The notes under the pieces: model-generated | Database searches by the model: none | Told to the model about the DNA's origin: nothing | What the model saw: the letters and a program-made list of their open reading frames with translations, nothing else | In this document: in pieces, positions 1-44,507 of the stretch | Layout of the letters: each line of letters opens with the position of its first letter | How positions within the stretch are numbered: position 1 is the first letter of the stretch | Made by a program: the position numbers and the translations under genes | DNA from: an uncultured Balneola sp. | GTDB taxonomy: Bacteria > Bacteroidota > Rhodothermia > Balneolales > Balneolaceae | Reading direction: 5' to 3' | Length of the DNA: 44,507 nucleotides | Assembly (NCBI GenBank): GCA_913058495.1 | Contig: CAJXQC010000025.1 | Location: forward strand, 1 to 44,507

Positions 1-36
1 ACTTTTGTCTTGATACAAAAGTAGCAAAAGATCAAG
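1..36. repeat. hairpin with loop complementary to its 3' tail (Bacteroidota-type intergenic repeat)
   Basis: Positions 1-8 (ACTTTTGT) pair perfectly with 15-22 (ACAAAAGT), leaving a 6-nt loop CTTGAT at 9-14. The loop is itself complementary to ATCAAG at 31-36, so an H-type pseudoknot or an alternative pairing is possible. From memory, similar sequences recur between genes in many Bacteroidota genomes; that is not checked here. The element may continue beyond the window edge. Confidence 0.5.
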
Positions 37-61
37 CCGAAGTATTTAAGACGGGCTCACT

Positions 62-172
62 GATCCTGCGCTGAATAATCCTAAAGGTCTTCATTCATTC
101 TGAGAAGATTATGACACTTTTCACCAGAAAGGATTATTCCTGCTTCGCAGACGCATCCGGATCATGCTCTCT
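62..172. repeat. imperfect long inverted repeat in intergenic DNA
   Basis: AATAATCCT at 74-82 is matched by AGGATTATT at 130-138. Outside these arms GATCC/TGCG at 62-70 faces CGCAG and CCGGATC near 145-171, giving an interrupted outer stem. No coding frame is convincing across 1-224. It lies just downstream of the minus-strand CPBP gene, so it could affect the 3' end of that transcript, but no T-run follows the stem on that strand. Confidence 0.35.
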
Positions 173-224
173 TTTCCGTCTTAAATCCTAAAGGCGAATT
201 TTTTCTAGAACTTTCATTACAAGA

Positions 225-1139
225 CTAGTCACTCACTCTCTTGTAATCATTCTTAAAACTCTCATCTAACTCAAGTTTCCCGGACGGATTTTGTTTTCGG
301 GCATATAAAAGAATACAGATCAGAATAAAAATCATCCCTAAAATTCCGAGTAATCCGGCCTCGGGTCCAAACTTACCACCGGTCCAAATATCCGGGCCAG
401 TTTCGTTTGTTTGTAGAACAGACCGCCTTCCATCAAGTCCGCTTACAGGTAATCCGTAAATTCCACCCATTACCCAGTTCCATGAAAAGTGAATTCCTAT
501 CGACATCGCCAGCCTTCCGGTCAATAGAAATGGAACCGCGAGCATAAAGCCCGCCAGAATAATATTAAAGGTAGAAATTGCAGATGCATTTGGATTTCCT
601 GCATGGGCAAGACCGAAAAGTACTGATGTTAAAATAACAGCAATCCATGAAGCTTGTTGAGAAGTAATTTTTCCGAAAGTAAATCCTTCAGCTAAGTTTT
701 TTATGGGGTAACCTCGAAACAGCAGTTCTTCATAAAACCCAACTGAAAGCATTGTCATGAAGTATGTAAACGCTGACCATCCCCACATTTCAATACCTGC
801 TCTTTGCCAACCGTAACCTGTAATTTCCAGCCAGGAAGATCCGTATTCGATCGAAAAAATGATGGTCTGGGCTAGAAAAGCGATAAAAACTCCGAGCCCA
901 AACTCTATCCACCATACTTTTGAGACCTCGAGACCAATCGAAGAAATAGGTCTTTTATCCATTCCCTTTACAACAAGAAAAGCAGCTAGGAGGCATCCTA
1001 AAGAGATGGAGAGCGAAGCTACCCAGCTAATGGAAATAAGGCTAGAAGGTCTTATGAAAAGAATAGAAATAACCAAAAATACCACGATTCGAATTCCGGC
1101 CCGGAACCTCTGTTCAGAATTATTGTAAAGAATATTCAT
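225..1139 (-). CDS. CPBP family intramembrane metalloprotease
   Basis: The 304-residue protein is very hydrophobic, with about eight predicted membrane segments, and carries the family signature of the CPBP (CAAX protease and bacteriocin-processing) proteases. This comprises EExxxR at Glu137-Glu138-x3-Arg142, His179 in FGLAHAGNP and His217 in HFSWN. In characterised members these residues bind the catalytic metal within the membrane. Bacterial CPBP proteins are linked to prenyl-protein processing, bacteriocin self-immunity or anchoring of partners, and nothing nearby shows which applies. It is divergent from the next gene, with about 70 bp between the starts, so it is likely transcribed alone. 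The ATG start precedes a short polar stretch and the first membrane helix. Family assignment is firm; substrate unknown. Confidence 0.9.
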   Translation of the reverse strand: MNILYNNSEQRFRAGIRIVVFLVISILFIRPSSLISISWVASLSISLGCLLAAFLVVKGMDKRPISSIGLEVSKVWWIEFGLGVFIAFLAQTIIFSIEYGSSWLEITGYGWQRAGIEMWGWSAFTYFMTMLSVGFYEELLFRGYPIKNLAEGFTFGKITSQQASWIAVILTSVLFGLAHAGNPNASAISTFNIILAGFMLAVPFLLTGRLAMSIGIHFSWNWVMGGIYGLPVSGLDGRRSVLQTNETGPDIWTGGKFGPEAGLLGILGMIFILICILLYARKQNPSGKLELDESFKNDYKRVSD

Positions 1140-1210
1140 GCGGGTTGGCTTGTTATTAACTTGTTCAATCCATTCCTTAAAATACTAACTCTTTAAAGAA
1201 CTACATCATT

Positions 1211-1864
1211 ATGAAAAGATATGTTTTGCATACCGAGAAAGAAATTATAGAAGAAAATTTTAGTGTTACATCTTCATCAGAGTCACTATTTGAGCCTTCC
1301 TATAATGTTTTTCCGGGATCTCCAATGCCTGTAGTTTTTCATGATTCTGAGCGGGAAATTAAATCAGCTGTTTGGGGAATTAGTTCCAAAAAAGAAAAGA
1401 TCACAAGCTTCAGCAAAAATGAAGTAGAGGAAAACTCGATCAAAGGACTTGAGTTAAATCCCTGTATTATTCCGGCAAGCGGCTTTTACTTATGGAAGCA
1501 ATCCGTTGATGATAAATATCCTTTTTATATAAGAATGTTGGGAAGAGAGGTCTTGGGGTTAGCAGGACTGTATCAGGAAACTGAAGACAAGAGCGGAAAG
1601 AAGTCATTGGAATTTGCTGTAATTACAAAAGCATCAAATGTACTGCTTCAGCCACTAGAGCCTACTATGCCTTGTATTTTAGATCCCGGGAATTTTGAGC
1701 AATGGATAAAAGGGAATGAAAAAGAAGTACTGCAATCTCAGTTTCAGGACACACAATTAATACCGGATTTAGCTGTATACAGAGTGCCTGAATTGGTGAA
1801 TGATCCATCAAATAATTCTAAAGAACTTATACAAGCTATCCCAAAGCTGAGAGACGATGACTAA
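1211..1864 (+). CDS. SRAP (YedK/HMCES)-like protein lacking the catalytic residues
   Basis: The 217-residue protein matches the SRAP fold throughout. YNVFPGSPMPVV (31-42) corresponds to the family's YNVAP block, CIIPASGFYLWK (85-96) to the xCFADGWFEWK block, FAVITKASN (135-143) to the central strand, and the ending VND...ELIQAIP to VgNvKNqGAELIQPV. Active SRAP proteins begin Met-Cys-Gly-Arg and use Cys2 to cross-link abasic sites in single-stranded DNA. This one begins Met-Lys-Arg-Tyr, so Cys2 is gone. The catalytic Glu (E105 of YedK) is Leu94, and the catalytic His of the IHDRRP block is Glu150 in LEPTMP. The gene is intact, so this looks like a catalytically altered paralogue rather than a decaying gene. 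It may still bind DNA; that is inference. Confidence 0.8.
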   Translation: MKRYVLHTEKEIIEENFSVTSSSESLFEPSYNVFPGSPMPVVFHDSEREIKSAVWGISSKKEKITSFSKNEVEENSIKGLELNPCIIPASGFYLWKQSVDDKYPFYIRMLGREVLGLAGLYQETEDKSGKKSLEFAVITKASNVLLQPLEPTMPCILDPGNFEQWIKGNEKEVLQSQFQDTQLIPDLAVYRVPELVNDPSNNSKELIQAIPKLRDDD

Positions 1865-1929
1865 AGGAAATTTTGATTCCATAATTGATTCGATTAATAT
1901 TCTTAAAACTTTAAATAAGTGGAGGAGTT

Positions 1930-2313
1930 ATGGAAGGCAAGAATATGGCAGTTTGGTTTGAGATCCCGGTTAAGGACATTCAAAGAGCTAAGAAATTCTA
2001 TGAGGCTATTTTTGATATAGAACTTTCGGGTATGGACATGGGAGATGAGTTCAAAATGGAAGTTTTTCCGGGTGATCAAGACTCTGTGAGTGGAGCTTTG
2101 GTTTATAATGATTCCTGGTACAAACCAAGCAAAACGGATGGTCCTTTACTTTATCTAAATGGTAACCCTGACTTACAAGCTGTTCAGGATAAGATTGAAG
2201 CGGCGGGTGGAACCGTTACTATTCCAAAACGAGAAATTTCTCCCGATTATGGTTATATGGCTGTCTTTGAAGACACCGAAGGGAATAGAGTAGCATTGCA
2301 TTCTAATAGCTAA
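1930..2313 (+). CDS. VOC family protein (glyoxalase/bleomycin-resistance fold)
   Basis: The 127 residues form one VOC domain of two beta-alpha-beta-beta-beta modules. The N-terminal block WFEIPVKDIQRAKKFYEAIF and the C-terminal block YGYMAVFEDTEGNRVALHS are typical. VOC proteins include dioxygenases, isomerases, epimerases and antibiotic-binding proteins; this small PhnB/YdcJ-like subgroup mostly lacks an assigned substrate. The C-terminal Glu/His region could give metal ligands, but the usual first-strand His is replaced (MAVWFEIP). A clear Shine-Dalgarno GGAGGAG at 1921-1927 lies a few bases before the ATG, which decides the start. It is about 65 bp after the SRAP-like gene and could share its transcript. 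Confidence 0.85.
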   Translation: MEGKNMAVWFEIPVKDIQRAKKFYEAIFDIELSGMDMGDEFKMEVFPGDQDSVSGALVYNDSWYKPSKTDGPLLYLNGNPDLQAVQDKIEAAGGTVTIPKREISPDYGYMAVFEDTEGNRVALHSNS

Positions 2314-2326
2314 AACTGGATTCGGA

Positions 2327-2440
2327 TTGGAAACTTTTGACATAGTAATGGTTATCGCCATCATCCTGTTTGCAAGGCTCGGGGTGCGCTTAGTTTATAA
2401 ATGGCACAGTCAAAAAAAGGATATAGATCCTGAAGAGTGA
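2327..2440 (+). CDS. possible small membrane protein (37 aa, TTG start; or 30 aa from ATG 2348)
   Basis: Immediately after the VOC gene an open frame encodes one hydrophobic segment, IVMVIAIILFARLGVRLVY, followed by a charged tail KWHSQKKDIDPEE and a stop at 2438-2440. The hydrophobic-then-charged layout fits a single-pass membrane micropeptide. No good ribosome-binding site precedes either candidate start, and translation might depend on coupling to the VOC stop at 2311-2313. I do not recognise the family. It could be chance; conservation in relatives would decide. Confidence 0.3.
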   Translation: METFDIVMVIAIILFARLGVRLVYKWHSQKKDIDPEE

Positions 2441-2494
2441 CGAAACAAATAGCTTTTGATACGCGTAATTCCCCTGCAACAAAAACTATTTATT

Positions 2495-3583
2495 ATGCGC
2501 TACATTTCGACCAACTTGTTTAAGAAAATTTCATTCCTGTTTTTAACTGTTCTCTTTACATCTGTTGCTTATGCTCAATCGAACATCCGGAAGGGAATTA
2601 CTTTATTTGAGGAAGGAAAAATTGAAGAGGCTCGATCATTTTTTAAAACCCATCTCAAATCAAATAAAAAAGATGCGGAAGCGAACTTCTACATGGGACG
2701 TACTCATTTTGATGAAGATGAATTCGGAGAAGCAGCTGACTGGTTCGAAAAAGCAGCAGATTACGATGAAGGAAATTCTAAATATCATATGTGGCTGGGT
2801 CATGCTTATGGTTCCAGAGCCCAGAACGCTCCAACCATCAAGCAGCCTTTTTTAGCAAGGAATTCCAGAAAAAATTATGAGAGATCAGTTGAGCTTGCGC
2901 CCAAAAATATTGAAGCCAGAGAAAGTCTGATCGAATATTATTTACAGGCTCCGGGGTTTCTTGGCGGAGGAGTGGATAAAGCAGAGAATCAAGCGAACGA
3001 AATAGAAAAACTCGACCCGATAGCTGGCGGAATGGTATGGGGTAGGATTTACACATATACAGACCAAGTTGAGCTCGCGCATGAAACCTATTCAAACTTG
3101 ATCAAAAATCATCCTGATGCAATGCCTCCATATTACATGTTGAATACTTACTACTATAATGAAGGCGAATTTGAAAGTGCTGTGCAATTAACAACAAGTC
3201 AATTAGCTCAAAACGACACTATTCCTATTATTTATGTTAATCGAGGGAATTCATTACAACAACTGGAAAGATTTGATGAAGCTGTAGATGATTATATAAA
3301 AGCTCTTTCTCTCGATTCAACTTTGTATACAGCTCATTATCAGATAGGTAGATTAGCGGCAGTATCAGGAACGCGTCTTGAAATGGGAGAGGAATCTATA
3401 AGGAAATTTAACTCCAAAACAGACATTTATAACAACGCTACTTTAGCCTGGGGTTACTATAGATTAGGTGCTATTCTGGAACATAAAAAAGAAATTGAGT
3501 TAGCAAAATCCTCATATGAGTTTGCTCTGAAATTAGATAAAGATCACGAGGAAGCTAAAAAAGCATTATCGAAGTTCAACTAG
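2495..3583 (+). CDS. secreted tetratricopeptide-repeat protein
   Basis: From ATG 2495 the product is 362 residues. It begins with a Sec signal peptide (Lys-rich, then FLFLTVLFTSVAYA, probably cut before QS) followed by several TPR-like helix pairs. Visible repeats include KGITLFEEGKIEEARSFF, ANFYMGRTHFDEDEFGEAAD, the AVQLTTSQ region, INRGNSLQQLERFDEAVDD-like and YYRLGAILEHKKEIELAKSS near the C-terminus. TPR arrays bind other proteins, and the signal peptide puts this one in the periplasm or on a membrane surface. An upstream TTG at 2456 is in frame, but the residues it would add spoil the signal peptide. The gene is convergent with ppgK, with about 18 bp between the ends. Partner and role unknown. 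Confidence 0.8.
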   Translation: MRYISTNLFKKISFLFLTVLFTSVAYAQSNIRKGITLFEEGKIEEARSFFKTHLKSNKKDAEANFYMGRTHFDEDEFGEAADWFEKAADYDEGNSKYHMWLGHAYGSRAQNAPTIKQPFLARNSRKNYERSVELAPKNIEARESLIEYYLQAPGFLGGGVDKAENQANEIEKLDPIAGGMVWGRIYTYTDQVELAHETYSNLIKNHPDAMPPYYMLNTYYYNEGEFESAVQLTTSQLAQNDTIPIIYVNRGNSLQQLERFDEAVDDYIKALSLDSTLYTAHYQIGRLAAVSGTRLEMGEESIRKFNSKTDIYNNATLAWGYYRLGAILEHKKEIELAKSSYEFALKLDKDHEEAKKALSKFN

Positions 3584-3601
3584 TCAGTATAAACCAACCA
3601 A

Positions 3602-4363
3602 TTAGTGATTGATATTAACAGAAGGAGCTTGTTTTAAGGAAGCGAAGTAGGCCGCACCCACAATACTGGCTTCATTTTTGAAGGTGGCAGGTTTCAACTT
3701 AGTGTTAATCTTAATAAAAGGGAATGTCTTTTCGGGCTTTTTACTGACTTGCCCACCGAGTATAAAAAGATCAGGGTGGAAAACACGTTCGTAATGTTCC
3801 AAAGAAGCTTGCAATCTTTTAGCCCAGGTTTTTCTTTTGATACCTTCCTTCTTTCGAGCTCTGTTAGAAGCCTGATCTTCAATTGGCATTCCTTTGATTT
3901 GCATTAATCCAAGTTCAGTATTTGGAAGAAGTGAACCATTATTGAAAATAGAAGATCCTACACCTGTTCCTACCGTTAATACAATTGTAGTTCCCCGTTG
4001 ATTTTTACCGGCACCAAAAGTCATTTCAGCTAATCCCGTTGCGTCAGTATCATTAATGACATTTACATTACAACCGGTAATTTCTGAAAAAAGATGATTG
4101 GCATCAGCGTCAACCCAAGCTTCGTCTATTCTGTTTGCAGATAATACAATGCCTCTGTTCATTGCTGCCGGGAAAGCACAACCGATTGGACCATCCCAAT
4201 CAAACTGCTTAACAATGTGATGCATTTTAGAAATCAACTTATGGGGACGGGAATCTTCAAGTTCACCCGTAGTTTTTTTCTTGGATATTATTTCTCCAAG
4301 AACGGTATTTACTATCGCTCCTTTAATTCCATAACTGCCGATATCAATGCCAAGTACTTCCAA
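3602..4363 (-). CDS. ppgK: polyphosphate glucokinase (ROK family)
   Basis: This is a ROK-fold sugar kinase that phosphorylates glucose using polyphosphate (or ATP). The N-terminal phosphate loop reads VLGIDIGSYGIKGAIV. The central INDTDATGLAEMTFGAGKN and LTVGTGVGSS blocks and LLPNTELGLMQIKG match actinobacterial PPGK proteins closely. As in other PPGKs, the zinc-binding CxCGxxGCxE motif of ordinary ROK kinases is absent. The frame remains open upstream to a TTG at 4408, but that stretch runs into the secA terminator hairpin. Family N-termini start at the equivalent of (M)EVLGIDIG, so I choose TTG 4363. In PPGKs the residue after ELG is usually His; here it is Leu. Confidence 0.85.
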   Translation of the reverse strand: MEVLGIDIGSYGIKGAIVNTVLGEIISKKKTTGELEDSRPHKLISKMHHIVKQFDWDGPIGCAFPAAMNRGIVLSANRIDEAWVDADANHLFSEITGCNVNVINDTDATGLAEMTFGAGKNQRGTTIVLTVGTGVGSSIFNNGSLLPNTELGLMQIKGMPIEDQASNRARKKEGIKRKTWAKRLQASLEHYERVFHPDLFILGGQVSKKPEKTFPFIKINTKLKPATFKNEASIVGAAYFASLKQAPSVNINH

Positions 4364-4403
4364 ATTGTTAAATATACCTGTTAAGCTTTTTAATCTTAGA
4401 AAA

Positions 4404-4430
4404 CACAAAGAATTCTCTGTGTTCTTTGTG
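4404..4430 (-). terminator. probable terminator of secA
   Basis: On the minus strand, just after the secA stop codon, CACAAAGAA (4430-4422) pairs perfectly with TTCTTTGTG (4412-4404) around a 9-nt loop. The stem is followed by TTTTCT on that strand. The arms and loop (CACAAAGAACACAGAG) also resemble a common bacterial palindromic repeat, so this may be a repeat doing duty as a terminator. It separates secA from ppgK. Confidence 0.55.
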
Positions 4431-4438
4431 GTTAAAAA

Positions 4439-7400
4439 TCACTTCTCAACCATTACCCAGCCTTTATTTTCCACCATGTCTTTAGCATACTTCCATTTAA
4501 TACCTTCTTTCACTTCACCGGTGGTGGTATTTTGGATGCTGACTTTATCATTTCGTCCGGGTTCATCTTCAACTACTACAGGTTTACGTTTTACGTTTGG
4601 TCCCATTGGTTTTTGCTGATTTCCGTTCTGTGATTGCCCGCCTTGCATTCCCATATTAGTAGAGTCTGCCTGACTTGCTTTCATACGGCTGGTGTCAAAT
4701 CTGGATTTTTGTTTCTGAGCTTGCTGAAGGCTGTCATTATTGGCTTGTCCTTCCGGTATTGATTTCCAAATGGTGGAAATCACTTCAGTATTGATCATTC
4801 CGATCAACTGTTTGAACATATCAAAAGCTTCGCGCTTGTATTCCAATAGTGGATCTTTTTGTCCGTACGCTCGAAGTCCGATACCTTCTTTTACAGAATC
4901 CAATTCGCGTAAATGTTGCATCCACTTGTCATCGATAGTTGCCAGAACAGCTGTTCTTTCCAGAGCCCGGGCAACTTCTTTACCTTCGTTTTCTAATGCA
5001 GCATCAACATCTACAACCACGCGCATTCTCTTAATGCCGTCTGTAAAAATTACCTGAACTCTTTCAGGACGATTTTCAGCTTCACTTTCTGCAATTCGTT
5101 TCATCACTTCGTAAAGAGGTTTCGCCATACGCTCTTCTTTTTGGCGATACACTTCCAACGCTTTGTCAATGATCTTGTCAACAAGTTCATCCGGATTCAT
5201 TTTTCTCCAGGCTTCCTCATCAAACTCCACATCTACGGCAAGGTTGATCAGAATTTCCTGATGAAGACCGGCATAATCTCCTGCAGCAATATGCTCTTCG
5301 ACTAGATCTTCAACGAAATCCTCCAACATATCCATGATATCAGAGATCAACTGGTCTCCGGATAGAGCGTGACGACGACGAGCATAGATCACATTACGTT
5401 GATTGTTTAATACATCATCATATTCCAGCTGCTTCTTTCTTATGCTGAAGTTATTTTGCTCCACTTTTGATTGAGCTCGTTCCAAAGATTTTGTCATCCA
5501 AGGATGGGTAATAACTTCACCTTCTTCAAAATTCAATCGGTCCATCACATTGGCAACACGGTCAGAGCCAAACATTGACATCAGGTTATCTTCCAGAGAA
5601 ACATAAAACTGAGATTCTCCGGGATCACCCTGACGACCGGAACGACCACGAAGCTGCAAATCAATTCGGCGAGATTCATGTCGTTCAGTACCAAGAATTG
5701 CTAAACCGCCATTTTCTTTTACTCCTGGAGCTAATTTAATATCGGTACCACGACCTGCCATATTCGTTGCCACGGTAACAGCACCGGGCTGTCCTGCAGA
5801 CTTTACGATTTCGCTCTCACTGGCGTGTTGTTTCGCATTCAATACATTGTGAGGAATTCCTGCTCTTTGGAGCATTCTACTCATGGTTTCAGAAACATCA
5901 ACGCTGGTAGTACCAACCAAAACAGGTTGTCCTTTTTCATGATATTCACGAACCTTTTCAATAGAGGCGTTGAATTTTTCACGCTTCGTTTTAAAGATAA
6001 GATCTTCTTTATCATCGCGCTGAATAGGTCGATTGGTAGGAATCACTATTACATCCAGATCATAAATTTCGTTGAATTCACCTTCTTCCGTTTCAGCAGT
6101 ACCTGTCATGCCTGAAAGTTTGTGGTACATTCTGAAATAATTCTGAAGGGTAATAGTAGCGTACGTTTGTGTAGACGCTTCCACCTTTACTTGCTCTTTC
6201 GCTTCAATTGCCTGATGTAAGCCATCAGAATATCGACGACCTGAAAGTACACGGCCTGTATGTTCATCAATGATCTGAACTTTTCCATCCTGTACGATGT
6301 ACTCATCTTCTTTTTCGAAAAGGGTGTAAGCTTTCAGAAGCTGATTTACAGTATGAATTCTATCACCACGTTCTGCGAATAATCTGTGAAGCTCATTGAA
6401 ACGCTGCTCTCTTTCCTGACGAACTTCTTCTTTAGCTTCTTCTATTTTTTTCTCTTTGTATTCGTCGCTGAGTTCTTTCTGTTTTACTTCTTCAACCTTT
6501 TCTGTTTCAAGCTGTTTAATTTCTTCTTCGATGTCTGAAGTTTCAGCACCCAGGTCAGGAATTATAAAAAAGTCAGGATCTTCTCCTTTTTTGGTAATGA
6601 ACTCACGACCTTTTTCAGTCATTTCGATGGAGTTCAATTTCATATCTACAGCGTAATATAAATACTCGTCTACCTCAGGCATATTTTTGGCATTATCCTG
6701 AAGATAAAATGCTTCTGTTTTTTGAATCATCTTCTGGATACTAGGCTCCTGAAGCATTTTTCTGAAACGTGAGTTCTTCGGAAATCCACGTTGTGCTCTG
6801 AATAACGCCAAACCGGCTTTTTCTTCATCCCCGGCTTCGAGATGTTTTTGAGCTTCCTTCACTAACTCAGAAACCAGTTTCTTTTGGGCGTCAACCAGTG
6901 ATGCCATTCTTGGTTTCATTTCCTCATATTTATCCGACTTGTTATCGTTCGGAACCGGACCCGAAATAATAAGTGGTGTTCTTGCTTCATCAATAAGGAT
7001 GGAATCAACCTCATCAATAATAGTATAGTGATGCTCGCGCTGAACCAATTGTTCCTTTTCGATTACCATGTTATCACGTAGATAATCAAAGCCGAATTCA
7101 TTATTAGTTCCGTAAGTAATGTCTTTGCGATATGCTTTTCTTCGGCCTTCAGAATTTGGTTCGTAATTGTCAACACAAGCAACTTCCAATCCGTGGAAAT
7201 TGAAGATAGGTTCGTTCCATTCGGCATCACGTTTTGCAAGATAATTGTTAACCGTAATTACATGAACACCTCGTTCCGCAAGCGCATTTAGATAAGCGGG
7301 GAAAATAGCTACAAGTGTTTTACCTTCACCGGTTTTCATTTCTGCGATCTTTCCCTGATGAAGTGTAATTGCACCAACCAGCTGTACATCATAAGGAATC

Positions 7401-7825
7401 ATATTCCATTCAACCTCATCCCCAGCTACTTTCCAGCTTTTACCGACAAATCGACGGCAGGTATCTTTAAGCACGGCATAAGCTTCGGGCAAAATGTCAT
7501 CTAAAGTATCTTCGAGTATATCGAGCCACTCTTGTTCCAGAATATCCAGTTCATCGGATAACCTTCTGCTCTCACCTTGCGATAAGTTTTCAATGTCATC
7601 CATTTTAGCCTTTACTTCTTCTATTTTTATAGAAGTTTCGGCGGTGGCATCCTTGATCTTTTGTTTGAATTCCTGAGTCTTTGCTTTCAGTTGTTCATCG
7701 CTCAATTTCTCCATTTCAGGTCCCAGAGCATTGATTTCATCTACAATGGGTTGGATAGTTTTGATGTCTTTTTCACTCTTGGAGCCAAAAATTTTGGTAA
7801 AAACCTTTCCGATCTTATCTAACAT
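4439..7825 (-). CDS. secA: preprotein translocase ATPase SecA (long form, no C-terminal zinc finger)
   Basis: SecA is the motor that pushes unfolded preproteins through SecYEG. The 1128-residue product shows Walker A GEGKT at 166-170, Walker B DEVD at 271-274, the preprotein cross-linking region, helicase-type motifs (GTTSVDVSE, ATNMAGRGTDIKL, LRGRSGRQGDPG) and the helical wing/scaffold. Compared with the roughly 900-residue E. coli enzyme it has a charged coiled-coil insertion at about 430-490, typical of Bacteroidota-type SecA. The C-terminus keeps PGRND, but the usual CxCGSGKKxKxCC is replaced by KVSIQNTTTGEVK...KYAKDMVENKGWVMVEK, so the zinc/SecB-binding tail is missing. It is divergent from cspA across a 180-bp region and ends at a hairpin. 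Confidence 0.98.
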   Translation of the reverse strand: MLDKIGKVFTKIFGSKSEKDIKTIQPIVDEINALGPEMEKLSDEQLKAKTQEFKQKIKDATAETSIKIEEVKAKMDDIENLSQGESRRLSDELDILEQEWLDILEDTLDDILPEAYAVLKDTCRRFVGKSWKVAGDEVEWNMIPYDVQLVGAITLHQGKIAEMKTGEGKTLVAIFPAYLNALAERGVHVITVNNYLAKRDAEWNEPIFNFHGLEVACVDNYEPNSEGRRKAYRKDITYGTNNEFGFDYLRDNMVIEKEQLVQREHHYTIIDEVDSILIDEARTPLIISGPVPNDNKSDKYEEMKPRMASLVDAQKKLVSELVKEAQKHLEAGDEEKAGLALFRAQRGFPKNSRFRKMLQEPSIQKMIQKTEAFYLQDNAKNMPEVDEYLYYAVDMKLNSIEMTEKGREFITKKGEDPDFFIIPDLGAETSDIEEEIKQLETEKVEEVKQKELSDEYKEKKIEEAKEEVRQEREQRFNELHRLFAERGDRIHTVNQLLKAYTLFEKEDEYIVQDGKVQIIDEHTGRVLSGRRYSDGLHQAIEAKEQVKVEASTQTYATITLQNYFRMYHKLSGMTGTAETEEGEFNEIYDLDVIVIPTNRPIQRDDKEDLIFKTKREKFNASIEKVREYHEKGQPVLVGTTSVDVSETMSRMLQRAGIPHNVLNAKQHASESEIVKSAGQPGAVTVATNMAGRGTDIKLAPGVKENGGLAILGTERHESRRIDLQLRGRSGRQGDPGESQFYVSLEDNLMSMFGSDRVANVMDRLNFEEGEVITHPWMTKSLERAQSKVEQNNFSIRKKQLEYDDVLNNQRNVIYARRRHALSGDQLISDIMDMLEDFVEDLVEEHIAAGDYAGLHQEILINLAVDVEFDEEAWRKMNPDELVDKIIDKALEVYRQKEERMAKPLYEVMKRIAESEAENRPERVQVIFTDGIKRMRVVVDVDAALENEGKEVARALERTAVLATIDDKWMQHLRELDSVKEGIGLRAYGQKDPLLEYKREAFDMFKQLIGMINTEVISTIWKSIPEGQANNDSLQQAQKQKSRFDTSRMKASQADSTNMGMQGGQSQNGNQQKPMGPNVKRKPVVVEDEPGRNDKVSIQNTTTGEVKEGIKWKYAKDMVENKGWVMVEK

Positions 7826-8005
7826 AAACTGTGCAATACTTTTAATAAAAAATGATATGTATGCTATTTACATACAGCATGATAAATTACGCAATTATTG
7901 TACCAATTTTTTATAGGATGTAGGATATAAATAGTAAATAGTGGTTGTTAGTAATAAAAACCATATATTGCACACTTACACAAACAATTATATAAGTAAA
8001 TTAAT

Positions 8006-8209
8006 ATGAGTACAGGAACAGTAAAGTGGTTTAATTCAGATAAAGGATATGGTTTTATAACACCTGATGAAGGTGGAAAAGACTTATTCGTACACCACTC
8101 TGAAATTCAAACTGATGGCTATGCAGAATTAAAGGATGGTCAAAAGGTAGAATATGAAGTAGGCGAAGGTCAAAAAGGACCATGCGCGAATAATGTTGTT
8201 GGTTTATAA
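8006..8209 (+). CDS. cold-shock protein (CspA family)
   Basis: The 67 residues form one cold-shock domain, a five-stranded OB fold that binds single-stranded RNA/DNA and melts RNA structure. RNP1 is KGYGFI (13-18) and RNP2 is DLFVHHS (26-32); length and spacing match CspA exactly. The gene stands alone, with 180 bp to the divergent secA gene. That stretch is AT-rich and would hold both promoters; a loose TATATTGC element lies near 7967, but I see no confident site. A strong intrinsic terminator follows at 8278-8313. The gene is likely abundantly expressed; whether it responds to cold cannot be read from the sequence. Confidence 0.97.
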
Positions 8210-8277
8210 GCCAATCATTACGTAGTTCCTGACTTAAAGAAAGGAATTTTCGGAAGCTTGCTTCCAACATATAAATT

Positions 8278-8313
8278 AAAGCCTTGTTCTGTTTACAGAG
8301 CAAGGCTTTTTTT
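8278..8313 (+). terminator. rho-independent terminator of the cold-shock gene
   Basis: AAAGCCTTGTTCTG and CAGAGCAAGGCTTT form a 14-bp stem (one G-T wobble) around the loop TTTA, followed by a T-run. This is one of the strongest hairpins in the window. A smaller GGAAG-CTTG-CTTCC hairpin lies just upstream at 8252-8265. Confidence 0.9.
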
Positions 8314-8369
8314 ATGGAATAAATTGATCAATGGAAACCATTACCTAATCGTTTTGATTCTCCTTTTCT

Positions 8370-9008
8370 TCAATCTTCAAACAGCGTTTTCATTTTTTCT
8401 AGATTAAGCTGATTGTGAATAGCACTAAAATTTTTCTTAGTACCAAACCATTTTAAAGCTTCTTGTTTGCTGATATTCGTAGTCTTGTCAAATAAATAAG
8501 AATGCCAGCTGCTAAAAGCCCAATTATTCGGATTTTTTACAAACCCATGATGTACGGGATTATTATGAATGTAGGCGATCAAACGAACAAAATATTCATC
8601 TGAATCGATTAGCTTACGCCTAAAATTGGGAATGAAGAGACTGCCTTTGCGGTCGTACTTCTTGTTGATGGATTTGGTATAAGAATTAAAAAGATTGGAG
8701 AATTGTTGGCTAACAATACTGTTCTCCAAACCTCCAAGGTCTGCCAGACCTTGGAGGTTTGGTTTATCTTTTTTCTTTCTGACAAACTCCAAAATTTCAT
8801 CTTCTTTTCTAACACGTACCATCAAGTGTAGATGATTAGGCATCAGGCAATAAGCAAATGTTTCTACTACAGGATGAAGATAATATTGGTAACGCCGCAA
8901 GAAGTACCGAAAATTTTCATCACACCGAAATAGGTTTTCATTTCCATTGGCATGTGTCCAAATGTGATAAGTATTTCCACTTTCAAGTGTTATCCGAGGT
9001 TGTGCCAT
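8370..9008 (-). CDS. IS200-like / RAYT-type Y1 transposase
   Basis: The 212-residue product from ATG 9008 has the HUH nuclease motif His59-Leu-His61 (MPNHLHLM) and the nucleophile Tyr146 in RLIAYIHNNP. Both are diagnostic of Y1 transposases of the REP-associated (RAYT) branch, which nick single-stranded DNA at palindromes. The frame is intact and the catalytic residues present, so it may be active. RAYTs are usually single-copy domesticated genes that act on scattered palindromes. Remarkably, residues 82-95 (about KPNLQGLADLGGLE) are encoded by a perfect palindrome. An upstream in-frame TTG (9035) would add nine poorly conserved residues. It lies alone between the cspA terminator and aconitase; no typical IS ends were found. 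Confidence 0.88.
   Translation of the reverse strand: MAQPRITLESGNTYHIWTHANGNENLFRCDENFRYFLRRYQYYLHPVVETFAYCLMPNHLHLMVRVRKEDEILEFVRKKKDKPNLQGLADLGGLENSIVSQQFSNLFNSYTKSINKKYDRKGSLFIPNFRRKLIDSDEYFVRLIAYIHNNPVHHGFVKNPNNWAFSSWHSYLFDKTTNISKQEALKWFGTKKNFSAIHNQLNLEKMKTLFED
8726..8762. repeat. perfect 37-nt palindrome (REP-like) inside the transposase gene
   Basis: CCAAACCTCCAAGGTCTG (8726-8743) is followed by one C (8744) and then its exact reverse complement (8745-8762). An 18-bp perfect stem this tight would make a very stable hairpin in single-stranded DNA or RNA. From memory, related AACCTCCAAGGTCTG...CAGACC palindromes occur many times in Bacteroidota genomes. I saw no second copy in this window. 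It stays in frame with the RAYT reading frame. Confidence 0.85.
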
Positions 9009-9128
9009 GGTTCTTGAATTGTTTAAGTTATTCAAGTAAGACCGATAAATGCTTGATTCCTTACAAAATATTATTGATTGCTTCTTGAAATGATAAAACC
9101 CTCAAAAACGTTATTCACAGAAAGACAA

Positions 9129-9153
9129 AGGGTTAAAAGATTTGTATCTTCCA
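9129..9153 (+). promoter_or_regulatory. possible Bacteroidota-type promoter element for aconitase
   Basis: The stretch GGTTAAAAGATTTGTATCTTCC contains AAGATTTG, one mismatch from the Bacteroidota -7 consensus TAnnTTTG. It lies about 40 bp before the acnA ATG. No good -33 TTG is seen at the expected distance, so this is weak. Confidence 0.3.
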
Positions 9154-9184
9154 AGTCTACTCGAATTTTTAAAATTATTCTGAA

Positions 9185-11890
9185 ATGAGCGACAAATTTA
9201 AAAGCACTAAACAAACATTTGAAACGGGTAATGGGGAAGCGACTTTTTATAGTCTTCCTAAGCTTACTGAAATGGGTTATGATAAAGTCAGCCGACTTCC
9301 ATTTTCGATAAAGATCTTATTGGAAGCCGTGTTGAGAGAAAACGATGGGTACGCAATAACAGATGCGGACATCGAAACACTGGCTACTTATAACGCAGAA
9401 AGCCCTGAAGGAGAAATTCCATTCAAACCATCACGTGTGGTTCTGCAGGATTTTACCGGAGTACCGGCAGTAGTTGACCTTGCTGCTCTTCGTTCTGCTA
9501 TGCAGCGAATGGGTGGGAAAGCAACAGATATCAACCCACAAGTTCCGGTTGATTTAGTTATCGACCACTCTGTTCAGGTTGATATGTTTGGCCAAGATGC
9601 GGCGCTCATGTTCAACGTTGAAAAAGAGATGGAGCGTAACAACGAGCGTTACGAATTCCTGAAATGGGGTAAAGAAGCTTTTGATAATTTCAGAGTAGTG
9701 CCTCCGGGACGCGGAATCGTTCATCAGGTGAATTTAGAATATTTAGGTCGTGGAGTTTTTACCCGCGAAGAAGCTGACGGAACCAAAACGGCTTATCCTG
9801 ATACTTTAGTAGGAACAGATTCTCATACAACCATGATCAACGGACTTGGAATTTTAGGTTGGGGTGTTGGTGGAATTGAAGCGGAAGCAGCAATGCTTGG
9901 CCAGCCTATTTCTATGTTGGTTCCTGAAGTAGCCGGAATGAAATTAACCGGAAAACTTCGTGAAGGCGTAACAGCTACCGATCTTACTCTTACTGTAACA
10001 CAAATGCTGAGAAAGCACGGAGTGGTTGGTAAGTTTGTGGAATTTTATGGTGAAGGCATCAGCAACATGAGTTTGCCTGATCGTGCTACTATCGCAAATA
10101 TGGCTCCTGAGTATGGCGCAACGATGGGTTTCTTCCCAATTGACAGCGAGTCGCTCCGCTATATGAGAAGAACCGGTCGTTCAGAAGAGTTAGTAAGTTT
10201 GGTTGAAAATTATACCAAAGCTCAGGGATTATTCAGAACAGATGATACTCCTGATCCTGAATTTTCGACGACACTTGAACTAGATCTAAGCACAGTGGAA
10301 ACTTCTTTGGCAGGACCAAAACTTCCGCACGACAGAATTACGCTTAGCAATATGAAGAAGGCTTTCGAAACTTCTTTGACCAGTGATAATCCTACGATGG
10401 GTTTCAATCTCGCTCAGGAAAGACTCGCCAGCAAAGGCTTGTATAAGAATGGTCAGGAAATTGAAATGACTCATGGTGATGTAGTAATTGCTGCTATCAC
10501 AAGTTGTACAAATACTTCTAACCCAAGTGTAATGCTAGGAGCAGGAATTGTAGCTAAAAAAGCTGTGGAGCGCGGACTAAAAGTTCCGGCTTATGTGAAG
10601 ACTTCTCTGGCTCCGGGATCGAGAGTAGTAACTGAATATTTGCAGGAAGCAGGTTTAACGGAATACATGGATAAGCTTGGATTCAACTTAGTTGGATATG
10701 GCTGTACAACTTGTATCGGTAACTCAGGACCACTTCCGGAAGCAGTTGAAACGGCAATTAAAGAAGGAGATCTTATTGCAGCAGGTGTTCTTTCCGGAAA
10801 CAGAAACTTTGAAGGTCGTATTCACCCATGGGTAAAAGCTAATTTCTTGGCTTCACCTCCATTAGTGGTTGCTTATGCTCTTGCCGGAACGGTTAATATT
10901 GACATGAATAACGATCCGATTGGTAAGGATAAAGATGGAAATGATGTTTATCTGAAAGAGATATGGCCGACAACAGAAGAAATTGCAGAGCATTTAGACA
11001 ATGCAATTCGTCCGGATCTTTTTGATAAAATGTATTCCGATATTTTCGAATCTCCGACCTGGGAAGAAATTCCTGTTTCAGGGGGAGATCAGTTTGCATG
11101 GAGTGAAGATTCAACCTACATACAGGAACCACCTTTCTTTATGGATATGAAGGAAGAGCCTGAGCCGATCAAGTCTATCGAAGGAGCTCGTGTACTTGTG
11201 AAAGTTGGAGATTCCATTACAACAGATCATATTTCTCCGGCAGGGAACATCAAAGAAGATGCTCCGGCGGGTGAATACCTGAAAGCACATGGAGTAGAAA
11301 AGAAAGACTTCAACTCTTACGGATCCAGAAGAGGAAATGACCGCGTGATGACACGTGGTACTTTCGCCAACGTTCGATTTAAAAATCAATTGGCTCCGGG
11401 AAAAGAAGGTGGATTTACTGAATACCATCCAACCGGTGAGATCACAAATATCTACGATGCTTCATTGAAGTATAAAGAGAATAATACTCCACTTATTGCC
11501 ATAGCAGGAAACCAATACGGAACGGGTTCGTCTCGTGACTGGGCTGCTAAAGGTACTAATCTGCTTGGAGTGAAAGCAGTTATTGCTGAATCTTACGAAA
11601 GAATTCACAGATCTAATCTGGTTCAGATGGGAGTACTTCCTCTTCAATTTAAAGAAGGAGAAACTCCGGAATCTCTTGGACTAGATGGTTCTGAAACATT
11701 TACTATTCATTTGAGTGATGATATAAAAGCTCGTGAAGATGTAAAAGTAACTGCAGTAACTGAGGATGGTAAAGAGATCAGCTTTACTACAAACAGTAGA
11801 ATTGATACACCGGTAGAGGTAGATTATTACCGAAATGGAGGAATTCTCCATACTGTTCTTTTAGATTACTTGAAGAAAAGTAAAAACTAA
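9185..11890 (+). CDS. acnA: aconitate hydratase AcnA
   Basis: This TCA-cycle enzyme interconverts citrate and isocitrate through cis-aconitate in the cytoplasm. At 901 residues it is the usual length of the AcnA/IRP1 type. The [4Fe-4S] ligands are Cys441 ([11 protein letters not shown]), Cys507 and Cys510 ([13 protein letters not shown]), the same spacing as E. coli AcnA. The C-terminal swivel domain carries [13 protein letters not shown] and [13 protein letters not shown]. The ATG at 9185 gives the expected N-terminus, [10 protein letters not shown]. It is monocistronic: the RAYT gene lies divergently upstream and an intrinsic terminator follows immediately. Codon use is like its neighbours and nothing is missing. 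Confidence 0.98.
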
Positions 11891-11917
11891 TAGTTAATTC
11901 TCTCTTTTAATTATTTG

Positions 11918-11957
11918 AAAAGCTCCGTTTGTGAATGCAGGCGGAGCTTTTTCTTTT
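11918..11957 (+). terminator. rho-independent terminator of acnA
   Basis: AAAAGCTCCG (11918-11927) pairs with CGGAGCTTTT (11942-11951) around a 14-nt loop, and the stem runs into TTCTTTTTT. It closes the aconitase transcript before the GAF kinase gene. Confidence 0.9.
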
Positions 11958-12002
11958 TTACATAAAAAAACCTGATATTGGAAAAATTTAACTCGGGTAA
12001 AA

Positions 12003-13118
12003 GTGCAGAAAATAGAGCACACAAAATTACTTGTTCATTCCATTCAAAGTATTGGCAGGGCAGTAGAACTTAAAGAACTTCTTGTAAAAAGCATGAATGC
12101 AATACAAACTGTATTGGGTGCAGAAGCTAGTACGTTAATGTTGCTCGATAAAGGAACAGGAGAGTTAAATGTGAGCATTCCCACCGGACCTGTTAAAGAT
12201 GAGATAACGGGTTTTACCATTCCTAAAGACAAAGGAGTAGGTGGCTGGGTGATTCAAAATAATAAAGCTTACTTAAGCAATGATGTTTCGAAAGACGATG
12301 CTTTTTGGCAAGATCTTAGTGCAGATTTTGAAACCAAAAGCCTGCTCTGTGTTCCATTAAGAGATAGATACGGGGAAGCTTATGGTGTTTTACAAGCTGT
12401 AAATAAAGAACATGGTCTTTCATTTCACGAAGAGGACTTAGAAGTATTTAAAATACTTGCTGAACATATTTCTTTGGCAATCCAGAGAAACAAAGAATAT
12501 GATGAAATGGAAGCAAAGCTTGAGAAAAAAACACTGCTTCTGTCAGAGACTCATCATCGGTTAAAGAATAATTTATTTGCTATTTCAGCACTTATGGAAC
12601 TAGAATCCAACAGATTGAAACAAGGAGATTCTATTGATGTTCTGAGAAGCGCCAGCTCCCGACTTAAATCTATAGCCCATCTTCATTCATTATTATATGA
12701 AGATAGCGATACTAATGAAGTAGGTCTCAGTGTGTTTCTAAACCATGTTGTAAAAGATGTAACACGGATATATAATCAAGAAGAGAAAGATATAAAGGTT
12801 GAAGCTCAAATTGATGAAATGGTAATTCCTGCTGATTTATCTATTTTATGTGGCCTCACTTTAAACGAGTTACTTATCAATGCTTTTAAGCATGCTTTTT
12901 TTGATAGAAATACCGGTACAATTAACATCAGAGTCAGAAATATAGCGAACGAAAAAATTCAATTGAACTTGTCAGACGATGGGATTGGGATGCCTGTCTT
13001 AGAAAATCAATCAGATCATTTATTTGTTGTTCATGCTTTTGTTAAGCAAATGAATGCAAAAATCACTCAAACACCAAGTGATACAGGCACTAGTTTCTCT
13101 GTAGAAATACCATTATAA
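12003..13118 (+). CDS. GAF-domain sensor histidine kinase (HisKA_2 type)
   Basis: The 371-residue soluble kinase has a GAF domain at about 20-160, containing the shared block PTGPVKDEITGFTIPKDKGV. A short coiled-coil linker follows, then a HisKA_2/HWE-like dimerisation domain with ETHHRLKNNL at 182-191; the phospho-acceptor is expected to be His185, next to Arg. The ATPase domain shows the N-box Asn288-Glu289-x3-Asn293 and G1 DDGIGMP (325-331), with a GTSFSVEIP end. The GLGL lid motif is replaced by HLFVVHAFVKQM, as is common in this family. There is no membrane segment, so it senses a cytoplasmic ligand, which is unknown. The start is GTG 12003. No response regulator is adjacent. A paralogue follows directly. 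Confidence 0.88.
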   Translation: MQKIEHTKLLVHSIQSIGRAVELKELLVKSMNAIQTVLGAEASTLMLLDKGTGELNVSIPTGPVKDEITGFTIPKDKGVGGWVIQNNKAYLSNDVSKDDAFWQDLSADFETKSLLCVPLRDRYGEAYGVLQAVNKEHGLSFHEEDLEVFKILAEHISLAIQRNKEYDEMEAKLEKKTLLLSETHHRLKNNLFAISALMELESNRLKQGDSIDVLRSASSRLKSIAHLHSLLYEDSDTNEVGLSVFLNHVVKDVTRIYNQEEKDIKVEAQIDEMVIPADLSILCGLTLNELLINAFKHAFFDRNTGTINIRVRNIANEKIQLNLSDDGIGMPVLENQSDHLFVVHAFVKQMNAKITQTPSDTGTSFSVEIPL

Positions 13119-13202
13119 ATTTCTATTCTTCCTATCTTGTAAATTAATAATACGACTTTTGTTTTTTGGGTTGAAAAAAGCATCTTAACAGTTTATAAAT
13201 TT

Positions 13203-14360
13203 ATGTCTGAAAACCATCAAAATATGAGATTGCTGCTCCATGCGATTGAGGGAATCAATCGAACAATGGAGTTAAAACAACTTCTTTTGAAGTGTATGGA
13301 TTCGGTGTGCTATGTAGTTGAAGCCGAGGCAAGCTCATTGATGTTATTAGATAATACTACAGGAAGGTTACATTTAAGTGTTCCAACAGGACCTGTAAAA
13401 GATGAGATAAAAGGGCAAATTATACCAAGAGATAAAGGGGTTGCTGGTTGGGTTTTAAAGAATGAGAAGCCTTATCTGATCAACGACATGACAAAGAGCA
13501 AAGAGTTTTTTGGAGATATCAGTAAAGGGTTTACTACAAGAAATATGATTTGTGTTCCTATGTTCGATTCAAGGAACAACGTGATTGGAATTATGCAGGC
13601 ATTGAATAAAAAAGAGAGTCGGGAGTTTGCTGAAAAAGATATTCCGGTTTTAGAAACACTGGCGGCACATGCGGCTCTATCTATCGAAAAAGCTAAAGAA
13701 GTTGATGATCTCAAAAATACAATCAAGGACAAAGAACACCGGTTAAAAGAGGTTCATCAGGGTTTTGAGAATAGCTTATCGGCATTAAATGCGCTGGTTC
13801 AATTACAGGTCCCGTTGCTTAGTGATGAAAATGCTAAGTTCTTGATGAAGTCTACCGGTTCCAGAATTGAAACTATAGCCCATGCTCATAAAATCCTGTT
13901 TAATTCAGAAGATAATGAGTTAATCGACGTAGGATTTTATTTGGGACATCTTACATCAACGATTGTCGAAATATTCGGTGATTATGACAAGGACATAAGC
14001 TACAATCTGGATATTGATAAAATAGAGTTGAAAGCGAGTACAGCATTAACAGCTGGACTTATTATAAATGAAGTTATTCTGAATATGTACAGGGATGCTT
14101 TCATTGGTTATGATAAAGGTAAGATCGCAATTGCTGTAAAAAAGGACGGGGGAGATAAGGTTTTAATCAGTATTTCGGATAATGGAAACGGCATTTCTGA
14201 GTATCTGGATGGAACAGTTGCAGGGAATCTCGCTTCAGTTGTAATTCAAACTCTGGGGGATAAGCTTAATGCAGAATCCAGACAGCATATGAATGAAGAT
14301 GGAGGAACAACATTTACACTGATATTCTCAAGAGAAACAACTAATCCACCTTCAGTATAG
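13203..14360 (+). CDS. GAF-domain histidine-kinase paralogue without phospho-acceptor His (probable pseudokinase)
   Basis: The 385-residue product is a tandem duplicate of the preceding kinase. The same GAF block (PTGPVKDEIKGQIIPRDKGV, from 61), linker and ATPase layout are present. In place of ETHHRLKNNL it reads EVHQGFENSL (183-192): the His next to Arg has become Gln186, and the RLKNN signature has gone. The ATP site looks better kept, with Asn289-Glu290-x3-Asn294 and DNGNGI at 326-331. It therefore probably cannot autophosphorylate at the usual site but may bind nucleotide and the partner kinase. Overall similarity makes heterodimerisation with the upstream kinase plausible (inference). 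The 3' end overlaps the end of the convergent FAD gene by 9 bp. Confidence 0.82.
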   Translation: MSENHQNMRLLLHAIEGINRTMELKQLLLKCMDSVCYVVEAEASSLMLLDNTTGRLHLSVPTGPVKDEIKGQIIPRDKGVAGWVLKNEKPYLINDMTKSKEFFGDISKGFTTRNMICVPMFDSRNNVIGIMQALNKKESREFAEKDIPVLETLAAHAALSIEKAKEVDDLKNTIKDKEHRLKEVHQGFENSLSALNALVQLQVPLLSDENAKFLMKSTGSRIETIAHAHKILFNSEDNELIDVGFYLGHLTSTIVEIFGDYDKDISYNLDIDKIELKASTALTAGLIINEVILNMYRDAFIGYDKGKIAIAVKKDGGDKVLISISDNGNGISEYLDGTVAGNLASVVIQTLGDKLNAESRQHMNEDGGTTFTLIFSRETTNPPSV

Positions 14361-15500
14361 TCCTTTCATAGTAAACACTTTCAAGGCAATTTTTTTCAAA
14401 GGTGTTTTTAAAATTAGCTGAACCAATATCTTTCTGAAATAGGGGAATATTTGCTTTCTCCCCATTCTCATATTCCATTCGGCCCTGCGTGAAGCTTTTT
14501 TTACGATCTTCTTTTGTTGTTTTTGATACTCAGATAAGAGCTCAGTTTCTTTTTCAGGGTTCATCTTAATTTTGGATAAAGCATTTGCCAATATTGAAGC
14601 ACCAATCCAACCTAAATTCATTCCTTGTCCACCAATAGGACTTACTACATGAGCTGCATCTCCACAAAGAATAACACGGTCTTTAAAATAATTCTCAGCA
14701 GAAAAACTCTGAACCCCAAAACTACTGATCATAGTATTTTTGAGTAATTTCAAGTCAGTGCCAACTCGTTGTTTTACAAAATCAGCCAGTATATTTGTAG
14801 TTGGAGAATCAATATATGAGTCGGTTTTTACCACCCAACGACGCATGTTATCTGGAAGAGGAAAAGATTCTATTAAACCTTGCTTAGGTAAAAATACTAC
14901 TGCTTGATCTTCAAAAGAGGTGTTGTCATCAAAATCGCCCATTATGTAAGTGTCGGTGTATTGCTCGCCTCCGTAAAGGATGTCGGCTTCCTTACGAACG
15001 AGACTATTTTTGCCGTCGCAGCCGATAATATATTTTGAGATGATACAATATTCCTTTCCCTTTTTTTGATACCGACACGAAACTTGTTCATTAGTTTGAT
15101 GAAGCCCTGTTACATTAGCTCCAGTAATCAAACCTTCAGGGTTTAGTTCAAGGAATTTGTTAAGCAGAATCCTTTCCGTATAAAATTGTGGGCAAGCCAG
15201 AATAAAATTAAAAGGTCCTTCAAGTTGATCGAAATTGATGCTTCCTAGTACTTCTTTTCCATTATGAGCCAGTCCTTTTTTAATAGAAATTCCTTGTTCA
15301 AGAAACTCGTTTACCAGCCCTGTTTTTTCAAATAATTCCAAAGAGACAGGATGAATCCCAAGAGATCTTGAATCCTGAACAGGCTCGGCTCTTTTTTCAA
15401 GAATGGTACAATCTACTCCTTGCTTAGAAAGACAAATTCCTAAAAAAAGTCCGACCGGTCCTCCACCTACAATTGTTATATCTGATTTATTCTTTTTCAT
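14352..15500 (-). CDS. FAD-dependent aromatic-type monooxygenase of the type III PKS cassette
   Basis: The 382-residue class A flavoprotein monooxygenase has all three fingerprints of the family: GGGPVG at 12-17 with Glu35 for FAD binding, the DG motif (CDGKNSLVR, 161-169) and the GD motif (CGDAAHVVSPIGGQGMN, from 279). These NAD(P)H-dependent enzymes (UbiH/PHBH type) hydroxylate phenolic rings. Its start overlaps the methyltransferase stop by 14 bp, so translation is coupled. The upstream PKS suggests that the substrate is the polyketide phenol, converted to a catechol, hydroquinone or quinone. That assignment is by analogy with SrsC of the Streptomyces srsABC operon. The C-terminal 60 residues are basic and hydrophobic and may touch the membrane. 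Confidence 0.85.
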   Translation of the reverse strand: MKKNKSDITIVGGGPVGLFLGICLSKQGVDCTILEKRAEPVQDSRSLGIHPVSLELFEKTGLVNEFLEQGISIKKGLAHNGKEVLGSINFDQLEGPFNFILACPQFYTERILLNKFLELNPEGLITGANVTGLHQTNEQVSCRYQKKGKEYCIISKYIIGCDGKNSLVRKEADILYGGEQYTDTYIMGDFDDNTSFEDQAVVFLPKQGLIESFPLPDNMRRWVVKTDSYIDSPTTNILADFVKQRVGTDLKLLKNTMISSFGVQSFSAENYFKDRVILCGDAAHVVSPIGGQGMNLGWIGASILANALSKIKMNPEKETELLSEYQKQQKKIVKKASRRAEWNMRMGRKQIFPYFRKILVQLILKTPLKKIALKVFTMKGLY

Positions 15501-16185
15501 AGATTAAATTCAATCTGTAGGGAATAATCCGGCGAACTTCCCAATTGTCAGGGGCAATTTGTGACAATTCATCAAAAGTATAACTGCGTTTTATTGAAAT
15601 TCGTCCATCATAGGAAATGAATGAATTTCTGAAGAAAAGTTTAGAGAGCGCTGTAAAAAAAATGTAGCCTAAATCACTTCGTTCAATATCATTAAAGATG
15701 ATCTTTTTTTTGGCTAGTAGTTTTGCTTCAGAGCAAATAGTTTCAAAAGAAGCTTGATCTAAGTGATGGAGCAGATGGTTTGAAATCACAAAGTCATATG
15801 AAGCTTGTTCATTAACCAGATCGGTAGATAAAGCATGCCTGAAATGTATATTTGACGGAATTTCTAAAGTTTGAACATACTCTAAAGAGTGGGGATCAGA
15901 ATCAATAGAAGTTATATTTAGATGAAAACCATCATTAGCTGCCAACTCTGATAGTTGTAAGGAAATATCTCCACCACCGAAACCTATATCCAATAAGCTG
16001 GCTTTTCCGTCTTGTTGCTCTAATATCGGCTTAATTTCTTTTTTATAGATCAGATCCCATCTTGATAAGAACTTATTGATAGTTCGAAACTGGCGATATG
16101 TATTTTTTAGTTTCTCAGAATCACAGTTTGGGTCGTCCATTAACTCGTGAAGTTCAGGTTTTCTATGACGTAGAAAAAAAGGCAT
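15487..16185 (-). CDS. SAM-dependent methyltransferase of the type III PKS cassette
   Basis: This is a 232-residue class I methyltransferase. Motif I is LLDIGFGGGD (64-73), the acidic residue that binds the SAM ribose lies in SIDSDPHS (93-100), and motif post-I/II is YDFVISNHLLHHLD. The Rossmann-fold core resembles small-molecule O- or C-methyltransferases; SrsB, the enzyme in the analogous Streptomyces cassette, belongs to a different, membrane-bound methyltransferase family. The ATG shares one base with the PKS stop (TGATG), and the 3' end overlaps the monooxygenase start by 14 bp, which argues for one pathway. The acceptor is presumably a hydroxyl or ring carbon of the polyketide product (inference). 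Confidence 0.85.
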   Translation of the reverse strand: MPFFLRHRKPELHELMDDPNCDSEKLKNTYRQFRTINKFLSRWDLIYKKEIKPILEQQDGKASLLDIGFGGGDISLQLSELAANDGFHLNITSIDSDPHSLEYVQTLEIPSNIHFRHALSTDLVNEQASYDFVISNHLLHHLDQASFETICSEAKLLAKKKIIFNDIERSDLGYIFFTALSKLFFRNSFISYDGRISIKRSYTFDELSQIAPDNWEVRRIIPYRLNLIYEKE

Positions 16186-17276
16186 CAGACTACCTTTAGT
16201 AATCCGCTTTCAATGGTAAGCCCCGGACCAAAAGCCATTGGCAAAACTGTGGAGTTTTCTTCAGGATTGGAATTCATCAATTCATGCAAAACAAAAAGAA
16301 CGGTAACACTACTCATATTTCCATATTGAGCCAGAGTCTTTCGTGAGGCAGTGACCTGGCGTTCTTCAAGATTCAAACCGGATTCTATTTTATCTACAAT
16401 TGCTCTGCCTCCGGGGTGGATAGCCCAATAGTCAATATCAGAAGGCTGAAGATCATATTTATCAAAAAGAGGTTGTATTACTTGTTTCAGATTGCTTTCA
16501 ATTATATCAGGAACGTAAGTAGACAAGATCATATCAAAGCCATGATCGCCTATATCCCAGGCCATATCTTTTTCTCCGTCAGGAGTCAGAGAAGAAGCAA
16601 ACCCCTGAATTTGGTAGGAAAGTTTCGGAGGTTTTTTTTGGCTTACCAATACACCTGCGGATCCATCCGCAAAAACAGATGCTGATATCAGGTTATCTAA
16701 ATCCGTTTTCTGTTGAAAATGCAGAGAGCATAGTTCGGTAGCTACAATGAGGACCACTGCATCCGGGTTGTTCTGACAAAAAGAGTGAGCCATTTTCAAT
16801 GCAGGGAAAGCAGCAAAACAACCCATAAATCCTAAATGAAAACGTTCAGTTGAAGGCATTAGCTCAAGTTGTTTCACAAGATCGTAATCAGGACCCGGCG
16901 CATAAAAACCTGTACATGAAACTGTAATTACATGAGTGATATCATTTTTCTTAAAATGGGGATTGTTCTCCAATAGCTTTTTTCCGGTTTCCACAAATAA
17001 AGAAGATGCTGATGTTTTATAGATCTCATTTCTTTCTCCAGTAGTTGGAGTAGAGGTAACGGAGCCTTTCAGGTAAGGGTTTTCTTTTTCAGTTTGATGG
17101 AATTCATTTATCACAGAATGACGCTTTTCAATACCTGATTGCGTATATATTCGATGTAGAATAGCTTGAGTTTTTCTGTCTTTGGCTAAAGCAGATTTCA
17201 TGATTTCCCGAACTGAATCCTGAGAATTTGATCCTTCAGGTACAGAAGTTGCTATGTCGTGAATATATACAGGCAT
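16185..17276 (-). CDS. type III polyketide synthase (chalcone/alkylresorcinol synthase-like)
   Basis: The 363-residue enzyme has the thiolase fold of homodimeric, CoA-dependent type III PKSs. The catalytic triad is visible: Cys153 in GFMGCFAAFPAL, His287 in WAIHPGG and Asn320 in QYGNMSS. The His-to-Asn spacing (33) equals that of chalcone synthase. The upstream block VSCTGFYAPGPDYDLVKQL (119-137) and the ending MAFGPGLTIESGLL are family signatures. Such enzymes extend an acyl-CoA with malonyl-CoA to make alkylpyrones, alkylresorcinols or phloroglucinols; the starter cannot be read from the sequence. It is the first gene of the PKS-methyltransferase-monooxygenase cassette, 79 bp after the MATE gene. 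Confidence 0.93.
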   Translation of the reverse strand: MPVYIHDIATSVPEGSNSQDSVREIMKSALAKDRKTQAILHRIYTQSGIEKRHSVINEFHQTEKENPYLKGSVTSTPTTGERNEIYKTSASSLFVETGKKLLENNPHFKKNDITHVITVSCTGFYAPGPDYDLVKQLELMPSTERFHLGFMGCFAAFPALKMAHSFCQNNPDAVVLIVATELCSLHFQQKTDLDNLISASVFADGSAGVLVSQKKPPKLSYQIQGFASSLTPDGEKDMAWDIGDHGFDMILSTYVPDIIESNLKQVIQPLFDKYDLQPSDIDYWAIHPGGRAIVDKIESGLNLEERQVTASRKTLAQYGNMSSVTVLFVLHELMNSNPEENSTVLPMAFGPGLTIESGLLKVV

Positions 17277-17355
17277 CGTTAAGTTATATTATACAACTAA
17301 CTCTACGAATTTGTATCACGAATAGTTCATGCTTTAGGTGAGGAAGTGAGAATCA

Positions 17356-18696
17356 CTAATCACCAACGGTCAACCTATGAAAACGAAAGTTATGAAGAAT
17401 TGCTGCAACAGATAATCCTGAAATCAATCCAACCCATAGTCCCTCTGGACCAAAGTCTGAAATTATTCCCAGATAATAGCCAATAGGAAAACCAATCAGC
17501 CAGTAGGCAATAAAGTTTACGATCATTGGTCTCCGGGTATCTTTTAAACCTCTTAACGCTCCAAAGCCACCAACCTGAAGCCCGTCTGAAATTTGAAATA
17601 ATCCTGCCATAAATAACAACGATACTGACATTTTACTTACCAAAGGGTCATCAGTATAAATGCCGATTATTGCTTCCGGAATAGAGAATAACATAATTGC
17701 AGTTAAAGTCATTATAGAGCCACACATAGCAATGCCTACGAATCCGCGAAGTCGGGCATTTGATAACGAACCTTGTCCAATGGAAAAGCCAACACGTTGA
17801 GTAATGGCCATGGATAGGCCGAATGGAATCATAAATAAAGTGGCAGCTACATTTATTGCAATTTGATGAGAGGCTGAAGCTTCAACGCTAAGTGTTCCCA
17901 TCAAAACACTAACGCTTGCAAAAAGTAGAATTTCCATTGCGGTACTTGCTCCGTTCGGAATTCCAACGCGCAGAAATTCACTGAATATTTTTGGATCGGG
18001 CCCTTTGGTTCGGGCAAAAATATCAAATCTCTTAAATGGTTTAAACCTCATCATGAAACCAATAAAAATAATTGCTGCAAAGAGGTTAATTAATGAAGTC
18101 GCATAACCTGCACCAACAGCTCCCATGCCGGTGATTCCCAGCCCGCCATACATAAATATATAATTGGCTCCGATGTTCAGAACCAGGCTTATAGCAGCGA
18201 TATACATAGCGGGTTTGGTTACAGATAAACCTTCGCTGAAATAGCGAACTCCGGCATATGCAAACAAAGGCAACAGTCCCCATGAGATGGCTTTCAGATA
18301 GTCAGTAGCGATAGGCACAATCTCACTTGTAACCCCAACCAAGTTCATTATAATATCCAGATTTCGAGTAAGGAAAAAAGTGGGGATAGTGAGCAATAAA
18401 ACAAGCCAAAACATTTGTCGGGCGCTTGTTCCGATTTCCTTAAATCTTCGGGCTCCTAAATGTTCTGAAACAATAGGATTGATCGCTATCAGTGTTGCCA
18501 TACAAAAAATGGACAAAGGCAGATACATGGCATTTCCGATTGCTACTCCGGCAAGATCCAGCGCAGAGAGATTTCCGGCCATTACTGTATCAGTAAAGTT
18601 TAAGCCCATCCGCATTAATTGTGTGGCAATAATTGGACCACCTAATTTTAGAAGAACAGAGCTTTCTTTTTTTATTTTTGAGGAAGTAGCCGACAT
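17356..18696 (-). CDS. MATE family efflux transporter
   Basis: The 446-residue protein has about twelve transmembrane helices in two homologous halves. The first half carries IIATQLMRMGLNFTDTVMAGNLSALDLAGVAIG and the second GIPNGASTAMEILLFASVSVLMG. MATE transporters export organic cations, drugs or metabolites using an H+ or Na+ gradient; this one groups by eye with NorM/DinF-like proteins. It sits directly upstream of the type III PKS cassette on the same strand with a 79-bp gap, so it could export the product or merely be a neighbour. It is 49 bp after the sensor kinase. Substrate unknown. Confidence 0.92.
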   Translation of the reverse strand: MSATSSKIKKESSVLLKLGGPIIATQLMRMGLNFTDTVMAGNLSALDLAGVAIGNAMYLPLSIFCMATLIAINPIVSEHLGARRFKEIGTSARQMFWLVLLLTIPTFFLTRNLDIIMNLVGVTSEIVPIATDYLKAISWGLLPLFAYAGVRYFSEGLSVTKPAMYIAAISLVLNIGANYIFMYGGLGITGMGAVGAGYATSLINLFAAIIFIGFMMRFKPFKRFDIFARTKGPDPKIFSEFLRVGIPNGASTAMEILLFASVSVLMGTLSVEASASHQIAINVAATLFMIPFGLSMAITQRVGFSIGQGSLSNARLRGFVGIAMCGSIMTLTAIMLFSIPEAIIGIYTDDPLVSKMSVSLLFMAGLFQISDGLQVGGFGALRGLKDTRRPMIVNFIAYWLIGFPIGYYLGIISDFGPEGLWVGLISGLSVAAILHNFRFHRLTVGD

Positions 18697-18745
18697 GTCA
18701 ATTTCTTAGCCGGTTATGGTACGAAGAAGCAAGATGAATGGTAAG

Positions 18746-21700
18746 TTATTCTGTTTCTTTTCCTGTAAAAAGTTCAAAACTTAATGTAAATGTTGTTCCC
18801 TTCCCAATTTCTGAAGTAAAATTGATCTCACCGCCGTGCTCTTCAACTATTTTTTTGCTGATGGCCAGACCTAAGCCGGTTCCGCTTGATTTTGTACTGA
18901 AGTTTGGAACAAAAATAGAGCGTTCATTCTCTGCCGATATTCCTTCTCCATTATCGGTAATCTCTATAATTGCTTTGTAGTCAGTATGCAGACTTTTTAA
19001 TGTGATGATTCCTTTGCGGCGTTTGGGGATAGCTTCAATCCCATTCTTAACTAAATTGATAAATGCTCTCTGCAACTCATCTTTAACTCCATTGATCCAA
19101 AGTGGGGTTTTGTTCAAACTAAGTTCGATCTTTATAGATTCTTCATTTGCATATAGTTCAGCTACATTCTGAAGGATGTTATTTAAGTCAATTTTGGTGA
19201 ACTCCTGTTCCAATGGCCGTGCAAATTTTGAAAAATCCGAAGCAATTCGGCTTAAAGATTCGATCTGATCGATCATATTCGAATTTATTTTGGCGACTTT
19301 TTCTTTCAACTGTTCATGATCAATATCAGTTGCTTTAACCTGACGTTGTAAATGTTGAAGATTTAATTTCATTGGTGTGAGCGGGTTTTTGATCTCATGA
19401 GCTACTTGTTGAGCCATTTCTTTCCATGCAGCCTCGCGTTCGGCTTCCACCAGATTCTTTCTCAGTTCCTGTAATCGGTAAACCATCAAGTTGAAAGCAT
19501 TGGTTAGCGCTCCGATTTCGTCATTACTTTTAACAGGGAGTGTGGTTTCAAGGCTTCCATCAGAAATCGTTTTTATTCCTTCACTCAATTCCTCAAGTGG
19601 GCTTGTCATTCTGTTTGCAATAAGAGCGGCGGCAAAGATGAAAATTCCGAATACCAGAACAAAAAGACCTACCAGATAACTTATAGTGGTAAGAAGCTGT
19701 TCGTTAAAAGTAGGTGTTTTTAAAAAAGTGGGAATCGCAGCAATATTTGTGATCACGCCTTCTTTTTTTACAGGAGTATATCCGATTAAAAATTCGAGAT
19801 CACCAAGTGTGAATTCCTCGATTTCTATTTCGCTTCCATTGTTAACTATAGCATTATATACATTCCACGGTACCTGAGCCGGTAACAAATGCTGAGAAAA
19901 TATCTGAGGTGCAGTTGACCCAATCAGGGTGTTACCCTCAAAAAGAACTGCATCAGAATTAATGAGTGTACTGGATAGTAGAAGTGTCTGATTAATATCA
20001 CTTTCTTCACTATTCTCAAAAGTTGAGTTTATACCCACTAGTTTGTTTTCCAGTTCGTCAATAGTGATTTCCTGGCTTTGGTTTGTTATTGCTATGGAAG
20101 AGGTTGCAATTAGTGCGGTTAAACATAGCAGAGAAGCGATCATAAAGCGGTCAATAAGCCTGTCTCTGAATTTTCTGTTAGACTCAAAGATCTTAAAATC
20201 TCTCCGCCACTGAAGAAGAATTGATATTATGAAAATGGAGATCAGCAGATAAAAGAAAAACCTCAGTATGGAAAAAACATGATTGAATAAAGTAACTTCT
20301 AAAGTAGAAACTTTAACTACTTTACTTGGTGATAGCTTCCAGAACAATTCTACAACCTCAGCTCCGTGAATGGTCTCAGAAGTTACAAACAAAGAATCCT
20401 GATTTAGTCTGGAATCAATTTCATCTGAGAGCATAGAATAATTCGGAATTTCTAATGGCAATCCCGAGAGAGAGTTTCTGGTTAATTTTTTATCCTCATA
20501 TTCACTTAAAAGAAAAGTGGAGTAGGTGTCTTCTTCTTTTTTGCTGGCAACTACTGCACGCAGGGGTTTTCGGTATTGAGGTTGTTCCTGATACACTGAA
20601 CATATTATCCATCCCAGTTTTTCCTCGCTTGTTGGAGATTTGAAAAATGGAATCCAACCTTGCCTGAATGAAGTATACTTTGCAGGAGGTTGTTCTAGGG
20701 GATTTCGTCGTATTATGGGTCTTATTCGGTCTCTTCTAATACGCTCTTGAACATATGGCACTTCAAGACTGAACATATCATAGGCTTTTGTCCAGCCGGG
20801 TGCATTCAAATTAGAAGTAAATTCAGATATAGGATCCCCATTGCTGTCTATTAATTGAACAGAAAACGAAAATGTCTGCCAGTCAGGGTTTTGGCGAAAA
20901 AGCATTTCAATCTGAGAATTGAATTCTGAAGTTATCAAAGACTCATTATTTGTAGAAGAGAGTTCAAGTTTTGACAGTACTTCTTCCAAAATATAAAGTG
21001 TTTCCAATGTAATGGCGTCAATCTCCAGTTCGCTTTCTTTTGCAAAATTCCTCGCTTCACTTTCCATGGTATAAGATCTCCATTCCATTTGTCCATAATA
21101 AAACGGAGTGTAGGCTAGTGCAGACGAAACAGCACAAATTAGAAGAAGGAGTCTTAGCCGTGATTTAGATCTAAGATTCCAAAAGCCATTCCATGAAAAG
21201 TAAGAGATACTTGATAGGATGAGAAAGAGGATACTTGCCAATACAGGAATCCATATTTTCTCTGAACTCAGATTGTTAAAGTAAAGGAGTATAAGTGTCA
21301 GGAAAAAACTAATGGAAAGCAGAGCAACAGATATAAATCCTTTTGTACGAATCGATTTTAACAGAAAAGTGAATAGATAAACGGTTGACCATGAAGCTGC
21401 TATCCATAGCAAGCCCGCAAAAAAGAAGTATAAAATGACACTGAGTTCCGGAACCAGATTTAGATCGTTAAGGTTGAGAGATGTTTCAGCAGTAATTCTG
21501 AAGAGAGATAAGGATATGCCAACCAATACCAATGCAATCAGAATACCGATTACAGAATTTATAATTATCCCATACTTAAAAGGTAATTTATATTCGAAGG
21601 ATTTATTGGAGTAATAGAAATCCGTAATGAATACAGCAAATGCAAATGCCAGGAATGAGTTAAGTCCCAGATAAAAAAGTTCGGTTTGAACGGTTTGCTC

Positions 21701-22591
21701 ACCTAAAACAAGATGGAGATCCAGAAAGGGCAAAAGAAGCCAGCTCAGAATCCAGAAAATAAATATTGAAGCTGTAGATATCAGAAAAACCTTTTTTGGA
21801 TCGTAAATAAAGGACAGAGAAGAGAGAAAAAGCTCCGTAACAAATATTATCAGAACAATAAAGATCAACCGCAGTTTTGAATGATCTGCTTTTCTTGACT
21901 CAAAAAATATTTCCATATCATTTTGAGTAGCATAAATTGTTGCAGAAAAAGTACCTTCTTCAAATGATTGATCAGTCTTAAAAATCACTTCGTCTGGAAG
22001 GGGTTCATTTACACTAAAATGGACAGGGAAATTAAACCCTATTTCAAGAACCTCTGATATACTAAGTTCGGTATCACTACCTAGATCCAGTACATTAGTT
22101 TGTTTCAGTTTCTTTGCAGTGGTAAGAGAATATGAGTCACCTGAATTATCTTGAAGCCATTGAGTTGCTTTGATTGCCAGAACATTTTGAATGTTAATGA
22201 CTTCTGTCAAAATAGTATCTGAGATTGAGACCGAGTTAATATTCGAGATTCTAAAACCCGTCCACACCAATGCTTCTGTACTATCGCTTAATTCTACTCC
22301 CCAAAAATTAGTTTCTTTACCGATCAGGTCGTGTATTTCTTCATTGGAAGAATCTTTAGAAAGTAGTGGCGTAATTTTTTTTCCTAGTAATTTACTTTTA
22401 CTTTTGAAATCTGTGATAAACCTTTCTAATGATTTAGCAGCAGACCCTACATTTTGGACCGCCATATTTTCAATATCGGTCTCGGAGGGTGGGTTGGTAT
22501 AAAAGTTAACTTCCAGAACTACCAGGCTTAATACACTCAACAAAAGAAGAGAAAAAAGTGCGGTAACTTTTTTGGATTTTATAGCTTTCAC
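18746..22591 (-). CDS. large NtrY-like multi-pass sensor histidine kinase
   Basis: The 1281-residue membrane kinase begins with one membrane helix (about 8-30) and a periplasmic segment to about 240. A block of roughly eight helices runs to about 490, followed by a second large extracytoplasmic region to about 745. Two further helices, a third sensor loop and a last helix ([19 protein letters not shown]) lead to a HAMP domain beginning [14 protein letters not shown]. The HisKA H-box is [14 protein letters not shown] with His1065. The ATPase has Asn1183 (NLVKNGIEA), DNGEGI and [11 protein letters not shown]. The [12 protein letters not shown] motif is the hallmark of NtrY-type kinases, but two large extracytoplasmic domains are unusual. 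No response regulator is in the window. Only 2 bp separate it from the upstream dehydrogenase stop. Confidence 0.9.
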
Positions 22592-22593
22592 TT

Positions 22594-23571
22594 TTAAATA
22601 AGGTTAGGAATATTGCTATCGTGTTTACCCTTAAGCACTGAAACTATAGCTTTAGAAGCAAGCATTCCTATTGCTTCTCTGGTTTCAAAAGTAGCACTTG
22701 CGATATGAGGCAAGAGAACACAGTTGGGTGCTTTAAGTAAATCAGGATGAACTTTAGGTTCATTTTCAAATACATCTATTCCGGCCCCTGCTATAGTTTT
22801 GCCATGCAGAGCATCAGCAAGAGCAGATTCATCTACTACCGGTCCACGGGAAATATTGATCAATATAGAATGTGAAGGCATTAGCTTAAAAAGCTTTTCA
22901 TCAACTAAATGATGTGTTTCATTTGTTAGAGGGCAATTTAAACTTAGAACATCAGAATTTTTAGCAAGTTCCTCGATTGATGAAATATATGTAGCATTAA
23001 GAGAGTGTTCTATTTCCGAACTAACTTTGGAGCGATTGTGGTAGGCTATGTTCATTCCGAAAGTACGAGCCCTGTGTGCGAATGCCTGTCCGATTCTTCC
23101 CATCCCAACAATTCCAAGTGTTTTACCCCTCAACTCCATCCCCAAAAAACCCATAGGCTCCCATCCGGTGAATTTTCCTTCTCTTAAATACCGTTCAGCC
23201 TCATTAAACTTTCTTGTTACAGCCATAAGCAAACCCATAGCAAAATCCCCGCATGCTTCAGTAAGAACATCAGGAGTGTTGGCGACTTTTATTCCAAGAG
23301 TTTTGGCGGACTCTACATCTATGTTATTATAGCCAACAGCGAAATTTGCTACTATTTTAAGGTTTTGAGCTGCTTCTAAAACTTTTTTTGTAACGGGAGT
23401 GGAAAGCATGCAAAGCAGAGCGTCATAATCTGTAATAGTATTTATGAGGTTAGTTTCATTTTGAAACTCTCCCTTTGCGCCAACTTTTACTACTGCATGT
23501 TCCCGAAGATAGGCTAAACTTTTTTCAGGGATCGGCTCTGTAACAAGAACTTTCGGAATTTGTTGAGCCAT
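22594..23571 (-). CDS. D-2-hydroxyacid dehydrogenase (glyoxylate/hydroxypyruvate reductase-like)
   Basis: The 325-residue NAD(P)H-dependent oxidoreductase has the two-domain D-isomer dehydrogenase fold. The Rossmann loop is GMGRIG (156-161). Catalytic residues are Arg242 (ISRGPVVDE), Glu271 (DVFENEP) and His289 (LPHIASAT). NFAVGYNNIDV and the overall length fit the GyaR/GhrB/GRHPR group, which reduces glyoxylate or hydroxypyruvate to glycolate or D-glycerate. Coenzyme preference is not certain from sequence; the residues after the second strand are HNRSK, which favours NADPH. It sits between rsfS and the sensor kinase with gaps of only a few bases and no obvious functional link to either. Confidence 0.9.
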   Translation of the reverse strand: MAQQIPKVLVTEPIPEKSLAYLREHAVVKVGAKGEFQNETNLINTITDYDALLCMLSTPVTKKVLEAAQNLKIVANFAVGYNNIDVESAKTLGIKVANTPDVLTEACGDFAMGLLMAVTRKFNEAERYLREGKFTGWEPMGFLGMELRGKTLGIVGMGRIGQAFAHRARTFGMNIAYHNRSKVSSEIEHSLNATYISSIEELAKNSDVLSLNCPLTNETHHLVDEKLFKLMPSHSILINISRGPVVDESALADALHGKTIAGAGIDVFENEPKVHPDLLKAPNCVLLPHIASATFETREAIGMLASKAIVSVLKGKHDSNIPNLI

Positions 23572-23577
23572 TTCAAT

Positions 23578-23979
23578 TTAATTTACTTCATCTTTAATAT
23601 GAGTGATCTTTGCATCATTCCACATTTTTTCGATGTTATAGTAATTCCTTTTCTCTTCACTCATTACATGCACTACAATGTTAACATAATCTAAAATAAT
23701 CCACGCTCTGGAGCTTCCACCTTCTTTCCTCCAGGATTTTTCTGAGCATTTGTTCAGTACATCTTCCTCAACAATATCCGCTAGTGCTTTTACCTGAACA
23801 TCAGAATTACCATGGCATATTACAAAAAACTCTGCCAGTGTGGTTAATTCAGAAACATCTAAAATCGTAATATCATTAGCCTTTTTACTTAATAAAGCCT
23901 CTGTAATGGCATCTAAAACTTCATTTGTTTTTAGATTTTCTTCAGAATAAGCGTTTGAAAATTGTTCTTTTTTAGGCAA
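23578..23979 (-). CDS. rsfS: ribosomal silencing factor RsfS
   Basis: The 133-residue DUF143/Iojap-family protein binds ribosomal protein L14 and blocks subunit joining when nutrients are scarce. Conserved blocks are AITEALLSKKANDITILDVSELTTLAEFFVI (given by position, about 25-55), SDVQVKALADIVEE and SRAWIILDYVNIVVHVMSEEKRNYYNIEKMW near the end. Length is normal. Its binding partner L14 (rplN) is also in this window, in the S10 operon. It is 15 bp downstream of the LytR_C gene. In many bacteria rsfS follows nadD; here it does not. Confidence 0.95.
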   Translation of the reverse strand: MPKKEQFSNAYSEENLKTNEVLDAITEALLSKKANDITILDVSELTTLAEFFVICHGNSDVQVKALADIVEEDVLNKCSEKSWRKEGGSSRAWIILDYVNIVVHVMSEEKRNYYNIEKMWNDAKITHIKDEVN

Positions 23980-23994
23980 TGTATCTATTTAAGT

Positions 23995-24459
23995 TTAATT
24001 AGTGTTTAGTTTCTGATAATCTTTCCCAAGTACAACGGTGACATCAAGATAAAAATCATCTGATTCTTCCCGGATTATATTTTCCTCACTCACACCAAGA
24101 GCATTAGCAACTCTCTTTGCATTATTAAATGCTGAGCTCCTGGAAATTACAAAAGTATTCTCTACATCAAATCGTTCAAAATTTCCCACTTCTACCACAT
24201 CAAACCCGTTGTTTCTTAGCAGATTTGTAAAATTATTCGCTATACCCGATTCTCCACATCCATTTAAAACTTCTAATTGTATAATAGAGCCAATTAACTC
24301 AGAAGGTTGGTCAGCTCTTTGATTAAAAATTCTGGGATATATAATGCGAGTGAAAAGAGCAAGCAACAGCCCAATGAGAAGAACGCTTAGAAACCCAATT
24401 GCTGAATTTAAATAAAGATCTTTCGATGTTGAGTTCTTCTCGTCTTGATTTTGAGCCAT
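23995..24459 (-). CDS. membrane-anchored LytR C-terminal domain protein
   Basis: The 154-residue protein has one N-terminal membrane helix (about 17-40, NSAIGFLSVLLIGLLLALFT) and a C-terminal LytR_C domain recognisable from LEVLNGCGESGIANNFTNLL, then VEVGNFERFD and the ending DVTVVLGKDYQKL. LytR_C domains are found after the LCP catalytic domain in cell-wall ligases and also alone, as here; their role is poorly known. No LCP domain is nearby. It lies 7 bp after the secreted Tyr/Asn-rich protein and 15 bp before rsfS, and this LytR_C-rsfS pairing is the only clue to its function. Confidence 0.8.
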   Translation of the reverse strand: MAQNQDEKNSTSKDLYLNSAIGFLSVLLIGLLLALFTRIIYPRIFNQRADQPSELIGSIIQLEVLNGCGESGIANNFTNLLRNNGFDVVEVGNFERFDVENTFVISRSSAFNNAKRVANALGVSEENIIREESDDFYLDVTVVLGKDYQKLNTN

Positions 24460-24466
24460 TCAGGAA

Positions 24467-24982
24467 TTAATAGAACCTAGAGTTAAAGCGATTAAAATTG
24501 TTATAGCGGTTATACCCGAAAGGAGAAAGCCCATAAGGACTATAAGGTGTTCTTTGATATTGAAAACTTATAGTTGTCCGATCGGTGATTTTGTAATTTA
24601 ATTCCGCATTACTGAGCATTACTCTTGGTTCATTTTGGCTTACACCGTATAAATTGTTACCACCAAACGGGGAATGAAAAAAGGAAACGTCAACCCGTCC
24701 ATGAAGCCTGTCACTGAAAGCAATATTCATCGTGTTGGTGTATGCATTCAGATTTTGATAAGAGCCTCCATAAGAGCCAAAGCTCATAGAATATGAATGG
24801 CTCATCTGAACTTTGTTTTCAAAGAAACCAGCCAATTTACTTTGAACAGTTGCGCTTTGTGTATTAACTACAGCTCCTCTATAATCAAAAGGCTGAGAAA
24901 CATCGCCACGCATTTGAGCGTTGGTGTCAAAGGTTAGCAATATTATGATTGCGGGTAAAAAGTAATAAAGATGTTTTTTCAT
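24467..24982 (-). CDS. secreted hypothetical protein, Tyr/Asn/Phe-rich C-terminus
   Basis: The 171 residues begin with a signal peptide (MKKHLYYFLPAIIILLTFDTNA, likely cut before QM). The mature part alternates polar and hydrophobic residues in short strands (MSHSYSMSFGSYGGSY, LHGRVDVSFFHSPFG, ELNYKITDRTTISFQYQR), like an outer-membrane or surface beta structure. The tail is aromatic and Asn-rich: PYGLSPFGYNRYNNFNRF. I recognise no family. It is the first gene of the long minus-strand run and lies 171 bp from the divergent queA, so the promoter of the run is probably here. Confidence 0.7.
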   Translation of the reverse strand: MKKHLYYFLPAIIILLTFDTNAQMRGDVSQPFDYRGAVVNTQSATVQSKLAGFFENKVQMSHSYSMSFGSYGGSYQNLNAYTNTMNIAFSDRLHGRVDVSFFHSPFGGNNLYGVSQNEPRVMLSNAELNYKITDRTTISFQYQRTPYSPYGLSPFGYNRYNNFNRFNSRFY

Positions 24983-25074
24983 GATGAAATAATTTGGTTC
25001 GTTAACGTTGAACCGTACCTATAAGTATAATCAAACAACACCTAATAATAAATAGGAGTTCAAATGAAGTTGAA

Positions 25075-25105
25075 TTGAAAAAGAATTAATAAAACGCTAT
25101 CTTTC
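25075..25105 (+). promoter_or_regulatory. possible Bacteroidota-type promoter for queA-ispD-ispF
   Basis: TTG (25075-25077), 20 bp, then TATCTTTC (25098-25105) differs by one base from the TTG-N19/20-TAnnTTTG pattern of Bacteroidota vegetative promoters. It ends about 48 bp before the queA ATG. Judged by eye only. Confidence 0.4.
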
Positions 25106-25153
25106 TCAACTTTTGAAAACAGCAATTTAAAACTCCATTCAACCCAAGGAGAG

Positions 25154-26209
25154 ATGAAACTCACCGATTTTAGATACGAACTAGAAGGATTAAACGTACC
25201 AGAAGAACCGCTAAAGAAAAGAGATGATGCTCGTCTTATGGTTCTTAACAGAGCAGAAGAGACTATTGAGCATAAAAAGTTTTCTGATATACATGAATAT
25301 TTAAATGAGGGCGATGTTGTTATCTATAACAATACAAAAGTGTTCCCGGCTCGCCTGAATGGTAAAAAAGAAAAAACTGAAGCTGACATAGAAGTGTTTT
25401 TGTTGAGAGAGCTTCAGCCGGAAAATATGCTTTGGGATGTTTTAGTTGAGCCTGCGAGAAAAATCAGAATCGGGAATAAGCTTTATTTCGGAGAAGAAGA
25501 TGATGAGCTGATGGCGGAAGTTGTTGACAACACAACATCAAGAGGAAGAACAATTCGGTTTCTGTTTGACGGTGGCTACGATGAGTTATATGAAAAATTA
25601 GATGCGCTTGGCAAAATGCCTTTGCCTCCGTACATAGAAAGAGAGCCTGTTGATGAAGATAAGGACAGATATCAAACTGTGTATGCAACAGAAAGAGGAG
25701 CCGTTGCGGCACCAACTGCAGGGATGCATTTTACCGAAGATCTGATCAAAAAGATCGAAAAGAAAGGAGTTGAGATGCTCCCGATCACTCTTCATATCGG
25801 TTGGGGAACATTCCGAAATGTAGAAGTTGAAGATCTTACAAAGCACAGAATGGATTCAGAAAATTATTTCTTATCTAAAGAAACTTCTGATAAAATTAAC
25901 GTTGCTTTATCCTCCAAAAAGAATAAAGTAGTAGCAATAGGAACGAGTGCAGTTCGTGCTATTGAAACAAGTGTAATGGCAAGTGGGATGTCAAAGATGG
26001 GAACCGGGTGGACAGATAAATTCATTTACCCTCCTTACAATTTTAAAATAACGGAAGGTTTGATTACCAATTTTCATCGCCCGGAATCTACTTTGCTTAT
26101 GCTGGCAGCGGCATTCGGAGGTTACGATTTCATGATGAAAGCGTATGAAGAGGCAAAAAAGGAAAACTATCGCCTGTTCTCATTTGGCGATGCAATGTTG
26201 ATCCTTTAA
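25154..26209 (+). CDS. queA: S-adenosylmethionine:tRNA ribosyltransferase-isomerase QueA
   Basis: QueA transfers and isomerises the ribose of SAM onto 7-aminomethyl-7-deazaguanine in tRNA, making epoxyqueuosine at the wobble position of tRNA-Tyr, His, Asn and Asp. The 351 residues contain family blocks such as FSDIHEYLNEGDVVIYNNTK (about 42-61), VAAPTAGMHFTEDL, ITLHIGWGTF and NFHRPESTLLMLAAAFGG. Length is normal. An AAGGAGA ribosome site at 25146-25152 lies just before the ATG and decides the start. It leads a tight operon: its TAA directly abuts the ispD start. Notably tRNA-Tyr(GTA), a queuosine substrate, is encoded 2 kb downstream. Confidence 0.97.
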   Translation: MKLTDFRYELEGLNVPEEPLKKRDDARLMVLNRAEETIEHKKFSDIHEYLNEGDVVIYNNTKVFPARLNGKKEKTEADIEVFLLRELQPENMLWDVLVEPARKIRIGNKLYFGEEDDELMAEVVDNTTSRGRTIRFLFDGGYDELYEKLDALGKMPLPPYIEREPVDEDKDRYQTVYATERGAVAAPTAGMHFTEDLIKKIEKKGVEMLPITLHIGWGTFRNVEVEDLTKHRMDSENYFLSKETSDKINVALSSKKNKVVAIGTSAVRAIETSVMASGMSKMGTGWTDKFIYPPYNFKITEGLITNFHRPESTLLMLAAAFGGYDFMMKAYEEAKKENYRLFSFGDAMLIL

Positions 26210-26902
26210 TTGAAATCGAAGGCGGTCATAATTCCGGCTGCCGGGTCAGGAACTCGTTTGGGTTCCGATGTGCCCAAGGCATTTATTGAAATTTCAGGTA
26301 AAACTATACTTCAAAGATCCATCGAGTGTTTTCTAAATATTGATGGAATGATGCAGATAATAATTCCGGCTCCCAAAAAATATATCAGCACCTGCGAGCG
26401 TATATGTTCCGGGCTGGAAGCCGGGGTAATTAATTTCGAAGTGGTTGAAGGTGGTTCTGAAAGACAATATTCGATCTGGAATGGGCTAAAGGTTCTCAAA
26501 TCCGAGGTGGAGTTGGTTGCTGTTCATGACGCTGCTCGTCCCTTCGTTAAAGAAGAGTTTGTTTTCAGTTGTTTTGTAACAGCGGATAAAGTTGGTGGGG
26601 CGGTACTAGGGATTCCTGTTAAAGACACTATTAAGGAAGTAAAAAGAGATCTTGAAATCAGAAGCACGCCGGAAAGAAGTTCTTTATGGCAAGCGCAAAC
26701 ACCTCAGGTTTTTAAAAGAGATCTGATTGTTGAAGCGTACGAATCAGCATTAAAGGAAGGTTTTTTAGGGACTGATGATGCATCTTTGGTTGAGCGGATT
26801 GATGGTAGAGTAAAAATGGTAATGGGAGATTCTGAGAACCTTAAAATCACATATCCGGTGGATTTAAAAATGGCAGAGTTGATAGCGGGAGACATGCAAT
26901 GA
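26210..26902 (+). CDS. ispD: 2-C-methyl-D-erythritol 4-phosphate cytidylyltransferase IspD
   Basis: IspD makes CDP-methylerythritol in the MEP isoprenoid pathway. The 230-residue product has the nucleotidyltransferase loop [17 protein letters not shown] (9-25), the SGGSER-like block [23 protein letters not shown] (about 107-114) and DDASLVE. The start is TTG 26210, immediately after the queA TAA (TAATTG). The next ATG would delete the catalytic glycine-rich loop, so TTG is well supported. The end overlaps ispF by four bases (ATGA), which implies translational coupling between two consecutive-branch enzymes of the same pathway. Confidence 0.95.
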
Positions 26903-27384
26903 GTAACATAAGAATCGGTTATGGGTACGATGTGCACAAACTAGTGCCAAACCGAAAGCTAATACTTGGTGGAGTTGAGGTGTCTTATGAATTAGGGCTG
27001 GACGGGCACTCAGATGCTGATGTTCTGCTTCATGCAATAACGGATGCGTTATTGGGAGCTTTGGCACTGGGCGATATTGGAACTCACTTTCCTGATACAG
27101 ATCCGAAATATAAAAATGTAGACAGCAGGGTTTTGCTCCGTGATGCTTACAAGTTAATACAAAGTAAGGGGTATAAATTAGGTAACCTGGATGCAACAGT
27201 AGTGGCTCAGGAACCAAAACTGAAACCTTATATTCTTCAAATTAGAGAATTGATTTCTTTAGATTTGAATACGGCAATTGAAAATGTGTCCATAAAAGCT
27301 ACCACTTCCGAGTGGCTTGGTTTTGAAGGCAGAAAAGAAGGAATTTCGAGCTCTGCTGTGGTTCTTCTGTCAAAGGTAGATTAA
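26899..27384 (+). CDS. ispF: 2-C-methyl-D-erythritol 2,4-cyclodiphosphate synthase IspF
   Basis: IspF cyclises the phosphorylated CDP-methylerythritol to the cyclodiphosphate with loss of CMP. At 161 residues it has the expected metal site Asp11-Val-His13 (GYGYDVHKL) and His45, followed by [12 protein letters not shown] (58-69) and the C-terminal [17 protein letters not shown]. It works as a zinc-dependent trimer. ispD and ispF are adjacent in many genomes or fused as IspDF; ispE is not in this window. Its TAA abuts the ATG of the following DedA gene. Confidence 0.96.
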
Positions 27385-28026
27385 ATGGCAGATCAGGTTG
27401 TTCAAAATATAGTAGACTGGATTAATGTGGTTCCACCAATAGGAATCTATTTGATCTTTTTTGGTATTGCATATCTTGAGAACCTGATTCCTCCAATGCC
27501 GGGAGATGTGATCGTTGCTTTTGGTGGTTATCTAGCTGCCGAGGGCACAGTTTCATTTATGCTCTTATTCGTTGTAACCGTATTTGCTTCTGTTATAGGT
27601 TTTATGAATATGTATTGGTTTGGAAAGAAGTGGGGATCTCAAATTGAAGAGAATCCCAAGGGTCATCTTTTATTGAAATTCATTGACTATAAGTATTTCC
27701 AAAAAGGAAAAAAATGGATGAATAAATGGGGGCAATGGGTTGTGTTCGGTAACAGATTTTTAGCCGGGACCCGATCAGTTATTTCTCTTACCACAGGTAT
27801 GAGTGGTTTGAAAGTTTCCTATACTGTGATGAACTCATTTCTCAGTTCAATTTTGTGGAACGCTCTGCTTCTTGGGGCGGGTTGGTATGTTCAGGATAAT
27901 TGGGAAATAGTTGGAAGGTATTTATCCAACTATGGAAAATTAATTTTAGGTGCGATTATTGCGGTAATAGTACTAAAATTCTTAATTTTCAGGTCTGGAA
28001 AAAAGGATGAGGGAAACGCAGAATAG
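27385..28026 (+). CDS. DedA family membrane protein
   Basis: The 213-residue protein has about five membrane segments and the SNARE-associated/DedA (VTT) domain. Signatures are ENLIPPMPGDVIVAFGGYLA (32-51), the re-entrant-loop acidic and proline residues, and FGNRFLAGTRSVISLTTGMSG (the FxRFxPGxR region). DedA proteins help recycle or flip lipid carriers such as undecaprenyl phosphate and phosphatidylethanolamine. That makes its position directly after two isoprenoid-pathway genes suggestive, but this link is inference. The start abuts the ispF stop (TAAATG). The tRNA promoter region follows. Confidence 0.92.
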   Translation: MADQVVQNIVDWINVVPPIGIYLIFFGIAYLENLIPPMPGDVIVAFGGYLAAEGTVSFMLLFVVTVFASVIGFMNMYWFGKKWGSQIEENPKGHLLLKFIDYKYFQKGKKWMNKWGQWVVFGNRFLAGTRSVISLTTGMSGLKVSYTVMNSFLSSILWNALLLGAGWYVQDNWEIVGRYLSNYGKLILGAIIAVIVLKFLIFRSGKKDEGNAE

Positions 28027-28052
28027 CTCGTGATTTTTTTCACAAGGATTTG

Positions 28053-28081
28053 TTGACTATAAGATGAACTATGAGTATTTT
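28053..28081 (+). promoter_or_regulatory. probable promoter of the tRNA-tuf-ribosomal transcript
   Basis: TTGACT (28053-28058) and TATTTT (28076-28081) are separated by 17 bp, close to the housekeeping -35/-10 consensus. TATTTTTC also nearly matches the Bacteroidota -7 box. It lies about 19 bp before the first tRNA. No terminator is evident between the tRNAs and tuf, so it may drive the following genes as well. Confidence 0.6.
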
Positions 28082-28099
28082 TCCAGTCTTTCGAAAAAT

Positions 28100-28172
28100 G
28101 CCAGTGTAGCTCAGTTGGTAGAGCAACGGTTTTGTAAACCGTCGGTCGTCGGTTCGACTCCGGCCACTGGCT
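28100..28172 (+). tRNA. tRNA-Thr (anticodon TGT)
   Basis: A complete cloverleaf can be drawn: acceptor GCCAGTG/CACTGGC, a D arm with AGCTCAGTTGGTAGAGC, anticodon stem ACGGT/ACCGT around loop TTTGTAA, and T arm GGTTCGACTCC. The CCA end is not encoded. It reads ACA and other ACN codons and is first of four clustered tRNAs. Confidence 0.97.
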
Positions 28173-28199
28173 CATTCATTGATTTATTGAAAAGAATTT

Positions 28200-28282
28200 G
28201 GGGAGATACCAAAGCGGCCAACTGGGGCAGACTGTAAATCTGTTGTCTTACGACTTCGTAGGTTCGAATCCTGCTCTCCCCA
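28200..28282 (+). tRNA. tRNA-Tyr (anticodon GTA)
   Basis: Acceptor GGGGAGA/TCTCCCC, anticodon loop CTGTAAA with GTA, and a long variable arm (class II tRNA) before GGTTCGAATCC. CCA is not encoded. Its wobble G is a target of queuosine modification, and queA lies 2 kb upstream. Confidence 0.97.
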
Positions 28283-28289
28283 CGCAAAA

Positions 28290-28362
28290 GCGAGCGTAAC
28301 TCAATTGGTAGAGTGTCACCCTTCCAAGGTGAATGTTGCCGGTTCGATCCCGGTCGCTCGCT
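28290..28362 (+). tRNA. tRNA-Gly (anticodon TCC)
   Basis: Acceptor GCGAGCG/CGCTCGC, anticodon stem CACC.../GGTG with loop containing TCC, T arm GGTTCGATCCC. CCA is not encoded. Third of the cluster. Confidence 0.97.
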
Positions 28363-28375
28363 CATTGGAATAGAA

Positions 28376-28447
<72 letters not shown>

Positions 28448-28496
28448 CTGTCGGTAATCGTTTTACAAATTTAATTAACACAAACAAGACAAAGAC

Positions 28497-29684
28497 ATGG
28501 CAAAAGAGACCTTTCAACGCACCAAGCCGCATGTAAATGTGGGAACGATTGGACACGTAGATCACGGTAAAACTACGCTAACGGCGGCAATTACGACCGT
28601 AATGGCGAAGACATATGGTGGTGTAGCGCAAGCATTTGATCAAATTGACAACGCTCCGGAAGAAAGAGAGCGTGGAATCACGATTGCAACGGCACACGTA
28701 GAGTACGAATCAGAAGATCGTCACTACGCACACGTAGACTGCCCGGGTCACGCGGATTACGTAAAGAACATGGTAACGGGTGCGGCGCAAATGGACGGAG
28801 CTATTTTGGTAGTAGCAGCCACTGATGGTCCTATGCCTCAAACACGTGAGCACATCCTTCTTGCACGTCAGGTAGGTGTACCTCAGGTAGTAGTGTTCAT
28901 GAACAAAGTTGATCTTGTAGACGACGAAGAATTATTAGAGTTGGTAGAATTGGAAGTACGTGAGTTACTTTCCAGCTACGAATTTGATGGCGATGAAATT
29001 CCTGTGATCCAGGGATCAGCCCTAGGCGCTCTTAACGGCGAAGCTCAGTGGGAAGAGAAAGTAGTAGAGCTGATGAAAGCTGTAGATGAAACGATCCCAA
29101 CTCCGGAGCGTGATGTAGACAAGCCGTTCTTGATGCCTGTGGAAGATGTATTCAGTATTACCGGTCGTGGAACCGTAGCAACGGGTCGTATCGAGCGTGG
29201 TGTATTGAAGCTGAACGATGAGATCGAGATTGTAGGAATTGTAGAAGCGCCGATGAAGAGTGTAGTAACCGGTATTGAGATGTTCCGTAGATTGTTAGAT
29301 CAGGGACAAGCCGGTGACAACGCAGGAATTCTTCTGCGAGGAATTAACAAAGAAGACTTACAGCGCGGAATGGTGCTGTGTAAGCCGGGTACGATTAACC
29401 CACACAAGCAGTTTGATTGTGAGGTATACGTACTAAGCAAAGATGAAGGTGGAAGACACACGCCATTCTTCAAAGGATACCGTCCACAGTTTTACTTCCG
29501 TACAACGGATGTAACGGGCTCTTGTGAGCTTCCGAGTGGAGTGGAGATGGTGATGCCGGGAGATAATGTAAAGCTCTCCGTAACACTGATCCAACCGGTA
29601 GCAATGGAAGAAGGCCTGCGCTTTGCGATCCGCGAAGGTGGACGTACGGTGGGTGCTGGTGTGGTAACTAAAATTTTAGACTAA
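28497..29684 (+). CDS. tuf: elongation factor Tu
   Basis: EF-Tu carries aminoacyl-tRNA to the ribosome as a GTP complex. The 395 residues have the P-loop GHVDHGKT (19-26), the switch block [26 protein letters not shown] and the usual two beta-barrel domains ending in [12 protein letters not shown]. It follows four tRNA genes and is 14 bp upstream of rpsJ. Codon use is odd: by eye about half the Thr codons are ACG and Val is mostly GTA, while neighbouring ribosomal genes prefer ACT/ACA and GTT. This could reflect transfer, or gene conversion with another tuf copy. Protein identity is not in doubt. Confidence 0.99.
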
Positions 29685-29698
29685 AGAGGTTCTGATCC

Positions 29699-30010
29699 GT
29701 GGCAACACAACAAAAAATCAGAATAAAGTTGAAATCATACGATCATAACCTGATCGACAAATCAGCTGAAAAGATTATTCAGACTGTGAAATCAACTGGA
29801 GCAGTTGTATCGGGTCCAATCCCGCTTCCAACGCGCAAAAGTATAATTACTGTTAACAAGTCTGTGTTCGTAGACAAAAAGTCTCGCGAGCAGTTTGAAT
29901 ACAGATCTCACAAACGTTTGATCGATATTCTTTCAACAGGTTCACAAACAGTAGACGCTTTGATGAAGCTTGAGCTTCCATCAGGTGTAGATGTAGAAAT
30001 TAAAGTTTAA
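29699..30010 (+). CDS. rpsJ: 30S ribosomal protein S10
   Basis: S10 sits in the 30S head and, with NusB, also takes part in transcription antitermination. The 103 residues include [20 protein letters not shown] (8-27), [11 protein letters not shown] and RSHKRLIDI. The start is GTG 29699, giving (M)[10 protein letters not shown]. It is the first gene of the S10 cluster, but here it directly follows tuf without fusA, rpsG or rpsL in front. Confidence 0.99.
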
Positions 30011-30029
30011 CTGAAAGGATCAGAACACG

Positions 30030-30668
30030 ATGAGTGGTTTGGTAGGAAAAAAAATTGGGATGACAAGCGTCTTTGACAGCCAGGGAAGAAGTATTCCTGT
30101 TACTGTTGTTGAAGTACCAGCCTCTGTAATAACCCAAATCAAAACCGAAGAAACTGATGGCTATAATGCTGTTCAACTTTCTTCTTTTGACAGAAAAGCA
30201 AAGAACGTATCTAAGTCTGTAAAAGGACACTTTGATAAAGCAGGTTCAGAAACTAAAGCCGTAGTTAAAGAATTCAGAGATTTTCTTCCTGAAGGACTTG
30301 ATGTAGGCGATGAGCTGAAAGCAGAAGACGTATTTCAGGTTGGTGACGTAATTGACGTTGCAGGAACTTCGAAAGGGCGTGGATTTACCGGAGTTATCAA
30401 GCGACACAACTTTAGTGGTGTTGGTGATGAAACTCACGGTCAGCATAACAGATTAAGAGCTCCCGGTTCTATTGGTGGAGCTTCAGATCCTGCGCGTGTA
30501 TTTAAAGGAATGAAAATGGGTGGACAGCACGGAAACACAAGAGTTAAGGTTAAGAACCTGAGTGTTGCCAAGATCATTGCTGAGTCAGACTTAGTTTTGA
30601 TCACCGGAGCTATTCCTGGTCCTAATGGTGGATACGTAGAATTATTATCGAAACCGTCAGCATACTAA
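30030..30668 (+). CDS. rplC: 50S ribosomal protein L3
   Basis: L3 is an early assembly protein near the peptidyl-transferase centre. The 212 residues start GLVGKKIGMTSVFD and contain the long central loop GTSKGRGFTGVIKRHNF and GSIGGASDPARVFKGMKMGGQHGN, which reaches into 23S rRNA. The conserved Gln in MGGQHG is the site methylated by PrmB in other bacteria. It is 19 bp after rpsJ and 4 bp before rplD. Confidence 0.99.
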   Translation: MSGLVGKKIGMTSVFDSQGRSIPVTVVEVPASVITQIKTEETDGYNAVQLSSFDRKAKNVSKSVKGHFDKAGSETKAVVKEFRDFLPEGLDVGDELKAEDVFQVGDVIDVAGTSKGRGFTGVIKRHNFSGVGDETHGQHNRLRAPGSIGGASDPARVFKGMKMGGQHGNTRVKVKNLSVAKIIAESDLVLITGAIPGPNGGYVELLSKPSAY

Positions 30669-30672
30669 GATC

Positions 30673-31323
30673 ATGAAATTAGATATATATAAAATAGACG
30701 GAAGCAAAACGAGTAAGAAAGCTGAGCTTAGCGATTCAATTTTTGCAATTGAGCCTAACGAAACTGCTTTGTACGAAGATGTACGTCGTCATATGGCGAA
30801 TAAGCGTCAAGGTACTCACAAGACTAAAGGTCGTAGTGAAGTAACCGGTAGTACAAAGAAAATGTATCGTCAGAAAGGAACCGGTAATGCCCGTAGAGGT
30901 GATATAAAAGCTGGTATTCTAAGAGGTGGTGGAACCATGTTCGGACCACAGCCACGCGATTACAGTTTCAAATTGAATAAGAAAGTTGTTCAATTGGCTA
31001 GAAAGTCAGCTCTTTCAGTGAAAGCTTCAAAAGAAGCGGTTACTGTTGTGAAGGATTTCACTTTTGAAGCTCCTAAAACTTCTGAAGTAGCAAACATGCT
31101 TTCCGCTTTCAAATTAGATGGCAAGAAAGTTTTGATCATTACTTCTGAAACAGATATGAACATTTTTAAATCTGCCAGAAATATTCTTGGAGTAAGTGTT
31201 GTAGAGGCTAACAAGCCTAATACTTACCAAATATTGAATGCAGATATGATTGTAATTCAGGAAAGCGCAGTATCAGTTCTTGAATCCACAATTCAACCTA
31301 AAACTGAAGAGGCTGCAGCATGA
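30673..31323 (+). CDS. rplD: 50S ribosomal protein L4
   Basis: L4 lines the polypeptide exit tunnel. At 216 residues it has the tunnel loop KGRSEVTGSTKKMYRQKGTG (53-72), followed by GNARRGDIKAGILRGGGTMFGPQPRDY. In E. coli L4 represses its own operon. The C-terminus adds a short acidic QPKTEEAAA tail. Its last four bases overlap the rplW start (ATGA). Confidence 0.99.
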   Translation: MKLDIYKIDGSKTSKKAELSDSIFAIEPNETALYEDVRRHMANKRQGTHKTKGRSEVTGSTKKMYRQKGTGNARRGDIKAGILRGGGTMFGPQPRDYSFKLNKKVVQLARKSALSVKASKEAVTVVKDFTFEAPKTSEVANMLSAFKLDGKKVLIITSETDMNIFKSARNILGVSVVEANKPNTYQILNADMIVIQESAVSVLESTIQPKTEEAAA

Positions 31324-31610
31324 GTATCCTAATCAGACCGGTAATTACCGAGAAATTAAGCCGCATCCAGGAAGAAAGCGGTAAAGTAACTTTCGAAGTT
31401 GCTCAAAAAGCAAACAAACCTGAGATCAAAGCTGCTATAGAAGCAACTTATCCGGGCGTTAAAGTTGCTAAAGTGAACACAATGATTATGCCATCTAAGC
31501 CGAAAGGCAGATTTACAAGAAGTGGCTATCAGGGTGGAAGAACTAAAACCTGGAAAAAGGCAATCGTAACATTAAGAGAAGGCGAAATCGACTTCTTTGA
31601 AGAAGTATAG
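31320..31610 (+). CDS. rplW: 50S ribosomal protein L23
   Basis: L23 surrounds the tunnel exit and is the docking site for trigger factor and SRP. The 96 residues show the typical ILIRPVITEKLSRIQEESGK start, the NKPEIKAAIEATYPGVKVAKVNT core and a mobile basic loop KPKGRFTRSGYQGGRTKTWKKA. Translation is coupled to rplD by a 4-bp overlap. Confidence 0.99.
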   Translation: MSILIRPVITEKLSRIQEESGKVTFEVAQKANKPEIKAAIEATYPGVKVAKVNTMIMPSKPKGRFTRSGYQGGRTKTWKKAIVTLREGEIDFFEEV

Positions 31611-31622
31611 ATCTGAATAGTT

Positions 31623-32453
31623 ATGGCTACAAAGAAATTAAAACCAAACACTCCGGGAACCAGGCACAGAATTGCTCCTGTATTTGATGATGTTACTGTT
31701 TCATCTCCTCAAAAGAGTTTAACAGCTGGTAAGCATCAATCCGGTGGACGTAATCATCACGGTAGAAAAACATCTCGTCACAGAGGTGGAGGTCATAAGC
31801 GTAAGTACCGTATTATTGACTTCAAAAGAAACAAGTTTGATATACCGGCAAAAGTTCAAACGATCGAATACGATCCAAACAGAACTGCCCGTATTGCACT
31901 GCTTGCTTATGCTGATGGTGAGAAAAGATATATTATTGCTCCAAATGGTCTTAAAGTAGGAGATACCATTATTTCAGGAGAAAGAGTAGAGCCGGATATG
32001 GGTAATGCTCTTCAACTGAGATTCATGCCTCCGGGTACTTTTGTCCATAACATTGAATTGGTACCGGGAAGAGGTGGGATTCTTTGTAGAGGAGCAGGAA
32101 CAGTTGCACAGTTGCTGGGTAAGCAGGAAAAATATGTAAGTGTGAAACTTCCTTCTGGTGAAGTTCGCATGATCTTAGGTACTTGTATGGCTACCGTTGG
32201 TACCACAAGTAATCCTGATCATATGAACACTACGAAAGGTAAAGCAGGACGTAGCCGTTGGTTAGGTCGTCGTCCTCAAACTCGTGGTGTTGCAATGAAC
32301 CCGGTTGATCACCCGATGGGTGGTGGAGAAGGTAAATCTTCCGGAGGGCACCCACGTTCGCCTTGGGGACAAATGGCCAAAGGTAAGAAAACAAGAAACC
32401 GCAAGAAGTTGTCTTCTAAGTACATTATTAGAAGAAGAAAAGCTAAGAAATAA
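31623..32453 (+). CDS. rplB: 50S ribosomal protein L2
   Basis: L2 is needed for subunit association and peptidyl-transferase activity. The 276 residues contain [26 protein letters not shown] sequence (here [20 protein letters not shown] at about 40-59) and the catalytic-region block [20 protein letters not shown], which contains the conserved His of the HPMGGGEG segment. The C-terminus is basic, as usual. Confidence 0.99.
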
Positions 32454-32464
32454 AGAAATAAAGT

Positions 32465-32734
32465 ATGCCACGTTCATTAAAAAAAGGGCCTTTTGTAGAC
32501 TACAAGCTTCAGCGTAAAATTGACGCTGCTAACGAAGCAAGTAGTAAAAAAGTGATCAAGACCTGGTCTAGATCCTCTTTAGTAACTCCGGATTTTATCG
32601 GTCTTACTATTGCAGTACATAATGGCAAACAATTCATTCCTGTTTTTATAACAGATGAGATGGTAGGACATAAGCTTGGTGAGTTTGCGGCTACAAGAAC
32701 TTTCCGTGGTCACCCAATGAAAAAGGCTAAATAA
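32465..32734 (+). CDS. rpsS: 30S ribosomal protein S19
   Basis: S19 pairs with S13 in the 30S head near the A-site tRNA. The 89 residues begin [18 protein letters not shown] and include [22 protein letters not shown] and the ending [18 protein letters not shown]. Normal length; 11 bp after rplB. Confidence 0.99.
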
Positions 32735-32746
32735 GGTAATTTAGAA

Positions 32747-33124
32747 ATGGATACACCAGTTTTAGAAGCACGCGCAGTGCAAAGACATTTAAGAAGAGCT
32801 CCTCGCAAAGTAAGATTAGTTGCTGATGCAGTAAGAGGATCTCAAGTTGACAAAGCTCTAAAGAGACTTGAATTCACAAAGAAAGGTTCAGCGGCTGAAG
32901 TTGCGAAAGTGATTAAATCAGCAGCGGCTAATTTGCGTGACAAATTTCAGGAAGAGCGTTTTGATGATGAGAACTTAGTAGTTAAAACTATCTATGTTGA
33001 TGAAGGAGTAACGTTGAAAAGAATTCAGCCGGCTCCAATGGGTAGAGCTCATCGTATTAATAAGCGTAGTTGCCACATCACAGTTGTTGTAGCAAAGCGT
33101 GACGAAGAAACTGTAAAAAACTAA
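32747..33124 (+). CDS. rplV: 50S ribosomal protein L22
   Basis: L22 lines the tunnel with its long beta-hairpin, the constriction where macrolides and arrest peptides act. The 125 residues include QRHLRRAPRKVRLVADAVRG (13-32) and the hairpin block VTLKRIQPAPMGRAHRINKR (89-108). No insertions are seen in the loop region where resistance changes arise elsewhere. Confidence 0.99.
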   Translation: MDTPVLEARAVQRHLRRAPRKVRLVADAVRGSQVDKALKRLEFTKKGSAAEVAKVIKSAAANLRDKFQEERFDDENLVVKTIYVDEGVTLKRIQPAPMGRAHRINKRSCHITVVVAKRDEETVKN

Positions 33125-33136
33125 ACGGGTAGTAAC

Positions 33137-33892
33137 TTGGGACAAAAGACAAATCCAACAGGTTTTAGATTAGGCATCATTAAAGGATGGGATTCTAACT
33201 GGTATTCAGATGATAACCAGCCAAATCTTATCATGGAAGATGAAAAGCTACGTGAGTATTTACGTGCACGTCTTCGTAATGGTGGACTATCAAACGTTAT
33301 TATTGAAAGAACTCCTAAGCGTATTCTTTTAACTCTAAGAACAAGCCGTCCGGGTGTTATCATCGGTAAAGGTGGTGAGCAGATCGAATTGCTTCGTGAA
33401 GAGCTAAAAAAGATTACAAGCAAAGAAGTTCAGATCAACGTAAGTGAAATTAAAAGACCTGAGCTTGATGCTAGTTTAGTTGCTCAGAATATCGGACAAC
33501 AGTTAACAAGTCGTGTTTCTTTCAGAAGAGCGATGAAAACTGCGATTGCTTCTGCAATGAGAATGGGAGCAAAAGGAATTAAAGTAAGATGTGCTGGTCG
33601 TTTGGGTGGAGCTGAAATGGCTCGTACCGAGCAGTACAAAGAAGGTCAGATTCCGTTACATACAATTAGAGCGGATATCGATTACTGGAACACAACTGCC
33701 AATACTATTTATGGTTCAATTGGTGTAAGTGTTTGGATCTTTAAAGGTGAAATTATCGGTGATGTTGATTTAACTCCTGGCGCGCAAGCAGCTAAGGAAG
33801 CAGAATCAAAAAGAGGCCGAAGAGGTGGAGACGATCGCGGTAAGAGAAACAACCGTCGTCGTAGCAGAAACCGAAATAGACAAAATAATTAA
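33137..33892 (+). CDS. rpsC: 30S ribosomal protein S3
   Basis: S3 forms part of the mRNA entry site and has helicase activity there. The start is TTG 33137, giving (M)[14 protein letters not shown], the invariant N-terminus; no other start would keep it. The KH domain has [16 protein letters not shown]. At 251 residues it is slightly long because of a C-terminal Arg/Asn-rich tail ([20 protein letters not shown] and following), about 30 residues beyond the core. Confidence 0.99.
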
Positions 33893-33911
33893 CACAGCTA
33901 GATAGATAACG

Positions 33912-34334
33912 ATGTTAGAGCCAAAAAGAGTAAAACGCCGTAGAGTACATCGCGCTAAGCTTAAAGGAAATGCGAACAGAGGACATCAAATTAACTTTGG
34001 TGATTTCGCTCTGAAAGCAATGGAACCTAAGTTTATTACGTCTCGTCAGATCGAGGCTTGCCGTATTGCTATTGCACGTTCTTTGCAGCGTGACGGGCAA
34101 ACGTTCATTCGAATTTTCCCGGATCAACCAATGACAAGTAAACCTGCTGAAACTCGTATGGGTAAAGGTAAAGGTGCTTTGGATCACTGGGTTGCAGTTG
34201 TTAAGCCGGGTAGAATTTTATTTGAAATAGCCGGTGTAACGGAAGAAAGAGCTCGTGAAGCTATGCGTCGTGCATCTCACAAGCTTCCAATTAAAACTAA
34301 ATTCGTAGTTCGCAGAGACTACGTAGGTAAATAG
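33912..34334 (+). CDS. rplP: 50S ribosomal protein L16
   Basis: L16 helps position A- and P-site tRNAs. The 140 residues run from [19 protein letters not shown] to [12 protein letters not shown] and contain the conserved [22 protein letters not shown]. The conserved Arg hydroxylated by YcfD in some bacteria lies in [14 protein letters not shown]. The stop codon is part of the Shine-Dalgarno of rpmC (TAGGAGG). Confidence 0.99.
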
Positions 34335-34345
34335 GAGGCGGTACG

Positions 34346-34546
34346 ATGAGTAAAGCGCATGAATTAAGAGATTTATCTATTACTGAATTAAGTGCACGTT
34401 TGAAAGATGAAGCGGAAGCACTACAAAAATTAAAGTTTTCAAAATCGGTAACCGGACAGCTGGAAAATCCTGCTCGTATCACAAATCACAGACGTGAAGT
34501 TGCCAGATTGAGAACCATTATTAATGAAAAAAATAGTGCTGAATAA
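34346..34546 (+). CDS. rpmC: 50S ribosomal protein L29
   Basis: L29 is a small two-helix protein at the tunnel exit beside L23. At 66 residues it has [20 protein letters not shown] and the [14 protein letters not shown] end. An AGGAGG site at 34333-34338 with 7-bp spacing is the clearest ribosome-binding site in the operon and overlaps the rplP stop. Confidence 0.98.
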
Positions 34547-34560
34547 GCGTTAGGATCATT

Positions 34561-34824
34561 ATGGCAGAATTAGAAAGAGCACAACGAAGAGAACGAACAG
34601 GTCGTGTTGTTAGCAACAAGATGGATAAAAGCATCACGGTTGCTGTAGATCGACAGATTAAGCATGCTATTTATGGCAAGTTTATCACCAAGACTACTAA
34701 GTACATGGCACACGACGAAAACAATGAAGCGAATATTGGGGATACGGTTCACATTATGAGTACCCGTCCTCTTTCCAAGCGCAAGACATGGCGCCTGGTA
34801 TCAATCGTAGAAAAAGCTAAATAA
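34561..34824 (+). CDS. rpsQ: 30S ribosomal protein S17
   Basis: S17 is a primary 16S rRNA-binding OB-fold protein. The 87 residues include [20 protein letters not shown] (12-31) and the block [22 protein letters not shown]. Length is typical and spacing to neighbours is 13-14 bp. Confidence 0.99.
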
Positions 34825-34837
34825 GGACTTATAAGCG

Positions 34838-35206
34838 ATGGTACAAACGCAAACAGTATTACAGGTAGCAGATAACAGCGGAGCTAAAAAAGTTATGTGT
34901 ATCAAAGTGTTGGGAGATTCCCGCCGCCGATACGCACGAGTTGGAGATTTGATCTCAGCTTCAGTAAAAACTGCACTACCAGGCGGTAACGTTAAGAAAG
35001 GTGACGTTGTAAAAGCCGTAATAGTTAGAACTAAAAAAGAGTACCGCAGAAAGGATGGTAGTTATATCCGTTTTGATGAAAATGCTGCGGTAGTAATTAA
35101 CAAAGACCAAGAGCCTGTAGGCACACGTATTTTTGGACCTGTTGCTCGCGAATTGCGAGAAAAGAGTTTCATGAAGATTGTGTCACTAGCTCCGGAAGTA
35201 CTTTAA
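34838..35206 (+). CDS. rplN: 50S ribosomal protein L14
   Basis: L14 sits on the subunit interface. The 122 residues begin [20 protein letters not shown] and contain [21 protein letters not shown] and [29 protein letters not shown]. It is the docking partner of RsfS, whose gene is also in this window at 23.6-24.0 kb on the opposite strand. Confidence 0.99.
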
Positions 35207-35219
35207 AGAGGTTAGAGTA

Positions 35220-35573
35220 ATGCCACGAAGGTTTAATAAACAAAAGAAATTGCACGTAAAGAAAGGCGACGAAGTTAAAATTCTCGCTGGTAAAGATATT
35301 GGTGAAACAGGCCGTGTGCTTATGGTTTACCCAGACAAGGAAAGAGTTCTTGTTGAAGGTATAAACATGAAAACACACCATGACAAACCATCTCAGGAAA
35401 ACCAGCAAGGTGGTCGCTTAAAAAGAGAGGGTTCAGTACACATTTCAAATGTTCAAGTAATTGACCCTACAACAAAAGAACCAACAAGAATTGGTCGCAA
35501 GCGAATTGAAGAAGATGGCGGTGGCCGTTGGGTTCGTTATGCTAAGGCCAGTGGCGAAATTTTGGATAAATAA
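35220..35573 (+). CDS. rplX: 50S ribosomal protein L24
   Basis: L24 starts 50S assembly at the 5' end of 23S rRNA. The KOW motif is KKGDEVKILAGKDIGETGRV (14-33), followed by RVLVEGINMKTHHDKPSQEN. At 117 residues it is a little longer than the E. coli protein, with a C-terminal extension typical of Bacteroidota-like sequences (EEDGGGRWVRYAKASGEILDK region). Confidence 0.98.
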   Translation: MPRRFNKQKKLHVKKGDEVKILAGKDIGETGRVLMVYPDKERVLVEGINMKTHHDKPSQENQQGGRLKREGSVHISNVQVIDPTTKEPTRIGRKRIEEDGGGRWVRYAKASGEILDK

Positions 35574-35589
35574 TTTAGTGTGAAATAAA

Positions 35590-36141
35590 ATGGCTGAAGC
35601 AAGACTATACACACAATACAAAGAAGAAATTACTTCGAAGTTGACCGAAGAGTTTGGATACGAGAACAAAATGAGTCTCCCCAAACTTCAAAAAATAGTG
35701 ATCAACGTAGGAGTAGGGGAAGCAATTCAAGACAAGAAAGTACTTGATACTGTAGTTGAGAATATTGCGCAAATAACAGGTCAGATGCCTGTTAAAACCA
35801 AGGCTAAGAAATCGATCTCGAACTTTAAGTTGAGAGAAGGAATGCCTATTGGTTGTAAAGTTACTTTGCGTGGTAGAATCATGTTTGAATTCCTGGACCG
35901 TTTGGTAAATTTAGCTTTACCTAGAACTCGTGACTTTCAAGGAGTTCCTGATAAAAGCTTTGATGGACGCGGTAATTATACAATGGGAATTAAAGAACAT
36001 ACAATCTTCCCTGAGATTGATACAGATAAGGTTTCAAAAATGCACGGTATGGATGTGACTTTTGTAACCTCCGCAGAAACTGACGAAGAAGCATACGCTT
36101 TGCTTAAGCATTTCGGTATGCCATTCAAAAACAGAAATTAA
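35590..36141 (+). CDS. rplE: 50S ribosomal protein L5
   Basis: L5 binds 5S rRNA and contacts the P-site tRNA. The 183 residues include [20 protein letters not shown] (about 30-49), [42 protein letters not shown] and EHTIFPEID. Length and motifs are normal. Confidence 0.99.
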
Positions 36142-36154
36142 GAGATACTCTATT

Positions 36155-36424
36155 ATGGCTAAGAAAGCTTGGATAGCACGTAACGAAAAACGTAAAAAAA
36201 CAGTAGAAAAATACGCTGAGAAAAGGAAAGCTTTGAAGGAAGCCGGCGATTATGAAGGTTTGCAAAAACTTCCCAGAAACGCTAGTCCTACTCGTGTAAG
36301 AAACCGTTGTAGCATAACCGGACGTAGCCGTGGTTACGTTGGTCGCTATGGAGTATCTAGAATTAAATTCCGTGAATTGGCTTTAGCTGGTAAGATACCA
36401 GGCGTAAGAAAAGCCAGCTGGTAA
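36155..36424 (+). CDS. rpsN: 30S ribosomal protein S14 (long, zinc-free form)
   Basis: S14 is part of the 30S head. The 89-residue long form contains [20 protein letters not shown] and [29 protein letters not shown]-type sequence at the end. The paired CxxC ... CxxC ligands of the short zinc form are absent; only one Cys remains (in RCSITGR). This is the C- version, not dependent on zinc. Confidence 0.99.
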
Positions 36425-36443
36425 ACATTATATCTGAAGAGAA

Positions 36444-36836
36444 ATGAACGATCCGATAGCAGATTTTTTAACACGTATTCGAAATGCCCAAACTGCAGGG
36501 CATCGTAAAGTTGATGTTCCAGCTTCAAAGCTGAAAAGAGCAATGGCCAAGATCTTAGTTGATAAAGGTTATATCTCAAAATTCATCAATATTGAAGATG
36601 GTAAGCAAGGTGTTATCAGAATGTTCCTTAAGTATGATTCTTATGGACATCCTGTAATTAAAGACTTAACACGCTTCTCAAAGCCGGGATTAAGAGTATA
36701 TAAAGGTTCCAGTGATGTTCCTCGTGCTCAGAATGGTTTGGGAGTAGTGATCTTATCTACTTCAAAAGGTGTGATGACAGATAAAGAAGCTCGCAAGCTG
36801 AAAGTTGGCGGCGAGATACTTTGCACGATTTATTAA
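36444..36836 (+). CDS. rpsH: 30S ribosomal protein S8
   Basis: S8 binds 16S rRNA helix 21 and, in E. coli, represses the spc operon. The 130 residues show DPIADFLTRIRNAQTAGH (3-20), the SKPGLRVYKGSSDVP block and the C-terminal signature GLGVVILSTSKGVMTDKEAR. Complete and typical. Confidence 0.99.
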   Translation: MNDPIADFLTRIRNAQTAGHRKVDVPASKLKRAMAKILVDKGYISKFINIEDGKQGVIRMFLKYDSYGHPVIKDLTRFSKPGLRVYKGSSDVPRAQNGLGVVILSTSKGVMTDKEARKLKVGGEILCTIY

Positions 36837-36851
36837 AACAGAGTTTAGATT

Positions 36852-37406
36852 ATGTCTCGAATAGGAAAATTACCTGTACCACTTACCGAAAAGGTTGATT
36901 TTAGCATTGGTGCTGATAACATGATTACCGTAAAAGGTGATAAAGGTACCAGTACGCTTAAAATTCATCCGAATATTTCGGTTGAGAAAAATGAAAACGA
37001 AGTTATTGTAAAAAGAGCAAGCGATATTAAAGAAGACAGAGCTCTTCATGGTTTATATCGTGCTTTGATCAACAACATGGTTGTTGGAGTAACTGAAGGA
37101 TATACAAAAAAATTAGAGATCTACGGAGTTGGTTTTAGAGCTGCAATGAGTGGCGATCTATTAGAACTTAACTTGGGTTATTCTCATCCGATTTTCTTTG
37201 TACCACCAGAAGGGATCTCAATTGAAGTTGACACAAAAACAAGTAAACAACCGATCCTGGTTATTTCAGGAATTGACAAAGAATTAGTAGGTCAGGTTGC
37301 CGCAAAAATTCGCTCATTCAGAAAGCCGGAGCCTTACAAAGGTAAAGGTATCAGATATTATGGTGAGCAGATCAGACGTAAAGCCGGTAAATCAGCTGCT
37401 AAATAA
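36852..37406 (+). CDS. rplF: 50S ribosomal protein L6
   Basis: L6 lies at the base of the L7/L12 stalk. The 184 residues begin SRIGKLPVPLTEKVDF and contain two repeated domains, ending in KIRSFRKPEPYKGKGIRYYG and EQIRRKAGKSAAK, both hallmark sequences. Spacing is 15 bp from rpsH. Confidence 0.99.
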   Translation: MSRIGKLPVPLTEKVDFSIGADNMITVKGDKGTSTLKIHPNISVEKNENEVIVKRASDIKEDRALHGLYRALINNMVVGVTEGYTKKLEIYGVGFRAAMSGDLLELNLGYSHPIFFVPPEGISIEVDTKTSKQPILVISGIDKELVGQVAAKIRSFRKPEPYKGKGIRYYGEQIRRKAGKSAAK

Positions 37407-37417
37407 GGAATTTTGAT

Positions 37418-37753
37418 ATGAAAAAGTCTCAAAAGAAAACAGCACGTAGAAATAAGATAAGACGCAGAATCAGTTCTACTATTCGTGGTACTGCAGAACG
37501 TCCAAGACTATGTGTTTACAAAAGTAACAGCAACACCTACCTTCAGATCATTAACGACATGGAAGGCGCTACTTTGGCAGCTACCGAAGTTAAGAAAGGT
37601 GTAGAGAATGCTAAGAAAGCAGGCGAAGATATTGCAAAGCTTGCTAAAGAAAATGGAATTACTAAAGTAGTATTCGACAGAAGCGGATACAAATATCATG
37701 GAATCATCAAAGCGGCTGCCGATGGCGCTCGCAATGGTGGTCTTCAGTTTTAA
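37418..37753 (+). CDS. rplR: 50S ribosomal protein L18
   Basis: L18 carries 5S rRNA together with L5. The 111 residues show a basic N-terminus (KKTARRNKIRRRISSTIRGT), then RPRLCVYKSNSNTYLQIIND and the ending VVFDRSGYKYHGIIKAAADGARNGGLQF given by its key residues FDRSGYKYHG and GGLQF. Normal length. Confidence 0.99.
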   Translation: MKKSQKKTARRNKIRRRISSTIRGTAERPRLCVYKSNSNTYLQIINDMEGATLAATEVKKGVENAKKAGEDIAKLAKENGITKVVFDRSGYKYHGIIKAAADGARNGGLQF

Positions 37754-37769
37754 TCGAACGGTTTAAACA

Positions 37770-38294
37770 ATGCCTAAAGTAAGAAGAAAACAATCTGTAC
37801 CAGCTGCGAACCTTAACTTGGAAGAAAAGTTAGTTCACGTTAACCGTGTATCTAAAGTAGTTAAAGGTGGTCGTAGATTTAGTTTTAACGCCATTGTTGT
37901 AGTTGGTGATGGAAACGGTGTATGCGGTCATGGCCTAGGAAAAGCAAATGAAGTTTCTGATGCTATCCAAAAAGGTTTTGATAATGCAAAAAAGAACCTG
38001 ATCCGAATTCCACTAACAAAGACAAAGAGTATTTACCATCCGGTAGTTGGTAAAGCAGGAGCAGGAAAAGTATTGTTACGTCCTGCATCTGATGGTACCG
38101 GGGTAATTGCAGGTGGAGCGGTTAAGAATTTACTGGATGTTGCAGGTGTTCATAACATTCTGTCAAAATCTCAGGGTTCTTCAAACCCACACAACATGGT
38201 AAAAGCTGCTTTTAAAGCTCTTAGCGAATTAACCGATCCGGTTGAAGTTGCTAAAAGAAGAGGCGTTTCACTTAACAAAGTATTTGAAGGTTAA
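37770..38294 (+). CDS. rpsE: 30S ribosomal protein S5
   Basis: S5 helps control decoding fidelity and mRNA entry. The 174 residues contain [20 protein letters not shown] (19-38), the loop [19 protein letters not shown] and [20 protein letters not shown]. The gene is followed after only 19 bp by rplO. The rpmD gene (L30) that normally separates them is missing. Confidence 0.99.
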
Positions 38295-38313
38295 TACCTA
38301 ATTAATTTTGATC

Positions 38314-38763
38314 ATGGATCTACATAATTTAAAAGCTCCGGCTCCGAACAATAAGAACAGAAAACGCGTAGGTCGCGGTGAAGGATCTGGACACGGTGAA
38401 CAATCAGGTCGTGGACATAACGGACAAAAATCACGTTCCGGTTTTAAAAGACGTCCTTGGTTTGAAGGTGGTCAGATGCCACTTCAAAGACGAATTCCTA
38501 AGTTTGGATTTACAAACCCGAACAGATCAGAAACACGTCCTTTGAATGTTCAAACTGTTGGTGAATTCATAGAAGCTGGAAAGCTTGGTGCAACTATTAC
38601 AATCTCAGATTTAGTTGCAGCAGGATTGGCTCATAAGAACGACCATATTAAGTTGCTTGGAAGAGGCGAAATATCTACAAAAGTAGAAATTGAAGTTCAT
38701 GCTGCTAGTAAATCAGCTGTTGAGTTGATTGAAAAAGCTGGTGGAAAAGTAAACGTAATCTAA
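38314..38763 (+). CDS. rplO: 50S ribosomal protein L15
   Basis: L15 is a late 50S assembly protein with a long basic extended arm. From ATG 38314 it is 149 residues: MDLHNLKAPAPNNKNRKRVG, GRGHNGQKSRSGFKRRPWFEGGQMPLQRRIPKFGF (key block FEGGQMPLQRRIPK) and the globular C-terminal half. An in-frame TTG two codons upstream (38308) is possible, but ATG gives the family N-terminus. Confidence 0.98.
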   Translation: MDLHNLKAPAPNNKNRKRVGRGEGSGHGEQSGRGHNGQKSRSGFKRRPWFEGGQMPLQRRIPKFGFTNPNRSETRPLNVQTVGEFIEAGKLGATITISDLVAAGLAHKNDHIKLLGRGEISTKVEIEVHAASKSAVELIEKAGGKVNVI

Positions 38764-38789
38764 AACTAATTAATCGGACCTAAGGGCTA

Positions 38790-40100
38790 ATGAGTCTTAT
38801 AGAAAACTTCCGCAATATTTTTAAAATCGAGGACCTGAAGAACCGAATTCTGTATACGATCGGTATATTGATGGTCTACAGAGTTGGTAGTTACATTACA
38901 CTACCGGGTGTAGATGCCTCTGCACTTATAGCAGGAGCGGGAGATGCTTCGAGTTTATTAGGATTATTTGACCTGTTTGTAGGTGGAGCCTTTTCGCGAG
39001 CGGGTGTGTTCGCACTGGGAATCATGCCTTACATTACGGCATCGATTATCATTCAGCTTGCAGGAGCAATTGTACCTTACTTCCAGAAACTTCAAAGAGA
39101 AGGTGAAGAGGGACGGCGTAAGATCACACAACTTACACGATATGGTACGGTAGTAATTACAGCATTTCAGGCAATTGCATTCTCAATTAATTTGATTGCG
39201 ACAGCACCACAAGCCATCGTAGTAAATGAATTTGCATTCACTTTAACTGCAATGATCGTATTAACCGCTGGAACAGTGTTTGTGATGTGGTTAGGAGAAA
39301 GAATTACAGATCGTGGTATTGGAAACGGTATTTCATTGATCATTATGATCGGTATCATTGCGATACTGCCTGCAAACTTCTACAACGAAGTTACTACTAA
39401 GACGAACTTGATTTTAGTAATTATCGAATTGGCTGCGTTGATCGTAGTAATTGCAGCAGTTGTAATGCTGACTCAGGGCGTTCGTAAGATTCCTGTTCAG
39501 TATGCAAAAAGAGTAGTTGGACGTAAAGTATACGGAGGTACAACTCAGTACTTGCCACTTAAGGTAAATGCTGCGGGTGTAATGCCGATCATCTTTGCAC
39601 AGTCCATCATGTTTATTCCGAGTACTATCGGACAATTTTTCCCGGAAAATGAAACGGTACAATTTTTAACTGCATGGTCTGCTGATTTCACAGGCTGGAC
39701 GTACTCAATCATTTTCTTTTTCATCTGTGTGTTTTTCACATTTTTCTATACAGCTATCGCCATTAATCCGAAAGAGATGGCCGATACTATGAAAAGACAA
39801 GGTGGTTTTATTCCTGGTGTACGCCCGGGTAAATCTACTGTAGAGTTCATTGATAATATATTGACAAAGATCACATTACCTGGATCTATATTTCTATCAT
39901 TGGTAGCAATTCTTCCAGCCATTGCAACGAATCTTCTTGGAGTTACTCCGGGATTCGCACTGTTCTATGGTGGAACAAGCCTTTTAATTATTGTTGGTGT
40001 GGCATTAGATACACTTCAACAAATTGAGAGTCACCTCATGATGCGTCATTACGACGGATTTATGAAGACCGGAAAGATTAAAGGACGAAGAAGAGCGTAA
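38790..40100 (+). CDS. secY: preprotein translocase subunit SecY
   Basis: SecY is the ten-helix channel subunit of the SecYEG translocon and works with SecA (encoded at 4.4-7.8 kb). The 436 residues show the plug region after helix 1 (YRVGSYITLPGVDASALI), GIMPYITASIIIQL, and the cytoplasmic loops with QGVRKIPVQYAKRVVGRK and PKEMADTMKRQGGFIPGVRPG. Its end is 2 bp from map; no adk gene intervenes, unlike in many Firmicutes and Proteobacteria-like layouts. Confidence 0.99.
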   Translation: MSLIENFRNIFKIEDLKNRILYTIGILMVYRVGSYITLPGVDASALIAGAGDASSLLGLFDLFVGGAFSRAGVFALGIMPYITASIIIQLAGAIVPYFQKLQREGEEGRRKITQLTRYGTVVITAFQAIAFSINLIATAPQAIVVNEFAFTLTAMIVLTAGTVFVMWLGERITDRGIGNGISLIIMIGIIAILPANFYNEVTTKTNLILVIIELAALIVVIAAVVMLTQGVRKIPVQYAKRVVGRKVYGGTTQYLPLKVNAAGVMPIIFAQSIMFIPSTIGQFFPENETVQFLTAWSADFTGWTYSIIFFFICVFFTFFYTAIAINPKEMADTMKRQGGFIPGVRPGKSTVEFIDNILTKITLPGSIFLSLVAILPAIATNLLGVTPGFALFYGGTSLLIIVGVALDTLQQIESHLMMRHYDGFMKTGKIKGRRRA

Positions 40101-40102
40101 CA

Positions 40103-40912
40103 ATGATCTACCTGAAGAGTGAAAATGAGATAGAAAAGATGCGCGAAAGTGCTCTGCTCGTCTCACGAACACTTGCTGAAGTAGGTAGATTAATTGAGCC
40201 AGGTATTGAAACCGGAAAGTTAGATTTAGTAGCAGAAGAGTATATTGCAAAGCATAATGCTCGTCCGGCTTTTAAAGGATACGGTCCTAAAGGAAGTGAA
40301 TTTCCTGGGACATTATGTATCTCAATTAATGATGAAGTTGTTCATGGAATACCGGGAAGCAGAAAGCTAGAAGAAGGTGATATTGTTTCTGTGGATTGCG
40401 GAGTAGAAATGAACGGTTATTTTGGTGATCATGCGTTCACTTTCGCAGTTGGCGATTGTTATGATGAAGCGATTCGATTGTTAAGAGTTACACTCGAATC
40501 ATTATATAAAGGAATTGAGCAAGCAACTCACGGCAATAAGATGGGTGATGTTGCAAATGCGATTCAGGTCCATAATGAAAGTCATGGATTTGGAGTAGTA
40601 AAAGACTTAGTTGGACATGGGATTGGAAAGTCCCTTCACGAAGATCCTTCAGTACCAAATTATGGTAGAAAAGGAAAAGGTGAACGACTAAGAGAAGGAA
40701 TGACTCTCGCAATTGAGCCTATGATTACCATGGGATCATGGAGAGTTAAGACATTGAATGATGGTTGGACAGTTTGTACAGCCGATGGGAGCCTGGCAGC
40801 TCATTTCGAACACGATATTGTAGTTCGGGAAGGAAAAGCTGAAATTCTCAGTACTTTTGATTATATTGCTGAGCTCTCACAGAAACATGAAAAAATAATG
40901 ACACATGGCTAA
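40103..40912 (+). CDS. map: type I methionine aminopeptidase
   Basis: The enzyme removes the initiator Met from nascent proteins. The 269 residues contain all five metal ligands: Asp98 (VDCG), Asp109 (YFGDHAF), His172 (VGHGIG), Glu205 (AIEPM) and Glu236 (HFEHD), plus the substrate-binding His81. No N-terminal SH3 or zinc-finger extension is present, so it is the short bacterial type Ia. Its last 8 bp overlap the infA start, indicating coupled translation. Confidence 0.98.
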
Positions 40913-41123
40913 ACAAGAGCCCATTAAACAAGACGGAGTAATTTTAGAAGCATTGCCTAACGCCCAGTTCAGGGTAGAATTGGATAATGGACATGAATTA
41001 CTTGCGCATGTTTCAGGAAAAATGAGAATGTATTACATAAAAATATTACCTGGTGATCGTGTGGCGGTAGAAATGTCTCCGTACGATCTTAGTAAGGGTA
41101 GAATCACTTACAGATACAAATAA
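40905..41123 (+). CDS. infA: translation initiation factor IF-1
   Basis: IF-1 occupies the A site during initiation. The 72-residue OB-fold protein reads [20 protein letters not shown] (9-28), [20 protein letters not shown] and the ending [14 protein letters not shown]. It overlaps map by 8 bp and is followed by rpmJ after 7 bp. Length matches the family exactly. Confidence 0.99.
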
Positions 41124-41130
41124 GGTAGAT

Positions 41131-41247
41131 ATGAAAACAAGATCTTCAGTTAAGAAAAGAAGTTCAGACGACAAGATCGTTAGACGTAAAGGTCGTTTGT
41201 ACGTAATAAACAAGAAAAACCCGCGCCATAAGCAGCGTCAAGGTTAA
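41131..41247 (+). CDS. rpmJ: 50S ribosomal protein L36 (cysteine-free form)
   Basis: This short gene encodes 38 residues, starting [20 protein letters not shown] and ending [12 protein letters not shown]. Length, the MKxRxSVKK start and the KHKQRQG-type end identify L36. The zinc ligands of the classical form, Cys11, Cys14 and Cys27, are Ser, Asp and Asn here, while the final His33 remains. This is the C- variant, which folds without zinc. It lies between infA and rpsM as in most bacteria. Confidence 0.96.
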
Positions 41248-41264
41248 TATAATAGCATTTATAT

Positions 41265-41642
41265 ATGGCACGTATTGCTGGAATTGACTTACCAAAACAA
41301 AAACGAGGCGTTATAGGCCTTACTTATATTCATGGAATAGGATTAACTACTTCGAGACAGTTGCTCGAAAGAGTAGGAATTGATCCGGATACCAAAGTTC
41401 AGGATTGGGATGAAGCTCAGGTTGTTGAGTTACGTCAGATTCTTGATGATGAATTTAAAGTAGAAGGTGCGTTACGAAGTGAAGTAAATGGCAACATCAG
41501 ACGACTGATAGAAATTGGAAGTTATAGAGGTGTTCGTCATCGTAGAGGACTGCCGGTTAGAGGGCAGCGTACACAAACTAATGCGCGTACCCGTAAAGGT
41601 AAAAAGCGTACAGTTGCTGGTAAAAAGAAAGTAACGAAATAA
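41265..41642 (+). CDS. rpsM: 30S ribosomal protein S13
   Basis: S13 forms bridges between the 30S head and the 50S subunit and touches the P-site tRNA. The 125 residues begin [25 protein letters not shown] (key ARIAGIDLP) and end in [20 protein letters not shown] plus a basic tail. It opens the alpha part of the operon. Confidence 0.99.
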
Positions 41643-41654
41643 CAGAGTTTAATT

Positions 41655-42065
41655 ATGGCTAAGAATCAATCAAAAACATCAGGTGCAGCTTCTAAAAGAA
41701 AAAAGAAGAAGCAGGTAACTGATCCTAACGGAATGGCTTTTGTAAAAGCTACTTTCAATAATGTAATTGTTACTATTACTGATGCCGACGGAAACGTGCT
41801 GGCTTGGTCGTCTGCAGGTAAAGAAGGTTTTAGAGGCTCAAGGAAAAATACTCCTTATGCCGCTCAGTTAAGTGCTGAAACAGCAGCAAAAACAGCTTAT
41901 GAAATGGGGCTTCGTAAAGTTGAAGTGTTCGTTAAAGGACCGGGTTCTGGTCGTGAAGCAGCTGTTAGAGCAATGTCTAGTGCTGGTTTGGATGTGTCTT
42001 CAATTAAAGACCGTACTCCAATCCCACACAATGGATGTCGCCCACCGAAACGTAGAAGAGTTTAA
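41655..42065 (+). CDS. rpsK: 30S ribosomal protein S11
   Basis: S11 lies on the platform near the E site. The 136 residues have the signature [20 protein letters not shown] (30-49), [20 protein letters not shown] and the ending [14 protein letters not shown], where the Asn-Gly pair is often converted to isoaspartate in other bacteria. The N-terminus has an extra Lys-rich stretch. Confidence 0.99.
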
Positions 42066-42083
42066 TTAGTAAGTCTATTTATA

Positions 42084-42689
42084 ATGGCAAGATATAGAGG
42101 CCCAAAACAGAAAAAAGCTAGACGATTCAAAGAAGCAATCTTTGGACCTAGTAAAGCATTAGAACGCAAACCATACGGTCCCGGACAGCATGGTAGATCC
42201 CGTTTTAACAGAAAATCGGAATATGCTATCCAGCTTGAGGAAAAGCAAAAGGCAAAATACACTTATGGGTTGTTGGAAAAACAATTCCGTAATCTGTATG
42301 AAGCAGCTAGTGCTAAAGAAGGTGTAACCGGTGAGATTCTGCTTCAACTTTTGGAAAGCAGATTGGATAACACTGTCTTCAGAATGGGTTTTGCAAAAAC
42401 CAGAAGACAAGCTCGTCAGTTGGTAAGCCATAAGCATATTGTTGTAAACGGTGGAGTTTTAAATATTCCGTCTTACGCAGTAAAGCCAAATGATGTGATT
42501 TCTATGAGACCTAAATCAAGAAATCTTGAAGTTGTAGAAGATGCTCTTGACGGTGCATCCAGAAACAAATACAAATGGGTTGAGACTGACGTTAAATCCC
42601 GAACAGGTAAAATGTTATACGTTCCAACAATGGAAGAAATACCTGAAAACATAAATGTTCAGCTTATTGTTGAGCTTTATTCTAAGTAA
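42084..42689 (+). CDS. rpsD: 30S ribosomal protein S4 (zinc-free form)
   Basis: S4 is a primary 16S binder and, in E. coli, the repressor of the alpha operon. The 201 residues include [20 protein letters not shown], the RNA-binding S4 domain [38 protein letters not shown] (key [13 protein letters not shown]) and the ending [11 protein letters not shown]. The N-terminal Cys cluster of zinc-binding S4 proteins is absent ([20 protein letters not shown] has none). Confidence 0.99.
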
Positions 42690-42710
42690 TTCTAAAATTT
42701 TATTTTTGAT

Positions 42711-43682
42711 ATGAGCAATTACAGTATCCAAATGCCAGACAGTTTAGATGTCGTTAAAGATGACGACAGCTTTGGTACGTTTGTACTTCAACCGATGGAA
42801 AGAGGATTTGGTGTAACTATTGGTAACTCTTTTAGAAGAGTACTTCTTTCATCTCTTCCGGGAATCGCAATTACAGCGGTTAAAATTAACGGTGTTGATC
42901 ATGAGTATTCCAGCATCAAGGGCGTTAAGGAAGATGTATACGAAATCATTTTGAACTTCAAGCAGGTTCGCTTTAAGCAAGTTGAGCAAAGCAGTGGTGT
43001 AATTCATATTTCTAAGAAAAGTGGATCTACATTAACAGCAAAAGACATTGCAGATGCAACTGCAGAATATGAAGTATTGAATCCGGATCTAGTAATCGCA
43101 CACTTAGCTGACGATGCAGAATTGGAAATCGAGCTTCGTGTTGGAAGAGGAAGAGGTTACGTTCCTGCAGAAGAAATGACTGTGGAAGATGATGATGTAA
43201 ACGTTATTCCAATCGATGCAATTTTCACTCCTATCAAATCAGTTAAGTTTGATGTTGAGAATGTTCGTGTTGGACAAAGAACGGATTACGAAAAACTTGT
43301 AATGGACGTTGAAACTGACGGATCAGTAAATGCGAAAGAAGCTCTTACTATTGCCGGTAAGATTCTGAAAGAGCATATCGAAAAGTTCATTACTGAAAAA
43401 ATTGAAGAGCAATTCACTCAGGAAGAAGAAGAAGTGGATGCTGAAAAACAACGTGTTGCTAACCTGCTTCGAACAAGTATTGAAGATCTGAACTTAAGTG
43501 TTCGTGCTTACAACTGTTTGAAGTCAGCAAACATCAATTCAATTGGTGAGCTAGTAGCTCGTGACGAACAAGATCTTTTAAAATTCCGAAACTTTGGTAA
43601 GAAGTCATTGACAGAACTTCAGGAAGTTATTGAAGAGAAGAATCTTCAGTTCGGAATGGATGTATCAAAATTTTTAGACTAA
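42711..43682 (+). CDS. rpoA: RNA polymerase alpha subunit
   Basis: RpoA dimerises to start RNA polymerase assembly. The 323 residues comprise the N-terminal assembly domain (LQPMERGFGVTIGNSFRRVLLSSLPG region, about 26-51, and GRGRGYVPAEE), a charged linker near 240-250 rich in Glu, and the C-terminal domain with LNLSVRAYNCLKSANINSIG and the helix-hairpin-helix KFRNFGKKSLTELQE. It is complete and sits between rpsD and rplQ, the usual place. Confidence 0.99.
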   Translation: MSNYSIQMPDSLDVVKDDDSFGTFVLQPMERGFGVTIGNSFRRVLLSSLPGIAITAVKINGVDHEYSSIKGVKEDVYEIILNFKQVRFKQVEQSSGVIHISKKSGSTLTAKDIADATAEYEVLNPDLVIAHLADDAELEIELRVGRGRGYVPAEEMTVEDDDVNVIPIDAIFTPIKSVKFDVENVRVGQRTDYEKLVMDVETDGSVNAKEALTIAGKILKEHIEKFITEKIEEQFTQEEEEVDAEKQRVANLLRTSIEDLNLSVRAYNCLKSANINSIGELVARDEQDLLKFRNFGKKSLTELQEVIEEKNLQFGMDVSKFLD

Positions 43683-43700
43683 GCGGTAGAGGATTAAACA

Positions 43701-44270
43701 ATGCGCCATAGAGTAAAAGGTAGAAAATTAAGCCGTACGGCAGCACATAGAAAAGCTACAATGAGAGCTTTATCTATGGCTCTTATCAGAGAGCATAGAA
43801 TCAGCACTACCGTTGCAAAAGCAAAAGAACTTCGAGGATTCATCGAACCTCTTATTACAAGAGCTAAAGAAGATTCTCATCACAATAGAAAGCAAGTCTT
43901 TTCTTCTCTACAAAACAAGGATGCTGTAACTCAATTGTTTACAGAAATAGGTCCTAAAGTTGGAGACAGACCTGGAGGATATACACGTGTTATCAAAACC
44001 GGGTATCGTCAGGGTGATGCTGCTGAGATGGCAATTATTGAACTCGTAGATTTCAATGATATCGCACCAGAAGGTGGTAAAACTACCAAGAAGAAGAGAA
44101 CCCGTAGAGCTGGAAAATCTAACACTCCTACAAGTGCTGTAGCTGAAGAGACTAAATCTGAAGCTGCAGAAGAGGAGAAACAAGAAGTAGTTGCTGAAGC
44201 TGAGGTTCAAGAAACATCAGAGAAAGAAACAGAGGCAACTGAAGAGTCTGGCGAAGAAGAAAAGAAGTAA
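43701..44270 (+). CDS. rplQ: 50S ribosomal protein L17 with acidic C-terminal extension
   Basis: L17 is an essential 50S protein near the tunnel exit. The core (about 1-122) contains MRHRVKGRKLSRTAAHRKAT, the L17 signature TTVAKAKELRGFIEPLITRA and PGGYTRVIKTGYRQGDAAEMA. The remaining 65 or so residues are a basic patch (KKKRTRRAGK) followed by a Glu/Ala/Thr/Ser-rich low-complexity tail ending EESGEEEKK. Most L17 proteins stop near the core. The tail is compositionally biased and probably disordered. It closes the operon before a terminator. Confidence 0.98.
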   Translation: MRHRVKGRKLSRTAAHRKATMRALSMALIREHRISTTVAKAKELRGFIEPLITRAKEDSHHNRKQVFSSLQNKDAVTQLFTEIGPKVGDRPGGYTRVIKTGYRQGDAAEMAIIELVDFNDIAPEGGKTTKKKRTRRAGKSNTPTSAVAEETKSEAAEEEKQEVVAEAEVQETSEKETEATEESGEEEKK

Positions 44271-44288
44271 TTCTTTCTAAGAATATTT

Positions 44289-44327
44289 AAGAAGTGTGTG
44301 GTAATTTATCAGACACTTCTTTTTTTA
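44289..44327 (+). terminator. rho-independent terminator of the ribosomal super-operon
   Basis: AGAAGTGT (44290-44297) pairs with ACACTTCT (44313-44320), loop of about 15 nt with partial extra pairing, followed by a run of seven Ts. It lies 20 bp after the rplQ stop. Confidence 0.85.
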
Positions 44328-44413
44328 TGCGTTGTTTTTGATAAGGAAACGCATGATGTCAAAAAAAAGTGAAAATATTTCAAATAAAAGTGGCATCAAA
44401 TCTAAACATCCCT

Positions 44414-44421
44414 TATCTTTG
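44414..44421 (+). promoter_or_regulatory. TAnnTTTG element, possible promoter of a gene beyond the window
   Basis: TATCTTTG matches the Bacteroidota -7 consensus exactly and lies after the rplQ terminator. No TTG is found at the -33 distance. A small TCGC-AAAA-GCGA hairpin followed by five Ts (44429-44445) comes just after. The downstream gene is outside the window; 44328-44507 otherwise shows no gene. Confidence 0.35.
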
Positions 44422-44507
44422 GTTTCTGTCGCAAAAGCGATTTTTGTGATACAGTTCTTTGGAAATTATTGAAGCATAAGACAGATTGTTTGTGCGAGCT
44501 TTATGAA

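Follow-up and report, generated by a model that had tools for sequence, protein, structure and literature searches.

A perfect palindrome lies in frame inside a RAYT gene of the window (the whole 44,507-nucleotide stretch of DNA analysed here, from an uncultured Balneola sp.), palindromes at the same place in related genes resemble palindromes that flank those genes, and, in vertically inherited RAYT genes at a common locus, the in-gene unit turns over without loss of pairing, its two arms changing in concert. RAYTs are domesticated transposases, and relatives of the RAYT DNA-cutting enzyme act on small DNA hairpins. Our best reading, to which we give about an even chance of being right, takes the palindrome to be a REP-like unit lodged in frame, which evolves in concert and of which this is the last remaining copy. 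The sequences are consistent with a RAYT gene that encodes its own putative recognition hairpin. The features of the locus are the following.

8006..8209, plus strand: 67-aa ORF resembling a cold-shock protein (named by eye), a neighbour of the RAYT gene
8370..9035, minus strand: RAYT / TnpA-REP-like HUH Y1 transposase gene, 221 aa from TTG, 212 aa from the ATG at 9008
8571..8573, minus strand: catalytic Tyr codon, Y155 of YIHNNP, a Y motif as in Table 1 of PMC6006769
8726..8762, no strand assigned: perfect palindrome, arms 8726-8743 and 8745-8762, 18 nt each, 100% complementary, 1 nt between them
8826..8834, minus strand: HUH motif codons H68-L69-H70, the motif of the window being NHLH
9185..11890, plus strand: aconitase-like gene (named by eye), a neighbour of the RAYT gene

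The palindrome falls within the minus-strand ORF at 8370-9035, between the HUH motif (H68, H70) and Y155, and its central base, 8744, is the first base of codon 98 in the TTG numbering. Counted from the TTG, it spans residues 92-103, encoding PNLQGLADLGGL, and takes in one further base, the first of the E104 codon. The initial annotation, which had described a perfect 18-bp stem with a single central base, in frame in the RAYT gene and between the HUH motif and the catalytic Tyr, was right on each of these points, the arms being 100% complementary and the codons at 8826-8834 and 8571-8573 bracketing 8726-8762; the residues it gave, 82-95, are roughly the same stretch if counted from the ATG. 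Among the 15 inverted pairs listed in the 44.5-kb window (arms of at least 14 nt, at most 300 nt apart), this is the sole pair with 100% complementarity. One thousand random synonymous recodings of the window's peptide (row L001 of our homologue set) reached a maximum of 14 of the 18 pairs, and the palindrome is therefore not a by-product of the peptide; the listing of inverted pairs and the recoding together rule out a chance origin. The palindrome folds at -30.8 kcal/mol as RNA (z -8.0) and at -20 kcal/mol as single-stranded DNA, and the window arm's own internal stem is 4 bp. A search of positions 7900-9300 against Rfam gave no structured RNA match at gathering scores.

The protein fits the definition of a RAYT (PMC6006769), an HUH motif together with a single Tyr in a Y---NP motif, by virtue of its NHLH and YIHNNP. 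The top Foldseek match of its AlphaFold model (mean pLDDT 89) was E. coli TnpA-REP, 4er8 (E 9.5e-9, TM 0.73 by target, 17% identity), which was also the sole match in the PDB to a profile of 36 homologues (E 5.2e-8). Against NCBIfam NF047646, 'REP-associated tyrosine transposase', the protein scored 70.3 bits (E 1.5e-19), below the cut-off of 80, and four relatives scored 57-71 bits; Pfam Y1_Tnp was narrowly missed, at 21 bits against a cut-off of 23. To judge from these scores, the window protein belongs to the same superfamily as NF047646 and lies outside the curated equivalog. It is RAYT-like, a putative hairpin-cutting enzyme. The variable insertion between beta3 and alphaC is present in the window RAYT, and it is there that the palindrome sits; in the model, residues 91-100 are the lowest-confidence part of the core (mean pLDDT 54) and form a linker between helices 78-88 and 103-126.

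The cold-shock-like and aconitase-like genes mark a fixed RAYT locus in the window's genus. The RAYT lies upstream of the same aconitase-like gene in five of the eight genomes of the genus, and in the remaining three neither the RAYT nor the cold-shock-like gene was found within 1480 nt upstream of the aconitase-like gene. The window RAYT is a resident gene in the genus and, judged by a within-genus dN/dS of 0.09-0.27, is under purifying selection. The palindrome is perfect in two of the five genus orthologues, those of the window's own genome (G000) and of G007, has one broken pair in G006 and in G001, and has two broken pairs, the first and the third counted from the centre, in G003. No compensated change was seen among these five orthologues, three of which have lost one or two pairs, and selection on pairing is thus not supported within the genus. 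Where the initial annotation had looked to orthologues to decide the matter, three of the four sisters speak against it, since their peptide is unchanged or almost so although one or two pairs are broken, whereas the wider family supports the unit. Synonymous differences within the genus amount to 0.063 in the palindrome versus 0.19-0.25 elsewhere in the gene (rank 7 of 201 windows), and 125 of 5000 shuffles gave a lowest 45-codon window as low as the one observed; the block with the fewest synonymous differences (window ~8690-8840) extends to both sides of the palindrome. A terminator-like hairpin at 8278-8309, 3' of the cold-shock-like gene, is conserved in four of five sister genomes inspected and is unrelated to the RAYT palindrome.

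When searched for at up to 2 mismatches in 29 bases, the palindrome occurs once in G000. It is therefore no repeat in the window's organism; a high-copy REP of G000 is ruled out, there being no second copy, and the half-site CCTCCAAGGT has three further single matches. Copy counts, which rest on exact patterns, place the palindrome type solely inside the RAYT in nine genomes (G000, G003, G007, G026, G028, G071, G075, G063 and G070), and in other genomes reveal dispersed copies of the internal type (for example, 8 in G069, 7 in G099 and 14 in G037), relatives with matches having 1-14 copies per palindrome type. G026 (locus L016) holds 13 copies of the type found in its flank, both beside the gene and dispersed, and one copy of the internal type; because the two types differ, the dispersed family does not simply stem from the in-gene copy. 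The unit appears to be the only one left in the window's lineage, and to have started to wear in the sister species.

Homologues were taken from 80 named loci (the best 80 of 554 confirmed) and from 128 genomes of the order, 56 of which had a match. Together these yielded 118 distinct ORFs of at least 100 bits, of which 113 with a recognisable HUH motif were scored and 107 were placed in a tree; among the best 80 of 554, the nearest named relatives include an 88% match in Balneolaceae UBA3186. A palindrome lies between HUH and Tyr in 47 of the 113 and none was detected there in 66, figures that are not a census of prevalence, since genes with the palindrome were part of the profile used to find homologues, and only the 80 best of 554 loci were taken as named loci; the motif finder, moreover, misplaced the HUH motif in at least L148, whose in-gene palindrome was left uncounted. 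Because 66 homologues have no detected palindrome, self-limitation of translation by an mRNA hairpin, a possibility raised by the initial annotation, would be no general need of these genes. Three of the genes with no detected palindrome (L044, L100 and L067) look by eye like worn remnants. Palindromes within ~400 nt outside the gene accompany 76 of the 113 homologues, with 33 having one both inside and outside and 23 having neither, and internal and flanking presence are not associated (33/14 versus 43/23, Fisher P 0.69). On a quick tree of 107 rows, in which 39 of 104 inner branches are open, the palindrome label needs 18 changes, nine of them forced by starred branches, against a shuffled mean of ~34.5; the branch that holds the window has an in-gene palindrome in 20 of its 21 rows.

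Across the 44 distinct internal units, 98.2% of arm cells pair, versus 66.0% (highest 72.7%) when the 3' arms are reshuffled, and there are 26 extra pair types; for the 18 distinct units of the window's clade the corresponding values are 97.8% and 78.8% (highest 89.3%). Joint change is also seen in G028, G070, G071 and G075, where the RAYT lies between the same genes and shared neighbours are 74-99% identical. Here, dS between RAYT genes is 1.38 for G070-G075, 3.06 for G028-G070 and saturated for the other four pairs, which is within the range of the neighbouring genes (0.90 to saturated). The palindromes of G071 and G075 have identical arms, and the five unlike pairs differ by 3, 3, 4, 6 and 6 compensated changes and by 1, 1, 1, 0 and 0 others. 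Replacement of the whole RAYT at this locus is disfavoured, as its dS, although mostly saturated, is like that of the neighbours and dN alone is raised. The RAYT proteins of this locus (genes L186, L188, L189 and L190) evolve far faster than those of the neighbours, dN being 0.17-0.27 versus 0.005-0.104, with dS similar and mostly saturated. Two further same-locus sets, G025/G063/G069 (whose shared genes are mainly on one side) and G031/G066, have one palindrome type each. In five same-locus pairs, synonymous change within the palindrome affected 1/9, 1/9, 1/9, 0/9 and 1/6 identical-residue codons, versus 0.35-0.55 outside it; the binomial P values for this deficit are 0.019, 0.12, 0.039, 0.0008 and 0.089, the pairs not being independent, and the window ranks are 15/141, 10/98, 10/122, 1/82 and 21/128, of which one is striking. 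The G025 and G066 genes in this comparison are incomplete.

Internal units also resemble the units beside their own genes. In particular, the similarity between internal and own-flank arms averaged 12.09 of 15 (n = 33). Permuting the flanks gave 9.15 (sd 0.30), with a maximum of 10.4 in 20,000 permutations, a test that ignores shared descent. The internal unit resembles its own flank (score of at least 11) in 26 of the 33, and the own flank is top-ranked in 17. The seven with no flank match (own score 4-9) include L016 and the three rows from the window's genus, where the nearby palindrome is an unrelated terminator-like hairpin. Extragenic units near RAYTs (n = 72) are sharply bounded 16 nt to each side of the centre, the outermost base being A/T in ~0.9 and the next base outward reaching at most 0.40, so that the core of the unit is 33 bp, a multiple of three. 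In a REPIN, made of two inverted REP hairpins, each half is a hairpin in its own right; here, an arm-internal stem of at least 5 bp is present in 61% of the 44 distinct internal units versus 3% of shuffled arms. The within-arm pair -14/-4 co-varies most, in 41 of 44 internal units (shuffles at most 35) and 55 of 65 outside (shuffles at most 38), and the pairs -10/-8 and -15/-3 are not above shuffles. The GT[AG]G foot was found beside none of 45 internal palindromes (control 6/180) and beside 6 of 122 extragenic ones, which is not above background (control 26/488), and is absent from the flanks of the window's palindrome. A canonical GT[AG]G REP is rejected on this count, and of the many dispersed genome copies that would mark a canonical REP, G000 has one.

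The unit respects the reading frame. Its centre falls on a first codon base in 41 of 46 odd-length internal palindromes, and 19 of the 21 that are open in all three phases use that phase, which yields peptides of the form xLxGFxNLxGL. The common phase could stem from shared descent or from the peptide. Within the 80 named loci, the RAYT open frames, 51.7 kb in all, contain 29 palindromes scoring at least 14 (a few of them 5' of the start codon); the 518 kb of the 436 other ORFs contain 3, and the remaining 181 kb contains 83. Of the three in other ORFs, one is the RAYT of L040 and another is found 74 nt 5' of the L083 RAYT.

In the mechanism we favour, the palindrome would be a REP-like unit, its 33-bp core a minimal inverted REP pair, lodged in a RAYT of Bacteroidota/Balneolota type at its variable beta3-alphaC linker. 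The RAYT would recognise the folded, single-stranded form of the unit, and the in-gene unit would be overwritten in place when strands are exchanged with cognate units, so that the unit would be retained as a nucleic-acid element and not as a peptide. Such exchange would be harmless because 33 bp is a multiple of three and the linker is disordered. In the window's lineage, flanking and dispersed units would have gone, leaving the in-gene copy as the last, with decay starting in the sister species. The suggestion of the initial annotation, that the gene may have received its own REP-like substrate, is supported in part by the recoding and by the resemblance of same-place units in relatives to their flanks, and is weakened by the sole copy and the missing GT[AG]G foot. 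That annotation had named, as findings that would tell against it, orthologues encoding the same peptide with non-palindromic codons and a genome with no other copies; the lack of other copies in G000 and the broken pairs of the sisters go half way towards this, and are outweighed by the evidence from the wider family.

Turnover with pairing intact could result from any of three processes: RAYT-driven exchange with cognate units, template switching, or selection. The resemblance to flanks favours RAYT exchange, whereas the sole copies favour template switching or selection as present processes; indeed, that no donor copy of the type was found in nine genomes speaks against copying as a process of the present. 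A possible but rather unlikely alternative is that the arms are homogenised without any function, template switching in replication (quasipalindrome correction, a mechanism described in PMC8794818 and PMC8604942) copying arm to arm in an old REP-like unit whose types drift with no RAYT action or selection. This would account for compensated changes in genomes that have no other copies of the type, and in the window's genus the single broken pairs resemble intermediates that have yet to be corrected. Homogenisation predicts gradual drift, however, yet ACCTGACAGGT and ACCTCCAAGGT, among other types, are met again both in distant RAYTs and in flanking units; the match of 26 of 33 internal units to their own flanks also goes against it, and the co-variation within arms (-14/-4, 41/44, shuffles at most 35) is not expected from outer-arm switching alone. 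It is unlikely, in our view, that the hairpin is selected as a cis element, whether through putative binding of the RAYT to its own gene or mRNA (autoregulation) or as a seed for REP re-amplification. The scarcity of synonymous change in the palindrome, both in the genus (0.063 versus 0.19-0.25) and in the five same-locus pairs, fits such selection, as do the very stable RNA hairpin and the persistence of perfect or one-mismatch sole copies at dS of at least 1.4. Against this stand the weakness of the five pairs when taken as window ranks, with two incomplete genes (G025 and G066); the lowest-synonymous block of the window's gene, which reaches past the palindrome; the 66 of 113 homologues with no detected palindrome; and the loss of pairs that is ongoing in the window's genus.

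We regard as very unlikely a plain relic, that is, one REP-like insertion tolerated in a loop with maintenance of no kind. The sole copy, the absence of flanking units, the decay in sister species and the position in a loop are all as a relic would have them, and PMC6006769 suggests that such insertions have little impact; the relic is nonetheless disfavoured because of the compensated changes in same-locus genes, and the 97.8% pairing of the 18 units in the window's clade exceeds anything reached on reshuffling (78.8%, highest 89.3%). Least of all do we expect selection on the peptide with the palindrome incidental to it, which we hold to be highly improbable. The single codon phase of 41 of 46 palindromes, with its peptides of shape xLxGFxNLxGL, is in its favour, although this bias may reflect either the peptide or shared ancestry; for 45 of 47 internal palindromes, by contrast, none of 1000 synonymous recodings matches the observed pairing (1 and 2 of 1000 do so in the other two), and across homologues the peptide itself changes together with the palindrome. 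As a full explanation, a peptide-driven palindrome is ruled out by the recoding.

Units of this kind are already known. Quentin et al. 2018 (PMC6006769) describe intragenic REPs in the tnpA-REP genes of TnpA-Y1 subclass 2.4, placed between HuH and Y, and what is added here is the joint change of the arms, even in genomes in which no other copy was found; the sections of that paper compared here report no test of arm covariation or of flank match. As described there, subclass 2.4 shares with the window an in-frame REP-like palindrome within a tnpA-REP gene, a variable beta3-alphaC insertion, Bacteroidota among its hosts and the motif YIxNNP (YIHNNP in the window). Unlike subclass 2.4, the window has NHLH in place of NH[IFV]H (NHFH, NHVH or NHIH being found in 89 of the 118 homologues), and at the W of the 'WQ' motif F is found in 107 of the 108 homologues with a recognised motif (the remaining one has W, the motif was not recognised in 10 of the 118, and the window has FI). 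Moreover, a GT[AG]G foot is absent here, and the window's copy is the sole one in its genome. Because two subclass motifs and the GT[AG]G foot are missed, we do not file the window RAYT in subclass 2.4. Nunvar et al. 2010 (PMC2817692) report that RAYTs and flanking REPs evolve together and that RAYT genes are fast-evolving; the coupled unit described here, unlike those flanking REPs, is inside the gene. Palindromic elements that lie in frame within ORFs are also known from Rickettsia (RPE; PMC3733652), where, according to that account, they occur in many ORFs, whereas the 436 other ORFs examined here gave 3 matches, of which the RAYT locus itself accounts for two. Likewise, the coding palindromes of Nematomorpha mitochondria, as reported in PMC6649704, are perfect inverted repeats inside coding sequence, but are much longer and have no link to a nuclease gene. 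Literature searches returned no report of an in-gene REP or of RAYT arm covariation beyond PMC6006769, which is no proof of absence, and a search for the palindrome sequences showed no RAYT paper among the matches listed.

The benefit that RAYTs confer and their specificity for cognate sites are open questions to which an in-gene palindrome speaks. A palindrome that lies in the gene, resembles the flanks, and changes in sequence yet stays paired offers a natural history of the enzyme's cognate site, and the orthologues that share a locus but differ in palindrome are a set for the study of specificity by hairpin swapping. More speculatively, and with considerable doubt, RAYTs of this type might harbour, within the gene, a resident copy of the hairpin that they recognise, kept palindromic by selection or by the enzyme's strand exchange, such that the gene would keep both an address and a seed from which to rebuild the repeat family after extragenic loss.

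Several other observations concern RAYT-like genes and repeats in these genomes. At L023 (G037 contig C165), near-identical RAYT genes stand in tandem, with one palindrome type inside each and between them. The window's genome has a second, distant RAYT-like gene (35% identity; contig C1 ~139579-140880; L003, L204 and L205), near which two unrelated palindromes are repeated as a pair ~690 nt apart; one of these has two occurrences in the genome, both at that locus. A short RAYT-like remnant with stop codons lies at C1:192661-192828 (L005) of the same genome. In the window itself, the listing of inverted pairs and repeats revealed, at 28096-28448, repeated pieces that resemble tRNA genes.
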